This document shows, piece after piece, positions 1 to 64,000 of a DNA stretch of 64,000 bases. The DNA comes from Phycisphaeraceae bacterium D3-23 (lineage in GTDB: Bacteria; Planctomycetota; Phycisphaerae; Phycisphaerales; Phycisphaeraceae): positions 1,922,001 through 1,986,000 of the forward strand of contig CP114179.1 of the NCBI GenBank assembly GCA_039555135.1, read 5' to 3'. The position numbers and the translations under genes are program-made. The notes under the pieces are model-generated. The model saw only the letters and a program-made list of their open reading frames with translations, had not been told where the DNA came from and did not search any database. The first letter of the stretch is position 1. The number at the start of each line of letters is the position of its first letter.

Positions 1-1
1 G

Positions 2-988
2 CCTGTCGGCATGGGCATCATGGGCTTCCAGGACGCGCTCTTCATCCAGAAGCTCGCCTACAGCAGCGACGCCGCCATCCAGTTCGCCGACGAGTCGATG
101 GAGCACATCAGCTACCACGCGATCAGCGCCTCCATCGCGCTGGCCGAGGAACGCGGGACGTACTCGACCTACCAGGGCAGCAAGTGGGACCGCGGGATGC
201 TGCCGATCGACACGATCGCCGAGGTCGCCACGCACCGCGGCGAACAGTTCCTCGACCAGGACACGAGCTGCACGCTCGACTGGGCCCCGGTCCGCGAAGG
301 CCTCGCCAAGCACGGCATCCGAAACTCCAACGTCATGGCCATCGCCCCGACCGCGACGATCTCCAACATCGCCGGCAGCTTCCAGTCCATCGAGCCCACC
401 TACCGAAACCTCTTCGTCAAGTCCAACCTCTCGGGCGACTTCACCATCGTCAACGAGTACCTCATCCAGGACCTCAAGGACCGCGGGCTCTGGGACGACC
501 AGATGCTCGACGACCTCAAGCACTACGACGGCGGCGTGCAGCACATCGACCGCATCCCCGCCGACCTCAAAGAGCTCTACAAGACCGCGTTCGAGGTCGA
601 CCCCTTCGCGATGATCGAGTGCACCAGCCGACGCCAGAAGTGGATCGACATGGGCATCAGCTTCAACCTCTACATCGACACCCCCTCGGGCAAGATGCTC
701 AACGACATGTACATGGCCTGCTGGGAAAAGGGCCTCAAAACCACCTACTACCTCCGGTCGCTCGGCGCGACCCGGATCGAAAAATCCACCACCAGCGCCA
801 ACGGCAACACCTCGGCAAGACCGCCCAAGAAGCAGGCCCCATCCGATGTGATGGCCAACGACGCCGACGCCGCGCTCATCACCGCCCCGACGATCCAGGA
901 CGAATCGATCGACAAACTCCTCGACGGCAAACAAGCCGCCGACAACGCCTGCTCGATCGACAACCCCGACTGCGAGGCGTGTCAGTAA
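2..988 (+). CDS. nrdA: Ribonucleoside-diphosphate reductase, alpha subunit (class I), 5' partial
   Basis: This is the C-terminal 328 residues of the large, catalytic subunit that reduces ribonucleoside diphosphates to deoxy forms. The gene begins before the window; the frame is open from base 2. Visible family signatures are the PVGMGIMGFQDALF loop, the NSNVMAIAPTATISNIAGS segment, the adjacent tyrosines in KTTYYLRS that carry the radical, and a C-terminal cysteine pair (DCEACQ) that accepts electrons from thioredoxin or glutaredoxin. The small subunit lies 523 bp downstream on the same strand, with a repeat-flanked orphan gene in between. Assignment to the class I alpha subunit is secure. 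The active-site cysteines lie upstream, outside the window. Confidence 0.96.
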   Translation, partial: PVGMGIMGFQDALFIQKLAYSSDAAIQFADESMEHISYHAISASIALAEERGTYSTYQGSKWDRGMLPIDTIAEVATHRGEQFLDQDTSCTLDWAPVREGLAKHGIRNSNVMAIAPTATISNIAGSFQSIEPTYRNLFVKSNLSGDFTIVNEYLIQDLKDRGLWDDQMLDDLKHYDGGVQHIDRIPADLKELYKTAFEVDPFAMIECTSRRQKWIDMGISFNLYIDTPSGKMLNDMYMACWEKGLKTTYYLRSLGATRIEKSTTSANGNTSARPPKKQAPSDVMANDADAALITAPTIQDESIDKLLDGKQAADNACSIDNPDCEACQ

Positions 989-994
989 GACGAA

Positions 995-1461
995 TTTTTC
1001 ACCGCAGAGGACGCGGAGAGCGCAGAGTTACGCTCAAGAAAGCACGAGAGATGGACACAGCAAGGCAACACGCATACATGACGCTGCTTGCGCAAGGCCT
1101 ACTCCACTTGAAGTGGGACTTGGGATTCGTGGCCGATGGGTTGGCCTGGCGTAAGCCGTGGCTGATCCCAAGCCAAGGCCGGGCAGTGAAACAGGCTTTT
1201 GCTCGTGCCTTCGTACTGCATAATTTGGCTATTTTCTCGACCTGGTCATTTGACAACTTCTCTGAAGAGCGTTTTTGGGAAGGTGTGGACCAATTCAAAA
1301 ATGAATACCCCAAAGCGATTTGTCCCTACCGCAACACGTTCGATCGCCTGCTGAGGAATGAACCCGTCAACATCGTCGCGCCGGGCGGTGTTGGATCGAC
1401 ATGACCGTAAGCTGAGCCGCAGTCCAAATCCCTCTGCGTCCTCCGCGCCTCTGCGGTAAAA
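995..1461. repeat. Inverted-repeat pair flanking a single orphan gene (CGCAGAG-type repeat)
   Basis: The left arm (995-1033) contains CACCGCAGAGGACGCGGAGA, and the right arm (1429-1461) is its approximate inverse, containing CCTCTGCGTCCTCCGCGCC. Both arms are degenerate runs of the CGCAGAG/CGCGGAG motif. The only open frame between them is 1051-1404. The unit sits exactly between nrdA and nrdB. Dispersed repeats of this look are known from many environmental bacteria, often around small genes; that is background knowledge and was not tested here. A second cassette of the same design lies at 28291-28734. Confidence 0.75.
1051..1404 (+). CDS. Hypothetical protein (117 aa) inside repeat-flanked cassette
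   Basis: This 117-residue soluble protein is not recognised. The ATG at 1051 was chosen because the longer upstream frame runs through the left repeat arm and out of frame through nrdA. The protein is rich in aromatic residues (for example STWSFDNFSEERFWEGV) and has no signal peptide or membrane segment. Base composition is clearly lower in GC than nrdA and nrdB, which suggests acquisition. It lies between the two ribonucleotide reductase genes, but its enclosure by inverted repeats argues that it is cargo and not a reductase partner. No Shine-Dalgarno sequence is obvious, so expression is uncertain. Confidence 0.55.
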   Translation: MDTARQHAYMTLLAQGLLHLKWDLGFVADGLAWRKPWLIPSQGRAVKQAFARAFVLHNLAIFSTWSFDNFSEERFWEGVDQFKNEYPKAICPYRNTFDRLLRNEPVNIVAPGGVGST

Positions 1462-1511
1462 CACTCTCCCCCGAACCCCGAGACCCGAATCCCCAAACCC
1501 GAGACGTACCC

Positions 1512-2573
1512 ATGGCCTGCTGTGACGGACCTTCTGAAACCTACGACCTCTCCAAACCTGTCGATGTGAACGCCAAGCGGCTGATCAACTGCAAGGCGGT
1601 CGATGTGAACCAACTCTGCCCGATCAAGTACACCTGGGCGTGGGAGCACTACATCAACGGCTGCGCCAACCACTGGATGCCGACCGAGGTCTCGATGCAG
1701 AAGGATATCGAGCAGTGGAAGGACCCCAAGCTGTTCAGCGAAGATGAACGCCGGGTCATCATGCGCAACCTCGGGTTCTTCTCGACCGGCGAGTCGCTGG
1801 TCGCGAACAACATCGTGCTCGCGATCTTCAAGCACGTGACCAACCCCGAGGCCCGGCAGTACCTGCTCCGCCAGGCCTTCGAAGAGGCGATCCACACCCA
1901 CACGTTCCAGTACGTCTGCGAGTCGCTGAACCTCGACCACCGCGAGGTATTCAACATGTACCACGAGGTCGACTCGATCAAGGGCAAGGACGACTTCGTG
2001 ATGTCGCTCACCAGCGACGTCATGGACGACAACTTCAGGACCGACTCGGTCGAGAACGTGCAGCGCTTCCTCAAGAACCTGGTCGGCTTCTACGTCATCA
2101 TGGAAGGTATCTTCTTCTACTCGGGCTTTGTGATGATGCTCTCGTTCCACCGCCGCAACCAGATGGTCGGCATCGGCGAGCAGTTCCAGTACATCATGCG
2201 GGACGAGTCGATCCACATGAACTTCGGCATCGACCTGATCAACGGGATCAAGGACGAGAACCCCGAGGCGTGGACCGAGGACTTCAAGGCCGAGTGCATC
2301 GACCTGATCAAGCAGGCGGTCGAATACGAGATCAAGTACGCGCAGGACTGCCTGCCCAACGGCGTGCTGGGGCTCAACGCCGAGGCGTTTGACGAGTATG
2401 TGAAATACATCGCCAACCGCCGGACCGAGCGGATCGGCTTGGCCGAGCAGTACCCCGGGGCGCGTAACCCGTTCCCGTGGATGAGCGAGGTGATCGACCT
2501 GCAGAAGGAGAAGAACTTCTTCGAGAGCCGGGTGACGGAGTACCAGGGCGCGGGCAACCTCGACTGGGACTGA
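1512..2573 (+). CDS. nrdB: Ribonucleoside-diphosphate reductase beta subunit, class Ic type
   Basis: This 353-residue ferritin-like radical subunit partners NrdA. Metal ligands can be placed by motif: Glu94 (STGESLV), Glu125 and His128 (FEEAIHTH), Glu198 (IMEGIFF), Glu232 and His235 (DESIHMN). The residue that carries the tyrosyl radical in class Ia enzymes is Phe132 here (HTHTFQYV). Phe at this site plus Glu as first ligand is the signature of class Ic enzymes such as that of Chlamydia trachomatis, which use a Mn(IV)/Fe(III) cofactor; the spacing of all ligands matches that protein. The gene is followed by a strong terminator. The cofactor is inferred from sequence only. Confidence 0.95.
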
Positions 2574-2602
2574 CCGCAGCGTACAGCCGATGGCTATCCC
2601 CG

Positions 2603-2628
2603 CCCCCGCCGCAAGGCGGGGGTTTTTT
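2603..2628 (+). terminator. Rho-independent terminator after nrdB
   Basis: A perfect 8-bp GC stem (CCCCCGCC / GGCGGGGG, loop GCAA) is followed directly by six T residues. It lies 30 bp after the nrdB stop codon and before the convergent AraC-family gene. Confidence 0.9.
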
Positions 2629-2674
2629 GTACGGCGTACCAGACGCTTCGCGGACTTGGCATGGTGCCACGCGC

Positions 2675-3481
2675 CTACACCCCGTGCTCGGCCTTGCGGA
2701 TCTGCGTCGGGCTCTTGCCGAGTTCTCGGCGGACGGTCTTGTTGAAGAGTTGTAAATCCGGCAGGCCAACGTCGCGCGCGATGACGCGGATCGGGAGGGT
2801 CGAGTGTTCGAGCAGGTGCTTGGCGCGTTCCATCCGGCGGTGGCGGATGAAGGCGACCACCGTGTTGTCGAAGCGCTGTCGGAACAGGCGGGTGAGCTGG
2901 TTGTTCGACACACCGACGGCCTTGGCGATCTCGGCGACGCGGATCGGGGTCGCGAGGTTGAGGTTGATTAGCCGGACGGCGTCGTCGAGCGCCGGGTGGT
3001 AAGTGATCGGCTCGCCATCGGCGCCGGCCTCGGGCGGGTCGGCGAGTTGCCAGAGCACGTCCCACACCCGGGCGGACACCCGGCCCGGGTCGGTGCGGAA
3101 CCACTCGACACCCTCGCGGAACTGATTATGCAAAAGCTCGAAGCGGCGGCCCAGGTCCTGGGTCGCGGGGATGGTCGGCAGGCCGCGTGTCGACTCGTGC
3201 CCGGGCAGGCGGAAGTGGGCGAAGGTGTGCTCGCACTTGGGCTCCTTGAAGTGGTACTCCTGCACGGCCGCGGGCGGCGTGATGCCGACGGTACGCGGGT
3301 GGACGCACATGTGGCGGCCGTCGACAAAAAGCTCGGCCTCGTAGCGGTAGAAGTGGAGCGACCAGAGCCCGGGGAGTTGGAAGCGTTCGACCGGCGTGTG
3401 GCCGTGCTCAGCATGGGCGAGCATGACGACCTCGGGCGGGCTGTGCAGCGGGATGGGCCAGTGGGGGGTCGGACCGGGCAT
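2675..3481 (-). CDS. AraC-family transcriptional regulator
   Basis: This 268-residue DNA-binding regulator has an N-terminal effector-sensing region, cupin-like by pattern (about residues 15-120, with several His residues), and a C-terminal AraC/XylS double helix-turn-helix domain (about residues 175-265). The latter includes IRVAEIAKAVGVSNNQLTRL and the second-helix segment VIARDVGLPDLQLFNKTVRR. It is transcribed divergently from the three lipoprotein/DUF1501 pairs, from a shared 218-bp intergenic region. This makes it the best candidate for their regulator, probably responding to a sugar or polysaccharide breakdown product. The ligand cannot be read from the sequence. Confidence 0.9.
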   Translation of the reverse strand: MPGPTPHWPIPLHSPPEVVMLAHAEHGHTPVERFQLPGLWSLHFYRYEAELFVDGRHMCVHPRTVGITPPAAVQEYHFKEPKCEHTFAHFRLPGHESTRGLPTIPATQDLGRRFELLHNQFREGVEWFRTDPGRVSARVWDVLWQLADPPEAGADGEPITYHPALDDAVRLINLNLATPIRVAEIAKAVGVSNNQLTRLFRQRFDNTVVAFIRHRRMERAKHLLEHSTLPIRVIARDVGLPDLQLFNKTVRRELGKSPTQIRKAEHGV

Positions 3482-3699
3482 GGTGGAAATAGACTAGTGA
3501 TTTGTCGGTCTGGGTGTCTGCGGCCGCGCTATTTTGGAAGAGTCGGGACGCGGGATGAAGGTAGGTAAGAGAAACGGATTCCATTGTAATAGTATGTAGA
3601 GTGGGATGGTCCCGCTTTTGCCCGGACGTTCGCGGCCGGTCGGCGTTACATGCGTCCCGCATACGCTCTGCACAGAATCGACCACTCAGGCAACACCCT
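3482..3699. other. Divergent intergenic region between the AraC regulator and the first DUF1549/DUF1553 gene
   Basis: These 218 bp separate two divergent genes and must hold both promoters and any AraC-type operator. An AT-richer stretch (about 3570-3605) is the most likely promoter zone. No convincing -35/-10 pair or direct-repeat operator could be assigned by eye, and no small gene is evident. Confidence 0.4.
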
Positions 3700-6600
3700 A
3701 TGCACACGATACTCGGTCTGTCGAAAACGCAAAAACTCCTCGCGGCGGCACTCCTCGCGGCGGCCACGGGACTCACCGGCTGTGGCGACGGCGGGTCGTC
3801 CGCAGATCGCGACGACGCGGCGATCGACGGCTCGGCCTCGCTCGTCCAAGGCGACGGCGCGGCGGTCGAAATGATCAGCCACCGGCCAGAGCGCCCTATC
3901 GACTTCGGACGCGACATCCGGCCGATCCTGTCGGACAACTGCTTCTTCTGCCACGGCCCCGACTCCGCCGTCGCCGAGCAGACCGGCGGGCTGCGGCTCG
4001 ACTCCTACGAGGGCGCGACCGCCGAGCGCGACAACGCCGACCCGGCCATCATCCCCGGTGATCCCGACAACTCTCCGCTCATGCGGCGGGTGCTCTCGAC
4101 CAACCCCAACACCGTGATGCCCCCACCCGAGTCGCATCGCACGGTGACGGCCGCCGAGGCCGAGCTGCTGCGCCAGTGGATCGAGTCGGGTGCGGAGTAT
4201 CGCGGGCACTGGGCGTTTGAATCGCCGCAGCGCCCCGAGCTGCCCGAGGTCGAACGCGAAGCGTGGGTGCGCAACGCGATCGATACATTCGTGCTGGCCG
4301 AGCTCGAGCGGCAGGGGCTCTCGCCCTCGCGTGAGGCGGACAAGGCGACGCTGATCCGCCGGGCGACGCTGGACCTGACCGGCCTGCCGCCGACGCCGGA
4401 GGAGGTCGACGCGTTCCTCGCCGACGATTCGGCCAACGCCTATGAAAAAGTCGTCGACCGCCTGCTCGCGTCGCCGCGCTACGGCGAGCGCATGGCCAGT
4501 GTCTGGCTCGACCTGTCGCGCTACGGCGACACGAACGGCTTCCACCACGACCATCACCGCACGATGTGGCCCTGGCGCGACTGGGTCGTCAAGGCCTTCA
4601 ACGAAAACAAGCCCATCGACGTGTTCTTCGTCGAGCAACTCGCCGGCGACCTGCTGCCCGACGCGACGCGCGAACAAATCCTCGCCAGCGGTTTCAACCG
4701 AAACCACAACATCAACGACGAGGGCGGCGCGCTCGACGCCGAGTACCGCGTCGAGGCCGTGGCCGACCGTGTCGAGACGACCGCTGCGGTGTTCATGGCG
4801 CTGACGTTTAACTGCTGCCGCTGCCACGACCACAAGTACGACCCGTTCACGCAGGAAGACTATTTTGCGATGTTCGCGTACTTCAACTCGGTCGAGGAGC
4901 GCGGGCTCTACGGCGCGAACCCGAACATCACGGCCTATCCGCCGAGCATGATGTACGGCTCGCCCGAGACCGAGCAAGCGCTCGCCGAGGCGCAGGACCG
5001 GCTGGATACGATGATGGCCGAGGCCGACGGCCCCGACGCGGGCATCGCGCAGGAGCAGGCCCGGTGGCAGCAGGAACTCTTCGAATCGGCAAGCATCCGA
5101 TGGGCCGACACGGCGCTGACGAGTGCCGAGTCGAGCGACGGCGCGACACTCACCGAGCAGCCCGACGGCTCGGTGCTCGCCACCGGCGCGAACCCCGCCA
5201 GCGACTCGCACACCTACACCCTCCGCACCGACGCGACCGGGCTCCGCCTCCTCCGGCTCGATGCGCTCAACGACCCGTCGACGGGCGACCGCGTCGGCCG
5301 GATGAGCAATGGCAATGCGGTGCTCAGTGGGATGGAGGTCGCCGTCACCTCCGTCGCCGACCCCGCACAGACCAAGACGCTCCAGTTCGACTGGGCGTGG
5401 GCGAGCCTCGAGCAGCCCAACGGCGACTTCGACATCTTCAACGCGGTCAATGGCGACGGCGACGGCTGGGCCGTGGGCGGACACCTCGACACAGACCCAC
5501 GCACCGCGCTGTTCGTCGCCGACGAAGCGTTCGGTTACGAGGGCGGCACCGAGATCAAGGTCACACTCCACTACCGCTCGCGCTACGCCAACCATTCGCT
5601 GGGCCGGGTCAAGCTCGGCTTCGCGGCGGCGGAACAGGTCGACCTGGCCGCGCTGTTCCCGACCGTGACGCGTGACTGGTTCATGGCCGGCCCGTACCAG
5701 GAAGCCGGCTACGACGCGGCGTACAACACCGACCATGGCCCCGAAGCCGCCGAGTACGTCTCGCCCCACCTCGTCTTTGGCGAAGGCAAGCCACGCTTCG
5801 GCCACCGGCCGATGTATGTCGACGGCCAGGCACACGAGTTGCAGGCCGTCACCGCCGCGTTCTACCTCGCACGCTCGATCTTCACCCCCGTCGAGCGCAC
5901 GCTCAACCTTTCCCTGGGCAGTGATGACGGCATCCGCGTCTACCTCAACGGCGAAGAGGTCTACGCCAACAACGTCCAGCGCGGCGTGACGCCCGACTCG
6001 GACCAGACCGCGATCACGCTTCGCCCCGGCGAAAACACGCTCGTGCTCAAGATCATCAACGGCGGCGGGCAGGCGGGCTTCTACTACAAACCGGCCGAGC
6101 CGACACCCACGCCCGGCCCGGCCGCGCCGCTCGCGCTGGTCGCGCCCGGCGACCGGCTGCCCGCCTTGGCGCAGCGGTTCGACCATGACTGGCGTCGCTC
6201 GTTCTCCCCCGCCTACCGCGAGCTCATGCTCAAGGCCGACACGATCCGCGCCGAGATTGAAGCACTCAACGCGCAGCGTGCCCCCGTCCTCATCATGAAG
6301 GAGCTGCCCCAGCCCACGCCGACGTACATCCTCCACCGCGGCGAGTACAGCCACCCGATCATGGAGGACGCCGAGACCGGCGAGCCCCTGGACCCACTCA
6401 CGCGCCACCCCCCTGCGCCGCTGGGCACCGAGCTGCCCGAGGGCGCGCCCAACAACCGGCTGGGGCTCGCGCGCTGGCTGACCGCGCCCGACCACCCGCT
6501 CACCGCGCGCGTCCATGTCAACCGAAACTGGGCGATGCTCTTTGGCACCGGCATCGTCAAAACCAGCGAAGACTTCGGCAACCAGGCCGACTGGCCCAGC

Positions 6601-7401
6601 CACCCCGGGCTGCTCGACTGGCTGGCGGTCGAGTTTGTGGACTCGGGCTGGGACCAGAAGGAGCTGCTGCGGATGATCCTCACCAGCGCGACGTACCGGC
6701 AGACCTCCGTCATCGACGCCGACGCCTTCGCGGCCGACCCGGGCAACCGGCTGCTGGCCTACTTCCCGCGTCGTCGGCTCTCGGCCGAGATGATCCGCGA
6801 CCAGGCGCTCTTCGCGTCCGGGCTGTTGGTCGAGACCATGGGCGGCCCGGCCGTGAAGCCTTACCAGCCGATGGGGCTCTGGCGCGAGGTCTCGATCCCC
6901 AGCTCCAACACGCGAAACTTCCAACGCGGCAGCGGCGACGACCTCTACCGCCGGTCGCTCTACACCTACTGGAAACGCACCGCGCCCAGCCCGCAGATGG
7001 CGGCGTTTGATGCGCCGACCCGAGAGTTCTGCGTCATCGAACGCGGCGCGACCAACACGCCGCTGCAGGTGCTCGTCCTCTGGAACGATGAGCAGTACCT
7101 CGAGGCCGCCCGCGTCCTCGCGGCGCGAGCGCTGACCGAGCGCGACACGACCGGCGACCGGCTGACGCACCTGTACCGGCTCTGCAGCGGTGATGCGCCG
7201 GGCGACGCAAAGCGGGCGGTGCTGGAAAGCGCGCTCGACACGTTCCTCGAACGCTATGCCGACACGCCCGACGAGGCGCAGATGCTGTTGGGCTACGGCG
7301 AAGCACCGCTGCCCGAGACGTACGACCCGGCCGAGTTGGCGGCGTGGACCATGGTCGCGAGCGCCGTGCTGTCGCTCGACGAAACGATCGTGCGCGACTA
7401 G
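3700..7401 (+). CDS. Planctomycete cytochrome c-type lipoprotein with DUF1549 and DUF1553 domains (copy 1)
   Basis: This 1,233-residue exported lipoprotein belongs to the large planctomycete family with PSCyt1, DUF1549 and DUF1553 domains. The start at 3700 was chosen because it gives a signal peptide ending in the lipobox LTGC (Cys28); the frame extends upstream without such a feature. A haem-type motif CFFCH (residues 81-85) follows RDIRPILSDN. DUF1549 covers about residues 190-400 and includes a second motif, CRCHDHKYDP (about 372-381). A long central insert (about 430-820) contains beta-rich segments such as SLGSDDGIRVYLNGEEVY that resemble carbohydrate-binding or PA14-like modules. DUF1553 is C-terminal (about 915-1150). 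It is paired with the DUF1501 gene downstream. Biochemical function of the family is unknown; export and possible glycan use are inferred. Confidence 0.9.
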   Translation: MHTILGLSKTQKLLAAALLAAATGLTGCGDGGSSADRDDAAIDGSASLVQGDGAAVEMISHRPERPIDFGRDIRPILSDNCFFCHGPDSAVAEQTGGLRLDSYEGATAERDNADPAIIPGDPDNSPLMRRVLSTNPNTVMPPPESHRTVTAAEAELLRQWIESGAEYRGHWAFESPQRPELPEVEREAWVRNAIDTFVLAELERQGLSPSREADKATLIRRATLDLTGLPPTPEEVDAFLADDSANAYEKVVDRLLASPRYGERMASVWLDLSRYGDTNGFHHDHHRTMWPWRDWVVKAFNENKPIDVFFVEQLAGDLLPDATREQILASGFNRNHNINDEGGALDAEYRVEAVADRVETTAAVFMALTFNCCRCHDHKYDPFTQEDYFAMFAYFNSVEERGLYGANPNITAYPPSMMYGSPETEQALAEAQDRLDTMMAEADGPDAGIAQEQARWQQELFESASIRWADTALTSAESSDGATLTEQPDGSVLATGANPASDSHTYTLRTDATGLRLLRLDALNDPSTGDRVGRMSNGNAVLSGMEVAVTSVADPAQTKTLQFDWAWASLEQPNGDFDIFNAVNGDGDGWAVGGHLDTDPRTALFVADEAFGYEGGTEIKVTLHYRSRYANHSLGRVKLGFAAAEQVDLAALFPTVTRDWFMAGPYQEAGYDAAYNTDHGPEAAEYVSPHLVFGEGKPRFGHRPMYVDGQAHELQAVTAAFYLARSIFTPVERTLNLSLGSDDGIRVYLNGEEVYANNVQRGVTPDSDQTAITLRPGENTLVLKIINGGGQAGFYYKPAEPTPTPGPAAPLALVAPGDRLPALAQRFDHDWRRSFSPAYRELMLKADTIRAEIEALNAQRAPVLIMKELPQPTPTYILHRGEYSHPIMEDAETGEPLDPLTRHPPAPLGTELPEGAPNNRLGLARWLTAPDHPLTARVHVNRNWAMLFGTGIVKTSEDFGNQADWPSHPGLLDWLAVEFVDSGWDQKELLRMILTSATYRQTSVIDADAFAADPGNRLLAYFPRRRLSAEMIRDQALFASGLLVETMGGPAVKPYQPMGLWREVSIPSSNTRNFQRGSGDDLYRRSLYTYWKRTAPSPQMAAFDAPTREFCVIERGATNTPLQVLVLWNDEQYLEAARVLAARALTERDTTGDRLTHLYRLCSGDAPGDAKRAVLESALDTFLERYADTPDEAQMLLGYGEAPLPETYDPAELAAWTMVASAVLSLDETIVRD

Positions 7402-7411
7402 CGATGAAACA

Positions 7412-7504
7412 GTGGGGCGGGCTTCCAGCCCGCCATCAGGCCGAAGGCCTGAGTGCTTTGGATCCGCGGCGTTGCCGCGATGGCGGGCAAGATGCCCGCC
7501 CTAC
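7412..7504. repeat. Palindromic intergenic element (GGCGGGC type), copy 1
   Basis: About 93 bp made of successive hairpins: GGCGGGCTTCCAGCCCGCC, then AGGCCGAAGGCCT, then CGCGGCGTTGCCGCG, then GGCGGGCAAGATGCCCGCC. The first and last hairpins are inverted copies of each other. A close copy occupies the equivalent position in the second gene pair (12331-12425). It looks like a non-coding REP/MITE-like element. Confidence 0.8.
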
Positions 7505-7576
7505 CCGTCTGTTGTTGGGCTTGTCTCACCTAGACCCCGCGGACCTCGCCCGCGGCTTTGATGAAGGAAACGCCGA

Positions 7577-9071
7577 ATGGACCCCGTTGAAAAACACCTG
7601 CTGAACCTCACACGACGCCAGTTCTTCGGCAAGGCCTCGCAAGGCATGGTCGCCGGCATGGGGGTCGGCGCGCTCGCGTCGCTCCTCGCCGACTCCGCCT
7701 CGGCCAGCCAGGTGCCGGGCGTCGGCGTCTCGGGCGGCGGCGTGCTGGGCTCGCCCCACTTCGCGCCCAAGGCCAAGCGCGTCATCTTCCTCCACCAGAT
7801 GGGTGCGCCCTCGCAGCTCGACCTCTTCGACCACAAACCCGGCCTGCAGGAACACCGCGGCAAGGACCTGCGCGCCTTCCCCGAGATCTACCAGGGCCAG
7901 CGCATCACCGGCATGACCTCGGGCCAGGCCACGCTCCCCATCGCGCCGTCGATCTTCAAGTTCGACCGCTACGACAACAACACGGACGAGGGCCTCTACG
8001 TCAGTGAGCTGTTGCCCCACACCGGGTCGTGCGCCAAGGAGCTGTGCGTCATCAAGTCGATGTACACCGAGGCGATCAACCACGAGCCGGGCATCACCTT
8101 CTTCCAGACGGGCCACCAGCAGCCCGGCCGGCCGTCGATGGGCGCGTGGATGAGCTATGGGCTGGGCAGCGAACGACAACCTGCCCTCCTTCGTCGTTAT
8201 GATCAGCCAGGGCTCGGGCAATATGCAGACGCTCTCGGCCCGGATGTGGGGCTCGGGCTTCTTGCCCAGCGAGCACCAGGGCGTCAAGTTCCGTGCAGGC
8301 GGCGACCCCGTGCTGTTCCTCTCCGACCCCAAGGGTGTACGCCGCGACGACCGCCGCGAGATGCTCGATGCCGTGAACGCGATCAACGAGCTCGAGCACG
8401 ACCGCGTGCAGGACCCGGAGATCATGGCCCGCATTGCGCAGGGCGAGATGGCCTATCGCATGCAGATGTCCGTCCCCGAGCTCACCGACTTCTCCGACGA
8501 GGACGCCGAGACACTCGAGCTCTACGGCCCCGACGTCAACAAGCCCGGCAGCTACGCGTCGCACTGCCTGCTCGCGCGACGCCTCGCCGAGCGCGATGTC
8601 CGCTTCATCCAGCTCTACCACCGCGGGTGGGATGCGCACGGCAACCTGCCCCGCGAGATCCGTGCGCAGTGCGCCGCGACCGACCAGCCCCAGGCCGCGC
8701 TCATCAAAGACCTCGCAAGGCGCGGCATGCTCGAAGAAACACTCGTCGTCTGGGGCGGCGAGTTCGGCCGCGGCGTCTACTCCCAAGGCGCGCTCTCGGC
8801 CGAGAACTACGGCCGGGACCACCACCCCAAGTGTTTCACCATGTGGATGGCCGGGGGCGGCGTGAAGCCGGGCATCAGCTACGGCGAGACCGACGAGTTG
8901 GGCTACAACGTCGTCGACAAAGAAAACAACGGTATCCACGTCCACGACCTACACGCCACCATGCTCCACCTCCTGGGGATCGACCACGAACGCCTGACCT
9001 ACCGCTTCCAGGGCCGGCGATACCGGCTAACCGACATCGCCGGCATCGTGAAACAAGAACTACTCGCGTAG
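7577..9071 (+). pseudogene. DUF1501 family Tat-exported protein, frameshifted (copy 1)
   Basis: This is a member of the DUF1501 family, related to the alkaline phosphatase/sulfatase fold and paired with DUF1549/DUF1553 proteins. A twin-arginine signal (LTRRQFFGKA, residues 11-20) starts the protein. The frame runs correctly to [11 protein letters not shown], then breaks near base 8171. The next frame continues as [12 protein letters not shown] and goes on to family hallmarks [21 protein letters not shown] and [15 protein letters not shown]. The span exceeds a multiple of three by one base. Paralogues at 12468 and 16625 read through this site with one codon between GLGS and the following Asn. 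It is either a real one-base mutation or a sequence error; no homopolymer lies at the break. Confidence 0.85.
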
Positions 9072-9145
9072 CCATCGCACGCTAAAATCCGGCCCGCATC
9101 TGGGTGGAGCCGATGCACGAAACACCCGTTCTCTGGGACGCGCCT

Positions 9146-12100
9146 ATGCTCCACCGCCTTTCCCCACTGCTCTTCGCCGCACTGCTCACCGGGCTCGGCT
9201 GCGCCGAACAGCGGCAGCCCGCGCACGAAGCCAGCCTGGTCAAGACTTCTGCAGTGCCCGCAGAGTTTGTCGCGCCGACATTGCGCGTCGTCGAGGACAC
9301 AGCGCCCGAGCCCGTCTCCTTTAGCCGAGACATCCGGCCGATCCTGTCGGACAAGTGCTTCCTCTGCCACGGCCCCGACGAGCGCATGCGCGACGAGACC
9401 GGCGGGCTACGCCTCGATATCCGTGAAGAAGCGATCGCGTTTGAAGCGATCGTGCCCGGCGATACCGAAGCGTCGCTGCTCATCCACCGTGTCACCAGCG
9501 ATCGATCACGGACGGTCATGCCGCCGCCCGACTCGAACCTGTCGCTGACCGAGGGAGAGATCGAACTGCTGACGCGGTGGGTCGCCGAGGGCGCGCCGTA
9601 TGAAGACCACTGGGCGTTCGTCGCGCCGCAGCGCCCCGCCGCGCCCGACGCCGGCGCGGGCTGGACGCGCAACGACATCGACCGCTTCATCCATGCCCGG
9701 CTCGACGACGCGGGCCTCGCCCCCAGCGCCGAGGCCGACAAAGCCACCCTGCTCCGACGCGCCACGCTCGCGCTCACCGGGCTCCCGCCGACGCCCGACG
9801 AGGTCGGTGCCTTCCTCGCCGACGAGCGGCAAGACGCCTACGAGCGCGCCGTCGACCGCCTGCTCGATTCGCCACGCTTCGGCGAGCACCAGTCGCGCTA
9901 CTGGCTCGACGCCGTGCGCTACGCCGACACGCACGGCTACCACCTCGACAACGAACGCAACGTCTGGCCCTACCGCGACTGGGTCATCGGCGCGCTCAAC
10001 GACAACCTCCCCTACAACGACTTTATCCAGCAGCAGCTCGCCGGCGACCTGATGCCCGAGCCCACCACCGACCAGCTCGTCGCCAGCGGGTTCATCCGTA
10101 TGAACCCGACGACCGGCGAGGGCGGCGCGATCAACGAGGAGTACATCGTCAAGTACGCCGTCGACCGCGTCGATACCGTCTCGACCGTCTTCCTCGGCAT
10201 GACCGTCGCCTGCGCGCAGTGCCACGACCACAAGTACGACCCCGTCTCGCAGCGCGAGTTCTACCAGCTCTTCGCGTTTTTCAACAGCACGGCCGAGGCG
10301 GCGATGGACGGCAACGCGATCGCCCCGCCGCCGTCGATCCGGGTGGTCACGGATGCGCAGCGCGCCGAGATCGCGGCGCTCAACGAGCGCGCGGCCGCGA
10401 TCGACGCCGAGATCGCACAGCGCGTCGCGTCGATCGCTTACACCGAGCCCGACCTCGATGCGCTGCCCGCCCCAGACCTCGCCGCCGAGAACGTCTGGAT
10501 CGAAGACGACACCCCCGCCGGCGCGAACCTCCAGGGCAACGGGCAGGACCCGCACTGGCGCTGGGTCACCGGGCCCGACCACCCCGTCCACTCGGGCGAT
10601 CGATCGACACACCGCCAGGCGGCCGGGCTCAACCAGCACTTCTTCACCGGCGCGAGCGAGCCGCTGGTCATCAACGCGGGCGATGTGCTCTTCGCGTGGG
10701 TGTACCTCGACCCGGCCAACCCGCCCGAGGTCGTGCAGCTCCAGTTCAACAACGGCGACTGGAACCACCGCGCCCGCTGGGGTGTCAATAAGGCGCACGC
10801 GCCGAACCTCACCGGCGCAGGCAACCACGAGGCCGGCCCGCTCCCCCCGACCGGCGAGTGGGTCAAGCTCGAGGTCCCCGCCGAGACCGTCGGGCTCGCG
10901 CCAGGCGACCGCGTCAACGGTTGGGCGTTCACACAGTTCGGCGGCAGCGTGTACTACGACCGCGCGGGCGTACTGGTCCCCGACGCGCGCTACAAGTTCT
11001 CGCGCACAATATGGGAAGCCCAGGCCCAGGACGACGCCGCAGTGCCCGAGGCCGTGCGCGGCATGATCGCGATACCCGCCGCCGACCGCACCGCCGAGCA
11101 AGACCGCCTGGTACTGGACCACTACCTCCGTCATGTGCATGAGCCGACCCGCGAACAGCTCGCCCCCCTAGAAGCCGAGCGCGCGCAGCACCTCGCGCAG
11201 GCGCAGCAGATCGAGGCGATGGCACCCACAACCCTCATCGCCAAAGAGCTCGATATGCCCCGGCCCGCGCACATCCTTAACCGCGGCGAGTACGACCAGC
11301 CCGGCGAAGCCGTCGAGCGCGGCACACCCGCCGCGCTGCCGGCGATGCCCGACGGCGCGCCCGCGAACCGGCTGGGCTTTGCGCAGTGGCTCACCGACCC
11401 GGGCCACCCGCTCACCGCCCGCGTCGCGGTCAACCGCGTCTGGCAGCAGTACTTCGGCACCGGGCTCGTCGAGACGGCCGAGGACTTCGGCAGCCAGGGC
11501 GCCTGGCCCAGCCACCCCGAACTGCTCGACTGGCTCGCGGTCGAGTTCATCGCGTCGGGCTGGGACGTCAAGCACCTGCACCGGCTGATCGTGACCAGCG
11601 CGGCCTACCGCCAGACGTCGCGGGTCACACCTGAGCTGCTCGAGCGCGACCCGGGCAACCGGCTGATCACGCGCGGGCCGCGCTTCCGCCTCGACGCCGA
11701 GGTCGTGCGCGACCAAGCGTTGTTTGTCTCCGGGCTCCTCGTCGAAAACATCGGCGGGCCCAGCGTCAAGCCCTATCAGCCGGCCGGTTTGTGGTTCGCG
11801 GTGGGCTACTCGGGGTCCAACACGGTGCGGTTTGTGCGCGACGATGGCGACGCCCTCTACCGCCGATCGATGTACACCTTCTGGAAACGCACGAGCCCAC
11901 CGCCGTCGCTCGGGCTCTTCGATGCGCCGTCACGAGAATCCTGCACCGTCCGCCGATCGCGCACCAACACGCCGCTCCAGGCGCTCGTGACGCTCAACGA
12001 CATCCAGTTCGTCGAGGCCGCGCGCGTGATGGCCCAGCGCGCGCTCCACGAAGGCGGCGATCGCTTAGACGAGCAGATCAACTACGCCTTTATGCTCGCC

Positions 12101-12316
12101 GTCGGGCGTGCGCCACAGCCGCGCGAGCTTGAAGTGCTGCGGCGGATCCATGACGAGCAGCTCTCCGTCTACACCTCAGACCCCGCCGCCGCCGCCGCGC
12201 TCATCGCCGTCGGCGAGGCGCCGGCCGACGACTCCATCGCCCCGGCTGACCTCGCGGCGATGACGATCGTGACCAACACCCTGCTCAACCTCGACGAAGT
12301 GCTGACGCTGCACTAA
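9146..12316 (+). CDS. Planctomycete cytochrome c-type lipoprotein with DUF1549 and DUF1553 domains (copy 2)
   Basis: This 1,056-residue lipoprotein is the second of three paralogues. The start at 9146 gives a short signal peptide with lipobox TGLGC (Cys19); the frame extends upstream to 9104 without a better signal. CFLCH lies at residues 71-75 after RDIRPILSDK, and CAQCHDHKYDP in DUF1549 at about 356. The central insert (about 450-620) differs completely from that of copy 1; it reads as a lectin-like beta-sandwich module (segments HWRWVTGPDHPVHSGD and WVYLDPANPPEVVQLQF). DUF1553 is C-terminal. The gene begins 75 bp after the first DUF1501 gene and is followed by its own DUF1501 partner. Different inserts suggest different glycan targets, which is inference. 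Confidence 0.9.
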   Translation: MLHRLSPLLFAALLTGLGCAEQRQPAHEASLVKTSAVPAEFVAPTLRVVEDTAPEPVSFSRDIRPILSDKCFLCHGPDERMRDETGGLRLDIREEAIAFEAIVPGDTEASLLIHRVTSDRSRTVMPPPDSNLSLTEGEIELLTRWVAEGAPYEDHWAFVAPQRPAAPDAGAGWTRNDIDRFIHARLDDAGLAPSAEADKATLLRRATLALTGLPPTPDEVGAFLADERQDAYERAVDRLLDSPRFGEHQSRYWLDAVRYADTHGYHLDNERNVWPYRDWVIGALNDNLPYNDFIQQQLAGDLMPEPTTDQLVASGFIRMNPTTGEGGAINEEYIVKYAVDRVDTVSTVFLGMTVACAQCHDHKYDPVSQREFYQLFAFFNSTAEAAMDGNAIAPPPSIRVVTDAQRAEIAALNERAAAIDAEIAQRVASIAYTEPDLDALPAPDLAAENVWIEDDTPAGANLQGNGQDPHWRWVTGPDHPVHSGDRSTHRQAAGLNQHFFTGASEPLVINAGDVLFAWVYLDPANPPEVVQLQFNNGDWNHRARWGVNKAHAPNLTGAGNHEAGPLPPTGEWVKLEVPAETVGLAPGDRVNGWAFTQFGGSVYYDRAGVLVPDARYKFSRTIWEAQAQDDAAVPEAVRGMIAIPAADRTAEQDRLVLDHYLRHVHEPTREQLAPLEAERAQHLAQAQQIEAMAPTTLIAKELDMPRPAHILNRGEYDQPGEAVERGTPAALPAMPDGAPANRLGFAQWLTDPGHPLTARVAVNRVWQQYFGTGLVETAEDFGSQGAWPSHPELLDWLAVEFIASGWDVKHLHRLIVTSAAYRQTSRVTPELLERDPGNRLITRGPRFRLDAEVVRDQALFVSGLLVENIGGPSVKPYQPAGLWFAVGYSGSNTVRFVRDDGDALYRRSMYTFWKRTSPPPSLGLFDAPSRESCTVRRSRTNTPLQALVTLNDIQFVEAARVMAQRALHEGGDRLDEQINYAFMLAVGRAPQPRELEVLRRIHDEQLSVYTSDPAAAAALIAVGEAPADDSIAPADLAAMTIVTNTLLNLDEVLTLH

Positions 12317-12330
12317 ACGCCTGTGAATCG

Positions 12331-12425
12331 GTGGGGCGGGCTTCCAGCCCGCCGTCAGGCCAAAGGTCTGAACCAAGTCTTGTTCGCGGCTGTGCCGCGA
12401 TGGCGGGCAAGATGCCCACCCCACC
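12331..12425. repeat. Palindromic intergenic element (GGCGGGC type), copy 2
   Basis: About 95 bp, closely matching the element at 7412-7504: it opens with GTGGGGCGGGCTTCCAGCCC and closes with GGCGGGCAAGATGCCCACC, with internal hairpins. It occupies the same spot, between a DUF1553 gene and its DUF1501 partner, so the element may have been duplicated together with the gene pair. The third pair lacks it. Confidence 0.8.
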
Positions 12426-12467
12426 GTTCATCTGTTTGCCGATCCATCTTTCTCCTGGAACCCCGCC

Positions 12468-13952
12468 ATGGACCCGCGACGCGAACACGACCTACTCATG
12501 ACCCGCCGACAGCTCTTCGGCAAGACCGCCACCGGTGTCGGTGCGCTCGCGCTGAGTTCGCTGCTCGGCCGCGACCTCGCCTCGGCTGTCGCAAGCAACG
12601 CAGCGAACACCCCCTCCCCAACTTCCGGGGGCGGGGGCGTGCTCGGCGCGCCGCACTTCGCGCCCAAAGCCAAACGCGTCATCTACCTCTTCATGTCCGG
12701 CGGCCCGGCGCAGCACGACATGTGGGACTACAAACCCGCACTCAACGACCACTACGACGAAGACCTGCCCGACTCGATCCGCAACGGCCAACGCATCACA
12801 ACCATGACCTCGGGCCAGTCCCGCTTCCCCGTCGCGCCGTCCAAGTACCAGTTCGCGCAGCACGGCCAAAACGGCACTTGGGTCAGTGAACTCCTCCCCC
12901 ACACCGCGAAAGTCGTCGATGACCTCTGCATCATCAAGTCGATGCACACCGAAGCGATCAACCACGACCCCGCGATGACCTTCATCCAGACCGGCCACCA
13001 ACAACCCGGCCGGCCGTCGATGGGCGCGTGGGTGTCGTACGGCCTGGGCTCGCTCAACCAGGACCTGCCCGCCTTCGTCGTCCTGCACTCGACCTGGAGC
13101 GCGCAGCGCGACGCCCAGGCGCTCTTCTCGCGCATGTGGGGCACGGGCTTTTTGCCCAGCGAACACCAGGGCGTCCAGCTCCGCACCACCGGCGACCCGG
13201 TGCTCTACCTCTCCGACCCCGCAGGCATCGATCGCGCAACGCGCCGACGCGTGCTCGACGGCGTCGCCGAGCTCAACACCATGCAGCACGAGCACTTCGG
13301 CGACCCCGAGATCAACGCCCGCATCGCGCAGTACGAGATGGCCTACCGCATGCAGACCTCCGTGCCCGACCTGATGGACCTCTCGGGCGAATCCGAACAA
13401 ACCCTCGACATGTACGGCCCCGACGCGCAGCGGGCCGGCACCTTCGCCGCCAACTGCCTGCTTGCGCGCCGCCTCGCCGAGCGCGACGTCCGCACCATCC
13501 AGATCTACCACCGCGGCTGGGACCAGCACGGCAACCTCACGGGCGACCTCCCGCGCCAGTGCAGCGACATCGACCAGGCCTCGGCCGCCCTCATCACCGA
13601 CCTCAAACAGCGCGGCCTCCTCGACGAGACCCTCGTCGTCTGGGGCGGCGAGTTCGGCCGGACCGTCTACTGCCAAGGCGCACTGAGCCGACAAAACTAC
13701 GGCCGGGACCACCACCCCCGCTGCTTCACCACCTGGATGGCCGGCGGCGGCGTGAAGCCCGGCCTCGTCTACGGCGCGACCGACGACTACGGCTACAACG
13801 TCACCGAAAACCCCGTCCACATCCACGACCTCAACGCCACCATCCTCCATCAACTCGGCGTCGACCACGAACGACTGACCTACCGCTACCAGGGCCGACG
13901 GTTCCGACTCACCGATGTGCACGGCCACGTGATGCACGATCTATTGAAGTAA
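12468..13952 (+). CDS. DUF1501 family Tat-exported protein (copy 2)
   Basis: This 494-residue protein is the intact second copy. The N-terminus carries a twin-arginine signal ([10 protein letters not shown], from residue 11) followed by a hydrophobic stretch. Family features are [65 protein letters not shown] and a C-terminal [17 protein letters not shown]. The fold relates to alkaline phosphatase/sulfatase enzymes, but no catalytic Ser/Cys for formylglycine modification is evident. It is expected to be exported folded through the Tat pathway and to act with the preceding lipoprotein. Function is unknown. Confidence 0.9.
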
Positions 13953-13998
13953 ATCAAGCGCCACCGAGCAGCCCGATCCGCACTGATCTCTATCCCAC

Positions 13999-16619
13999 AT
14001 GCGTCAGCTCTATGCCATCTTGATCCTCGGTGCCCTGTTGTGCACGGGCTGTTCGCAGGAAGAGCCGGGCAGCCAACTTTCTACAACCCAAACTGCGGCG
14101 CTGACATCGATCGCGACGCCAACACACCGCGTCGCGGAAGGCCCGGTCTCCTACAACCGCGACATCCGGCCGATCCTGTCGGACAACTGCTTCCAATGCC
14201 ACGGCCCCGACGAGCGCATGCGCGACGAAACCGGGGGGATGCGACTGGATGTGCGCGAAGAGGCGCTGTCCTTCGAGGTCATCGTCCCCGGCGACCCCGA
14301 CGCGTCGCCGGTGATGCAGCGCATCCGTTCGACGAACCGGAACACCATCATGCCCCCGCCCGAGACGCACCGCAGTGTGACGCCAGAGGAGGCGGAACTG
14401 CTCGCGCGGTGGATCGAGGAAGGGGCCCGGTACGAGCCGCACTGGGCGTTCATCCCGCCGGTCGCGCCGGAGCTGCCGGAAGTGTCTGATACAGACTGGT
14501 GCCGTAACGACATCGACCGGTTCGTGCTGGCCCGGCTCGACGCGGAAGGACTCTCGCCCTCGCCCGAAGCCGACAAGCGCACGCTGATCCGCCGGGTGTC
14601 GCTGGACCTGACCGGGCTGCCGCCTTCGCCCGAAGAAGTGGACGCGTTCCTGGCGGACGACTCGCCCGACGCCTACGAAAAAGTCGTCGATCGGCTGCTC
14701 GCCTCACCGCACTACGGCGAGCGCATGGCGCTGCCCTGGCTCGACGCGGCGCGCTACGCGGACTCGAACAGCTACCAGTTTGATGACAACCGCTTCGCCT
14801 GGCCGTGGCGCGACTGGCTGATCCGCACGCTCAACGACAACCGCCCGTTCGACGAAGCAATCGTCGAGATGCTCGCCGGCGACCTGCTGCCCGATCCCAC
14901 ACTGGACCAGCGCGTCGCGACGGCCTTCAACCGCAACCACTTCATCAACGGCGAGGGCGGCGCGATCGCCGAGGAGGTCCGCTTCAGCTACGTCCTCGAC
15001 CGTGTCGAGACGACCTCGACGACGCTGCTCGGCATGACCTTCGCCTGCGCCCAGTGCCACGACCACAAGTACGACCCGGTCAGCCACGAGAACTACTACC
15101 AGTTCTTCGCGTTTTTCGGCCAAACCGACGAAAACGGAGGGACGCAGCGCAACGTCGAAACATGGGACTTCCGCTACCGGCTGGCCAACCCGATGGTCTC
15201 GCTGGCGACGGACGAACAGCAGCAGGAACTCGAACGCCTGCGCGCGCGATCGAGGCGACGGCCTACGAGGACGTTAAACAACACGTCGGCACGATCGATC
15301 AAGAATCGGCGGCATGGGCCGCGTCGCTCAGCGCCGAGGAGATGGCCGCGCTGCCGGCGCTGATGCGCGAGATCGTGCTGCGCTCGCGCTACCGCGAGGG
15401 GTTTCCGCTGCCGCAGATGCAGCGGAAGCTGCGCGACTACTACGCGACCCACATCGCACTGATCGAGGCCGAGTGGCGGCCGTTCTACTTCGCGTGGATC
15501 GAAGCCGTGAAGACACGCATGGCGCACGAAGAAACCCTGCCCTGGGTCATGACCATGGGCGACCGCGCCCAGCCCCGCGATATCCGCGTCCACCACCGCG
15601 GGCAGTACAACGAGCCCGTCGGCGATCCCGTTGAGCCCGGCCTGCCCGACGCGCTGGGCGGCCTGCCCGATGAACTCCCGCGCAACCGGCTGGGGCTGGC
15701 GCAGTGGATGGTGAGCGACACCAACCCGCTCACCGCGCGCGTCCTCGTTAACCGCCAGTGGCAGCTCTTCTTCGGCACCGGCCTGGTCAAGACGCCGGAA
15801 GATTTCGGGCTGCAGAGCGCGTTGCCGAGTAATCCCGCATTGCTCGATTATCTCGCGGTGCGATACCGGGACAGCTGGGACACGAAGCAGCTTGTGAGAA
15901 TGATCGTCACCAGCGCGACGTACCGCCAATCGTCTTCCATGCCGCCCGGGCTGCTTGAGCGCGACCCGGACAACGAACTGCTCGCGCGCGGGCCACGCTT
16001 CCGCCTCCCCGCCATGCTCCTGCGCGACCAGGCGCTTTCCGTCGCTGGGCTGCTCAACAACGAACTCTTCGGCCCGCCGGTCTACCCCTACCAGCCCGCC
16101 GGGCTCTGGATCGAGGTCAGCTACGGCCAATTCGAGTACCACCCAAGCACCGGCGACGACCTCTACCGCCGCACCCTCTACACCTTTTTCCGCCGAACCA
16201 TCGCACCGCCCAACCTGTTCGACAACGCCAACCGCCAGGCGTGTGTCGTGAACCCGTCGCTCACCAACACGCCGCTGCACGCGCTCACGACGCTCAACGA
16301 CCCGACGTTCATCGAAGCAGCGCGCGGCCTGGCGCTGCGCGCACTTGCACAGCAACCAAACGCCGAGCCGCGCACCGTCCTCGCCGAGATGTTCGCGACC
16401 GTCACGCTCCGCCCCGCCGAAGCACGCGAGCTGAATATCCTCACCGCCGCCTACCACCGCGAACACGAACGCTACGCCGCCGACCCCGACGCGGCGGATG
16501 ACTACCTCGCCATCGGCGAACTGCCCACACCCGACGATCAAGACCGCGCCCACCTCGCCGCCCTCGCCAGCGTCGGCCTTACGATCCTCAACCTCGACGA
16601 AGCGCTGACCAAGGAATAG
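13999..16619 (+). pseudogene. Planctomycete cytochrome c-type lipoprotein with DUF1549 and DUF1553 domains (copy 3), frameshifted
   Basis: This is the third paralogue and the shortest (about 873 codons), lacking the large central insert. It has lipobox LCTGC (Cys18), CFQCH at residues 64-68, DUF1549 with CAQCHDHKYDP, and C-terminal DUF1553. The frame breaks in the run GCGCGCGCG at 15240-15248: upstream reads ELERLRA, and the next frame continues AIEATAYEDVKQHVGTIDQE to the stop at 16619. The span is two bases over a multiple of three, so one base is missing or two are extra. Coding quality is good on both sides, and an identical 9-nt run breaks the mlaD gene, so a sequencing error is likely. 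It ends 5 bp before its DUF1501 partner. Confidence 0.85.
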
Positions 16620-16624
16620 CCCCC

Positions 16625-18142
16625 ATGCCACGCCGAACCAACCCGCCCAACCTCGAGCACGTGCCCGACACCCACCCGCTCCTGCAGATGACCCGCCGCA
16701 CCCTCCTCGCCAAGGGCGCACTCGGCCTCGGTACCGCCGCGCTCGGCTCGCTCATCGACCCCCGCAACGCGTCCGCCTCCACCTCCGCATCCCCCACCGC
16801 AACAACTTCAACCACCTCCCCCGCACTCCCGTCCCCCCACCACGCCCCTAAAGCCAAGCGCGTCATCTACCTCATGATGGGCGGCGGCCCCAGCCACGTC
16901 GACCTCTTCGACCCCAAGCCCGTCATGCACCAGCGCGCCGGCGAAGAACTCCCCGACTCTTTGATGGAAACCACCCGCCGCGCCACGACGCAGGGCCAGA
17001 AGAACTTCCCCGTCCTGCCCGGCCGCGACCCCTTCGTCCGCTACGGCGATAGCGGCACCGAGCTCTCCTCCCTCATCCCCCACATCGGCTCGGTCATCGA
17101 CGACTGCTGTCTCGTCCGCTCCGCCTGGACCGAGGCCGTGAACCACGCACCCGCCGTCACCTTCAACCTCACCGGCAGCCAGATCCCCGGCCGACCCACC
17201 GCCGGCGCGTGGGCGTCCTACGGCCTGGGCTCCATGAACGAAGACCTCCCGTCCTTCGTCGTCATGACCTCGCGCGACCGCGAAAACTCGTGCGGCCAGC
17301 TCCTCTTCGACCACTACTGGGGCTCCGGCTTCCTCCCCGCCGAGTACCAGGGCGTCAAGCTCCGCGGCCAGGGCGACCCCGTCCTCTACCTCAACGACCC
17401 GCCCGGCGTCACGCGCGACCAGCGCGGCCAGGCCATCGACGACATCAACACCCTCAACCACTTCCGCCACGAACAAACCAACGACCCCGAGACCGCCGCA
17501 CGCATCGCGCAGTACGAGCTCGCCTACCGCATGCAGATGTCCGTCCCCGAACTCACCGACCTCTCGGGCGAATCGCAGGAAACCCTCGACCTCTACGGCC
17601 CGGATGTCCACCGCCCCGGCTCGTTCGCGCGCCACTGCCTGCTCGCCCGCCGGCTCGCCGAGCGCGACGTCCGCTTCATCCAGCTCATGCACGCCGGCTG
17701 GGACCAGCACAGCAACCTCGCCTACCACCTCGACGTCCAGTGCCAGGACACCGACCAGCCCTCCGCCGGCCTCATCAAAGACCTCAAACGCCGGGGCATG
17801 CTCGACGACACGCTGGTGATCTGGTCCGGCGAGTTCGGCCGCACCCCCTTCGCCCAGGGCAACACCGCCAGCCGAAACTACGGCCGCGACCACCACGGCA
17901 ACGCCTTCTCCTTCTTCATGGCCGGCGGCGGCACGAAGCCCGGCGTCGTCCACGGCCAGACCGACGACTTCGCCTTCAACATCGTCGACAAAGAAACCAC
18001 CGGCGTCCACGTCCACGACTTCCAAGCCACCCTGTTACACCTCCTGGGCATCAACCACGAACGCCTCACCTACCGCCACCAAGGTCGCGACTTCCGCCTG
18101 ACCGATGTCCACGGGCGCGTGGTGCATGAGCTGCTCAAGTAA
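16625..18142 (+). CDS. DUF1501 family Tat-exported protein (copy 3)
   Basis: This 505-residue protein is intact. A twin-arginine signal (MTRRTLLAKG) begins at residue 22, so translation may instead start at the ATG at 16688; 16625 is given because it lies only 5 bp after the preceding gene, as expected for a coupled operon. Family motifs are VIYLMMGGGPSHVDLFDPKP, WASYGLGSMNEDLPSFVVM, WSGEFGRTPFAQG, NYGRDHHGNAFSFFMAGGGT and HERLTYRHQGRDFRLTD. It closes the three-pair cluster. The role is unknown; export and partnership with the upstream lipoprotein are inferred from context. Confidence 0.9.
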   Translation: MPRRTNPPNLEHVPDTHPLLQMTRRTLLAKGALGLGTAALGSLIDPRNASASTSASPTATTSTTSPALPSPHHAPKAKRVIYLMMGGGPSHVDLFDPKPVMHQRAGEELPDSLMETTRRATTQGQKNFPVLPGRDPFVRYGDSGTELSSLIPHIGSVIDDCCLVRSAWTEAVNHAPAVTFNLTGSQIPGRPTAGAWASYGLGSMNEDLPSFVVMTSRDRENSCGQLLFDHYWGSGFLPAEYQGVKLRGQGDPVLYLNDPPGVTRDQRGQAIDDINTLNHFRHEQTNDPETAARIAQYELAYRMQMSVPELTDLSGESQETLDLYGPDVHRPGSFARHCLLARRLAERDVRFIQLMHAGWDQHSNLAYHLDVQCQDTDQPSAGLIKDLKRRGMLDDTLVIWSGEFGRTPFAQGNTASRNYGRDHHGNAFSFFMAGGGTKPGVVHGQTDDFAFNIVDKETTGVHVHDFQATLLHLLGINHERLTYRHQGRDFRLTDVHGRVVHELLK

Positions 18143-18150
18143 CCGCCGAA

Positions 18151-18235
18151 GTAGGACAGGCATTCCTGCCTGTCTCCTCCATTCCGGGGCCCGCCGGTGG
18201 GATAGGCGTCCCGCCTGTCATTCGGCGCAGCCGAA
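18151..18235. repeat. Short palindromic repeats (ACAGGC type) after the DUF1501 cluster
   Basis: Two hairpins follow the last DUF1501 gene: GGACAGGCATTCCTGCCTGTC (within 18153-18174) and GGATAGGCGTCCCGCCTGTC (within 18200-18221), the latter followed by a smaller stem TTCGGCGCAGCCGAA. They belong to the same sequence family as the elements at 7412, 12331 and 27404. They could also end transcription of the operon, although no T-run is present. Confidence 0.65.
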
Positions 18236-18433
18236 CAAACAGCATTCGGGAAATCAGCTCGGCTCAGCCCCTCTCATCCGTTCTCAAGATGCTGCTACGC
18301 CCAAACTGACAGCAATATGTTGTCATAGGTGGTCATCGCAGCGTACGCTTGCTAGGATGAAGGACGGCAGGTTTTCCACAATGACGGCGACAGGCATCCA
18401 CAGTACGGCACCACGACGAATGGAGGCATTACC

Positions 18434-19015
18434 ATGTCACAGTCGATCGCTATAGCCAATTATTTCTTGACGCAGGATGGCAAGCTGAGGAAAAAGCACG
18501 ACCTGACTCCGATGAAACTTCTGAAACTTGTCTGGTTTGCACATGGATGGTGGATGGGCCTGCATCCGCACCCTGCTGCGGGAGGCGAAGAATCGTTTAC
18601 TGGTGCGCCTCTAGTAGGAGATGAAGTACCAGAATGTTGGCCTTGGGGCCCTGTCTTCTCAGTGCTTTATCGCTCAGCGAAACAGTACGGCAACAAACCG
18701 GTCGAAAAGTTACTAAAGCCATACAACTATGGTTTCGAGATCGATGACGAGCCTTCACCTGACTTAGACACAGCTTTTCCTTCTGCAACAGAGCAAAATC
18801 TAAGGCCGTTCCTTGATCAGATTTTTGCGCAGTACGGCCAATTCAGCGCATCTAAATTGTCCAACATGACCCATCTGCCTGGTACTCCATGGAAAGAAGT
18901 AGTAGATAAATACAAGGGTACACCACCTCGTAATATAGACATCCCTAATGATCTGATTTTCAAGTATTTCAAACGTATGGCAGATGCTGCCAAAGCGAGC
19001 CAACAAGGTGCTTGA
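18434..19015 (+). CDS. Panacea-domain (SocA-like, DUF4065) protein
   Basis: This 193-residue protein matches the Panacea domain found in SocA-like antitoxins and GepA-type proteins: an N-terminal IANYFL segment, then LTPMKLLKLVWFAHGWWMGL (about residues 26-45), the ALxGD-like GAPLVGDEVPECWPWGPV, and a C-terminal MTHLPGTPWKEVV. Panacea domains commonly act as antitoxin or proteolytic-adaptor modules in toxin-antitoxin and phage-defence loci. GC content is much lower than in flanking genes, which indicates acquisition. A small membrane protein begins 3 bp after its stop, so the two form an operon and that protein is the candidate partner. The pairing is inferred, not demonstrated. Confidence 0.8.
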   Translation: MSQSIAIANYFLTQDGKLRKKHDLTPMKLLKLVWFAHGWWMGLHPHPAAGGEESFTGAPLVGDEVPECWPWGPVFSVLYRSAKQYGNKPVEKLLKPYNYGFEIDDEPSPDLDTAFPSATEQNLRPFLDQIFAQYGQFSASKLSNMTHLPGTPWKEVVDKYKGTPPRNIDIPNDLIFKYFKRMADAAKASQQGA

Positions 19016-19018
19016 GTC

Positions 19019-19453
19019 ATGTATGGTGATGACCCGTCCACAACTTTTCCTATCAGTCCTTCGCCAGAAGAGATAAAGACCCCTTCGCAATAGGATGAGC
19101 AGACAAGGTATGGAAAACTTCGGTTTAAAATCGCCGAGGACCACGCCGCGATCGAAGCTCTACGGCATCAAGCCGTGAAATGGAACATCAATCTACGCCC
19201 GTGGTTTGCATGGATCATCACTTCAATCACACTTGCGTGGCTAGTTTTTGTGGTTACGATTTTCGTCATTGTTGCCAACGACACAGATCAGTCCAGAGTC
19301 AAAGTGTCTGATGCTGTATTGATCGCACTTATCACAACTGCAACCGCGACAGTGATTGGATTGTTTGTGATTCTCGCTCGTTATTTCTTCCCACCGGGCG
19401 GGTCACTCATCAGCGGTCGATTTGGATTACATTCGGAAGGTACTGACGAATAA
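19019..19453 (+). CDS. Small two-helix membrane protein, reading frame interrupted by an amber codon
   Basis: From the ATG at 19019, one frame runs to 19453 except for a TAG at 19091-19093. Before it the frame encodes 24 residues (ending IKTPSQ); after it, about 120 residues. The latter include a charged stretch (KLRFKIAEDHAAIEALRHQ) and two membrane helices (WFAWIITSITLAWLVFVVTI and VLIALITTATATVIGLFVIL). The layout resembles a widespread family of small hypothetical membrane proteins. The only start after the TAG is a GTG at 19175, which would lose the charged region. Options are a nonsense mutation, a sequence error (CAG or AAG to TAG), or initiation at 19175. It overlaps no other gene and follows the Panacea gene by 3 bp, suggesting a toxin or effector role that is unproven. 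Confidence 0.6.
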
Positions 19454-19563
19454 TCTAGGGACGGTCTCGCCGGGTGTCTAGGGCTGAGCTCGCGAAGTCT
19501 TGAGTCAGTAACACTCACCTGTGAAAAGCAACTACGTTCCGAGGAGCATCACGGAGCGAGGCC

Positions 19564-19957
19564 ATGCGAAAGAAGCCAGTCATAGAGATTGATGGAGCTA
19601 ACTTTAGCACCTTGGAAGAATGCGCGCGTGAATTCAGCCAAACCACGCTTTCTGATTTTGTTTGGACAGGCAATCTCGACGCTTTCAACGACATACTGCG
19701 GGGTGGGTTTGGTACACCCGAAGGCGGCTTCATCCTCCGCTGGTTAAATTCAGATACTTCCCGGGAGCGTCTGGGCTACGCAGAGACGGCCCGGCAGCTA
19801 GAACGCCGCCTCAAGGCGTGCCCGTGTTGCGGCCGAACTCAAAGCGGCAAAGAACAACACCGGCCCCACCGTGTTCGATTGGTTGGTGGAGATCATCCGG
19901 GTCCACGGCGAGGGCGGGGAAGAATCCGAAAATGCCATCGAACTCGAACTACGGTAG
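19564..19957 (+). pseudogene. Barstar-like ribonuclease inhibitor, frameshifted by a small deletion
   Basis: The N-terminal part (VIEIDGANFSTLEECAREFS, then DFVWTGNLDAFNDILRGGFG and ETARQLERRLKAC) and, in the next frame, the C-terminal part (RVAAELKAAKNNTGPTVFDW, then LVEIIRVHGEGG) match the barstar-like family. Family members usually read RLxxCHPSNR between the two halves; here the bases for roughly HPSNR are missing near 19817, which shifts the frame. The protein would bind and block a barnase/RNase-Sa-type nuclease or act as an orphan immunity protein. No nuclease gene is nearby. Lower GC than the core genome and its place in an island of small genes suggest a degraded acquired gene. Confidence 0.75.
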
Positions 19958-20070
19958 CGCGCCTCACTGCCGGCTGTCGAGGACAACGCTCGCCCTCAGC
20001 GCATGTAACACAATGCGAGTCGGACATTCCAAGCGATTCGACCGTTTGTGGGCCTTCATGGCGCTTCTGC

Positions 20071-20280
20071 GAACACTCCCGGCCCTCCCGTGCAGGTTCA
20101 TAAGCGTTCTATGAACGCTCGGGAATAGCTTGTGAACATTCACAAACCACCGGTGAACCCCCGGAAGTAGGCGGCGAACATTCGGGCGTCCCTTGTGAAC
20201 ATCCGGGGGAGGTCCGGGAAGATTCGGGGTAGGGGTGTGAAAACCCGTGCGCGGGGGGTGAAGGTCCGGGAAAGGGGGAA
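20071..20280. repeat. Degenerate 21-bp tandem repeat array
   Basis: Ten consecutive units keep an exact 21-bp period: 20071, 20092, 20113, 20134, 20155, 20176, 20197, 20218, 20239 and 20260. The best units begin GAACATTCGGG or close variants and are preceded by GT or GC; the remaining positions are variable but GC-rich. On the minus strand this reads as heptad units of the form xVHxxxP (for example NVHKLFP, SVHRTLM, GVHRWFV). The array lies directly upstream of the conserved hypothetical gene at 20377. Whether it is transcribed or translated is unknown. It is not a CRISPR array: there are no unique spacers. Confidence 0.75.
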
Positions 20281-20376
20281 ACATCTGCGAACGGGCGGGA
20301 CGCTGTCGCGGAGGGGGGCGGACGGCCGATTTTGTTGAAAGGTCGGGCGTCTTCTTTCCGCTTTGGAGATGACATC

Positions 20377-21144
20377 ATGCAGGACTATTTGCCGCACCGG
20401 GATCAAGAACTCGCGTCGTGGACACGGGGGATGGCGAAGGCCGTGTCTGCTTCGCCTGAAAGTTATGGCGTGACCGCAGCGCAGGCGGCGGCGTATGACG
20501 CGGCGCAGCGGGCGTATGCGGAGGCGTTGACGGTGGCGACGCAGCCGCAGACGCGGACGGGGCCGGCGGTGTCGCGGAAGAACACGGCGCGGAAGACGCT
20601 GATCGCCCTGTCGCGCCGGTTGGAGGGGATTATCCAGGCCTACCCCGGGACGACGGACGCGATGCGTGTGGACCTGGGGCTGACGGTGCGCAAGCCACGG
20701 GCGAAGATGGCGGCGGTGACGATCGAGCGGCCGTCGGTGCGGGTGGTGTCGGCGATGGGGTCGCGGCTGACGCTGCGGGTCGGCAAGCACGGGGGCGTGG
20801 GGCGCGCCCGGCCCGACGGGGCGCGGGGGTACACGTGGTTCTACTTCTTGGGCGAGCGGAGCCCGGCGGCGCTGGGGGGTTGGTCGTTCGGCGGCAATAG
20901 CATCGAGCCCACCGTCGAGGTGGTGCTGGAGGGTGCCGAGTTTGGCGCGCCGGTGTGGTTCACCGCCAACTGGTTTAACAGCCGGATGCAGCCGGGCCCG
21001 ATGAGCAACCCGGTCATGACCCGCGTGGCGGGCGGGTTTGCGGGGGTGGTGCCGAGCGCCGGGAGCGGAGGTAAAACGGTGGTCAGTGTTGTGGCGGGGA
21101 GTGCCCCCGGGACCACTGCGGATCCCATGGGCCTTGCGGCGTAG
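20377..21144 (+). CDS. Conserved hypothetical protein downstream of 21-bp array (255 aa)
   Basis: This 255-residue protein has no signal peptide. The start at 20377 was chosen over 20332 because GGAG lies a few bases upstream and the extra residues look random. The N-terminal half is helical and Ala-rich (about residues 10-100) and ends in a segment of the form RRLEGIIQAYPGTTDAMRVD followed by LGLTVRKP. The C-terminal half (about 120-245) is beta-rich, like an Ig or fibronectin III fold, with FTANWFNSRMQPGPMSNPV near its end. I recall similar two-part hypothetical proteins in Verrucomicrobia, Bacteroidota and Planctomycetota, some near similar repeats; this is memory, not a search. Function is unknown. 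Confidence 0.7.
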   Translation: MQDYLPHRDQELASWTRGMAKAVSASPESYGVTAAQAAAYDAAQRAYAEALTVATQPQTRTGPAVSRKNTARKTLIALSRRLEGIIQAYPGTTDAMRVDLGLTVRKPRAKMAAVTIERPSVRVVSAMGSRLTLRVGKHGGVGRARPDGARGYTWFYFLGERSPAALGGWSFGGNSIEPTVEVVLEGAEFGAPVWFTANWFNSRMQPGPMSNPVMTRVAGGFAGVVPSAGSGGKTVVSVVAGSAPGTTADPMGLAA

Positions 21145-21260
21145 ACCCTTCCGGGGCTTCGCGGACTCAGCTCCTGCCACCCATCTCTGTGCCCGAATCA
21201 GATAAACTGCAAATCAGTCTGTTTAGATCTGTACTGCTAGCCAGCCATGGTAGCCCCCGC

Positions 21261-21680
21261 ATGCCTGAACCTTTCATGGAACATCCGACTGGTGAATTCG
21301 ATAGCGCTATCGAAGCGATGACCGACGCGATCTGTAGGCTTCGAGAGCTACCCGCTTGGGATGATTGGATTACATTCTGTGCCCAAGGCATAGGGCCTCG
21401 GCCAGACAGCGTCCACTTCGCTGAGATCTGCATCCTAAAAGATCAATTCGATTTGGACATTCCGCTCGACTTGGAGGCGGTCCATCAACAGGCGAGCGTA
21501 AGTGGTTCCTGCCTGTCGAAGAGAGGTGGCTTCTACTCGGTTGCTTCGGCCTCACCCGCAGAGGTCGCTCGAATCTTCGATGCCATTTTCCGCTACCACT
21601 TAGGCATCAAGCCACATGCCGACGAAGGTGACGACTACCCGATTGGCGCGGAATGGGAAGTTGCACAATACTACCCTTAG
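21261..21680 (+). CDS. Hypothetical protein (139 aa)
   Basis: This small soluble protein is not assigned to a function. The ATG at 21261 was preferred to a GTG at 21189 because the following MPEPFMEHPTGEFDSAIEAM reads like a normal N-terminus. Features that look conserved are LPAWDDWITFCAQGIGPRPD, a Phe-Ala-Glu motif, and a C-terminal RIFDAIFRYHLGIKPH followed by an acidic tail. GC content is low compared with the core genes. It is the last gene of the accessory island and is followed by a dispersed repeat arm at 21766. Confidence 0.6.
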   Translation: MPEPFMEHPTGEFDSAIEAMTDAICRLRELPAWDDWITFCAQGIGPRPDSVHFAEICILKDQFDLDIPLDLEAVHQQASVSGSCLSKRGGFYSVASASPAEVARIFDAIFRYHLGIKPHADEGDDYPIGAEWEVAQYYP

Positions 21681-21765
21681 GCCAAGGCCCATGGGTCGGC
21701 AGGTAAGCGGGACTGAGTCCGCGTAGCCCGCGAGCGATCGAACACACGCCTGACAAACCCCCATC

Positions 21766-21812
21766 TTTGCCTTCCTTGGCGGCTTGGCGTCTCTGCGCTC
21801 TTGGCGTTGCAC
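21766..21812. repeat. Single arm of dispersed TTGGCG/CTGCG repeat
   Basis: The segment CTTGGCGGCTTGGCGTCTCT followed by GCGCTCTTGGCG is a run of the same short motif type as the arms of the inverted repeats at 995-1461 and 28291-28734. No matching inverse arm was found nearby, so this is a solo arm between a hypothetical gene and the lipoprotein gene. Confidence 0.55.
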
Positions 21813-21899
21813 CTTCCCTGCCACTCAACCCACCGCCCAGTACAATGCCCGCTGCGGGTGGCTGGGCCGCCCGAGTCCCAGTTGCATCACGAGCAGGCC

Positions 21900-22340
21900 A
21901 TGTCAAAACCAAACCATGCGACGGGCTGGATCGCCCTGCTGCTCGGACTATTGCTTGTGCAGGCGGGCTGTTCGCAGTCCAAGATCGCGGGGAATGGCCG
22001 GGCGGGGGATGCGCCGGACCGGATCCCCGCATTGGTGCGGCAGGCCGACCCCCTGAACGCCAGCGGGCAGGACGGCATCAACACCCTGATCCACGCCCTC
22101 GACGACGACGACCCGGCGGTGCGGCTTTTTGCGGTGCAGGCGCTGCGGGAGCGCACGGGACAGTCGTTCGGGTATCGTTATTATGACTCGGCGGACCGGC
22201 GACGCCCGGCGGTCCGCCGGTGGCGCGACTGGGCCGATGCTCAGGACGACCCCGGGACTCCAAGCCCCGGCACCCCCGGAACGCCCGCCCCCGGAACCGG
22301 CCCGAACCCCAACACCGCCTCCGCTTCTCCCGCACACTGA
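21900..22340 (+). CDS. Putative lipoprotein with HEAT-like segment
   Basis: This 146-residue protein has an N-terminal hydrophobic signal ending at LVQAGC (lipobox-like). The start at 21900 places this signal correctly; an open upstream extension is ignored. A short segment (INTLIHALDDDDPAVRLFAV then QALRERTG, about residues 60-90) looks like a single HEAT/armadillo repeat. The C-terminus is Pro/Gly-rich and low in complexity. It lies 12 bp before the STAS gene and may be co-transcribed with the lipid-transport genes. Function is unknown. Confidence 0.65.
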   Translation: MSKPNHATGWIALLLGLLLVQAGCSQSKIAGNGRAGDAPDRIPALVRQADPLNASGQDGINTLIHALDDDDPAVRLFAVQALRERTGQSFGYRYYDSADRRRPAVRRWRDWADAQDDPGTPSPGTPGTPAPGTGPNPNTASASPAH

Positions 22341-22352
22341 TCGACGAACACC

Positions 22353-22712
22353 ATGGCCAAGCACTGCATCTCCACTATCGAACACAACGGCGAAGCCGTC
22401 ATCGCCGCGCTGCACGGCTCGCTCACCGTCGCGAACGCGCCCGACCTGCGCCAAGGGCTGATGGAGGCGCTCAAAGAGCACAAGCCCAAGACCCTCGCGC
22501 TCAACCTGACCGAGGTCGACTTCATCGACTCCAGTGCGCTGGGTGTGTTTGTCGAGGTCCGCCGGGAGGCGGCGACGCACGGCGGGAGCGTGGCGATGAC
22601 GAACCTCAACGACGACATCCGCGGGCTGATGCGGATCATGCACCTCGACTCGGTGTTTACGTTTCTGGATGATGTGTCGGAAGTCTCGGCCCCCGGAACC
22701 CCCGGAAGTTAG
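22353..22712 (+). CDS. STAS-domain protein (MlaB-like or anti-anti-sigma factor)
   Basis: This 119-residue protein consists of a single STAS domain with the core motif LTEVDFIDSSALGVFVEV (about residues 48-65), containing the serine that is phosphorylated in SpoIIAA-type antagonists. In Gram-negative bacteria the STAS protein MlaB binds the MlaF ATPase and is part of the MlaFEDB complex. The position here, 106 bp before mlaE on the same strand, supports an MlaB-like role; the sequence alone would also fit an anti-sigma-factor antagonist. A SpoIIE-type phosphatase that could act on STAS proteins lies about 30 kb away. Confidence 0.85.
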   Translation: MAKHCISTIEHNGEAVIAALHGSLTVANAPDLRQGLMEALKEHKPKTLALNLTEVDFIDSSALGVFVEVRREAATHGGSVAMTNLNDDIRGLMRIMHLDSVFTFLDDVSEVSAPGTPGS

Positions 22713-22818
22713 CCCCCGGAAGTTGCCGCACGCAAAGACACGATCCTTGGAGCGATCCTAAGCTCCCCCGGCCGCACGGATGTTGGCCGACGCTTCTCCC
22801 GCCCCGCAAGGACGACCC

Positions 22819-23631
22819 ATGGGCGCACTCACACGACCGATTGCAAAGCTCGGCGACGCCGCGATCGGCACCGTCGGGTTTATCGGTGCGCTGGGCATCC
22901 TCATCGGCCTCACCTTCGCGGCGAGCCCACGGCTGATCTTCCGCAAGCGCGGGCGTCGGCTGGCGTGGCGCAACCTGTGGTTCCAGGCGCACCGGGTCGG
23001 GGTCAAGAGCATCGGCGTCGTGGCGCTGGTGACGTTCTCGATCGGCGTGATCCTCGCGCTGCAGATCGTGCCGATCCTGGAGGGGTATGGTGTGCCCGAC
23101 CAGATCGCGACGATCATCGCGATCGCGTTTTTCCGCGAGCTTGGGCCGCTGGTCGGGGCGATCGTGCTGACGGGCTTTGCCGGGGCATCCATCGCGGCGG
23201 AGATCGGGACGATGGCGGTCAACGAAGAGCTCAAGGCCCTGCGGTCGCACGCGCTGAGCCCGGTGCGGTTTCTCGTGGTGCCGCGTGTGTTGGCGTCGAT
23301 GGTGATGACGGTGTGCCTGGCGGTGCTGTCGAGCATCATGGGCGTCTTGGGCGCGCTGTGCGCGACGCTGATGATCACCGACCTACGGGCGGATGCGTAT
23401 ATGGAGCTGACGTACAACGCGGTCGACGCGTTCGATGTCTCGACGGGGCTGGTCAAGGCGGCGGTGTTCGGGATGCTGATCGGCGCGATGGCCTGCCACC
23501 TCGGGCTGGGCGTGCGCGGCGGGGCGTCGGGTGTGGGCAGCGCGACGACGCGCACCGTCGTGCTCAGCATCGTCGCGCTGACGGTGGTGGACCTGGCGTT
23601 TACGGCTGTGTTTTACCTGTTGGGGCTTTGA
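22819..23631 (+). CDS. mlaE: MlaE-family ABC transporter permease
   Basis: This 270-residue integral membrane protein is the permease of an Mla-type phospholipid transporter. The family signature is present: FFRELGPLVGAIVLTGFAGA followed by SIAAEIGTMAVNEELKAL (about residues 103-140). There are five to six hydrophobic segments. The start at 22819 was chosen because AAGGA lies six bases upstream; 22780 is an alternative. The ATPase gene begins 3 bp after the stop. The system moves phospholipids between inner and outer membranes to keep outer-membrane asymmetry. Confidence 0.93.
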   Translation: MGALTRPIAKLGDAAIGTVGFIGALGILIGLTFAASPRLIFRKRGRRLAWRNLWFQAHRVGVKSIGVVALVTFSIGVILALQIVPILEGYGVPDQIATIIAIAFFRELGPLVGAIVLTGFAGASIAAEIGTMAVNEELKALRSHALSPVRFLVVPRVLASMVMTVCLAVLSSIMGVLGALCATLMITDLRADAYMELTYNAVDAFDVSTGLVKAAVFGMLIGAMACHLGLGVRGGASGVGSATTRTVVLSIVALTVVDLAFTAVFYLLGL

Positions 23632-23634
23632 CCG

Positions 23635-24447
23635 ATGCCACCCACCGACGACAACATCATCGAGGTCCGCGACGTGACGAAGAAGTTCGGCGACACCGCG
23701 GTGCTGCGCGATCTGTCGCTCGATGTCAAGCGCGGCGAACGCCTCGTCATCCTCGGCGGGTCGGGCGCGGGCAAGTCGACGCTGCTCAACATGCTCGCGG
23801 CCGAGACCCAGCCGACGCAGGGCACGGTCACTGTCGACGGCAAAGACATCGGCTGCATGAGCCAGAAAGACCTGGACGAGTACCGCAAGACGATGGGTGT
23901 GCTGTTCCAGAGCGGCGCGCTGTTCAACTCGCTCACGATCGCCGAGAACATCGGGCTCCCGATGCAGGAGCACACCGACCTCGAGCAGAGCACCATCGAC
24001 ACGATCGTCACGATGAAGCTCCACCTCGTCGGGCTGCTGGGCCACGGCGACAAGATGCCCTCCGAGCTCTCGGGCGGGATGAAGAAGCGCGCGGGGCTTG
24101 GCCGGGCGCTCGCGCTGGACCCGAAGATTATTTTCTACGACGAGCCCAGCGCCGGGCTCGACCCCGTCTCGGTCGCCGAGGTCGACAAGCTCATGATCGA
24201 CCTCAACGAGACGACCGGCGTCACGACCGTCGTCATCACGCACGAGATGACCAGCGCGTTCCGCATCGCGCACCGGCTGGTGCTCATGGACCAGGGCAAG
24301 TTCGTCGCGGCCGGGACGCCCGACGAGATGAAAGAGAGCGACAACCCGCTGGTGCATCAGTTCGTCCACGGCAAGCTCGAAGGGCCGATGACGGACCGCA
24401 AGGACGAGGGCGCGTACCGGCGGGCGCTGTTGGAAGAGGCGCGATGA
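23635..24447 (+). CDS. mlaF: MlaF-family ABC transporter ATP-binding protein
   Basis: This 270-residue ATPase drives the Mla transporter. It has Walker A GGSGAGKST (about residues 42-50), the ABC signature LSGGMKKRAGLGRAL (about 143-157), Walker B IIFYDEPSAGLDP (about 164-176) and the H-loop VITHEM. The KKRAGLGRALALDP form of the signature is typical of the MlaF/Ttg2A branch. It sits between mlaE and mlaD in a tight operon. Confidence 0.94.
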   Translation: MPPTDDNIIEVRDVTKKFGDTAVLRDLSLDVKRGERLVILGGSGAGKSTLLNMLAAETQPTQGTVTVDGKDIGCMSQKDLDEYRKTMGVLFQSGALFNSLTIAENIGLPMQEHTDLEQSTIDTIVTMKLHLVGLLGHGDKMPSELSGGMKKRAGLGRALALDPKIIFYDEPSAGLDPVSVAEVDKLMIDLNETTGVTTVVITHEMTSAFRIAHRLVLMDQGKFVAAGTPDEMKESDNPLVHQFVHGKLEGPMTDRKDEGAYRRALLEEAR

Positions 24448-24478
24448 TGCCGATAGAGACCCCGCACGGAGCCGCGCT

Positions 24479-25813
24479 ATGAGTCAATCCAAGTACGCCT
24501 TCCAGGCCGGGCTGTTCATCCTCCTCGCGATCGCCGCGACGATCGCGATCATCGCGCGCATCGCCGACAGCCGGGGCGGGCTGGGCAGCTCGCGCACGTA
24601 CATCGCCACCTTCGCGCCGGGGCAAGACATCTCGGGTTTGGCCATCGGCTCGGACGTGCGCCTGCTGGGCTACAAGGTCGGCCGAATCACCGACATCGCG
24701 CTCCAGGCGGATGGCACCATGGACGCACACATCCATGTCACCTTCGAGGTCCAGGACAACGTCCAGTTCCGCCAGCCCGACCCGTTCCTCCAGCACTTCG
24801 GCGAGTCCACCCTCCTGCCCGCGCCCGAGCGCATCCAGTTTGGCAGCGCCGAGCCCCGCATCGAGGCGCAGACCAGCTTCACCGGCGGGGCATGGCTCAA
24901 CATCCTCAGCCTGGGCGAAGGGCTCGGCCTGCCCGACAAGGCGGAGATCCCCGCTCGCTCCGTCAACCTCAACGCGATGGTCGACGAGGTCCGCGCCGAG
25001 CTCACGACCACGCTCACCTCGGTCCGCAAAGAGGTCGCGGCGCTGAGCGGGGAGATCACCGACACCGCCGACGCCTTCGAGCAGACCGCCGCCGCGTTTG
25101 AAGACACCGCCAACGAGGCGACCGCGCTCATCCAGGACATCGAAAGCGAGATCGACCCCCGCGCTCGAGCAGTACAGCGCCTTGATGGCCGAGGCGACCG
25201 GCGTGATGCAAGAGGTCAACGCCGTGTTCGGCGACAGCGGCGAAGACATCCGCACCACCCTCGCGAATTTTAGCAGCATCACGACGACCTTCGACGATCG
25301 CCTGCCCGGCATGCTCGACGAGGTCGATACCGCGCTGGGCAGCATTAACTCCCTGACCGAAGACCTCGGGGGTTTTGTCGACCGGGCCGAGCAGAGCGTG
25401 GACGGCGTCGACGCGTTGCTGGCGGATGCGGGCGGGCTCACGCGCGAGCTGCGCGCGCGACGCTGGGCGACAACCGCGTCGAGATCGACCGGATGGTCAC
25501 CAACGCCCGGCGGACGATCGCTGAGCTGCGCGGGCTGATGGAAGACCTGCGTGCCAACCCGTCGCGCCTGGTCTGGCCGCCGGATGAGCGCGACCTGGCG
25601 AACCTCGAGTTGTACGCCGTCGCGCGGCAGTACGCCAACGCGGCCGAGGACTTGCAGTCGGCCGTGCAGCAGCTCCGCGACGCGACCGTGACCGACCCGT
25701 CCGACGACCCGGCCAACGCCGAGCGTCTCGAACAGATGCGCGAGCATTTGATGGAGCAGTTCGAGTACTTTGATGAGTTGCAGCGCGAGTTGTGGGAGCG
25801 GTACGAGCGGTGA
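24479..25813 (+). pseudogene. mlaD: MlaD-family (MCE domain) substrate-binding protein, two compensating frameshifts
   Basis: This is the periplasmic, membrane-anchored MCE-domain component. An N-terminal helix (AGLFILLAIAATIAIIARI) is followed by the MCE domain (about residues 38-120, with VRLLGYKVGRITDI) and a long helical region. The frame breaks twice: in the run CCCCC at 25156-25160 (reading shifts to ALEQYSALMAEATGVMQ), and again in GCGCGCGCG at 25451-25459 (reading returns to ATLGDNRVEIDRMVTNARRT). The total span is a multiple of three, so the shifts cancel. Coding character is good in all three parts and both sites are slippery runs, so sequencing errors are more likely than decay. 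A correct read would give about 444 residues. Confidence 0.85.
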
Positions 25814-25858
25814 GAAAGCTGCATTCTCTTTGGTTCAGAAGTTTTTCGAGCGTAAAGC

Positions 25859-26266
25859 ATGGTAGTTGTACTCAGGTCGTCAGATCGTAACGAAGCGATA
25901 TGTATCCAAGGCAACTTGGATCAGCTAAAAGAACTGCACGATGTCATAGTCGCTTTTGCGAGTTCAAACAGTACAAACATCGACATCGCGACCCTGGCCG
26001 ATCGCTCACCAGCACCCTACGACCAGTCGCTTGCCGGCATCAAGATCAGAAAGAACGAAGGGCTTATCCATTTTTCGGTCGATGATGAGATACTTGTGCT
26101 CTCGGGGAGTGTTGAAAGAATCATGCTCTTTGCAGAAAACCTGCCTTACGACATAGACCGCGACACCGAGCATTACCATTGTCATTTCGACCGTGTCGGA
26201 CATGAGTCGGATTTCGCAGCCAACTCACTCGACACCGTTCTGATGATGAAGAACATTCCTTCGTAG
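25859..26266 (+). CDS. Hypothetical protein, possibly immunity-like (135 aa)
   Basis: This small protein has markedly lower GC than the Mla operon before it and the ATPase gene after it. The C-terminal part (EILVLSGSVERIMLFAENLP, then a His-rich HYHCHFDRVGHE) recalls Imm32-type immunity proteins of contact-dependent toxin systems; this is a tentative resemblance by eye. There is no signal peptide or membrane segment. It is followed immediately by an inverted-repeat element that starts at its stop codon (26266-26345), which suggests insertion as a unit. No toxin gene is adjacent. Confidence 0.55.
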   Translation: MVVVLRSSDRNEAICIQGNLDQLKELHDVIVAFASSNSTNIDIATLADRSPAPYDQSLAGIKIRKNEGLIHFSVDDEILVLSGSVERIMLFAENLPYDIDRDTEHYHCHFDRVGHESDFAANSLDTVLMMKNIPS

Positions 26267-26345
26267 GGTGCCACATAGCGAAGCTATGTGCAGTACTCAG
26301 CTTAAAGGGTTCGAGAGTTACACATAGCTGCGCCATGTGGCACCC
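26266..26345. repeat. Inverted-repeat element with GGGTGCCACA ends, copy A
   Basis: The left arm (26266-26290, beginning GGGTGCCACATAGCGAAGC) and the right arm (26321-26345, ending GCCATGTGGCACCC) are inverted copies matching at 23 of 25 positions. Each arm also folds on itself (CACATAGC GAA GCTATGTG). It shares its outer GGGTGCCACA ends with the larger elements at 50400-50508 and 51656-51827. It lies between two convergent genes and may also work as a bidirectional terminator. Confidence 0.8.
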
Positions 26346-26353
26346 GACATGTT

Positions 26354-28279
26354 TCAGATCCCCTCGCCCTCCAGCCCCGCCAACTCATCAAACCACGCCT
26401 GCCGCTGGGCCTCGTCGATCTCGGGGTCGGGCAGGAGCGACCGCCTTGTGCAGTTCACGAGTGCTTGCAGCGTCTGGTACCTCCGGGCGGTGCCGATGTC
26501 GGCGGGGAGCTGGTCGTGGACGGCGGCTTCGACATCGGCCATCGACATCGTGCCGCCGCTCAGGGTGCGTTTGGCTTTGAGTTGTGAGCGCAGCGCGGCG
26601 AAGGCGGCGGACGAGTAGCCGGTCGTGAGTTCCATCATCGCCGAGACGTGCTCGGCAGTAGGATCGATCTTCACGCCCTTGATGATCCACTCGGCGAACG
26701 CGCGGTGGTCCTCGCTGCCGGGCTCAACATCGAGTACTGGGATGATGAGGTCGCCGACGCGCCCGGGCCGGCGGATGTCGGGCGATAAGCGTTCGATCCG
26801 CGCGGTCATGAGCAGCCAGATGACTTTGCCGCGGAGCTTGGGGTCGCTCATCATCGCCTGGATTTTCCCCGTTAGACGACGCTCCGTCTCGTGCGCGTTC
26901 GCGCCGACGCCGCCGAACTGGGTGTCGGCCTCGTCGACGAACAGGATCACCTTGCCCAGGGCTTCCAAGACCCGGCGGAGCTTCTCGAACACGACATCGG
27001 TCTGCCCGAAGTACTGGCTGCGGATGTTTTTGAGCACGAGCACCGGGAGCCCGAGCGAGCCGGCGAGGGCCTCGAAGATAAACGTCTTGCCCGCGCCGAT
27101 GGGCCCGGCGATCGCGGCCCCCGGGAGCGCCTCTTCGCCGGTCGCGCGGATGCGGGGGATCATCTCGTCGCGCAGGAAGTCTTTGAGCCGGGCATAGCCG
27201 ATGACGTCGTCGAGCGTGTGCTCGGGCTTGGAGAACTCGACGGTGTCTTCGCCGAGTTGGCCGACGATGTAGCGTTCGACCTGTTCGATGACGCCCGGCG
27301 CGGTGACGGGGTCGCCGGCGTAGGCCGACTGGATGAGCAGTTGGCGCAGCGCGTGGATCGAGAGCCCGGCGGTGAGGTCGGCGAGCTTGTCGCGCAACAA
27401 GGTGGTGGCACAGGCATCTTGCCTGTGTGAATCTGCCAGCACCGGCCCACCCTTGCCCTGGCTTTCCTGATGCGCGCAGAACCAGTCGATGTAGTGCCGA
27501 CGCTCTTCGCAGTCCGGCGACGCGACCTCGACCGACAGCACCTGCGGCAGCCCGGCGACGCGGGGGTGGACCGCGCTGCGCGACTCGGTCAGCATCAGGA
27601 GCGTGTCTTCGCCATCAATAAACGCCGGGTCGCTGAGCCAGTCCTGCAGGATCGCGACGCGGTGCCGGTCGGCCGAGCCGAGCTGGCTGACACCCGACCC
27701 CCCGCCGGTAGGCAGCAGCATGTCGGCCGCCTCGATGAGGATCATCAGCCGGATGTCCTTGCTGTCGGGCGCGTAGCGTCGTTGATGACGCGCGCACAGC
27801 GTGAGTTGTCGCAAGAGCTCGAGCGCGGCGGTGGGCCGGCCCGTCGCCTCGCCGATGCGCTGGTCGAAGGCCTGTTCGAGCTGCTTCTTCTGCTTGCCCG
27901 CGTCCGGGTCGGTCAGGGCCTTGAGCGTGAAGTGGTCGGGCGAGAGCCCGGTCTTCCACTGGATCCACGCGTCGCGCAGCCGACGCCGGTCGTCCGGATC
28001 GACACAGCGGATCGGCCCGTTGAGCTCATACACCAGTAGGACGACACCGGGGATGTCGCACTGCTTGCACAGGTACGGCATGAGCGGGACATACTCCCCC
28101 GCGAGCGCGTCCTGCGCTGCGTTGCCGTTGTCTTGGGACTCGTCGAGTTTCGCGGCCTTGTCGCCGACGAAAAACAAGTCGTGCACCTCCCCCGCAACCA
28201 TGACCGCGCGCGACTGCCCGCTGTTCACGATCCGCGCGATCCGGCTGAAGAAGTCGTACTTGGGGGGTGGGGTAGGCAT
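26354..28279 (-). CDS. AAA+ family ATPase in PspA/flotillin cluster
   Basis: This 641-residue cytoplasmic ATPase has an N-terminal region (about 1-280) with a degenerate P-loop-like fold, as in Ycf46-type proteins (VMVAGEVHDLFF; LMILIEAADMLLP), and a C-terminal AAA+ module. The AAA+ module has Walker A GPIGAGKT (about residues 392-399), Walker B VILFVDEAD (about 440-448) and a sensor-type segment (IRRPGRVGDLI). The start at 28279 excludes repeat sequence that stays open to 28300. It is the last gene of the minus-strand cluster. About residues 282-292 (DSHRQDACATT) are encoded by a dispersed palindromic repeat inserted in frame. It probably remodels membrane-associated partners such as PspA or flotillin, by context. 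Confidence 0.85.
   Translation of the reverse strand: MPTPPPKYDFFSRIARIVNSGQSRAVMVAGEVHDLFFVGDKAAKLDESQDNGNAAQDALAGEYVPLMPYLCKQCDIPGVVLLVYELNGPIRCVDPDDRRRLRDAWIQWKTGLSPDHFTLKALTDPDAGKQKKQLEQAFDQRIGEATGRPTAALELLRQLTLCARHQRRYAPDSKDIRLMILIEAADMLLPTGGGSGVSQLGSADRHRVAILQDWLSDPAFIDGEDTLLMLTESRSAVHPRVAGLPQVLSVEVASPDCEERRHYIDWFCAHQESQGKGGPVLADSHRQDACATTLLRDKLADLTAGLSIHALRQLLIQSAYAGDPVTAPGVIEQVERYIVGQLGEDTVEFSKPEHTLDDVIGYARLKDFLRDEMIPRIRATGEEALPGAAIAGPIGAGKTFIFEALAGSLGLPVLVLKNIRSQYFGQTDVVFEKLRRVLEALGKVILFVDEADTQFGGVGANAHETERRLTGKIQAMMSDPKLRGKVIWLLMTARIERLSPDIRRPGRVGDLIIPVLDVEPGSEDHRAFAEWIIKGVKIDPTAEHVSAMMELTTGYSSAAFAALRSQLKAKRTLSGGTMSMADVEAAVHDQLPADIGTARRYQTLQALVNCTRRSLLPDPEIDEAQRQAWFDELAGLEGEGI
27404..27430. 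repeat. Dispersed palindromic repeat inserted in frame within a coding region
   Basis: The segment contains the hairpin CACAGGCA TCT TGCCTGTG (27409-27427) and belongs to the same family as the intergenic elements at 7412, 12331 and 18151. On the minus strand it encodes part of DSHRQDACATT. The reading frame of the ATPase passes through it without a stop. It lies in a linker between the N-terminal region and the AAA+ module, where extra residues are likely to be tolerated. Confidence 0.75.
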
Positions 28280-28290
28280 AGGGGGGAAGA

Positions 28291-28734
28291 CCTCACGCAA
28301 AGGCGCTAAGACGCAACGTTTTACTCGGCGGGCCGACGGTGTTCTACCGCAACATTGCCCCGTAACGGTACATCTCGAATCAGCGAGCGTGTCCAGACAA
28401 AACGCCGAAACAGTATGACAAGCAACACAAAGAGGAGTGGTGCCGCCGAACTATTGAAGGAATGAAGTACCCAGCCACGACCTAACTCGCTCCAGACCAC
28501 GTCACAGAAAGGGTCGTTGTACGCAGTGTCGTATGCCATGTCTAAGAAAAGGAAAGACAGACACCCGGCCAGAACGAGCGCAACCCACCGCAACCAACCC
28601 CGATGCAAAGCAAGCGCCGCAAGGGGACAGGCCAACAGGAAAGGCACCAGCCACATCTCGCCGACGGTCGGCATCTTGTCCGCGATCTCGGCCAGCACGA
28701 GCATCTCTTTGCGCCTTTGCGTCTTTGCGTGAGG
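28291..28734. repeat. Inverted-repeat pair flanking a single orphan gene (CGCAAAG type)
   Basis: The left arm (28291-28318) begins CCTCACGCAAAGGCGCTAAG; the right arm (28707-28734) ends GCGTCTTTGCGTGAGG, its inverse. Both arms are tandem-like runs of the CGCAAAG motif. Exactly one gene (28321-28704) lies inside, filling the unit almost completely. The whole unit is inserted between pspA and the AAA+ ATPase gene of one operon. Its design matches the unit at 995-1461 although the cargo genes are unrelated. Confidence 0.8.
28321..28704 (-). CDS. Hypothetical membrane protein inside repeat-flanked cassette (127 aa)
   Basis: This small integral membrane protein has three likely helices: MWLVPFLLACPLAALALHRG, WLRWVALVLAGCLSFLFL and AAPLLFVLLVILFRRFVW. 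The start at 28704 lies just inside the right repeat arm; further upstream the frame only translates the repeat (HAKTQRRKE). It is not recognised as a member of a known family. GC is slightly lower than that of the flanking genes. Because it is enclosed by inverted repeats inside the PspA cluster, it is probably a passenger and not a component of the stress system. Confidence 0.6.
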   Translation of the reverse strand: MLVLAEIADKMPTVGEMWLVPFLLACPLAALALHRGWLRWVALVLAGCLSFLFLDMAYDTAYNDPFCDVVWSELGRGWVLHSFNSSAAPLLFVLLVILFRRFVWTRSLIRDVPLRGNVAVEHRRPAE

Positions 28735-28744
28735 TGCTTCCGCC

Positions 28745-29578
28745 CTACTCCGGCAGCTTGGTTTCACCCTCGCGTTCCAGCCCGCCGCCACCATCCCCGC
28801 CCTCGTCGACCTGCTCGGCCAGGCCGATCAGCTGGTCGAACTCGCTGGTCGCGACGTTCTTGGTGGCGTAATCCAGGAACTCGGCCTCCTGCACCTTCGT
28901 GTCCGTACCAGCCAACTCTTTGCTGACCTTGGCCTTGGCCTTCATCTCCTCGCGGAGCTGGCGCATATCGGAGAGCTCCTTGCTCGTGCGGTCGGCGCTG
29001 ATGCCGGAGAGCATGTCGTTGAGCTCCTGCTCCTCCTTGGCGGTGATGACCTCGGCGACGGTGGTCGCGGCCTCTTCCTTGAGCGACTCGATCTCGCGGA
29101 GCATCTGCTGGAGCTGGACCTTGTGCCCGGTGATGTTGCCGTCCATCTCCTTGATCTCGGCCTCAAGCTCGTTGATGCGCGCGGTCTTCTCGGTCACCTT
29201 CGCGCTGAAGTCGTTGTAGGCGATCATGCACTTCTGGTAGTCCTCGCCGGACTTGATCTGCTCAATGGTCGCGCCGTTGGCCTTCATCTCCGTCGCAACG
29301 GTGCGGGCCTTCGCGGCCGCGCCCTCCTTGAGCTGTTCGAGGTGGTTGACCTCATCGCTGAGGGTCTTGATCTTCGACATCTTCGCCTCGTGCTGGACGA
29401 TGAGCCGGGCGATCGCGTCCTTGTATTGGATCACGCTCTTGCGTTTGTCGTCGATGACGGAGTCGAAGGTGGCCTGGATGACGTGCGGGCTCGTGGAGAT
29501 CGCGCGGCGGGCGGCGTCGATGCGGCCCGTGAAGAGGTACCCGATCGCACGGAAGTAACGGCCGACGGCTTTGAACAT
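28745..29578 (-). CDS. pspA: PspA/IM30 family phage-shock protein
   Basis: This 277-residue protein is almost entirely helical and charged, as PspA, IM30/Vipp1 and other ESCRT-III-like bacterial proteins are. The N-terminal amphipathic helix (MFKAVGRYFRAIGYLFTGRI) would bind stressed inner membrane; the coiled-coil hairpin spans about residues 35-190. The protein forms oligomeric scaffolds that stabilise membranes. In this cluster it travels with flotillin, an NfeD-like protein and two AAA+ ATPases, in line with known genomic partners of PspA. It is longer than E. coli PspA (222 aa) because of an acidic Gly-rich tail. Confidence 0.88.
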   Translation of the reverse strand: MFKAVGRYFRAIGYLFTGRIDAARRAISTSPHVIQATFDSVIDDKRKSVIQYKDAIARLIVQHEAKMSKIKTLSDEVNHLEQLKEGAAAKARTVATEMKANGATIEQIKSGEDYQKCMIAYNDFSAKVTEKTARINELEAEIKEMDGNITGHKVQLQQMLREIESLKEEAATTVAEVITAKEEQELNDMLSGISADRTSKELSDMRQLREEMKAKAKVSKELAGTDTKVQEAEFLDYATKNVATSEFDQLIGLAEQVDEGGDGGGGLEREGETKLPE

Positions 29579-29670
29579 GAGGGGGCTCCCGAGGGGGTGA
29601 TTTTCGATTTCAGATTGCGGATTTTAGTTTGCTGGTTACCGGGGCATATTCTAGGGGTATCGGTTGTTCA

Positions 29671-30675
29671 TCATGATTCGCGTTGTTTATCGGTGTCGGT
29701 GCCGGCGGGCGTCGTACCGGGATCGGCTTTGCCCTCGGCTTCTTTCGCGGCGTAGAGCAGGAACTCCTGCTCGTCGTAGTCGGCGGCGTCGACCTTGTCG
29801 ATCGCGCGTTGGCAGCGTTCAAGCAGCTCGGCGACGGCGTGTTCGAGGTCGGCCGCGCCGCCCGTGGTGCTCGCGCCGCCGACGGCCGAGCCGACCTCGC
29901 CCTCGACGCGGGCCTGCTTGGCGAGTGCCTGGTCGGTGGCTTTGAGGCAGCGGTCGATGATCTCGGGGTAGCTTTGCAGCAGCGCCTGTCGGCGCTGCTG
30001 GAGCTGCAGGGTGTAGCCCGCGTCTTCGCCCAGCCGGCCGGTCCACTCGGCGAGCTTGCGTTCGGTGGAGACGAGTTCGAGGACCGAGCGCTCCATCAGG
30101 CCGTGCGACTCGCGCAGCGAATCGAGCAGCACGCCGGAGAACGGGCGTTTGTCGCTGGAGAGCTCGTCGAGCATGTGCCGCATATGCGCGAGCATGGTGA
30201 GTGCCTCGCGCACGCTCATGCGTTTCATGTCGTCGGGGGTGAGCACATCGGGCTCGCCCAGGCGCTCGGCCGCGCGCTGGTAGGCGAGCTCGGCCTTGCG
30301 TTGTTGGGGGAACTTCGAGAAGTCGAGTAGCGCGAGGATGCCCGCCCACAGCGCGAAGAGGCCGAAGGGCAGGAGCGCGACCGTGCCCGCCGCGCTGAGC
30401 CCGGCGTCGGCGACCGAGCCGAGCGACGAGAAGACGCCCGACAATGCGCCGGCCGCCCAGCCCCCGGCCGCGAGGACGGCGGAGGTCGCCCAGAACGGGA
30501 GGCCGAAAATCGTGAGCTTGCCGATCAGCCGCCACGGCCGGAAGAACTTGCGCAGCCGACCGAAGCGCGGCAGGGGCTCGCGCACCTCGTGGATCGGCGG
30601 CGCGGGCACCGGCGGGTGGATCCGCCGGTCGCGCTGCCGGACCAGGTAGGTCAGCTTGGGGGTCTCGCTATCCAT
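29671..30675 (-). CDS. Membrane-anchored coiled-coil protein in PspA/flotillin cluster
   Basis: This 334-residue protein is not recognised. A basic, Pro-rich N-terminus is followed by two or three hydrophobic segments (LIGKLTIFGLPFWATSAVLA; ALSGVFSSLGSVADAGLSAA; TVALLPFGLFALWAGILALL, about residues 50-120) and then a long helical cytoplasmic region rich in Arg and Glu (about 125-300). A small gap of 64 bp separates it from the giant ATPase gene upstream and 92 bp separates it from pspA downstream. By context it could anchor the ATPase or PspA at the membrane. Confidence 0.75.
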   Translation of the reverse strand: MDSETPKLTYLVRQRDRRIHPPVPAPPIHEVREPLPRFGRLRKFFRPWRLIGKLTIFGLPFWATSAVLAAGGWAAGALSGVFSSLGSVADAGLSAAGTVALLPFGLFALWAGILALLDFSKFPQQRKAELAYQRAAERLGEPDVLTPDDMKRMSVREALTMLAHMRHMLDELSSDKRPFSGVLLDSLRESHGLMERSVLELVSTERKLAEWTGRLGEDAGYTLQLQQRRQALLQSYPEIIDRCLKATDQALAKQARVEGEVGSAVGGASTTGGAADLEHAVAELLERCQRAIDKVDAADYDEQEFLLYAAKEAEGKADPGTTPAGTDTDKQRES

Positions 30676-30739
30676 CGCTCGCTATTCTCGACGAAAACCC
30701 GGCGAAGGCCAAACGCGCCGGCGCGCTTCGTGGCTTGGG

Positions 30740-33700
30740 TTACTCGTCATCGGGGTCGGCCTCCACGACCTCGGCCTCGGACCCGCCCTCGGGCCGGTTC
30801 TTTTCGAGGCGGTCGATCATCGTGTCGTAGCGGTCGAGGATCGTCTCGACCTTGGTGTGCAGCGACTTGAGCTGGTCGTCCTGGTCGGCGGTGATGCGGG
30901 TGAGGGGTTCGAGCCAGCCCTTCATCAGCGCGAACTGTTCCTTCATGACGTAAAGGAATGTCGAGGGGATCTTGTTGACGACGCGGATCTCGTGGGGGAG
31001 GTCGCGGTGGTGGGAGTCGGGCCGGGCTGCGGATGCCTCGGGTTGATCCGCCGCTTCGCTCGCGCTCAGCGGCGGCTTGGGTGCGGCGGGTTGCACGGCG
31101 GCGGCGGGCAGGTTGCCGAGCTGGTCGACTAGGGCATGGATGGCGTCGAGGGTCGCGGGGTCGAGTTTGGCTTCGACGGTGGCGGGGGTTTCTTTTTTCT
31201 TCGAGGCGGGTTTGGTCTTAGCGGGCTTGGCGGCTTTGGCGAGTTCGGCGGCGCCGTGGTCGAGGGCGTCTCGGATGGCGTCGAGCCGATCGCCCAACCC
31301 GCCGACCTGCGCGAGGACGGGGCCGAGCTGTTTGGCGAGGTCCGCGTCAGGGTTTGGCTTGGCTTTGCCGTTGTTGTTCTTTTGCGCGGCAAGCTGTGCG
31401 GCGGCGAGCTTGTCGATCGCGCCGCCGATGGATTTGCGCATATCGCCCAGCCCCTGGTTGAACCCGGCGAGTTGGCCGACCACGGCCGCGGCGGTGTCGC
31501 CGCCCATCGCGGCGACGGCGTTGTTGCGGACGAAGGCCTCCTTGATCGCGTCCCAGCGCGCGAGCTCTTCGGGCGTGATCGTGCCGATCATCTGGCGGAA
31601 CTTCAGGAGGTTCGCCTCGGCCCCGGTGGTCAGGGTCTGCGCGTCCTGCTCGTAGGTCGCGACGATGAGCGCCATCAGCTCGGCGTCGTTCATCACCGGC
31701 ACGACCTTCTCGGCGATGCGGTTCATGTTGCGGTACGAGCCCTGCAACTGGAACGGCGGCTCGGTGCGGTACGCATCTTCCTGCCCGGCGGAGGCGATGT
31801 ATTGGAGGTTCACCTTCAAGATCACGTCGCGCACAACGATGAGCTTGCGCATCACATCGGCCATCTCCTCGACCTCCTGCGCGCTGTAGCTGCCCTCGAA
31901 GTCGACGCCCTCCCGGCTGCCGGTCTCGGCGATCTGGATGATCGCGTAGACGTCCTGCTGGCTGCGCGCGGCGAGCGTGTTGAGTGTCGGGTTGCTCGTG
32001 AGGCAGTTCTCGAGATAGGACATCTTGAATGCGTCGCCGTGCTCGCCGATGATGTCGCCCAGGTTGTAGGTGTCGGCGCGGTTGGCGAGCATGTCGGGGA
32101 TCTGAAACTTGTCACCCGACTCGGTGTAGGGGTTGCCGGCCATGACGACGGCGACCTTGCGGCCGCGCAGGTCGTAGGTGCGTGTTTTCCCCTTGTAAAC
32201 CCCTTCGATCCGGCGCTGCGCATCGCACAGGGAGATGAACTTCTGCAAGAGCTCGGGGTGGGTGTGCTGGATGTCGTCGAGGTAGAGCAGGACGTTGTCG
32301 CCCATCTCGAGCGCGAGGTTGAGTTTTTCGACTTCTTCGCGGGCCGAGGCGTTGGGGGCCTCGTCGGGGTCGAGGGACGTGACGCCGTGGCCGATCGCGG
32401 GGCCGTTGATCTTCATAAAGACGATGCCCAGCCGGTTGGCGATGTACTCCATCAGCGTTGTTTTGCCGTAGCCCGGCGGGGAGATGAGCAGCAGGAGGCC
32501 CATGCGGTCGGTGCGTTTGTTCTCGCCGGTCGTGCCGATCTGCTTGGCGAGGTTGTCGCCGATAAGCGGGAGGAAGACCGAGTCGATGAGCTTGTTGCGG
32601 ACGAAGCTGGTGAGGACCTTGGGCTCGAACTCTTCGAGGCGCATCTCCTCGCGGGCGTCGTCGACGAAGCGGCGTTTCATCTCGGTGTACTGTGTGAAGC
32701 GCGGGACATCTTCGCTTGCAAAGCGGGCGAGCCGGGCGAGAAAGCGGTTGAAGTGCAGGTCGAGCGTGCCGTCGTGGAGCGTCGGGTGGCTGCCGATCAG
32801 GCCGGTGATTTGCAGGCGGACCTGCACGCTGGCGGTGCGCTCGGTCTCGTGGTCGGGGTCGAGCAGCACGGCCGCGGCCTCGTCGAGCACGGCCGCGGTG
32901 TCGCCCAACTCGGCGGGGGCATCCGTGCTGTCGGCAAAGGCGACAAGCCAGTCGCGGATCAGCGCGAACTGGTCGACGCGCTGGCCTCCCGCTTCTTCGC
33001 CGATGGCCTCGATGCTCTGGTTGAACTTGCGTGTCGCGCGGTTGGCTTTGAGGTGGGCGCGGAAGGCGGTGACGAGCGCCGCGGCTTCGGGGCCGATGAC
33101 GAATCGTTCGCTGCGCATGAGCTGACGGCAGAGGTAGGCCCCGGCGTCCTGGGCGAGCGCGGGGTCCAGGGCGTCGTGCTGCTGGGCGAAGGTGCGCAGG
33201 AGCGCCGCGGCGCGGTCGGCATAGAGCTGCTGCTTGGAGGCGTCGGGGAAGAGCGCGTGGACCTGGCCAAAGCCCGCGAGCTGGGCGGCGAGGCGGCAGG
33301 CGCTGTCGTACTCCGCGCGGTTTTTGTTGGCGAGCACGCCCTGCCAGTAGACGGACGCCAGCGCGCGGGCGTCGCTCGGGAAGCGGAGCAGGTCGATGCC
33401 GCTGCCGATCGTCGCCAGGGCGTGGAGGATCTTCGCGGCGTCGGCGTCGTGGACGCCCTTGGTGTAGCCCTCGCTGTAACGCGGGGCCATGAAACGCTGG
33501 ACGAGGGTGAGGCGTTCGGCGTCGTCGAGCGCGGCGAGTTCGGCGAGGGGTGGGATGCGGCTGTCGTCTTCAATGGCCTCTGCGGGTTCGGTGTCTTTAG
33601 CGTCTTCATCCGCACCTTCGCCTTGCGGCTCAGGTACGGCTTGGAGTAGCGGGACTGCTTCCGTGCGGGCGGTGAGTGCCTCGTTGTAGATCAAGTACGC

Positions 33701-36511
33701 GAGGTACTCGGCCCGGTAGACCGTGTCGTTCTCGGAGACGACCTCCTGGTCCCACACGGGGCGGGTCGCGTTGAAGGCGGGGTCATCGATCTCCTCGAAG
33801 AAGCGTGTGCCCGCGAGATGCAGGTGCATCGCGTCGTCGCGCAGGATCGTCGTGAGGTCGATGTCCTGCGTGTTGATCGAGAACTTGTGCCGACCAAAGC
33901 GGATGACGTTACCGCCCTCCTGCAGCTCCTGGCGGTCCTTCAACTGACGCACCGCGTCCTCGCGGATCGTCTTCATCCGCGACTGGATGTCGTCGACCCG
34001 GACGGTGTCGTCGAGCTCGGCCAGCTCGTCGACGATGTCGCGGACCTTGTCGATCATCAGGTCCGCGGCGAAGTAGCCGTGGATGTCGTTGATGTCCGAC
34101 ATCTGCTCGACGCGAGACTGCACGCCGCCCAAGATGCGGTCGGCCGCCTGGGCGAGCGCGTTGGCGCGCTTGTTGCGCTTCTCGATGAGCTGGAGCTTGC
34201 GGTTCTCGAAGGCGTTGTAGACCTCGTCCCGCTTCTCGGTGAGCTGCAGCACAAACTCATCGAACTCGGCGAACCGGCCCTCCAGCTCCTCGACCTGTAC
34301 CATCACCTTGGTCAGGTACTGCTCGGTTTTCTCGGGGCTGTCGCTGAGGTCGAGGTAGTTCACGACCGACTGGTTCAGGAGCTTCAACTGGCTGTTGAAC
34401 TCGGCGACGCCCTCGGTCCGGCCCAGCGACTGGATACGGTTTTTCAGCTTTGTCCGCGAGGCGTTGAGCTCGGCGAACACGGCGGAGATCGAGTCGATGA
34501 TTGCCGTGCGCTGGGTCGCGTCGTCGATCTTCAGGTTGCCGACGATGTCGATGAGCATCTCGAGCTCGCCGGCCGTCTTGAGGATGTCGTCTTCGAGCGC
34601 CTTGGCCTCGGTGACCTTGGCGACCGTCTCGATCTTGCCCTCGTGCTCGGCGGCGGCCTCCACATACGGGACCAGCGCCTCGTCCTTGAGCAGGAACTCG
34701 GCGGTGCGCTGGCTGAGCGCATCGGTCTGCTCGGTGATGCGCTGCTCAAGTGCGTCGATGCGCGGCAGGTCGGCGTAGCGCAGCTCCTTGAGCGCGATCA
34801 CCTTGCCGCGCACGCCGCGCAATCCGCCGAGCGACTCGACAAACACGTTGATCGAGTCGTAGATCTTCGTCGCGTTACGGTTGACGAGGTCTTCGGCCTC
34901 TTGCGCGACGTCATTGGTCTGCTTCGCGGTCTGCTTGCGGACGCGCGTGACCTTCTCGAACTCGCCCACGGCGGCCTGCGCCGCGTCGCGGATCGCGCGG
35001 ATCGTGTCTGCCAGGCCGTGGCTCGCCGCGTCGCCCAGCCAGAAGTAGCTGTCTAAAAGCCCCTCGGCCGTGCGCACAATGTCCAGGTACAGCTCGGCGT
35101 AGGGGTCGTCGCGCCCGATGAGCCCGAGCACCTCGACGCACTCGGCCATACCGCGGACGATGTCGCGGTTGCCGATCTTGTAGAGGTAGCTGTCGCTCTG
35201 CGTGGGTGGCTCGTAGTTGGGCCCGACGATCGGCGTCTGCCAGACCTGCACGGCGTGGTGCTTTTGCGGCTCTTCGCCGGCCTTGAAGTAGACCATCGTG
35301 CCGTCGGCGAAGAAGGCGTAGCCGTTGCACACCGTGGGCGTCTCGACCGTCTGCGCGATGAGGTTGTAGGCCATCAGCGCGTATGACCCGGTGTCACGGT
35401 TGTAGAAGATGTAGAGGTAGTCTTCGCCGTTGGGCGCGGGGATGCGCCGTTCAAACACCATGTCGGCGGGCACGCTGGGGAAGGTCTGCAGCTCACCCGA
35501 CGCGAGGTAGTAGCCGTCGCAGAACATGAGCCCGTGGTCGTCGGGCAGCAGCACACACGCGTGCCCGATCGTGTCGCAGCGGTGGACCTCCTGCAGCTTC
35601 GTATTGAAGATGAAGTAGCGGTGGGTGTGTTCCTGGTACGGGCGGATGCGCAGCAGGATGAGGTGGCCTTCGATGACGTATTCATACTCCGCGTCGTCGA
35701 GGGTCTGGTCCGGGTCGTCGACGGGTTCGGAGTAGATGCCTTGGCCGGTCTCGGTGTTGTCCTCGACTTTGATGGTGAGGTCGCCGCCGATGGTCTCGAT
35801 GAAGACCTCGTCGTTGATGGAGACATGCGGGTGCTTGCCGGGGCGCTGCTCGTCCCGGCCCGCGCGGGTCCAGGTGAAGTCGTGCTGGGTCGGGTAGCGG
35901 ACCTCGTGGTCGGAGCGGTTGTCGATGTACTGGAGCGATGCGTTGCCGGCGTCGTCGGTGGTGTACGCCCACTTGAAGGCCTTGAAGTCGTTGACATCCT
36001 GGCCGACGCGGAACTTCATGTAGACGTGCGGCCCCTTGCGGAAGAGCTTGGCGAACACCGTCTTTTTATAGAAGCGGTAGAGGTCCTGGAAGTCTTTTCG
36101 GAACACGGCGTCGTCGATCAGGTCGAGCGGCTCGGGCTCGAAGTGGCCATCGACGAACTTGTAGACGGCGAAGACGTCGCCGATGTCGATCTCGGTCTTG
36201 AGCCCGAACTGCACGTTGTACCCGACGAGGATGCGGTCGCCCACGGCCGCCATATCGCGAGGGACGCAGTTGTGGTCGGTGGTGATGCGGTCGGTGCCGG
36301 TGAGCTCGAACTCGATCGAGCCGAAGACCTCTTTGCGTTCGTCGTTGAGGGTGTCGAGCTGCGTACGCAGGGTCTTGCCCTGGTCGCGCAGGCGGTTTCG
36401 GATGATGTCGTAGGTGCCCTGGTCGAGCTGCTCCCCCGCGGGGTGGCCGCCCTTGGCTTGGGCGTCGCCGGCATCATCGGTCGGCTGGGTTGTGTCGCTG
36501 GTTTCAGCCAT
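30740..36511 (-). CDS. Giant DUF3686-type AAA+ ATPase ('DNA repair ATPase' family), 1,923 aa
   Basis: The N-terminal part (about residues 20-500; for example ERKEVFGSIEFELTGTDRIT) matches the DUF3686 region of very large bacterial ATPases often labelled DNA repair ATPases. A long coiled-coil zone follows (about 520-880). The AAA+ module begins near residue 1340 with Walker A PPGYGKTT, continues to Walker B LLYLDDIQ and a MoxR-like sensor region (VAVVMAGNPYTESGDKFQIP). The C-terminus is again helical. The DNA-repair label is historical and weak; here it sits between flotillin and PspA genes, so a role in membrane-stress remodelling is at least as likely. No truncation or frameshift was seen. 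Confidence 0.85.
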   Translation of the reverse strand: MAETSDTTQPTDDAGDAQAKGGHPAGEQLDQGTYDIIRNRLRDQGKTLRTQLDTLNDERKEVFGSIEFELTGTDRITTDHNCVPRDMAAVGDRILVGYNVQFGLKTEIDIGDVFAVYKFVDGHFEPEPLDLIDDAVFRKDFQDLYRFYKKTVFAKLFRKGPHVYMKFRVGQDVNDFKAFKWAYTTDDAGNASLQYIDNRSDHEVRYPTQHDFTWTRAGRDEQRPGKHPHVSINDEVFIETIGGDLTIKVEDNTETGQGIYSEPVDDPDQTLDDAEYEYVIEGHLILLRIRPYQEHTHRYFIFNTKLQEVHRCDTIGHACVLLPDDHGLMFCDGYYLASGELQTFPSVPADMVFERRIPAPNGEDYLYIFYNRDTGSYALMAYNLIAQTVETPTVCNGYAFFADGTMVYFKAGEEPQKHHAVQVWQTPIVGPNYEPPTQSDSYLYKIGNRDIVRGMAECVEVLGLIGRDDPYAELYLDIVRTAEGLLDSYFWLGDAASHGLADTIRAIRDAAQAAVGEFEKVTRVRKQTAKQTNDVAQEAEDLVNRNATKIYDSINVFVESLGGLRGVRGKVIALKELRYADLPRIDALEQRITEQTDALSQRTAEFLLKDEALVPYVEAAAEHEGKIETVAKVTEAKALEDDILKTAGELEMLIDIVGNLKIDDATQRTAIIDSISAVFAELNASRTKLKNRIQSLGRTEGVAEFNSQLKLLNQSVVNYLDLSDSPEKTEQYLTKVMVQVEELEGRFAEFDEFVLQLTEKRDEVYNAFENRKLQLIEKRNKRANALAQAADRILGGVQSRVEQMSDINDIHGYFAADLMIDKVRDIVDELAELDDTVRVDDIQSRMKTIREDAVRQLKDRQELQEGGNVIRFGRHKFSINTQDIDLTTILRDDAMHLHLAGTRFFEEIDDPAFNATRPVWDQEVVSENDTVYRAEYLAYLIYNEALTARTEAVPLLQAVPEPQGEGADEDAKDTEPAEAIEDDSRIPPLAELAALDDAERLTLVQRFMAPRYSEGYTKGVHDADAAKILHALATIGSGIDLLRFPSDARALASVYWQGVLANKNRAEYDSACRLAAQLAGFGQVHALFPDASKQQLYADRAAALLRTFAQQHDALDPALAQDAGAYLCRQLMRSERFVIGPEAAALVTAFRAHLKANRATRKFNQSIEAIGEEAGGQRVDQFALIRDWLVAFADSTDAPAELGDTAAVLDEAAAVLLDPDHETERTASVQVRLQITGLIGSHPTLHDGTLDLHFNRFLARLARFASEDVPRFTQYTEMKRRFVDDAREEMRLEEFEPKVLTSFVRNKLIDSVFLPLIGDNLAKQIGTTGENKRTDRMGLLLLISPPGYGKTTLMEYIANRLGIVFMKINGPAIGHGVTSLDPDEAPNASAREEVEKLNLALEMGDNVLLYLDDIQHTHPELLQKFISLCDAQRRIEGVYKGKTRTYDLRGRKVAVVMAGNPYTESGDKFQIPDMLANRADTYNLGDIIGEHGDAFKMSYLENCLTSNPTLNTLAARSQQDVYAIIQIAETGSREGVDFEGSYSAQEVEEMADVMRKLIVVRDVILKVNLQYIASAGQEDAYRTEPPFQLQGSYRNMNRIAEKVVPVMNDAELMALIVATYEQDAQTLTTGAEANLLKFRQMIGTITPEELARWDAIKEAFVRNNAVAAMGGDTAAAVVGQLAGFNQGLGDMRKSIGGAIDKLAAAQLAAQKNNNGKAKPNPDADLAKQLGPVLAQVGGLGDRLDAIRDALDHGAAELAKAAKPAKTKPASKKKETPATVEAKLDPATLDAIHALVDQLGNLPAAAVQPAAPKPPLSASEAADQPEASAARPDSHHRDLPHEIRVVNKIPSTFLYVMKEQFALMKGWLEPLTRITADQDDQLKSLHTKVETILDRYDTMIDRLEKNRPEGGSEAEVVEADPDDE

Positions 36512-36585
36512 ACATCAAGCTCGGGCTAATGAAATACACAGGCCACAGTGGAAGGAAGACACGGGGGGGAAGCAAGGCAGCTTTT

Positions 36586-36689
36586 GCCACGGATGGGCAC
36601 AGATAAACACGGATGAAGGCAGATGGCGTTGGGTTCACGGTGTGTCCGTACCTTTATTCCGATCTGTGCTCATCTGTGAAATCTGTGGC
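36586..36689. repeat. Dispersed inverted repeat of the CACAGAT/CACGGAT type
   Basis: The left arm (36586-36625) begins GCCACGGATGGGCACAGATA; the right arm (36659-36689) ends CATCTGTGAAATCTGTGGC, its approximate inverse. About 33 bp lie between the arms, too little for a gene. This motif type is common in intergenic regions of environmental bacteria. It lies between the giant ATPase gene and the flotillin gene of one operon. Confidence 0.7.
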
Positions 36690-36703
36690 GACTCCGCTTT
36701 CCC

Positions 36704-38854
36704 CTACTTCTTTTTCTTATCCAGCAGCCCCAGCGACCCGACGGTCTGGTCGGCGACGCCCGCCTGCTTAGCCAGGCCCAGCAGGTGCTTGAGTTCGCTG
36801 GTCAGGTCGCCATCATCGCTCTTGCCGATCAGCTTGGCGATCAGCGCGGCGACGGAGAGGTTCTTCGCGTCCTCGCTCTTGATGCCGAACCGGCCGATGA
36901 GCTGCTGGACTTTGCGTTCGAAGTATTCGCCGTCGCCGTTGAAGAAGGTCTCCTTGACATCGGTCAGCGCCTGCGAGTTGTCGATCATGCGGTCGACCTT
37001 CTTGCCCTGGGTGATGGCATGGAGGATGGTGTCGAAGAACTGCGTCTCGCCGCCGACGATGTCGATGTGCGCGGACTTGAGTGCCTCGCCCATGATGGTC
37101 GCCTGGTCCGACACGATGTCGCGTTTGATCTCGATCTCGGCCAGCTCGACCTTGAGGTCTTTTTCGAGCTGCAGCTTGTACTCCTCGTGCTCCTTGCCTA
37201 CGCCGTCGAGCTTCTTCATGGCCTCGGCCTTCGCGGCGACGCCCTCGGCCTCGGCGGTGTATTTCTTCTGCATGCCTTCCGCCTCGGCGTCGTAGCCCGC
37301 GCGGTTGGCCTCGGCCTCGGCCAGGCCGTGCGCCTTGAGGGCTTCGGCCTTGGCTAGGTCGCCCGCGGCCTCGGCTTCCGCCTTCTTTTGCACGACGTCC
37401 GCCTCGGCCGCGCCATACTTCTGCACGGCCCCCGCCTTCGCGTCCATCACTTCGGCCTCCGCCAAACCGACGGCCGCGTGCTCGGCCTGGGTCGCCTCGG
37501 CCAGCTTCATCTTCGCCTGGGCCTGCTTCTCCGCCGCGGCGCGGTTCGCCTCGGCCTCGATCAATATCTCATTGGCCTGGAACTCGCTCGCGAGCTTGCT
37601 CGCCTCGGCCTTCTTCACTTCCTTGACCTTGTCTTCCTCGGCCATCGCCTCGGCCGCCGTCACCTGCACAACCTTCGCACGCTTGGCCGTCGCGATCTCG
37701 GCCGTGTCCTTGATCTTCTCTTCTTCTTCCACCACCGCACGCTCCACGACCACACGCTCGCGGATCACATCCTGGATCTTCTTCTTCTCGACCTCGACGG
37801 CCTTGTCCTTCTCGATCTGCGCCAAAGTCACCAGCCGTTCGCGCTCGGTCGCCTCGAGCTGCTGCTCACGCGCGACACGCTCGGTCTCGACCTTGTCCGC
37901 CCGCTCGCGGTTCTTGGCCGCGATGATGATCTGCCGCTGCTTGTTCTCCTCGGCGACCCCCAGTTCCTCTTCCGTCGAGATGCGGGCCTTCTCCGACTTG
38001 AACCGTTCTTCCTCTTCGACCTTCAACGCCTCAGCCCGTTCACGCGCGTTGACCGAGTCGATCTCACGCTGCTGCTTGGCCTCGGCCTCGGCCTGCTGAC
38101 GGTCGAGCTCGAGGATCGCCTCTCTCGCCTCGACGTCCTGCTTGCGGATCGTCTTCTCTTTTTCACGCGCGATGTCGTTGGCCAGCACCGCCTCGGCCGC
38201 GGTGAGGTCGGTGATCTTCTTGATGCCCTCGGCGTCGAGGATGTTGTTGGGGTCGAGCTGGTTGAGGTCGGTCTGCTCGAGGTAGTCGATCGCCGCGTCG
38301 TCGAGGACGTAGCCGTTGAGGTCGGTGCCGATGTGGGCGACGATCTCGTCCTTGAACTTATCGCGCTCGGTGTAGAGGTCAGTGAAGTCGAACTTCTTAC
38401 CCACCGTCTTGAGCGCTTCGGAGAACTTCGCGTCGAAGAGCTCGATCAGCGCGTTGATATCCGACGCCCGGCGGACGCCGATCGAGTCGGCGACCTGGAG
38501 CACGTCCTTCTCGACGTTGTTGACCCGGATGAAGAAGGCGACCTTGATGTCGGCCCGGACGTTGTCCTGGCAGATGAGCCCCTCGCTGCTGTGGCGGTAG
38601 ATCTCGATCCGACGGACGGAGATGTCCATGATGTCGGTGCGGTGGACGACGGGGAAGACCTTGATCCCGTTGAACGAGACGCAGGGCCCGCCCCAGCCCC
38701 GGCGGATCAGGGCCGTGCCCGGCTCGACCTTGCGGTAGAGCGCGGCCGCGACCATTACCGCACACAGGGAGAGGAAGAACAGGAAGACGACAATGATGCC
38801 GACGGGTAGCACCCAAGTCGGCATCGCGAGCATGGTTGTGTTTTGGATCATCAT
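36704..38854 (-). CDS. Flotillin-like SPFH/Band-7 protein
   Basis: This 716-residue protein has an N-terminal membrane helix (PVGIIVVFLFFLSLCAVMVA), an SPFH/Band-7 domain (about residues 40-230) and a very long Glu/Ala-rich coiled coil (about 240-620) with the EAEA-type repeats typical of flotillins such as YqiK and FloT. It would form membrane microdomain scaffolds. A strong Shine-Dalgarno AAGGAG lies at 38862-38867, 3 bp after the stop codon of the NfeD-like gene, so the two are translationally coupled. The pairing matches YqiJ-YqiK and YuaF-FloT. Confidence 0.9.
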   Translation of the reverse strand: MMIQNTTMLAMPTWVLPVGIIVVFLFFLSLCAVMVAAALYRKVEPGTALIRRGWGGPCVSFNGIKVFPVVHRTDIMDISVRRIEIYRHSSEGLICQDNVRADIKVAFFIRVNNVEKDVLQVADSIGVRRASDINALIELFDAKFSEALKTVGKKFDFTDLYTERDKFKDEIVAHIGTDLNGYVLDDAAIDYLEQTDLNQLDPNNILDAEGIKKITDLTAAEAVLANDIAREKEKTIRKQDVEAREAILELDRQQAEAEAKQQREIDSVNARERAEALKVEEEERFKSEKARISTEEELGVAEENKQRQIIIAAKNRERADKVETERVAREQQLEATERERLVTLAQIEKDKAVEVEKKKIQDVIRERVVVERAVVEEEEKIKDTAEIATAKRAKVVQVTAAEAMAEEDKVKEVKKAEASKLASEFQANEILIEAEANRAAAEKQAQAKMKLAEATQAEHAAVGLAEAEVMDAKAGAVQKYGAAEADVVQKKAEAEAAGDLAKAEALKAHGLAEAEANRAGYDAEAEGMQKKYTAEAEGVAAKAEAMKKLDGVGKEHEEYKLQLEKDLKVELAEIEIKRDIVSDQATIMGEALKSAHIDIVGGETQFFDTILHAITQGKKVDRMIDNSQALTDVKETFFNGDGEYFERKVQQLIGRFGIKSEDAKNLSVAALIAKLIGKSDDGDLTSELKHLLGLAKQAGVADQTVGSLGLLDKKKK

Positions 38855-38869
38855 CGATCTACTCCTTAG

Positions 38870-39508
38870 TTAGAAACCCCGGACGGTATAGACACCTTTT
38901 TCATCACGCTCGGTCACAACGACAATCTCGTCGCCGCGTTCGAGCGGCTCGCTCCCTGCGGGCAGCTTGACGCTGATGCGCAGCGGCGACCCGCCGGTCA
39001 CGATCTCGGCCTGGCCGTGACGGTCATCGACGGTCGCGGAGACGATGGTGCAGCGCTGGCCCATGACATCGACCTTGCCCGCGTTCGCGTCGCGCTCGAG
39101 CTGTTCAAACAGCCGGCGGAGCGGGTGCGTCAGGATCTTCGTCAGCAGCAAGCCAAGGATCACCATCGGGATGAAGGCCAGGATATTGACCAGCATCGAC
39201 CAGTCGCCGAACCACATCTTGGTCAGCACACCGATCAGCCAGAGCAGTGCGACGAAGACCGACAGCAGGATCATCAGCGGCACTTCGCCGACGTTGAGAA
39301 ACTTCAGGAAGCTCGCCAGGCCGTGCCCCCCGCCCGACCCGACATCCGCATCGACATCCGCGTCGGTATCGACATCCAGGTCGAAGTCGAGGAAGTCGAG
39401 GTCAACCATCCCGATCATCACGACCAGCCAGTACAGCACCAGGCAGCACATCAGCACGGTCAGTGCGAAGTTCATCGGGGTCATGATGGCTTGGATGAAT
39501 TCGGCCAT
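38870..39508 (-). CDS. NfeD/YqiJ-like membrane protein, flotillin partner
   Basis: This 212-residue protein starts at 39508 (an open extension to 39757 is compositionally random). It has three membrane helices (ALTVLMCCLVLYWLVVMIGM; VPLMILLSVFVALLWLIGV; MLVNILAFIPMVILGLLL), an Asp-rich loop (DFDLDVDTDADVDADVG) and a C-terminal OB-fold domain (about residues 145-212). This is the layout of YqiJ and YuaF, NfeD-like partners of flotillins. It is the first gene of the cluster, with 415 bp of non-coding sequence upstream that should hold the promoter. Confidence 0.85.
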   Translation of the reverse strand: MAEFIQAIMTPMNFALTVLMCCLVLYWLVVMIGMVDLDFLDFDLDVDTDADVDADVGSGGGHGLASFLKFLNVGEVPLMILLSVFVALLWLIGVLTKMWFGDWSMLVNILAFIPMVILGLLLTKILTHPLRRLFEQLERDANAGKVDVMGQRCTIVSATVDDRHGQAEIVTGGSPLRISVKLPAGSEPLERGDEIVVVTERDEKGVYTVRGF

Positions 39509-39923
39509 AGTGGTTTCGGTCGGAGGTGTGGCGAGACACGGAACGCCCGTGCCCTTGGGCGGGCCGGGGTGTATCGCGTCCTTGCGGTTTTTCGCCGGTC
39601 CCTCGGCCCGGGGGGCTGCTTGCCCCGCCCCTTGCGAACACAGGATAGCGGCGGGCGATGTCCCGCGTTTGGGAAATGCGGCGGGCGGGGTTGCGGGGTC
39701 GGCGAAGTCTGTAAGGGGCGCCCCGTATCGGGCACGGCAAAGCGCGGCGTCCCTCACACGGCGATCACACCAGCCCGGTCAATGCGCATCACCAGGCCGG
39801 GAAACGGGGCAAGATGGGGGAGATACTTAGGACGGTACGTCACTCGGACCCGATTTCTGATGTCGTACTAGATTAGTACTGGCGGGACAGGACTTGCGAT
39901 GGTTTGGCGACCGGGCTGTTGAC
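39509..39923. other. Non-coding region upstream of the NfeD/flotillin operon
   Basis: These 415 bp separate the operon start from the end of the next minus-strand gene. The part near 39835-39905 is AT-richer and includes a short palindrome (GTACTAGATTAGTAC, 39868-39882), a plausible promoter or operator zone. No convincing -35/-10 pair, terminator or small gene was identified. Confidence 0.35.
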
Positions 39924-40298
39924 TCAAGCCGGCACCATGACGATGTCTTCGCCGCCGTCGTCGTTGGCGATGTGCAGCTTGCCCGCAGCGTCGATGGACC
40001 AGCTGCCCGCGACGCCGTCTGGCGCCTCTTCGGTGTAGCGTGTGAATCCGCCAGCGTCCGTGGCTGAGTACCGCGCGTCCTGTGAGCTGACCTCGCTGCC
40101 GTCGATGATCAAGACCATCGTCATCGTGTCGGCATCATTGAACGTCACCTTCATCTGCACGTTCGCAGGCGGGGTGTCGCCGTTGTACGACTCGACGTTC
40201 CACTCGCCGATCAGGTCCCCCGCCCCGTCGGCGGATGCCGAAGTCGCGGCACCGAACGCCAGTGTCAGGGCCAACAGCAAAGTCGCGAGTCGTGGCAT
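39924..40298 (-). CDS. Small secreted protein with lipocalin-like pattern
   Basis: This 124-residue protein has a signal peptide (LATLLLALTLAFGAATSASA). The start at 40298 places it correctly; the frame is open further upstream. The mature part (LIGEWNVESYNG near its start, alternating beta-strand pattern) resembles small lipocalin-like or DUF-type beta-barrel domains that begin with a Gly-x-Trp. It stands alone on the minus strand. Function is unknown. Confidence 0.65.
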   Translation of the reverse strand: MPRLATLLLALTLAFGAATSASADGAGDLIGEWNVESYNGDTPPANVQMKVTFNDADTMTMVLIIDGSEVSSQDARYSATDAGGFTRYTEEAPDGVAGSWSIDAAGKLHIANDDGGEDIVMVPA

Positions 40299-40418
40299 GG
40301 TCAAGCTCCAGGGGAGTCGGGCAAACACAACCTCATATGGTACGCAAGCCCGGGCTAAAACGCGCCAATAATCTGCGGGCTTCGCCGGGGGAAAGTTCCG
40401 GGGGTCCCGGGGGGGGGG

Positions 40419-41462
40419 TTAGCCAACGAACTCGTTGCCGACCTTGCGGGCCCGCTCGGGCTTGTCGATGTTGATCCCCAGCGACGTGCCCACCTCGACA
40501 AGGACGTTCCACCCCGCCGCCATGTACACATAGCCCATCAGGTCCGTCGCCCCGCCGCCCTTACCCGGGGCTAGCGTCGGCACCTGGATCGTCGGGAACC
40601 GCGTCTCGCGGTCCGAGACCGCGACGATCGTGACGCCCACGCCCTTGACCAGCACGTCCTCGAACTTGGCTTCCTGGTCCTCAATCGGGTCGATCCAGAG
40701 CACGACATCCTTGTCGGACATCACTTCCTCGATCCCGTGCGCCGCGTAGGTGCCTTCGAGGTAGTCGCTGGGCTTGCGCGTGATCTCGTTGGTCTTGAGC
40801 GTCAGCTCCTCGGCCACCCCGTCGTTGGGCCCCGCCCAGTAGATGATCGGGCTGCCCGCGATCGCTTGTGTCACCTCATCGGGGATGTCCACCGTGAGCG
40901 CCGCGTCCATCGCGTCCGCCAGCGCGCCGAGGTGGCCCGCCAGGGACTTGTCGCCCTGCGCTTCTTCGAGCAGCGCCTGGTAGAACAGCGCCTGCTCGAC
41001 GACCGACTTCGTCGCCGCGACCGCACCCTCTTCGCCGCATTGCAGGACGTACTCCTGATTCGCAAATGATGCGAGCTTGCTGTCGGCAAACGCCGCGAGC
41101 GAATACAGCTTGTCGTGGCCCGCCTCCTTCAACTGCTTGAAGAGCTGGATCACCTCGGCTGTGCGCCCCGAGTTGCTCATCCCCATCACCGCCCAGTCGG
41201 CCAAGCCGTACGACTGGCTCTGGCACCCGGCGTCGGTGTGCAGCGCGGCGGCGTAGCCGCGCTGCCGCGCGACCTTCATCGCGTGCTTGGCCGGGAAGAT
41301 CCGCGACGACCCCTCGCCGGTCATGTGCAACTTCCCGGCAGCCTTCACCCCCGCCGCCGCGACGGCCGTCTGGTCACAGTCAAACCCACGGACAATCCCG
41401 GGGGTGTCGAGCATATCTTTGCAAAGGCCAAAGTCGGTATAGCGGGAATCGTTCGCGTTCAT
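40419..41462 (-). CDS. SIS-domain protein (double sugar isomerase domain, GlmS/AgaS-like)
   Basis: This 347-residue cytoplasmic protein has two SIS domains, as in the isomerase half of GlmS and in AgaS/FrlB-type enzymes. The first (about residues 40-165) contains the phosphosugar-binding GEGSSRIFPAKHA and MSNSGRTAEVIQLFKQL; the second (about 185-340) contains IIYWAGPNDGVAEELTLKTN. No glutamine amidotransferase domain is present, so it is a stand-alone isomerase or deaminase acting on an aminosugar or ketose phosphate. The substrate cannot be fixed from sequence. Its neighbours do not form an obvious pathway. Confidence 0.82.
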   Translation of the reverse strand: MNANDSRYTDFGLCKDMLDTPGIVRGFDCDQTAVAAAGVKAAGKLHMTGEGSSRIFPAKHAMKVARQRGYAAALHTDAGCQSQSYGLADWAVMGMSNSGRTAEVIQLFKQLKEAGHDKLYSLAAFADSKLASFANQEYVLQCGEEGAVAATKSVVEQALFYQALLEEAQGDKSLAGHLGALADAMDAALTVDIPDEVTQAIAGSPIIYWAGPNDGVAEELTLKTNEITRKPSDYLEGTYAAHGIEEVMSDKDVVLWIDPIEDQEAKFEDVLVKGVGVTIVAVSDRETRFPTIQVPTLAPGKGGGATDLMGYVYMAAGWNVLVEVGTSLGINIDKPERARKVGNEFVG

Positions 41463-41550
41463 CGTCGGCTCAATCTTTCAATTTGGGGGACAACCGGCCA
41501 AACAGAGATTGTACCCAAAGCAAGGCCGATGCGCGGCCGACCTCGCGCTT

Positions 41551-42042
41551 TCACTCGCTCCGATTGCTTTCCGAACGCTCGATCAACTCGCCGGTTTCCA
41601 GTTCGCGGCGTTCGTTGAATGTGCCGCTGGTGCCGTCGCTGAGGAGAACCAGTTGGCCTTCAGCGACATGTGCGTAGATCTCGTGCTTGTATTGCGTATG
41701 CCTGACGCCCAGCGGCATGGCGCGGACACGCCAGACGACCTCGCCGTCGGTCACGCGCTCGATCTCGATACCGCTGTCCGCCGAGGGGACGTACCGAAGC
41801 AGCAGCCGATCCCCCTCGCCCAGGTCGATGTACTCGCCCCGGATCGTGCGGCCGTCGACAGGGGTCAGCCAGACCTCGGCGAGATCGGGCGGCGCGGGAG
41901 CCGCATCATCCGCCACGTCGGCCGGCTCCGTATCAGCCGGCTCCTCGGCCGGCGGCTTGGTTGAATCGCCCGAACGAGCCAGCCCCGGGGCGGCAAGCAC
42001 CGCGAACGCCGCCAACATCAAAGGAACAAGATAGCGCATCAT
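41551..42042 (-). CDS. Secreted hypothetical protein (163 aa)
   Basis: This small exported protein starts with MMRYLVPLMLAAFAVLAAPG, a clear signal peptide, then an acidic Pro-rich linker and a beta-rich domain with VWLTPVDGRTIRGEYIDLGE. Shine-Dalgarno AGGAG lies eight bases before the start at 42042. An open frame runs much further upstream but only as an antisense shadow of the phosphoesterase gene. No family is recognised. Confidence 0.65.
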   Translation of the reverse strand: MMRYLVPLMLAAFAVLAAPGLARSGDSTKPPAEEPADTEPADVADDAAPAPPDLAEVWLTPVDGRTIRGEYIDLGEGDRLLLRYVPSADSGIEIERVTDGEVVWRVRAMPLGVRHTQYKHEIYAHVAEGQLVLLSDGTSGTFNERRELETGELIERSESNRSE

Positions 42043-42125
42043 CGTTGAGTCTCCTGTATGAAAAGGGTTCAGACAATGCGATAGACGCATGACGGCATCA
42101 AATCTTAGAAGTTGTGGTGACCAGA

Positions 42126-43136
42126 CTAACGTGGCGGCGTGGCCGTATCCATCTCCCGATCCGAAATCGCCGGGGCGGGGAAGTCGCCTTCCAACTCGCG
42201 GGCTTCGGGGGGCGGGTCGGCCCAGGCCGTCGATCGGCCCTCGACGCTCAGCGTGCCGGCCGGGTCGAGCGTGACAAACGCGAAGAGCGCTTCGTCGTAC
42301 CGCACTGGCTCGCGCACCCACTTGTAGCTCACGCTGTTGAACTGCAGGTAGTGAATGCCCGCGTGCGTCTGTGCGTCGTCGATGTGGTAGTGCCCGCAGA
42401 AGCAGGCCTGCACCTTCGCCCAGCCCGCGTCTTCGTTGGCCTGCTCGAGGAGGCGCATGATCGGCGCGGCCTGCGGCGACGCGTCCGCCACCCCGCCCGC
42501 CTCGACCCCCAACGGCTGATGCGTCAGCACGATCGTCGGCAGGTCCGTCTCGGCCAGGTCGGCCGCAAGCCACTCGAGCTGCGCATCGTCCGCCCACGCG
42601 CGGATCGCTCCGTCCACATAGAAGTTCGCGTTCGCGTAGGGCGTGAAGCCGGCGTCGGTCTTGAGGTTGTTGCGGTCGAGCGTGACGAAGTGGACCCCGC
42701 CGATGTCCGTGCTGCCGTAGCGGGCGGGCATGCCCCAGAGGTCCATGATCTCTTGTTTCGTGCCCAGGTCCATGTCGTGGTTGCCCAGCACGTGGAGCTT
42801 GGGCCCCTCGAACGCGTTGAACCGCTCGCACAGCCCGCGCGCATCGTCCGCCGGGTGGCAGAAGTCGCCCAGCTGCATGAGCAGGTCGACATCGCCCCGG
42901 TCGGCGACATGCTGGAGAAAAGCATCGAGGCGTTCATCGGCATCGGGCGTGAGGTTGCCGTGGTGCAGGTCGGTGATGAGCCCGATCGTAAGTGGCCGAG
43001 CCGGCGCACCCTCCGCCGCGCGTGCCCGCCACGGCAACCGACCCCCGCCCAGGACCGCCGAGGACGCGAGCCCGGCGGCCGCAGTGGTCAGGAACATTCG
43101 GCGGGTGGGGTGTGCTGGGTCTTGCATCATGAACAT
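42126..43136 (-). CDS. Tat-exported calcineurin-like metallophosphoesterase
   Basis: This 336-residue enzyme has the metallophosphoesterase metal-binding motifs in order: TDLHHG (D-x-H), GDFCHPADD, LGNHDMD, THQPLG and GHYHIDDAQ. The N-terminus starts MFMMQDPAHPTRRMFLTTAA, a twin-arginine signal, so it acts outside the cytoplasm. The start at 43136 was chosen to place this signal; the open frame upstream to 43286 overlaps the divergent promoter. Substrates of the family range from nucleotides to phosphodiesters and phospholipid headgroups; the specific one is unknown. Confidence 0.88.
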   Translation of the reverse strand: MFMMQDPAHPTRRMFLTTAAAGLASSAVLGGGRLPWRARAAEGAPARPLTIGLITDLHHGNLTPDADERLDAFLQHVADRGDVDLLMQLGDFCHPADDARGLCERFNAFEGPKLHVLGNHDMDLGTKQEIMDLWGMPARYGSTDIGGVHFVTLDRNNLKTDAGFTPYANANFYVDGAIRAWADDAQLEWLAADLAETDLPTIVLTHQPLGVEAGGVADASPQAAPIMRLLEQANEDAGWAKVQACFCGHYHIDDAQTHAGIHYLQFNSVSYKWVREPVRYDEALFAFVTLDPAGTLSVEGRSTAWADPPPEARELEGDFPAPAISDREMDTATPPR

Positions 43137-43328
43137 GCTAATCCACCGCCCGTCTAAACCGAAGCAAATCGCGGAAGAATCGGCGGGCCAGCGTATCCCG
43201 TCGGTTCGAATCCCATCGGTGCGTGCTGGGGCTGTGTTTTTTTCTGTTCCGGGGCGTCGGCCGCGAGTATCTTCAATGGGGTTCAAACGTCGCTCTCACA
43301 CACCCCACACCACAGACCGGACCCCGCC

Positions 43329-43892
43329 ATGCCCCACCTCCGCACCGTGCTGCTCTTCGTGCTCCTGGCCCTGCCGTCGGCCGCGCACGCCCAGGACACC
43401 GACGCCGACACACCCGACCGCGCCCCGGACCCCCCGATGGCCGCGCTCGCCTTCCTCGTCGGCGAGTGGCAAGGCACCGGCTGGATCCGCATGGGCCCCG
43501 GCGAGCCGCACCGCTTCGTCCAACGCGAAACCGTCGAAACCCGTCTCGACGGCGGCGTCCTACTCATCGAGGGCGTCGGCCACGACCCGGACGACGAAGA
43601 AACAATCGTCCACCACGCATTCGCCGTGCTCTCCTACGACGCGGCCGAAGAGCGCTACGTCATGCGCGCCTACCGCGGGCTGGGCGACGGCCAAACTCTC
43701 ATGGTCGACGCCGAGGCCGAGGTCATCGACGGCGCCCTCGTCTGGGGCTACGAACACCCCCAGGCCGGACTCATGCGCTACACCCTCCGCGAAGATGAAG
43801 AAGGCCGCTGGCACGAGACCGGCGAGATGTCCCGCGACGGCGGCGAGACGTGGTTCCCATTTTTTGAGATGGTGTTGGAGCGGGTGGAGTAG
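43329..43892 (+). CDS. Secreted beta-barrel protein (THAP4/FABP-like or DUF1579-like)
   Basis: This 187-residue exported protein has signal peptide LLFVLLALPSAAHA. The mature part opens with MAALAFLVGEWQGTGWIRMG, the pattern that begins DUF1579 and nitrobindin/THAP4-like haem-binding barrels, and continues with alternating strands (VLIEGVGHD; YRGLGDGQTLMVDAE). It ends FEMVLERVE, as barrel proteins of this type often do. No haem-ligating His can be fixed by eye, so ligand binding is open. It is divergent from the phosphoesterase gene. Confidence 0.7.
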   Translation: MPHLRTVLLFVLLALPSAAHAQDTDADTPDRAPDPPMAALAFLVGEWQGTGWIRMGPGEPHRFVQRETVETRLDGGVLLIEGVGHDPDDEETIVHHAFAVLSYDAAEERYVMRAYRGLGDGQTLMVDAEAEVIDGALVWGYEHPQAGLMRYTLREDEEGRWHETGEMSRDGGETWFPFFEMVLERVE

Positions 43893-43916
43893 GTATGCAC
43901 AGGTGCTTCTCGTTCG

Positions 43917-44417
43917 CTAATCAAAATATTGAGTAAAAACCGGCGAAGCCATACCTTCTCTTGCGGACCATAAAAAGGCCGAACTGACTCCATCGTCATC
44001 CGGCCTTAACAGAACCACTCGGCGCTGCCCATCAGGCAGTTCGTAGGCGGCGTAGACCTCGGCGTTTGTATAGGCGTACCAGTGCATGTCCGGGTGCTGA
44101 GTTGAGAAAAAGATGCGGGAAACATCATCGACCGACGCGTAGTTGCCTGCGGTTAGAGTCGCCTCAATCTCGGCGAGATCGACCTCCATACGGCCGAGCC
44201 GAAACACATCGATACCACCCCAAAGCGCAAGCTTGATCCCAGCAGCACTCTGCGGCGGTGTGAACTCAAACTCAGCATTGATCGCTTGGTTTGCAGACAC
44301 CTTGCCTGAAGGGCCTTGACCCGATTTATAGCGACCATGCGTAGCGTTGTTGCCACAGCCGGAAGCCAACATCGCGGCGACAGTGATCAGGAATAGTAAA
44401 CCAGCATTCACGCGCAT
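43917..44417 (-). CDS. Putative lipoprotein (166 aa), lower GC
   Basis: This 166-residue protein has signal peptide LLFLITVAAMLASGC with a lipobox-like end (Cys21). The mature part has no recognised domain; it includes GGIDVFRLGRMEVDLAEIEA and an aromatic HPDMHWYAYTNAEVYAAYEL. GC content is visibly lower than that of the neighbours, suggesting acquisition. It converges with the secreted barrel gene (24 bp gap) and lies 11 bp after the phosphofructokinase stop, reading in the same direction. Confidence 0.65.
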   Translation of the reverse strand: MRVNAGLLFLITVAAMLASGCGNNATHGRYKSGQGPSGKVSANQAINAEFEFTPPQSAAGIKLALWGGIDVFRLGRMEVDLAEIEATLTAGNYASVDDVSRIFFSTQHPDMHWYAYTNAEVYAAYELPDGQRRVVLLRPDDDGVSSAFLWSAREGMASPVFTQYFD

Positions 44418-44428
44418 GATATAGACCC

Positions 44429-45640
44429 TTACTTCTTCGCCTTCCTGATCGTCAAATGCCCGTGCTCGGGGAGGTCGCCGACGAGGGGGGTGATGTAGGT
44501 GATGAAGGCGGGGGTGACGTCCATGCCGTCTTTGGCGATGAACTTGTCGGGCAGGGTGTGTTCGTAGTTGGCGACCTTGGCGAGGGGGGCGGTGCCGTAG
44601 GTGGCTTTGTAGGGCTCGTTCTTTTTGTTGGCGCGCTCAATCGTGACCATGACGCCGGACTCGCCTTTGGTTGCGAGGGCGACGGCGCGTTTGCCGCACT
44701 GGTAGGCCTCGGCGTAGTCGCGTTTTACGCCGCGGTCCTGGCCGGCCATCATGAGGGACTCGACGATCTGGAACTCGCCGCGCCACTTGAACTTGTCGGC
44801 GATGATTCGATGCAATGCCATCGCGGCGCTGGAGCCGCCCATCGCGCCGAACTCGGTGTTGCCGAACTTGTCTTTGGTGCCCGAGGCGGAGACGGGGGTG
44901 CCGTCACGATAGGTGACGCCTTCGCCGCAGACGATGGAGACGTAGCCGTGCTTGTCGTGTGTTTCTTTGACCTTCTTGAGGAAGGCGGCTTTGTTGAAGG
45001 CGCGTTCGGGCATGAGGATGATGTGCGGGGCGTCGCCCTTCTTACGCCTTGCGGCGGCGGCGGCGGCGGGGAGCCAGCCGGCGCTGCGGCCGACGGTCTG
45101 GAAGACGCTGAACTGGTCGACCTTCTGCATGTCGCGGTTGAGCAGCCCGCCCTGCTGGATGCTGAGCGCGACGTATCTTGCCGCACTCGGGAAGCCGGGG
45201 GTGTGGTCGGTGCCGTAGAGGTCGTTGTCGACGGTCTTGCTGACGCCGACGCCGCGCATTTCGTAGCCCTTGCTGTTGGCGTACTCGACGACGCGGTGGA
45301 TGGTGTCCATCGTGTCGTTGCCGCCGATCATGAAGAAGTAGCGGATGCCGTACTTCTTGAGCTGTTTTAGGATGGTGGGGAAGTGCTTGTCCTGGAGCTT
45401 CAAGCGCGACGAGCCGAGCGCCGACGACGGCGTGTAGCGGACCTTTTTCAGCGTCTCGTCCGACTCGGCCGTGAGGTCGAGGAGGTAGTCGTTGAGGACG
45501 CCTTCGATGGCGAAGCGCATGCCGAAGACGCGGTCGATGGCTTTGGCCTTTTTGGCGGCGTCGACGACCCCGACCATGGAGGCGTTGATGACGGCCGTGG
45601 GGCCGCCGGACTGTCCGACGATGGCGTTGCCTTGGAGCAT
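44429..45640 (-). CDS. pfp: Phosphofructokinase, pyrophosphate-dependent type
   Basis: This 403-residue enzyme phosphorylates fructose 6-phosphate to fructose 1,6-bisphosphate in glycolysis. Two positions decide the phosphoryl donor. ATP enzymes have GGDGT and PGTIDND; this protein has GGNDT (residues 106-110) and SKTVDND (134-140, Lys135). The bulky Asp and the Lys are the pattern of PPi-dependent enzymes, which work reversibly. Other motifs are GQSGGPTAVINAS at the N-terminus and FQTVGRSAGWLP. The start at 45640 is set by the conserved GNAIVGQSGG; the frame is open to 45781. Donor choice is inferred from residues and needs an assay. Confidence 0.88.
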   Translation of the reverse strand: MLQGNAIVGQSGGPTAVINASMVGVVDAAKKAKAIDRVFGMRFAIEGVLNDYLLDLTAESDETLKKVRYTPSSALGSSRLKLQDKHFPTILKQLKKYGIRYFFMIGGNDTMDTIHRVVEYANSKGYEMRGVGVSKTVDNDLYGTDHTPGFPSAARYVALSIQQGGLLNRDMQKVDQFSVFQTVGRSAGWLPAAAAAARRKKGDAPHIILMPERAFNKAAFLKKVKETHDKHGYVSIVCGEGVTYRDGTPVSASGTKDKFGNTEFGAMGGSSAAMALHRIIADKFKWRGEFQIVESLMMAGQDRGVKRDYAEAYQCGKRAVALATKGESGVMVTIERANKKNEPYKATYGTAPLAKVANYEHTLPDKFIAKDGMDVTPAFITYITPLVGDLPEHGHLTIRKAKK

Positions 45641-45762
45641 GGGCTTGGGTCTCGGGGTTCGGGTCTGGGGTTGCGTGGGGTTCCAAACGGGGCCGCGACT
45701 AGGGCGATCCCGTATCGGTCGAAACGACGATTGTAAAGGATCAAAGCTATCATGGCCCACCC

Positions 45763-46575
45763 ATGAGCGACTCTGCCCCACAACCCGTCCTGTACCTCGG
45801 CGACACCGCGCTGGGTGCCGCGGCCGCGTACCTCGCGGGCGTCATGCACCGCGCGGGGATCGCGTTTGACTACTGCCCGAGCGGTGAGAAGATCGGCGAA
45901 GCGCTGCGGGCGGACGAGCGTCGGCTCATCATCCTCAGCGACTACGCCGCGTCGCAGTTCACCGACGAACAGCACCGCGCGCTGGCCGACAGCGTACTCA
46001 CCGGCACGGGGCTGTTGATGATCGGCGGGTGGGACAGCTACCACGGGCAGGGCGGGCACTGGCAAGCCACGCCGATCGCCGAGCTGTTGCCCGTTACGAT
46101 CAGCGACCGCGACGACCGCATCAACCACGACCAGGCCGCGTACCTTAGACGCCAGCACGACCACCCGACGGTGGCGGGGCTGCCGTGGGACGATCGGCCT
46201 CCGGCGGTGGGCGGGTACAACCGCTTCCGCGTCAAGCCCGAGCACCCGGGCGTCCGGCGGGTGCTCGACGTCGCGCGGCGCGGGATGCGCCGGGTCGGCG
46301 AGGGGTTCCAGCTGGCGTCGATGGTGATCGACCCGATGCTGGTGGTGGCCGAGGGGACTAATGGGCGTGGGCGGGTGGCGTGCCTTGCGACGGATGCGGC
46401 GCCGCACTGGGTCGGGCCATTTGTAGATTGGGGGACGGACAATGACGACGGGCCCTCGATCGCGGGGCGGGTCAAGTGCCATGCGCCCGGCGCGTTTGAG
46501 GTCGAGGTCGGCGTATGCTACGCGCGGTTCTTTACCCAGCTCGTGCGGTGGACCGCGGCGCTCGAAGACAAGTAG
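45763..46575 (+). CDS. GATase1-like protein (putative glutamine amidotransferase, PF07090-type)
   Basis: This 270-residue protein follows the pattern of a family of bacterial putative glutamine amidotransferases: VLYLGDTALGAAAAYLAGVM near the start, LIILSDYAASQFTDEQ, GGWDSYHGQGGHWQATPIAE and VACLATDAAPHWVGPFVDWG near the end. A canonical nucleophile-elbow Cys is not obvious, so catalysis as an amidotransferase is doubtful. It is divergent from the phosphofructokinase gene (122 bp between starts) and is followed by the PIG-L gene 124 bp later, possibly as a pair. Confidence 0.72.
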   Translation: MSDSAPQPVLYLGDTALGAAAAYLAGVMHRAGIAFDYCPSGEKIGEALRADERRLIILSDYAASQFTDEQHRALADSVLTGTGLLMIGGWDSYHGQGGHWQATPIAELLPVTISDRDDRINHDQAAYLRRQHDHPTVAGLPWDDRPPAVGGYNRFRVKPEHPGVRRVLDVARRGMRRVGEGFQLASMVIDPMLVVAEGTNGRGRVACLATDAAPHWVGPFVDWGTDNDDGPSIAGRVKCHAPGAFEVEVGVCYARFFTQLVRWTAALEDK

Positions 46576-46699
46576 CAGACCCAAGCCATCCCACAGTATT
46601 CCGACTCGCTACCGCTCGCCGCAACACTGCGGGCATCTATGGAAAACGCGCCCTCCCTGTTGACTGTTCACTATTCACTGCCCACTTGGCGAGGCCACC

Positions 46700-47515
46700 A
46701 TGCCCTTCACCTTCTCAAGACGCTCGGCCCACAAGACCCACCGCTACGACACGCTCGAAGGCATCACCGGCAGCGCCGATGTCGCCAGCGAGACCTGGCT
46801 CTTCGCCTGCCCGCACGACGACGACATCGCCATCGGCGCGGGGCTCTGGATGAAGGCCGCGTGTGATGCGGGCGTCAACGTCCACCTCCTGGCCGCGACG
46901 GACGGGCGGATGGGCTACTGCGCCCCGGAGGAGAAGGACACCATCGTCGAGGTCCGCGCGGCCGAGCTTCACGCGTCGTGCAAACACCTCGGGCTCGACG
47001 ACCCGGCCAAGATCCACCTGCTGGGCTTCCCGGACTGCAACCTGGGCCAGTACCTCGGCCGACGCCCCGCCGCCGCGGGCGACCCGCAGTTCGCCGGGTA
47101 CACCGGCCTGCAAAACGCCTTCGTCCACAAGCTCCGCGACATCCGGCCCGACCGGCTGTTCATGCCCAGCCCCATGGACTACCACCCCGACCACCAGGTC
47201 GTCTACAACGAGATGCAGATCTGCGTCTTCCACGCCAACGGCACGATCTGGCCCGAGCTCGGCGAGCCAACGAAAGTACCCGAGGTCTACGAGATGGCCA
47301 TCTACTGCGACTTCCCCGAGCCGCCCGACCTCCAGCTCCGCTGCGACGACGCGACCTTCCAGCACAAGCTAGACGCAATCGCCGCCTACAAAAGCCAGAA
47401 GCAGATCTCGCTGCTCGTCGACAAGGTCCGCGAGGCCGGGGCCTACGAATACCTCCGCGAAGTGAACTTCAAGTTCTACTCGTCCACGGCGTACAACCAT
47501 TTGTTTGAGGATTGA
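46700..47515 (+). CDS. PIG-L family deacetylase (LmbE-like)
   Basis: This 271-residue protein has the zinc-binding motif PHDDD (about residues 39-43, in FACPHDDDIAIGAGLW) and the second metal-binding segment SPMDYHPDHQVVYNEM. These are hallmarks of PIG-L/LmbE deacetylases, which remove N-acetyl groups from GlcNAc-containing lipids, bacillithiol or mycothiol precursors, or other glycoconjugates. The substrate cannot be told from sequence. It converges with a small orphan gene 14 bp downstream. Confidence 0.88.
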   Translation: MPFTFSRRSAHKTHRYDTLEGITGSADVASETWLFACPHDDDIAIGAGLWMKAACDAGVNVHLLAATDGRMGYCAPEEKDTIVEVRAAELHASCKHLGLDDPAKIHLLGFPDCNLGQYLGRRPAAAGDPQFAGYTGLQNAFVHKLRDIRPDRLFMPSPMDYHPDHQVVYNEMQICVFHANGTIWPELGEPTKVPEVYEMAIYCDFPEPPDLQLRCDDATFQHKLDAIAAYKSQKQISLLVDKVREAGAYEYLREVNFKFYSSTAYNHLFED

Positions 47516-47529
47516 GCGTTTGTCTAGAT

Positions 47530-47994
47530 CTAGCCCTCAAGCCGTACGGTGGTGCAATCATAATCGTTGATGCACGCGGTGAGACTGTGCCCCCAGAGAT
47601 CCGGCTTGCAGAACAACTCCCATTCAATCGAATCTCCCTCAAGCTTAAAGACAGCCGGCTTCATTTTTTCTAAGTAACTTTGCTTATCCGCATTTGGCCC
47701 ATCATCTAGGTACAGATCGCATAGAACAGCTTGAATGGATCGCCAAGTTGTCGGCCAGTTGTCAAGGATACAACGGCAGAGATGGATATGACTTTCAGAC
47801 GGCTGCTCATCCTTGCTCAGCAATAAAAAGACTCCCGCTTTCCGGCCGTCAATACTCAGGCGTGGACTCAGTTCCCACATGATTGCATCCGAGAGAAAAC
47901 CTCTCGAACTTGTCACCTCTCCGAACTCACCAAACGGCACCGTCTGTGGCTCGAACTTCGAGAACCACTTTCGGAATAGCTTTGAGAGAACCAT
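47530..47994 (-). CDS. Hypothetical protein (154 aa), lower GC
   Basis: This small soluble protein of low GC content is not recognised. The start at 47994 (MVLSKLFRKWFSKFEPQTVP) was chosen; an open extension to 48048 is possible. Segments that could be conserved are RKAGVFLLLSKDEQPSESHI and SIEWELFCKPDLWGHS. It might be an immunity- or DUF2262-like protein, but that is a guess. It converges with the PIG-L gene and looks like another isolated acquired gene. Confidence 0.55.
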   Translation of the reverse strand: MVLSKLFRKWFSKFEPQTVPFGEFGEVTSSRGFLSDAIMWELSPRLSIDGRKAGVFLLLSKDEQPSESHIHLCRCILDNWPTTWRSIQAVLCDLYLDDGPNADKQSYLEKMKPAVFKLEGDSIEWELFCKPDLWGHSLTACINDYDCTTVRLEG

Positions 47995-48243
47995 AGCCAA
48001 CTCCACTTGCCAGTGATGCAGCCCATCGTACCGACGCGGGCAGGCCACAGCATATCGATCCCCCCATCAAATCCCCCAGATTCACCACCCCACACATTCG
48101 CGCGGCCGACGCCCTATCGGGGTGGTACAATCCTCACAGGTGAACCCCGTTCCCGACCCCCGGAAGCATGACCCCGGGAACCCAACCCCACCCTGGAACT
48201 TACCCCGGAACCACCTTCCGGGGGCTGTGAGGAAACCCCAACG
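47995..48243. other. Intergenic region with repeated CCCCGGAA motifs
   Basis: These 249 bp separate two divergent genes. The part at 48140-48235 contains several copies of CCCCGGAA/CCCCCGGAAG, some inverted (CTTCCGGGGG). A TACAAT hexamer near 48126 could be a -10 box for the rightward gene, but no -35 box was recognised. No small gene is evident. Confidence 0.4.
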
Positions 48244-48999
48244 ATGGCCACCAGCTTCGGCGCCCTCTGCACCGACTTCTACATCAACCAGAAGATCGCG
48301 CTCAAGATGGACCTCCCCTCCGAGCGCGAGACGGTCCTGCATTTCTTCGAACGCATCCGCAAGTCCGTCCCGGCGATGACCAAGTTCCGCAAGTACGATG
48401 GCGAACTCGCGCTCGAATCCGCACGCAAGAAAGAAGACCCCCGCTACTCCTGGCTGTCGCTCCGCCGAAACTCCATCCGCTGCGGACACGTCAACCCCGA
48501 CACCATGGAGCAGGCCTACCGCTACCACCAGCTCGTCCTCCAGCAGGTGCCCTACCACCTCTCCATCAGCCCGCTCGATGTCGACTACGTCGAGCTCACC
48601 TTCGGCTTCGACCTCGAGTGCGGCGAAAACCAGGACGAGGTCCTCTACCGCGCGCTCTACGCCGACTCCCCGCTGGGCAGCGTCATGAACATCGAGGGCA
48701 GCAAGGTCCTCGACTGCCAGCCGTACGTGTCGGTCAACCTGTCCGACAGCGGCGACCTGCAGGCCTACTTCGAGGTGAAGACCCGTCAGAAGTCCCGCCG
48801 GGGCAGCTCGGGCCGGTACGCGGACGAGCCGCTGTCGCTCTACCTCACCGTCCGCAAGTACGGCCCGATCGACAACCTCGACGATCTGAAAAACCAGTTC
48901 CCCGATTTAGCCGAGACATGTTCCCGGCTGACGATCGACAAGCTGGTGCCGGATCTGTTGACACCGATTAGCCGGTGTATTACGAGCAGTGCGGGGTGA
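48244..48999 (+). CDS. Conserved-looking hypothetical protein (251 aa)
   Basis: This 251-residue soluble protein has the GC content and codon pattern of a core gene. It starts MATSFGALCTDFYINQKIAL and contains long regular segments (METFER-like RETVLHFFERIRKSVPAMTK; ISPLDVDYVELTFGFDLECG; YLTVRKYGPIDNLDD). The pattern suggests a mixed alpha/beta domain with a long strand-rich middle. No enzyme motif, signal peptide or membrane helix was found, and no function is proposed. Confidence 0.7.
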   Translation: MATSFGALCTDFYINQKIALKMDLPSERETVLHFFERIRKSVPAMTKFRKYDGELALESARKKEDPRYSWLSLRRNSIRCGHVNPDTMEQAYRYHQLVLQQVPYHLSISPLDVDYVELTFGFDLECGENQDEVLYRALYADSPLGSVMNIEGSKVLDCQPYVSVNLSDSGDLQAYFEVKTRQKSRRGSSGRYADEPLSLYLTVRKYGPIDNLDDLKNQFPDLAETCSRLTIDKLVPDLLTPISRCITSSAG

Positions 49000-49003
49000 G
49001 GCG

Positions 49004-49321
49004 ATGCCGGGGAAGCCGCCTAAGCGTGCCCGTAAGATCAGGCTCTTGGGCGTCCTTGTTTACGCCGTTGCATGCTTGTTTCTCAACCTATTCCCCACCC
49101 ACGGCCACCCGCACTTTCGGTACAACGGTGCCGATTCCAGCCACGACGTCTGGAACTTTGGGTGGCCATTAGCGATGTTTATCTGGGACAGCCGCTTTGG
49201 TTTTTTCACGAGCCCACATTCAGTTGTGATGATCGCATTGCAGATATTCATATTCCTGGTCGTCTTCATACCGCTTGCGTTCATGCCTTACAAACACGTC
49301 GCTGGCAGTGATACAGCGTGA
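49004..49321 (+). CDS. Small two-helix membrane protein (105 aa), lower GC
   Basis: This 105-residue protein has a basic N-terminus (MPGKPPKRARKIRLL), a first helix (LGVLVYAVACLFLNLFP) and a second helix near the C-terminus (MIALQIFIFLVVFIPLAFM). The start at 49004 is used; a GTG at 48989 is possible. It lies 4 bp after the preceding gene and 49 bp before ddl. GC is lower than that of the neighbours. Function is unknown. Confidence 0.6.
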   Translation: MPGKPPKRARKIRLLGVLVYAVACLFLNLFPTHGHPHFRYNGADSSHDVWNFGWPLAMFIWDSRFGFFTSPHSVVMIALQIFIFLVVFIPLAFMPYKHVAGSDTA

Positions 49322-49370
49322 AGCGACGCAGTCACGAGAGAGCAACTTACGGGCCGATGAATCCGGAAGC

Positions 49371-50330
49371 ATGCCCGAGCCCAAACTCAACGTACTGGTA
49401 TTGCTCGGCGGCCCCGACCGTGAACGACCCGTGTCGTTGCAGTCGGGTGGCCAGGTCGCACAGGCGTTGCGCGACGCGGGGCATACCGTCACCGAGTCGG
49501 ACGTGATGCCGGATGACATATCGGCGATCGAAGACGCGAAAGCAGGCGGCGTTGAGGTCGTCTTCCCGGTGCTGCATGGGCCTTGGGGCGAGGGCGGGCC
49601 GCTGCAGGCGGTGCTTGAATCGAGCGGGCTGGCGTTTGTGGGGTGCCGGCCAGACGCGGCGGCGCGGTGCATGGACAAGTGGGCGGCGAAGGCGATCGCT
49701 CATGAACTCGGCATCCCCACGGCCCCGGCGGAGGTGTTGACCTCCATAACGCAGCCGCGCACAGTCAAAGCCCCGGTTGTCATCAAGGCGCTCGACGAGG
49801 GGTCGAGTTTTGGGATGGCGATCTGCCACACGGAGCCCGAGGCCGAGGCGGCGGTGGCGGAACTGCTCAAAACATACAAGCAGGTCATGGCCGAGCGGTA
49901 CATCGCGGGGGATGAACTGACGGTGGGTGTGCTTGAAGGTTTCGACGCTGCCGAGCCCCGCCTTCCGAGGGCCCTGCCCGTCATCAAGATCCTCCCGGCG
50001 GCCGCGTTCTACGACTACGACGCCAAGTACACCCGCGACGACACCAGCTACCTCTTCGACGCCGAGCCCCCGGACGTTTTGCAACAGGTGCAGGACTACG
50101 CCCTGCGCGCATTCCGGGGGTTGGGGTGTCAGCACCTCGCGCGGATCGACTTCATGCTCGATGCAGACAAGCGGCCCTGGCTGCTTGAAGCCAACACGAT
50201 GCCGGGCTTCACGAGCCACTCGCTGGTGCCCAAGGCCGCGGCGCATGCGGGCATCGCGTTCCCCGCGTTGTGCGACCGGCTGGTGCGCATGGCGCTGCCG
50301 TCATCGAAAGACAAGCGTGCGGCTCAATAG
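49371..50330 (+). CDS. ddl: D-alanine--D-alanine ligase
   Basis: This 319-residue ATP-grasp enzyme joins two D-alanines for peptidoglycan precursors. Visible motifs are LGGPDRERPVSLQSG at the N-terminus, VIKALDEGSSFGMAICH in the ATP-grasp region, the ARIDFMLDADKRPWLLEANT metal-binding segment and MPGFTSHSLVPKAAAHAGI at the C-terminus. The start at 49371 is set by the conserved N-terminus; the open frame begins at 49275. An ftsQ-like gene follows on the same strand, the classic ddl-ftsQ order of division and cell-wall clusters. This argues for peptidoglycan synthesis in this organism. Confidence 0.93.
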   Translation: MPEPKLNVLVLLGGPDRERPVSLQSGGQVAQALRDAGHTVTESDVMPDDISAIEDAKAGGVEVVFPVLHGPWGEGGPLQAVLESSGLAFVGCRPDAAARCMDKWAAKAIAHELGIPTAPAEVLTSITQPRTVKAPVVIKALDEGSSFGMAICHTEPEAEAAVAELLKTYKQVMAERYIAGDELTVGVLEGFDAAEPRLPRALPVIKILPAAAFYDYDAKYTRDDTSYLFDAEPPDVLQQVQDYALRAFRGLGCQHLARIDFMLDADKRPWLLEANTMPGFTSHSLVPKAAAHAGIAFPALCDRLVRMALPSSKDKRAAQ

Positions 50331-50399
50331 CCGCATCGCTACGACAACGTCCGCTGCGCGTTATACGCATCCCAGTTAGGACGCGCGCGTTCCCTCCGT

Positions 50400-50508
50400 G
50401 GGTGCCACACAACTGCCCCCTCCGCGGGGCTGCTGTGTGCGAGCGTACCAAGCCGGTTGTCGCCCCGGCACACAGCAGGCCTGCGGACAGGCCAGTTGTG
50501 TGGCACCC
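50400..50508. repeat. Inverted-repeat element with GGGTGCCACA ends, copy B
   Basis: The left arm (50400-50440) starts GGGTGCCACACAACTGCCCC and the right arm (50468-50508) is its near-exact inverse, ending AGTTGTGTGGCACCC. Only 27 bp separate the arms. It lies between ddl and the ftsQ-like gene. The same family occurs just downstream of ftsQ (51656-51827) and, shorter, at 26266-26345. Confidence 0.85.
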
Positions 50509-50646
50509 GGAACCGAGCCCGTTTTATTATTGGGATGCGTATTACACGCCCCGAACCGGGTTCACTGTCGCGATTCCGCTGCGCTACCCGATAGCAGACG
50601 ACTGGCGATGTACCCCGATCCGATGTGACGCAACGCGGGAGATGAA

Positions 50647-51627
50647 ATGGGCTGGTTCCTTTCGAGCAGCAAGAAGACGAAGAAGAAAAAGAAGGCCGGC
50701 CGGGGCACGGGCGGGTCGGAGTGGGACCCCAAGCGGACGCTGCTCGGGGTGAAGTTTGCCGGCGTCATCGGCGCGGTCGTGCTGCTGGCGGTCGGGTGGG
50801 GATTTATGGAACGCGGGCTCGTGGCCTATGCCAACACGCAGCACGCCCGGCCCGTCGTCGCGGACGACATCGCGTTCCGCGAGACGCCGCAGTGGCTGAC
50901 GCCCGCCGAGATCAACCACATGCGCACCGAGATCGCGGAGCTCATCGGGCCCGGCCCGATGCAGCGCGACGGGCTCAAGGCGGCCGCCGACTGGCTACGC
51001 GCCCAGCCGCACATCGTGAAAGAACTGCGCCAGGTCCACCGCACGCCGCAGGGCGTGATCGTCATCGACGCGGACTTCCGCCAGCCGGCGGCGGTGCTGC
51101 GGATGTTCAACCGCGGCGCGTGGGTCGATGCCGAGGACGGCCACCACGTCATCGACGACGCGGGCTACCGGCTGTACGGCCCGGTCCCGCTGGCGGACGT
51201 CGACCACCTCGGGCTGCCTTTGATCCTCGGGGTCGATTCGAGCTATCGCCCGCGCGACGAGCAGGGCGAGTTCCAGTTCCAGGGCAACGAGGTGCCCGCC
51301 GCGCTCGCGCTGATCGAGGCGCTCAAGGGCGAGCCCGTGCTGGGCGTGATCGAGTCGATCAGCGTGAACAGCCGGGACAAGAAAGAGCGGATCCGTCTGG
51401 TGCTGACGGTGGCGGTGCGTCCGCCCGGCGCGGTCGAGCCGGTGGCGTGTACGATCGTGTGGGGCCTGCCGCCGGGCCACCCGGACGCGATCGTCGAGGC
51501 CGAGGTGCGTACGAAGATCACCGCGCTCAACGCGCTGGTGACACTCGACGCCTTCCGCATGGGGCTGCACCCCGAGTCGTGGATCAACACCGGCGCGGTG
51601 CAGTTCCCGCAGGCGATCGCGCCGTAG
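50647..51627 (+). CDS. FtsQ/DivIB-like cell division protein
   Basis: This 326-residue protein has a short Lys-rich cytoplasmic tail (SSSKKTKKKKKAGRG), one membrane helix (VKFAGVIGAVVLLAVGWGF, about residues 36-55) and a large extracytoplasmic part. This topology, the POTRA-like segment (about 110-180, LRAQPHIVKELRQVHRTPQG) and position after ddl support FtsQ. Sequence similarity to model FtsQ proteins is weak by eye, so the call depends partly on context. Inverted-repeat elements lie on both sides of the gene. Confidence 0.7.
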   Translation: MGWFLSSSKKTKKKKKAGRGTGGSEWDPKRTLLGVKFAGVIGAVVLLAVGWGFMERGLVAYANTQHARPVVADDIAFRETPQWLTPAEINHMRTEIAELIGPGPMQRDGLKAAADWLRAQPHIVKELRQVHRTPQGVIVIDADFRQPAAVLRMFNRGAWVDAEDGHHVIDDAGYRLYGPVPLADVDHLGLPLILGVDSSYRPRDEQGEFQFQGNEVPAALALIEALKGEPVLGVIESISVNSRDKKERIRLVLTVAVRPPGAVEPVACTIVWGLPPGHPDAIVEAEVRTKITALNALVTLDAFRMGLHPESWINTGAVQFPQAIAP

Positions 51628-51655
51628 GTCAACAAAGTGGGTCGCGCGGCGCGAT

Positions 51656-51827
51656 GGGTGCCACACCACTGCCCCAAGGGCTGCTGTGTGCTGTCTTGCC
51701 GGAGCACGAAGCGTAAGCGCGTGTCGATTCGACAGACGATCGGGCCACTCGCAAACGCTACGTGCTCTGAATGAAGTCGCAGATAAGCACACAGCAGCCC
51801 GGCGGACCGGGCAGTGGTGTGGCACCC
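51656..51827. repeat. Inverted-repeat element with GGGTGCCACA ends, copy C
   Basis: The left arm (51656-51691) starts GGGTGCCACACCACTGCCCC and the right arm (51787-51827) ends CAGTGGTGTGGCACCC. The 95-bp centre contains a further imperfect inverted repeat (AGCACGAAGCG and CGCTACGTGCT). It lies between the ftsQ-like gene and the convergent phosphatase gene. Confidence 0.85.
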
Positions 51828-51862
51828 ATGCGAAACCTACCCACGCCGCAAGCGGCGGTCGG

Positions 51863-53572
51863 TCACAGCACGCGGACCAATACGATCGTCGTGTCGTCCG
51901 ACGCCGCGCGGCCGCGGCGGTGCTGGTTGACCTCGTCGAGGATGCGGGCGAGCGCTTCCTTAGCGGGCAGGTCACAGGTCTCGATGAAAAGCTGCTCGGT
52001 GCGCGCTCCGCCGAAGCGGTAGTCGTCCGGGTCCATCGCATCGGGGAGGCCATCGGAGTGGAGCAGCAGCCGATCGCCGGGCTTGAGGTCGATGACACCT
52101 TTATCGTAGTGGTTGGGCGACATGACGCCGACCACCATGCCGCCGGTGTCGAGCGGGATGATCTTGCCGTCGCGCAGGAGCAGGCCCGGCTCGTGCCCGG
52201 CGTTGCAGTAGGTCAGCCGACGGGTCGCGGGGGTGAGCGTGCCGTACCAGAGCGTGGCGAACTCGTTGTCGCGGGTGTCGCGGGTGAGCGCGTGGTTGAC
52301 GCGTTGCATGACCTGGTCGAGGTCGTAGACGCCGTGCGCATAAGCGCGGAGCGAGGCGCGGACGTGGGCCATGAGCAGCGAGGCCGCGACGCCTTTGCCG
52401 ACGACGTCGCCCATCGCGATGCCCAGCGAGCCCTCGAGGTTCAGGTAGTCGTAGAAGTCCCCGCCCAGGTCGTGCGACGGGACGTAGCACCCGGCGATGT
52501 CGTAGCCCGGCAGGTTGGGCGCGTGGCTGGGGAGCATGCGCCGTTGCACGTCGCGGGCGAGCTTGACCTGCCGGACGATCGCCCGGCTGCGGCTTTGCTC
52601 TTCGATGAGCTGCGCGCTGCGGATCGCGGTGGCGACGAGCTGCGCGATTGCGCGCGTCAGGTTTTCTTCAAACGCCGTAAACGAACGCGGCGCTTCGGTA
52701 AAAAGCTGGATCGTCCCGATCCCCTGGTCCTGGTACATGAGCCCGGTCGAGAGCATCGAGACGACGCCCTCCTGCTTGCAGTCCTCGGGGTAGAAGCTGC
52801 GCGGGTCGGTGGTCATGTCCGCGATGTAGACCATTTCGCCGGCGAGCGCCTTACGCGTCAGCTCGCTCTTGTTCACGAGCGTCTTGCCCTTGTCGGCCAG
52901 GTTGTCGGAGATGCCGTGGACCGATGCGGCGTGTAGCTCGGGCTTTCCCTTGTGTTGTTTGAGCAGACGGATCACGACGCCACGCACCGACAACACGCGC
53001 GCGACAGTGTGGGTCGCGGTGTTGAGTACCTTGCTGAGTTCGCGCTGACCGGCCAGGGCTTTCGAGACCTCGTAGAGCGCGGAGAGCTCGCGCAGCCGCT
53101 GGGTACTCTGGTGCTGCTCATAGCACAACCGGGCGATCGCGTTGGCGATCAGGTAGAGGAACTGGATCGATGCGCCGACCTTGGCCGCGTAGGTGTCCTC
53201 GGCCGCGCCGAGCAGTTCGTCACGGTCCGCGCCTTCGATCCGAAGCCGATCACATACGGCCAGCAGGCGGTCACGGTCGTCGTCGCTGATCGCCTCGCTG
53301 GGTGCGATCTGGTCGGGGTGGACGACGATAGTGCCCAGAGTCCGGCCCTCGACGACGATCGGGGCGTGCAGCGAGCCGTCGTGTTCTTGCTCGGACTCGA
53401 TGAGCAGCTGGAGTGTCATGTCGGACGCGGCGCGCCGGCCGACATCCGTCGGCGTTGTGACGGGGGTGCCGGCGGCGTCGCGAATCTCGGTCTGCAGCCG
53501 GGCGAACGTGGTGAAGTTGTCCTGGATGTCCTGCAGGGTCTCACGCTCGACGAAGTCGGTGAGCGCGGGCAT
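51863..53572 (-). CDS. SpoIIE-type PP2C phosphatase with PocR and GAF sensor domains
   Basis: This 569-residue signalling protein has a PocR-like ligand-binding domain (about residues 1-145; LTDFVERETLQDIQDNFTTF), a GAF domain (about 170-325; LRELSALYEVSKALAG) and a SpoIIE PP2C catalytic domain (about 345-569). Catalytic motifs are GGDFYDYLNLEG, MGDVVGKGVAASLLMAH, LLHSDGLPDAMDP and SDDTTIVLVRVL, with the metal-binding aspartates present. Such enzymes dephosphorylate STAS anti-anti-sigma factors in partner-switching pathways. No anti-sigma kinase is adjacent; the only STAS gene in the window is at 22353. A GTG at 53605 is an alternative start. Confidence 0.88.
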   Translation of the reverse strand: MPALTDFVERETLQDIQDNFTTFARLQTEIRDAAGTPVTTPTDVGRRAASDMTLQLLIESEQEHDGSLHAPIVVEGRTLGTIVVHPDQIAPSEAISDDDRDRLLAVCDRLRIEGADRDELLGAAEDTYAAKVGASIQFLYLIANAIARLCYEQHQSTQRLRELSALYEVSKALAGQRELSKVLNTATHTVARVLSVRGVVIRLLKQHKGKPELHAASVHGISDNLADKGKTLVNKSELTRKALAGEMVYIADMTTDPRSFYPEDCKQEGVVSMLSTGLMYQDQGIGTIQLFTEAPRSFTAFEENLTRAIAQLVATAIRSAQLIEEQSRSRAIVRQVKLARDVQRRMLPSHAPNLPGYDIAGCYVPSHDLGGDFYDYLNLEGSLGIAMGDVVGKGVAASLLMAHVRASLRAYAHGVYDLDQVMQRVNHALTRDTRDNEFATLWYGTLTPATRRLTYCNAGHEPGLLLRDGKIIPLDTGGMVVGVMSPNHYDKGVIDLKPGDRLLLHSDGLPDAMDPDDYRFGGARTEQLFIETCDLPAKEALARILDEVNQHRRGRAASDDTTIVLVRVL

Positions 53573-53715
53573 CGTCGGCGTGCTGGTGGGTGGCGGTGGG
53601 GTCACAGGGAAACAAACTTCTGTGCGCCCGGGAGTGGGCGGGTGGTGGGCGGCGGGGGGATCGCGCGACAGTATAGGAGTTGGGGTGTGTGGGGTGGGGT
53701 GTGTGAATCTAAAGG

Positions 53716-53745
53716 GAAAGCCCGGCCGTTGCCACGGCCGGGCTT
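53716..53745 (-). terminator. Terminator hairpin after the secreted repeat protein gene
   Basis: A perfect 13-bp stem (AAAGCCCGGCCGT / ACGGCCGGGCTTT) with a 4-base loop lies 31 bp past the stop codon of the leftward gene at 53776. On the minus strand the stem ends in CTTT and is followed by CCCTTT. It separates that gene from the phosphatase gene. Confidence 0.8.
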
Positions 53746-53775
53746 TAGGGGGCTTTGTAGGTCGCGTGCTGCGTC

Positions 53776-55590
53776 TTACTCTGCGGCTTCGCGTTCGAGC
53801 CAGATGCGGTCGAGGACGGGGAGCAGCGGGTCGCGTGGGGTGCGTTCCTGTGCGATGCCCAGGCCGTACTGGATGAGCGTATCGGCTTCGAGCTGGTAGC
53901 CGAGGTAGGCGAGGATGAGCCCGGGCTCGGCGCCGTGGACGTCGTCAGCGATCATGTCGGTCAGCTCGCGCTGGAGCCAGCGGAGGCGTTCGCCCGAGGG
54001 CATGAGCGCTTCGTCGTAGCGCAGCGCGATGAGCTCGGGGTGTTCGGAAAACAGAGCCCGCAGGTTGAACGCCGCCGACCGGATCATCCCGCCGCCGAGC
54101 TGCGCGTGGATGAGCCCCGCCCGCGCGAGCGGATTGTCCGCCGACTCACGCAGCACCTGGCGGTAGAGGTTCTCCGCGGCGAGGTAGTTGCCTGCGGAGA
54201 GGTCTTGCTCGGCCCGCAGGAGCATCTGGTTCTGACGCTGCTCGCGGTCTTCACCCGAGAGCGACGCGACGCGCGGCAGATCGTAGTCGAGCCCATCGAT
54301 GAGCTGGCCCAGCTCGGAATCCACATCGATCTCGGGCAGCTCGGCCTCGCGGTCGACGCTGCCGTCATCGTTGACCAGCCCGAGCGACCGGCGGATCGCG
54401 TCGTCCTTCGCGCGGTTCACGGCGTCGAGCACGGCCTCATCGGGGTTTTCGAGGATGTCCATCCACGGGGGGCGCTCGACGGCGGCGTTATCCCCGCCGT
54501 CTTCGGGCATGTCGCCCAAGGCCTGGTCACGGATCTCTTGAAGGATCGCTTCATAGGGATTGACCGGCGCCTGCGCGGGTTCGTCGGGATTGGCCTGCTG
54601 GGGCGTGGTGCCGAAGATGTAGGTATTGAGCTGGGCGAGCGAGCCGTCACGCCGCTGGGCGGTGCCGCGGGTGGCCTGGATCGCGAGGTCTCGCTGCATC
54701 TCGTTGCCCAGCATCATGGTCGGCGCGAATCGGCCGTTGTTCGAGGTCGAGTTCTGGGGCGTGGGCCCGCCGAGCAAGCTGGGGTCGGGCCCGTCGTCGG
54801 GGTCCGTCCCGTCGGGCCGCTGCTGGCCGCGCAGGTACGGGCTGGTGATGCCCGGCTGGACGATGTCCGAATCGAGCTCGGGCTCAAAGTCGGGCGGCGT
54901 CGCGCGCAGCGGCGTGACGGACTGCGGGGTGAGATTAAACGGCTCGGCTTGGAGCGGGTTGACCTGGATGCCGGTGAGGGTCGAGGCGTTGAGCGAGGCG
55001 AGCGAGCCGTCCTGGGTGCGGACCGTGCCCAGCGAGTGGAACCGGCTGAGGTCGCTGACGCCGGGGATGGTGACGAGCGCGCCCGAGTTTTGCCGGAACG
55101 AGACGGTGCCCGAGCGCTGGTCGTAGACCGTGCCGGTGGCTCGGCCCAGCGGGACCGAGGCGTTGAAGCCCGGCGCCGAAGTGGTGTTGCGGGTGACGAT
55201 GACCTGCCCGCCGGTGTTGTTGACCTGAACGCCGAGGGCCTGGGGCGAGGAGAAAACGCTGTCGCGTTGGAAGTTGAACAGCGAGTCGCTGCCCAGCCCG
55301 TCTTGGAACCCGCCGGCGGTGAAGTAGTCGACATCGCCCTGGAACGCGCGGCCGCCGCCGACCTGTCCGGTGACGACGAGGTTGCGCTGGGCGTAGTCGA
55401 CCTGGTTCTCGACGCGGTTGCTGCCGCCCGAGCCGACCTGGTGGTTGGCGTCGAGCGCGTTGCCGCCCTGCACCTGCTGCTGCGCGAGCGCGGCGGGGCC
55501 GACACTCAGCGCGGCGGTCGCAGCGAGCAGCGCGGCGGTGGCGAACTTGCGGGTCTTGGGGGCGGGTGAGTGAGTCGTGGGGCGGGTCAT
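53776..55590 (-). CDS. Secreted TPR-containing protein (604 aa)
   Basis: This exported protein has signal peptide FATAALLAATAALSVGPAAL; the start at 55590 (MTRPTTHSPAPKTRK) is preferred over 55635. The N-terminal half is rich in Asn, Gln, Ser and Gly with beta-helix-like stretches (GGNALDANHQVGSGGSNRVE; LVVTGQVGGGRAFQGDVDYF). The C-terminal part (about 455-600) has tetratricopeptide-like helices (AEQDLSAGNYLAAENLYRQV, then ADNPLARAGLIHAQLG). It is probably a periplasmic or outer-membrane structural protein. It is a single-gene unit with its own terminator. Confidence 0.7.
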   Translation of the reverse strand: MTRPTTHSPAPKTRKFATAALLAATAALSVGPAALAQQQVQGGNALDANHQVGSGGSNRVENQVDYAQRNLVVTGQVGGGRAFQGDVDYFTAGGFQDGLGSDSLFNFQRDSVFSSPQALGVQVNNTGGQVIVTRNTTSAPGFNASVPLGRATGTVYDQRSGTVSFRQNSGALVTIPGVSDLSRFHSLGTVRTQDGSLASLNASTLTGIQVNPLQAEPFNLTPQSVTPLRATPPDFEPELDSDIVQPGITSPYLRGQQRPDGTDPDDGPDPSLLGGPTPQNSTSNNGRFAPTMMLGNEMQRDLAIQATRGTAQRRDGSLAQLNTYIFGTTPQQANPDEPAQAPVNPYEAILQEIRDQALGDMPEDGGDNAAVERPPWMDILENPDEAVLDAVNRAKDDAIRRSLGLVNDDGSVDREAELPEIDVDSELGQLIDGLDYDLPRVASLSGEDREQRQNQMLLRAEQDLSAGNYLAAENLYRQVLRESADNPLARAGLIHAQLGGGMIRSAAFNLRALFSEHPELIALRYDEALMPSGERLRWLQRELTDMIADDVHGAEPGLILAYLGYQLEADTLIQYGLGIAQERTPRDPLLPVLDRIWLEREAAE

Positions 55591-55633
55591 GGCGATCCCT
55601 TTGGGTCGGTACATCGGAACGGGGTCTCTCATC

Positions 55634-55639
55634 ATTATA
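55634..55639 (-). promoter_or_regulatory. Candidate -10 element for the secreted TPR gene
   Basis: A perfect TATAAT on the minus strand, 44 bp before the chosen start at 55590, stands out in this GC-rich DNA. No good -35 hexamer is present at the usual spacing, so the promoter may be weak or use an activator. Confidence 0.4.
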
Positions 55640-55785
55640 GCGCGCTAAGCAGCGTGCCCTAGTGGATATCGGCGATTCGGCGCGACACCAATGATCCCAA
55701 ACGCCTGGCAGGTTACCGGGACCAGCCCCCACGCGGGGCATCGATTAGGACGACCCGCCGGGTGGTTTTGTTCCCGGACCCGTGT

Positions 55786-57048
55786 TCAGGGCGCCTCAGA
55801 GGGGGTTTGGATCGCCCCCTGGAACCGCCAGCCCGTCAGCGGGCCGGAGATCTGGGCGAGTTTCTCGAGCGCCATCTCGAACGCCTCGCCGTCCATCACA
55901 CACCCGGCCGTCGCCGCTGCGTCCGTCGCAAACGCGCTGGGGCCCCGCACGCAGCAGTACCGGCTGCCGGTGACCCCCAACCCGGTGCGCGGGTCCACCA
56001 CATGCGAGTACCGCACGCCGTCGATCTCGACAAAGCGGAACGCATCGCCCGACACCGACGCCCCGCCGTTGGCGTGGAAGAACGCGAGCCCGGACCCGCC
56101 GCCGGCGCCGTCATGCGGGAAGTCGGGCACATTGACGGGCCAGCCGTCGAGCCCCGGCGGCGCATCGCCGAACGCTATGTCCCCGCCCGCGCGGACCTGC
56201 GCGATCGTGAAGCCGTGGTCACGCAGCACCGCGACCGCGCGGTCGGCGATGTAGCCCTTCGCGATCCCGCCGAGGTCGAGCCAGCAGCCGGGCGTGTCGA
56301 GATAGGCGGTCTGCGCTTCTGCATCGAGGATCAGGTGGTGCATGCCGACGAGCGGCGCGTGCTCCGCGAGCGCCTCGGGCGGGGGCAGCACGCCGCGCTC
56401 CCGGCTGATGCGCCACAGCCCCGTGAACGGCCGGGCCGTGATATCAAACGCGCCGCCGGTCGCATCATGCACGCGCTTCGCGCGCCACAGGACGGGCCAG
56501 AGGTCATCGCTTACCGCTTGCGGCTCGCCGGGCGCATCGACCGCCGCGGCCGCGAGCCCGAGCAACTCGCTGTCGGGGTACGACTGGGGGTAGTCGCTCA
56601 TGACCGATTCGAGCCGACGCATCTCGGCGAACGCCGCGTCGGCCGCCTGCTGCGCATCCGCCGCGTCGTCGGCGTAGAGCGTGATGACGACCTGCGTCCC
56701 CATCAACCCCTCGGCGAAATCGTGGCGCGATAAACCCAGCTCGGCCGCGCGTCCATCCGCAAACGCGAGCGCCTGCTCGGGCTGGTCCGCCGGCGGCGCG
56801 ATGGTCGCGCCCAGTTGTTCCAGCATGTCGGGTGTGATCTCCTCGCCGGGCGGGTTCTCGACAAATGCCGGGCCGCCATCCCCCGCGCGGTCCGAGGCGT
56901 TGTCGCAGCCGGGTTGCGCCATCAAGGCCACCGCGATCGGGCAGGTCAAGGCCACCCGCGCGAGCGCCTGCCCCGCTCGGGCGGGGCGAAACGGGAGTGT
57001 CCGTAGCGCGAGCCGCGCCGCCGTCGTCAATGGTTTACGCTGCTGCAT
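55786..57048 (-). CDS. apbE: ApbE-type FAD:protein FMN transferase
   Basis: This 420-residue exported protein attaches FMN covalently to target flavoproteins such as NqrB/RnfG-type subunits. Family motifs are MGTQVVITLYADDA near the start of the domain (about residue 115), DITARPFTGLW, LDLGGIAKGYIADRAV (about 265-280), QVRAGGDIAFG, YSHVVDPRTGLGV and FATDAAATAGCVM. A hydrophobic N-terminus ends MAQPGC, a possible lipobox. The start at 57048 lies 46 bp from the start of the divergent FGE-fold lipoprotein gene. No flavinylation target is visible in the window. Confidence 0.9.
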   Translation of the reverse strand: MQQRKPLTTAARLALRTLPFRPARAGQALARVALTCPIAVALMAQPGCDNASDRAGDGGPAFVENPPGEEITPDMLEQLGATIAPPADQPEQALAFADGRAAELGLSRHDFAEGLMGTQVVITLYADDAADAQQAADAAFAEMRRLESVMSDYPQSYPDSELLGLAAAAVDAPGEPQAVSDDLWPVLWRAKRVHDATGGAFDITARPFTGLWRISRERGVLPPPEALAEHAPLVGMHHLILDAEAQTAYLDTPGCWLDLGGIAKGYIADRAVAVLRDHGFTIAQVRAGGDIAFGDAPPGLDGWPVNVPDFPHDGAGGGSGLAFFHANGGASVSGDAFRFVEIDGVRYSHVVDPRTGLGVTGSRYCCVRGPSAFATDAAATAGCVMDGEAFEMALEKLAQISGPLTGWRFQGAIQTPSEAP

Positions 57049-57094
57049 CGCCCTATCAGACGCCCAAACCCACCAAAACGCAACACCCCATCTC

Positions 57095-58165
57095 ATGCCC
57101 GGACTTCCACGTGCCATCGTGACCGCCCTGCTGCTCGCCGCCCTGCTCCTCCCGGGCTGCGGCGAATCCCAGCCGGCACCCGAACCCGCAGCACCTACTG
57201 ATGCGGGCGACACGGACCAGGCTCAAGCCGACATCGCCGAACCCAATACCCAGGAAGCAACGCCGGCCGCAGGTATCACCGAGACGGATGTGTCCGCGCC
57301 CGCCGAGCCCGAACCCGTCGCTGACCCGCTCGCCGACGCCCCCGAACGCTTCACCGACCATTCCCCGCAGTATGTGCATCGCGATAACGTGCACGGCGAA
57401 GCCGAGGCGGTCCAGACCGACCCCGTCCCCTTCGACATGATCCACATCCCCGGCGACGAGGCCCAAGGCATCGTGCCGTTCTACATGGGCGAGACCGAAG
57501 TGACGTGGGCGATGCTGGAGTCGTGGATGTACTGCCGTGACCTGACGGATATCGAAGAAATCCATCGCCTCATGGATGCGGGTCTGCGTCCATCACCGAT
57601 CTACGGCGACATGGGTGTCGCGTTCCGAGTCTGGGAGGACGAACCCCTGCCTGCGGTGCCGCTGACACGCACGACAGCCGAGGCGTTTTGCCTCTGGCTT
57701 TCCGAGAAGACGGGCCGCACCTACCGGCTGCCCACGCCCGATGAGTTTGCCTTAGCGCTGCGCCTGGGCGGGGGCTGCCCGGATAAGCCCGAGCAGTTGT
57801 TGTCGCTTGGCGGGTTCAAGGAAAACTCGGCTTTTGAGGATGAATTCTTCGGACCGCTTGATCCGGGCGACCCGATGGCCGAGTTGATGGTCCGAACGGT
57901 GGCGGTGAAGTCGCATGCGCCCAACGCGATGGGCCTCTACGACTTGCTCGGCAACGCCGGGGAATGGGTCGCGGTGCCCGGCGGCGAGGCGTACCTGATG
58001 GGTGGCCACTTCGCGGTGCCCGCCGCAGAGATGTCGGGCGACTGGACCGATGTCGAAGACCACGACATCTGGAATATGGCCTACCCCCAGCGTCCCTACA
58101 GCCGGTATTGGTACTGGGGCCAACACTTCTTCCAGGGCTTCCGGCTGGTCTGCGAGGCCGAATAG
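57095..58165 (+). CDS. Lipoprotein with FGE/SUMF1-fold domain, catalytic cysteines absent
   Basis: This 356-residue protein has signal peptide and lipobox LLLPGC (Cys22), an acidic Pro-rich linker (about 25-100) and an FGE/SUMF1-type domain (about 110-350). Fold markers are VPFYMGETEVTWAMLESWMY, TRTTAEAFCLWLSEKTGRTY, RLPTPDEFALALRLG, LYDLLGNAGEWV and a C-terminal FQGFRLVCE. The redox cysteine pair of true formylglycine-generating enzymes is missing from the segment after LMGGHF, so it is unlikely to activate sulfatases. More likely it binds ligands, as many FGE-fold proteins do. It is paralogous to the C-terminal half of the next gene. Confidence 0.85.
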   Translation: MPGLPRAIVTALLLAALLLPGCGESQPAPEPAAPTDAGDTDQAQADIAEPNTQEATPAAGITETDVSAPAEPEPVADPLADAPERFTDHSPQYVHRDNVHGEAEAVQTDPVPFDMIHIPGDEAQGIVPFYMGETEVTWAMLESWMYCRDLTDIEEIHRLMDAGLRPSPIYGDMGVAFRVWEDEPLPAVPLTRTTAEAFCLWLSEKTGRTYRLPTPDEFALALRLGGGCPDKPEQLLSLGGFKENSAFEDEFFGPLDPGDPMAELMVRTVAVKSHAPNAMGLYDLLGNAGEWVAVPGGEAYLMGGHFAVPAAEMSGDWTDVEDHDIWNMAYPQRPYSRYWYWGQHFFQGFRLVCEAE

Positions 58166-58215
58166 CCCCGGCTGTAACAGGGTGTCCCCTCACCGCGTCC
58201 TACCCGTTCATCGCC

Positions 58216-58221
58216 TATAAT
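58216..58221 (+). promoter_or_regulatory. Candidate -10 element upstream of the YceI/FGE gene
   Basis: A perfect TATAAT lies 112 bp before the start at 58333, between two co-oriented genes. The sequence about 17 bp upstream of it does not resemble TTGACA. A long leader would follow. Confidence 0.35.
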
Positions 58222-58332
58222 CGCGTGTTTGGCCCGCTCGGCCGGGCCTGGGGCGTGTGTGGCCGGGCGGTGGTGCCCGGCCGGGGCCGATCAACAACGA
58301 ACGACGAATTCCACGAAGCGAGAGCGACTGCG

Positions 58333-60099
58333 ATGGGTCTGAAAACAAATATCGCGCTGGGCCTGCTGGCCACCGGCGGGCTGGTCCTGGGCGGCGGGTC
58401 GGCCGCGTTCCTCATCATGCAGAACCAAAAAGCGGCCGAGGTCACCGACGACCTCGACGCCTACAACCTCGCCAGCGTCGCGGGCTACACCCCGGCTCAG
58501 GGCGACGAAACACTCGAACTGCTCCACCAGCTCAGTGGCGGCAACACGATGCTCGCCTGGGACGCCGAGAAGAATAAGCCCGGCGGCGCGCACGACGCGT
58601 TCTCCGGCACGTGGACCAACCTCACCGGCGCGGTCGTCTACAACCCCGTCGACCAGACGCTCAACGCCCTCGAAGTCATCATCCAGACCAACAGCATCGT
58701 CGGGCTCCAAGGCACGTTCCAGCCCGCGCCGCCGACGCTCACCAACACGCTCATCGGCGAGACGCCCGGCATGCCCGCGTGGTTCGACCTGGAAAGTAAC
58801 CCCACCGCGCACTACACCGCCACCGAGTTCATCACCCGCGAGCAAGCCGAGCAAGACGGCGCGGCCATCTTCGACAACGCCCCCGAGGGCTGGACCCACC
58901 TCATCCAAGGCACGTTCACGCTCAACGGCAAGGACGTCCCGCTGAACATCCCCGCCAAGGCCGAGTTCATCGGCGACGAGCTTGTGCTCGACCTCGCGTT
59001 CCAACTCAACCGCAGCGACTTCGGCGTCGACGGCACGATCGTCGGCGGGTGGGTCGTCGACGACATCATCGCGCTCACCGCCACCGTCGAGTCCGCGCCC
59101 AAGGGCGACATCATCGTCGACACCCTGCGCGACCACGACGTCCGGCTGGCGGAGAATCGCGCGCTGATCGACGCGATGGGCCGGATGGAAAACCAGATCG
59201 AAGAGCTCAACAGCCAGGTCGCCGCGATGCGCGAGCAGCTCGCGTCGGGTGCGGTTGCCGGCGGCCCGTCGGCGGTGGACTACGACCTGTCGGAATTGCC
59301 CGAAGCGTTTACCGAGACGATCCAGTACCCCGGCAAGCAGCCGATGGGCTTCAACATGGTGCGTGTGCCCGGCGACGCGGACGCGGGGATCGCGCCGTTC
59401 TACATGGCCGAGCACGAGGTCACGTGGGAGCTTTTTTACGACTGGAGCTACCGCACCGATATTGATGTGAACACGGCCGCGACGCTGGAGAACCAGGACC
59501 TGCGGCCGTCGACGCTGTACGGCGACAGCGACCAGCTCAAGATCGGGCTGGACAGTCGGCCCGCGATCAGCATGAGCCGACGCACCGCCGAGGCGTTTTG
59601 CAAGTGGCTCAGCGAGCAGACCGGGCGTAACTACCGCCTGCCGACCGACGCCGAGTGGCTGCTCGCGCTCGAGCTGGGCGGCGGCATCCCCAGCGACCGC
59701 GACGCGCTGATGCGGCAGGCGACGATGCTCGACAACGCCGAGTCCAAGGCGGCCGAGGCCCCGGACCAGTTCGACCCGTTCGCCGATGACAGCGCGGAGG
59801 AAGAAGCGCCGCTCGTGTTCACCACGATTGTGGGTAGCCGGGAGCCCAACGCGCTGGGCATCTACGACATGATCGGCAACGCGGCCGAGTGGGTCACGGG
59901 CACCGGCGCCGACCGCTACGTCCGCGGCGGGCACTTCCGCCTCGCGGTCGACGAGTTCAGTGGCGACTGGAAGGCCGTCGAGGACCAGGACATCTGGAAC
60001 CGCACCTACCCCCAGAAACCCAACAGCCGGTTCTGGTACCGCGACCACTACTACCAGGGCATCCGGCTCGTGTGCGACCCGGTGAATATCCCGCAGTAA
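58333..60099 (+). CDS. Membrane-anchored YceI-like + FGE-fold fusion protein
   Basis: This 588-residue protein has an N-terminal anchor helix (ALGLLATGGLVLGGGSAAFL), a YceI-like lipocalin domain (about residues 40-235) and an FGE/SUMF1-fold domain (about 310-585). YceI marks are LNALEVIIQTNSIVGLQG, WFDLESNPTAHYTATEFITR, THLIQGTFTLNGKDVPLNIP and LNRSDFGVDGTIVGG. A short coiled coil (MENQIEELNSQVAAMREQL) links the domains. FGE marks are IAPFYMAEHEVTWELFYDWS, RRTAEAFCKWLSEQTGRNYR, LGIYDMIGNAAEWV and YYQGIRLVCD; the catalytic cysteine pair is missing. YceI proteins bind isoprenoid lipids, so the fusion may sense or carry a quinone-like lipid. That role is inference. Confidence 0.85.
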   Translation: MGLKTNIALGLLATGGLVLGGGSAAFLIMQNQKAAEVTDDLDAYNLASVAGYTPAQGDETLELLHQLSGGNTMLAWDAEKNKPGGAHDAFSGTWTNLTGAVVYNPVDQTLNALEVIIQTNSIVGLQGTFQPAPPTLTNTLIGETPGMPAWFDLESNPTAHYTATEFITREQAEQDGAAIFDNAPEGWTHLIQGTFTLNGKDVPLNIPAKAEFIGDELVLDLAFQLNRSDFGVDGTIVGGWVVDDIIALTATVESAPKGDIIVDTLRDHDVRLAENRALIDAMGRMENQIEELNSQVAAMREQLASGAVAGGPSAVDYDLSELPEAFTETIQYPGKQPMGFNMVRVPGDADAGIAPFYMAEHEVTWELFYDWSYRTDIDVNTAATLENQDLRPSTLYGDSDQLKIGLDSRPAISMSRRTAEAFCKWLSEQTGRNYRLPTDAEWLLALELGGGIPSDRDALMRQATMLDNAESKAAEAPDQFDPFADDSAEEEAPLVFTTIVGSREPNALGIYDMIGNAAEWVTGTGADRYVRGGHFRLAVDEFSGDWKAVEDQDIWNRTYPQKPNSRFWYRDHYYQGIRLVCDPVNIPQ

Positions 60100-60123
60100 G
60101 ACCCGCACGATTGCGAAAAGACC

Positions 60124-60156
60124 GAAGCCCACGCTCGATGAGCGTGGGCTTCTTTT
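60124..60156 (+). terminator. Rho-independent terminator after the YceI/FGE gene
   Basis: A 12-bp perfect stem (GAAGCCCACGCT / AGCGTGGGCTTC, 5-base loop) is followed by TTTT. The same stem sequence appears in opposite orientation at 61745-61773. It lies between convergent genes and may also help terminate greA. Confidence 0.88.
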
Positions 60157-60196
60157 GTCTCATCAATGTGTTTTGCGGGCGCTACGGCCTTCCCGG

Positions 60197-60661
60197 CTAC
60201 AACAACTCCACCACCACAAACCGTTTGACCCCGCGCGGCAGGTCGGCCTTCACCGTCTCACCCACGCGCGACTTCATCAGCGCTGCGCCCAGCGGGCTCG
60301 ACGTCGTGACCTCGATCTCGTCGGCGTCAAAGTTCCCGCTGGCCTCGCCGACGAGCTTGTAGAGGTCCTCGGTGTCGTCATCGGTGTCGCGCAGCTTGAC
60401 GACGCTGCCCAGGAACACCATGTCGTCGGGCTTCTCGACGTCGTCGGCGATCTGCGCGGTGGCGATTCGCTCCTCGAGCCGCTTGATCTCCGCCTCCTGC
60501 ATCCCCTGCTCCTCGCGGGCGGCGTGGTACTCAGCGTTTTCTTTGAGGTCGCCCAGCGCGCGGGCCTCGGCGATGCGCTCGATGATCTTGGGCCGGTTGT
60601 CACGCAGGCCGTGCAGCTTGGCTTCGAGGACGGCCTTCTCTTCGCTGGTGATGAACTCCAT
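60197..60661 (-). CDS. greA: Transcription elongation factor GreA
   Basis: This 154-residue factor rescues backtracked RNA polymerase by stimulating cleavage of the nascent RNA. The N-terminal coiled coil carries the conserved tip [20 protein letters not shown] (about residues 35-54), whose acidic residues reach the polymerase active site. The C-terminal FKBP-like domain includes [15 protein letters not shown] and ends with [25 protein letters not shown] lies nine bases before the start at 60661. Its length is normal for GreA. Confidence 0.93.
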
Positions 60662-60756
60662 CGCGGGTTCTCCTGTCGCAAGGCGGGATGAATCGGGCAG
60701 GCAAACACGACCCGGGCCGCATCGGGCAGCGGCTGGGGGTCGGCTTGTGCTCGGGG

Positions 60757-61713
60757 TTACGCCCCATCGGGCGGTCGCTGGATCGTAGCAGATGGCTCGC
60801 GCTCGCGTTGCCCGGCGGCGATGTCGATCACCTCCACCCGCTGGCCGTAGGGGTCGTCCTCCAGGTTGATCTCTGGCTGGCGCGGCGACCGCGCCAGCCA
60901 GCCCCAGCCCGCGAGCACCGCCCAGCCGAGCACCGCCGAGACCCCGACGACGATGATCCGCCCGTCCCACGGGCTAAGCGATGCGTTCGCCGGCAAGTGT
61001 GTCAGCGCCCAAACCGTCTGCAGCGGGCTCACCCGCATCGCCTCGGGCCCGGGCACACCAAACACCACCAGCGACAACGGCTCGGCCAAGACAATCCCCA
61101 GGCACACCCCAAACGCGAACGTCCGCACCCACCCCGACGCGGATGTCCGCCCCCACGCCACCACCAGCGCGGTCAAAAGCGTCCACGAGATAAACGCCGC
61201 GTCGAGCCAATACCCCCGCATAATCGTCCACCCCGCGATCAGCCGCAGCGACCAGATCACCGCCTGGAACACCAGCACCATCGCCAGCCAATCCAGAAAC
61301 GCCTGCGCCCCGCCCCGCCCCGGCTCGCGCACATGCACGGGCTGGCTCAGACGCAGCGCGGGCCAGACCAGCATCATCCCAAGCAGCCCCGCGAAGAGCA
61401 TCCACCGCACCCGCGGCAGCCCGGTGTCCGCCAGCCACGCCGCGCCCCACGAACCCAACAGCCAGAAGCACCACGCGATGATGACGACGCGCAGCCCCCC
61501 CGCTTCGAGTGAGCCCTGAACGCGCGTCGGGCGGGCCGGCAGGCCGTGCGCCCCCGACCCGACCTCGACGTTGATCGGCGGCGGGTGGTCGATCGCCAGC
61601 GTCGGCTGGGGCGCGAACGGGCCGTGCGCCGGCAGGGCATCACCGTCTCCGGTTTCGCGGGCATCGGCGGCTGCGGGGGCATCGGTCGTCGCATCGTCGG
61701 GCGATCCGTCCAT
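60757..61713 (-). CDS. Multi-spanning membrane protein of unknown function (318 aa)
   Basis: After an acidic, Pro-rich N-terminal tail of about 75 residues, this protein has about seven hydrophobic helices, including [75 protein letters not shown] and [20 protein letters not shown]. The topology, with periplasmic-facing Trp-rich loops, recalls CAAX-protease or exosortase-like proteins, but no catalytic residues could be placed. The start at 61713 was chosen because an upstream extension would translate the terminator at 61745. Function is unknown. Confidence 0.7.
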
Positions 61714-61740
61714 CGCACCATCATACGGAGCATCACACAC

Positions 61741-61773
61741 AAAAGAAGCCCACGCTCGTCGAGCGTGGGCTTC
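61741..61773 (-). terminator. Rho-independent terminator after the alpha-2-macroglobulin gene
   Basis: On the minus strand a 12-bp stem (GAAGCCCACGCT / AGCGTGGGCTTC) is followed by TTTT (61744-61741). It lies 26 bp past the stop codon at 61799. The stem is identical to the one at 60124-60152. Confidence 0.88.
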
Positions 61774-61798
61774 GAAGATTGCAGCAGAGTGGAACCGG

Positions 61799-64000
61799 CT
61801 ATTCCGCGCCACCCTGGCGCGGCGTGATCTGCACCGTCAAACCATCCGCCCACTGCTTGTGCTCGTTGGTGTAGTACAGGTACGCCCGGCTCGCGGGGCC
61901 CGTGTACGTCCCTGGCACGGCCGCGATGCATGAGATCGACACCTCGACCACCTGCTCGGGCTGCATCTCACGCCAGTACAGCACGACGTCCCGCCCGATC
62001 ACCTCGAACGACGCAATAGTGCCTTGCTCGACGAGTTCTTTGAGCTGGACGTAACGCGGCTCCAACCCGCCGGGGATGCCGACGATCGCGAGCGGGGTGG
62101 GGAGCCCCTCGGCGGTGGTGTTGGTGATGGTGGCCACGACCTCGGTCGCTTCGCCTTCACCGACCACGCCGACGCCCTGTTCTTCCTGCTCGGCGTTGAG
62201 CCGGGTCTCGATCCGCAGCGCACATTCGTCGCTGCTCGCCGGGGTCTCGGCGAAGAACTCGATCGCGATCGAGTAGGGCATCTTGCTGCCGCCGCTCATC
62301 TGCACCGCGACCGTGTGCTCGCCGGGCGTCAACAGCGCGGCGATGTCGGGCAAACGCAGCGCGCCCTTCGTCTCTTCATCAAACGCCAGCGGCTCGCCGA
62401 CGACTTCGCCATCGACCACCAGCGTCAATTCGCCCGGGGCCTTGGGCACGGCCCGGGCCGCGTCGTACGCGACGATCGCCTTGAGCGCCAGCACCGTCGA
62501 CTGCGTCGAGCCAAATGCCCCGGCCTTGCAGCGCTCGGTCAGCCAGAGGATCGACTTCTCGACCTCGCCGGCAAAGTTATCATCCTTGAGCCAGGCGAGG
62601 ATCGCCAGCGACGTCGCCTCGATCTTGAGCGCATTGCCGCCCGATCGCGTGATGCTGGTGACCGCACCGTCGACGTAGCCCGCGTTATCAAGCTTGGTCG
62701 AGAGCTTGGTCATCAACTGCGTCGCAACATCGCGGTGATACTCGGCGATCGCTTCGAGCTTCTGTATCGTGTCTGTATCGCTGCTGAGCATCGCGTCGCC
62801 CACATAATGCTGAGCCGCAATCTGCGCGATGTTCGCCGCGAGCGCGATGATGTAGGCGTCTTCACCCTCTTGTGCCAAGGTCAGCACACGCTCGATCGAT
62901 GCCTCGATCCGCGCGGGACGCATCCCCGCTTCGAGTAGCGCCCACACGATGTACGCATCGGTCGTGTCCTGCGGCGCTCGGCCAAAGGAGTCGAGTGCTT
63001 TTTCGTCCAGCTCGAATGAGCCATCGTTGCCGCATCGGCCCAGCAGCCACTCCTGGGTACGGTCGATCATGTCCTGGTCGACGTCCATGACCTTGGACAT
63101 CTCGACAAACTCGAGCAGGCCGTAGGCCGTGAGCGCTTCGTGGGGCGGCGTGGAGCCGAACCACTCGTAGCCGTTCTGTTCGGTCTCGAAACCGATGAGG
63201 CGCTGGTAGCCCGCGTCGAGTTTTTCCTGCGCTGCGGCGACGAGCGCCGGATCGACGCCCTGGTGGGAGAGGAAGTACTGCTGGGCCATGACCAGCGGGA
63301 AGGTCGAGGAACTCGTCTGCTCGAAGCAGCCGTAGGGGTCGCGGATGAGCGCTTCGAGTGCCTCGGTGAGGTTGGCGAGCGGCGTGGGGTAGACGGTCAC
63401 GCTGGCGTGCAGCGAGCCGGGCACGACGGTGTCGGGGACGACTACGCGATCACCCGCTTCGCCGTCGGGCTGGAGCATGCCGCCGCTGCCGCTATCGACC
63501 GGGAAGCCGCGTGGCACGACGCGTAAGCGACGGCGGTTCTCGTCGAACATGCCGCCCGCACGGGCCTCGATGTTGAACGCGAGGTCGCCGTAGGTCTCGC
63601 CGATGGCAAGCTCGTAGAGCGAACGTTCGCGCTGGTCGGCGCCGAGCAGAATCGGGTCGAGGTTGAGTGTCCCCGCCTGGCCCAGCCGGCTGACGAGCAG
63701 CTCGACGGGCAGGTCGCGGTCGGTGTTGTTGACCATCGCGATGGGCAGGAGCACGGTGTCGCCGGCCGTCAGCTCCAGCGGGAGCTTGGGCTCGACGTAG
63801 AACGGGCGGACCGACTCGATCAACTCGCTATTCGCGCCCAGCGCGCCGCTCGCGTTGAACGCATCGGCCGAGACGCGGAAGCTCGTGACGCTGTCCGAGA
63901 GATCAAACGTAATCGTCGCGAGCCCGTCATCCCCGGTCTTCGTCGCGGCGGACCAGTACACGGTCTCGGTAAAGTCGCTGCGCTCGCCAAACGGCTTGCC
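61799..64000 (-). CDS. Alpha-2-macroglobulin family protein, 5' partial
   Basis: These are the C-terminal 733 residues of a large secreted or periplasmic protease trap; the gene continues beyond the right edge of the window. The thioester motif is present as YGCFEQTSS (GCxEQ), so the covalent trapping chemistry is intact. Before it lies the alpha-2 domain (ATITFDLSDSVTSFRVSADA); after it come the alpha-alpha toroid helices (TDAYIVWALLEAGMRP; STQSTVLALKAIVAYDAA) and a C-terminal receptor-binding-like domain (VVEVSISCIAAVPGTYTGPA). Bacterial homologues guard the envelope against foreign proteases. A terminator follows the stop codon. Confidence 0.9.
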   Translation of the reverse strand, partial: GKPFGERSDFTETVYWSAATKTGDDGLATITFDLSDSVTSFRVSADAFNASGALGANSELIESVRPFYVEPKLPLELTAGDTVLLPIAMVNNTDRDLPVELLVSRLGQAGTLNLDPILLGADQRERSLYELAIGETYGDLAFNIEARAGGMFDENRRRLRVVPRGFPVDSGSGGMLQPDGEAGDRVVVPDTVVPGSLHASVTVYPTPLANLTEALEALIRDPYGCFEQTSSSTFPLVMAQQYFLSHQGVDPALVAAAQEKLDAGYQRLIGFETEQNGYEWFGSTPPHEALTAYGLLEFVEMSKVMDVDQDMIDRTQEWLLGRCGNDGSFELDEKALDSFGRAPQDTTDAYIVWALLEAGMRPARIEASIERVLTLAQEGEDAYIIALAANIAQIAAQHYVGDAMLSSDTDTIQKLEAIAEYHRDVATQLMTKLSTKLDNAGYVDGAVTSITRSGGNALKIEATSLAILAWLKDDNFAGEVEKSILWLTERCKAGAFGSTQSTVLALKAIVAYDAARAVPKAPGELTLVVDGEVVGEPLAFDEETKGALRLPDIAALLTPGEHTVAVQMSGGSKMPYSIAIEFFAETPASSDECALRIETRLNAEQEEQGVGVVGEGEATEVVATITNTTAEGLPTPLAIVGIPGGLEPRYVQLKELVEQGTIASFEVIGRDVVLYWREMQPEQVVEVSISCIAAVPGTYTGPASRAYLYYTNEHKQWADGLTVQITPRQGGAE

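Follow-up and report, generated by a model that had tools for sequence, protein, structure and literature searches.

The locus consists of a tandem array of short DNA units lying 5′ of a gene for a protein of two domains (Table 1), within the window (the whole 64,000-nucleotide stretch of DNA analysed here). Starting on the 5′ side, a SocA/Panacea gene (18434–19015) precedes a barstar-like gene that begins at 19564, just upstream of the array, and matches profile positions 3–75 of 96. The remainder of the latter gene seemingly continues in another frame, as judged by eye. These two genes beside the array (window 18434–19957) are an accessory island.

The units start at 20071, 20092 and so on to 20260, with a step of exactly 21 bp. 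Columns 1, 3 and 8 are G, A and C in all ten units and column 2 is A in nine; the remaining columns are mostly variable. GAAC occurs in phase at 20071, 20113, 20134, 20155, 20176 and 20197, and out of phase at 20289. Over 20059–20305 the identity at lag 21 is 115/226 (shuffle mean 59.9, z = 8.25) and at lag 42 it is 114/205 (z = 9.43), where z is relative to 1000 dinucleotide shuffles. The original prediction, made from the sequence alone, of at least ten units with an exact 21-bp step is thus confirmed. The array is the best lag-21 stretch of 200 bases in the 64 kb, with a value of 105 (runner-up 96, mean 65, sd 9.8). Tandem Repeats Finder has no entry at this position, even with a score of 30, and of the lags 20, 21, 22 and 42 it is lag 42 alone that lies above the array threshold of the survey described below. 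This is among the more degenerate arrays of its kind. In the spacer, GCCGA at 20325–20329 recalls the downstream half of a TNAAG-N15-GCCGA-like element of related loci; the pattern T(N)AA-N13-17-GCCGA is not matched at the window locus, the upstream half being absent.

The AlphaFold2 model of the protein has a helical N-terminal domain and an Fn3 sandwich, with a mean pLDDT of 86.5. The Fn3 topology is found with a VIA-align Z of about 11 and an rmsd of 2.1–2.4 over 93–99 residues (residues 112–220 of the model). Structure searches matched the Fn3 half only, and no shared overall fold was found. Modelled alone, the N-domain has a pLDDT of 92, and its comparison with the PDB, in which a known DNA-binding fold could still be missed, gave no match at E ≤ 0.001 (best E 2.0). 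The mean net charge of the N-domain in the family is 0 (sd 3.9, n = 57). Searches of Pfam, NCBIfam, PHROGs and PADLOC at E ≤ 1 gave no family for the window protein; it had been described at the outset as a two-domain orphan, and the model and these searches agree with this. Among the homologues, L153 has a sub-threshold match to SEN1_barrel (E 5e-4), and L103 has sub-threshold matches to DUF7474 (E 0.003) and to PHROG 31, tail fibre J (E 0.0016, in the Fn3 part).

Table 1. Features of the window locus, and array units of other loci of the same genome
Feature	Position	Strand	Description
Array of ten 21-bp units	20071–20280	.	Consensus GAA(C)NNTTC-GGG-like; GAANNTTC is a dyad
Spacer between array and gene	20281–20376	+	96 bp
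Gene of 255-aa orphan protein	20377–21144	+	ORF, homology and family searches
N-terminal helical domain	20377–20712	+	Residues 1–112; helices 9–25, 34–55, 62–88 and 94–99 (predicted structure)
C-terminal Fn3-fold domain	20713–21042	+	About residues 113–222 (predicted structure and fold match)
C-terminal tail	21043–21141	+	Mostly low model confidence, ends LAA (AlphaFold2)
Unit of L003			TACCC-N5-TTGGGT
Unit of L004			GAGCGCTC
Unit of L005			GCACTGATGCACAG
Unit of L009			GGACGGGC...CCGGAAC
Unit of L010			42-bp
Unit of L002 and L007			One common unit

Copies of the locus and association of array with gene

A tblastn search of the own genome at E ≤ 1 gave 12 matches, comprising ten loci (one in two pieces) and one match of E 0.1 that was discarded. 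The nine other proteins are 25–40% identical to the window protein where aligned. An array of period 21 or 42, with a lag identity of 0.55 or more, lies upstream of the gene in nine of the ten; L006 falls just short at 0.543, and its orthologue in G019 has 0.581. The letters of these arrays mostly differ from locus to locus (Table 1). The 235 kb around the ten loci contain nine places with a lag-21/42 array, and 9/9 are upstream of a family gene. An orphan array of about 14 units is located at G000:C1:3440812–3441049 (L277), with the motif of L002 and L007 and a similar leader; the 3-kb locus around it yielded no family protein. The idea that an array is a decoy or copy of genomic sites elsewhere was rejected: all five matches to the L005 core lie in its own array, and of 11 matches to the L007 core eight lie in its own array and three in the orphan array at 3.44 Mb.

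The family protein is present in 8/51 genomes of the taxonomic family and in 14/294 genomes of a phylum sample chosen with a completeness filter, the own genome included in both. Three Bacteroidales genomes have 19, 25 and 8 matches, fragments counted. In G334, G337 and G340 several contigs start within a family gene, which suggests that the assembly broke at near-identical copies. Named genomes, when scanned, yielded 76 loci. Most have titles in Planctomycetota, chiefly Phycisphaerae; the others are titled Acidobacteriota, Bacteroidales/Tannerella and, once each, delta proteobacterium, Cyanobacteria and Verrucomicrobiae. The titles of metagenome-assembled genomes can be wrong. PLSDB plasmids and INPHARED phages gave no tblastn match with the one query L107.

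Arrays were called at a lag identity of at least 0.55 within 760 bases 5′ of the gene, after removal of hits lacking the N-terminus, of near-identical starts (159 reduced to 128) and of five regions with <500 nt upstream. By this measure 74 of 123 upstream regions, which include orthologues and hence are not independent, have an array, and these come from at least three phyla. The best lag is 21, 42 or 63 in 71 of the 74 and 20, 40 or 60 in three. In the matched downstream control an array was found in 8/105 regions, with no lag that is a multiple of 21 and a lag of 60 in one. Co-occurrence with homologues elsewhere had been proposed as a check, and it is observed in other phyla too: arrays are present in loci titled Planctomycetota, Acidobacteriota, Bacteroidota and delta proteobacterium, and absent from those titled Cyanobacteria and Verrucomicrobiae. 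Of 20 additional Bacteroidales copies, three of them already counted, 17 score at least 25; L231 (with 67 nt of upstream DNA only), L235 and L240 score below 25.

In a tree of 126 proteins (rows of 190–300 aa only) the array is present in 76 rows, weak in 11 and absent from 39. Sixteen Bacteroidales rows of this tree were labelled by hand, 15 of them as having an array, including L240 (score 23, threshold 25). The outcome named beforehand as a refutation, a lost period where related genomes retain the gene, is seen in places, and one clade of 16 rows (MADY[IL]PGPDA) is uniformly array-less. At lag 21, arrays occur in 57 of 128 upstream kilobases vs six arrays in 378 kb of flanks. The flanks of all loci have lag-21/42 arrays at eight further places, three of which belong to another family gene in the same locus; the other five (L088, L115, L125, L131 and L146) are 1.3–2.5 kb from the family gene, with no other family start.

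Geometry, symmetry and turnover of the arrays

The array is located upstream of the gene, with a period of 21 bp (rarely 20) and about ten units, and the unit is usually self-complementary with letters specific to the locus. When units were chained through the 21-bp arrays the step is 21 in 371 of 374 cases, 20 in three, and 18 or 24 in none. The spacing is equally exact for 42-bp units (98/98 steps), 20-bp units (8/8) and 40-bp units (9/9); the chaining penalised shifts, so small ones are possibly undercounted. The 81 arrays have a median length of 201 bp and end a median of 122 bp (range 0–828) before the start codon. The period is 20 or 40 in four of them. A spacing under constraint and a sequence free of it had been proposed from the window alone, and this holds across the loci: the period is kept and the letters differ. 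The further suggestion placed each GAAC on one face of the DNA, at two helical turns per unit; this motif is peculiar to the window locus. Strict phasing on one face is not universal, because arrays with a 20-bp unit lose register with the helix.

Of 67 arrays, 48 have a self-complementary consensus unit at p < 0.05 and 29 at p < 0.01 (column permutation), and 19 have no dyad at p < 0.05. At the best dyad axis there are 2997 Watson–Crick pairs vs a background of 1454, and the ratio of G.T to A.C mismatches is 1.18 vs 1.22 in the background. The array symmetry is strand-neutral and resembles that of DNA, because Watson–Crick pairs double while both kinds of mismatch fall alike. After a column shuffle that keeps the consensus the mean folding z is −0.71 on both strands, with z < −2 in 14/77 arrays on each strand and z > 2 in 1/77. 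Covariation within arrays is not general (mean z 0.23; >2 in 8/67 and <−2 in 4/67). In aligned arrays, changed dyad pairs are still complementary through compensated double changes in 88/547 cases vs 444/4786 at other axes, a comparison for which the p-value is only indicative since the array pairs are not independent. The units of L246 run one way and then as reverse complements.

Unit letters change rapidly. For proteins <50% identical, unit profiles show a constant similarity of about 0.29–0.32; above 70% identity the average is at least 0.80, and 21 of the 27 pairs there come from one clade of seven. The proteins of L003 and L005 are 76% identical and their units have a similarity of 0.29, so that the letters are unrelated and the period is retained; in L106 and L177 the N-domains are 79% identical and the unit similarity is 0.285. 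L105 and L177 (63% in N, 76% in C) have a common unit (0.96), as do L002 and L007 (0.83), which are 83% identical in N and 41% in C. N- and C-domains look to have been swapped between paralogues. The orthologues L006 and L037 differ by a gap of 42 nt (two units) within the array and by 114 nt between array and gene.

Promoter-like elements, RNA signals and genomic setting

The element T(N)AA-N13-17-GCCGA, mostly TNAAG-N15-GCCGA, is present in 37/126 upstream regions vs 5/218 controls, mostly at −92 to −157 relative to the homologue (e.g. L007, L177 and L179). The consensus for sigma-28 (FliA) is TAAA-N15-GCCGATAA, which the element resembles in sequence. Flagellins are encoded in 6/8 genomes checked, and the four flagellin upstream regions read have no match to the pattern. 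The promoter-like element lies between array and gene in many Phycisphaerae loci and is overlapped by the array in L105 and L177, and in some Bacteroidales the array may be downstream of the promoter. The Bacteroidales −7 box has the consensus TAnnTTTG. Such boxes are found 5′ of the array in 7/17 cases vs 0/17 on the other strand, 1/15 further upstream and 4/17 downstream. Sigma-70-like sites 5′ of arrays are not enriched (13/62 vs 14/62 on the other strand, 16/58 further upstream and 12/60 downstream).

At its gathering thresholds Rfam has no match in the arrays of 21 loci, and by this measure they are not a known structured RNA. Six of these loci gave no hits at all; the other 15 gave a tRNA (L057) and two Acido-Lenti-1 matches (L111), all outside the arrays. 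The latter lie upstream in opposite orientation, at 1–47 (+) and 134–180 (−) of this locus, which is titled delta proteobacterium. Array-less homologues (L112–L179) have a conserved leader at about −95 to −20 that appears hairpin-like by eye, with apparent compensating changes (GGCTTG/CAAGCC, GGCTCG/CGAGCC and GGTCCG/CGGGCC). Several of their genes have, again by eye, a hairpin resembling an intrinsic terminator on the 3′ side.

In G016, of the same genus, the interval from the DUF1501 gene (77% nucleotide identity) to the mla operon contains a sulfatase and a HEAT-like gene, and neither array nor family gene was matched in it. In G019 a 323-nt stretch of the C-terminal half of the gene is recognisable (81%), and the array was not found in the syntenic interval. 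Here and below the names DUF1501, mla operon, sulfatase, HEAT, prohead protease, helicase and tape measure were given by eye, with no family call. A GNAT-like gene is situated 3′ of the family gene in 17 loci (including L002, 2549–3682), at about +800 to +2200 from the start codon, and in 5/10 own-genome regions. Among the neighbours annotated it is the only conserved partner identified, and the three of its proteins that were examined match Pfam Acetyltransf_7 with scores under the cut-off. Three of five GNAT-like copies compared end in RLDAA; -AA is the usual ending among family proteins of that genome.

Three IMG/VR contigs (L177, L178 and L179) carry phage-like genes, L177 having a portal, a terminase and a DNA methylase. 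Each has an array-bearing homologue, the array being weakly scored in L178 and L179, and a second that is array-less. The two homologues are 3–4 kb apart in these contigs and in L113, and the intervening genes differ in the three contigs. In L178 and L179 the left phage-like reading frame runs into the array (ORF roles by eye). Phage-like ORFs look cut off at the array in these two, or just after the second homologue in L179. Eight loci of the L104–L143 clade have a common upstream ORF. The locus is accessory, with some copies in prophage-like contigs.

Interpretation of the array

Retention of side, period and usually symmetry, with free letters, suggests that an oligomer recognises the geometry or that specificity co-evolves rapidly. 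We favour, with a probability of about 0.4, a cis-acting DNA array that is read by its geometry, together with the neighbouring protein or a trans-acting factor. On this view an oligomeric protein would read mainly the geometry of evenly spaced dyads, set about two turns of DNA apart; the simplest candidate is the Fn3 protein encoded next to the array, or some factor recruited by it. The resulting nucleoprotein complex might control the neighbouring promoter, the handling of an accessory cassette, or both. Drift of the letters would follow if selection acts on spacing and symmetry only; alternatively, co-resident copies may be selected to stay apart, as in co-resident partition systems. Two observations rank DNA first: the strand-neutral symmetry, and a position relative to promoter-like sites (upstream, overlapping or perhaps downstream) that varies with lineage and fits DNA better than an mRNA leader. 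The unrelated letters within the pairs L003/L005 and L106/L177 argue against simple sequence-specific binding by the neighbouring protein. Counting against a geometric DNA element are the neutral charge of the N-domain and its failure to match the PDB, the 19 of 67 arrays with no dyad, the lack of general covariation, the 39 array-less and 11 weak cases among 126 homologues, and the arrays situated away from the gene.

A somewhat unlikely alternative is that the array is transcribed into an RNA of tandem hairpins, as an mRNA leader or a separate RNA, that is bound by the protein or regulates its gene. The unit dyads would yield short hairpins, the nearest quarter of the 81 arrays ends 0–55 nt 5′ of the start codon, Bacteroidales −7 boxes are found 5′ of arrays at the frequency given above, and L047 and L057 have good sigma-70-like sites there. 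But such sites are not enriched overall, the promoter-like element of many Phycisphaerae loci lies between array and gene, the arrays of the 21 loci have no Rfam match, and G.U is not preferred over A.C mismatches. Before correction, folding is lower for the sense strand than for the antisense in 48/77 arrays; after column-shuffle correction it is lower in 38/77, no better than antisense. RNA hairpins as the main selected feature are weakened by the strand neutrality. An array that marks one end of a mobile cassette, where recombination or insertion takes place, is unlikely; it would be recognised by an enzyme in trans as folded DNA in the manner of attC, with the Fn3 gene as cargo or accessory. 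This would suit the free sequence with symmetry, the patchy and multi-copy distribution, the absence of the locus from the G016 interval and the partial gene in G019, and the phage-like ORFs of L178 and L179 that run into a weakly scored array with a second, array-less homologue 3–4 kb on and differing cargo between. Against it, a recombinase was not noticed among ORFs read by eye, no target duplication or exact junction was established, and some copies keep their neighbours, as in the L104–L143 clade.

Two further explanations fare worse. An array with no function of its own, formed by slippage and unit turnover at a locus near a promoter, is very unlikely; the letters do turn over rapidly and units are gained or lost, but the period and side shared by several phyla, the far lower frequency of arrays elsewhere in the same DNA and the dyad symmetry are not expected of neutral slippage. 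The original prediction offered as its alternative a coding heptad repeat (xVHxxxP) on the minus strand, for which the chance is now almost nil. Minus-strand ORFs do span the window array, 21 bp is seven codons, and open frames are slightly above expectation (2.96 vs 2.23 of six). As a general explanation it is rejected by the 4/81 arrays of period 20 or 40 bp, which are not multiples of three, by the lack of 18- or 24-bp steps, and by 8/73 arrays with no open frame in any of the six.

The locus may be compared with known systems. REP/BIME palindromes with RAYT transposases form arrays of small palindromes beside a gene and are spread genome-wide, as here, but in the present family the letters vary by locus and no HUH enzyme was found in the fold searches. 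CRISPR also places a repeat array beside a protein gene. The arrays described here consist instead of contiguous degenerate 21-bp units, alike within an array and with no spacers, and so do not have the alternation of repeat and spacer; moreover, no PADLOC model matched the four proteins scanned (three of the family and one GNAT-like). As working analogies, iteron or centromere arrays and integron attC sites are the nearest. ParR–parC and the iterons of plasmid Rep proteins similarly have short tandem direct repeats beside the gene of a small protein, and work on Clostridium perfringens plasmids describes ParR families in which co-resident copies have differing repeat letters (PMC9426499), as seen here. 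They differ in that no conserved ParM/ParA- or Rep-like partner was recognised among the partly annotated neighbours, that the protein has an Fn3 domain and no known DNA-binding fold was found, and that one query gave no PLSDB plasmid match. Integron attC sites are palindromic with little sequence conservation, and structural recognition independent of sequence has been proposed for them (PMC2727003). The usually self-complementary units and, in the IMG/VR contigs, the variable cargo recall these sites and cassettes; the differences are the many 21-bp units per locus, their position upstream of the gene, and the lack of an integrase noticed among the ORFs read beside the loci. For an attC-type feature, consensus dyads occur in 48/67 arrays, covariation within arrays is not general and the folding z is modest.

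A wider proposal is possible and is made tentatively, at odds well below even: that these loci form a cross-phylum class in which phased self-complementary units of 20–21 bp, selected for period and symmetry and not for sequence, are read by a helical-bundle/Fn3 family with up to 25 matches per genome, on islands and prophages. No description of such arrays or loci was found in open-licence PMC papers, a set that excludes subscription journals and preprints. The view that this is a candidate for an undescribed system is supported in that no described family was found for the protein. The joint spread of array and protein family across phyla, the lack of any family for the window protein at E ≤ 1 and the missing Rfam match for the arrays of 21 loci together strongly suggest a functional pair not described before. 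If spacing and symmetry are what is read, the locus would lend itself naturally to tests of how DNA or RNA is recognised without regard to sequence, and the differing arrays within one genome make specificity directly testable in vitro. If the proposal is true, bacteria would keep an address that is written in geometry and not in letters.
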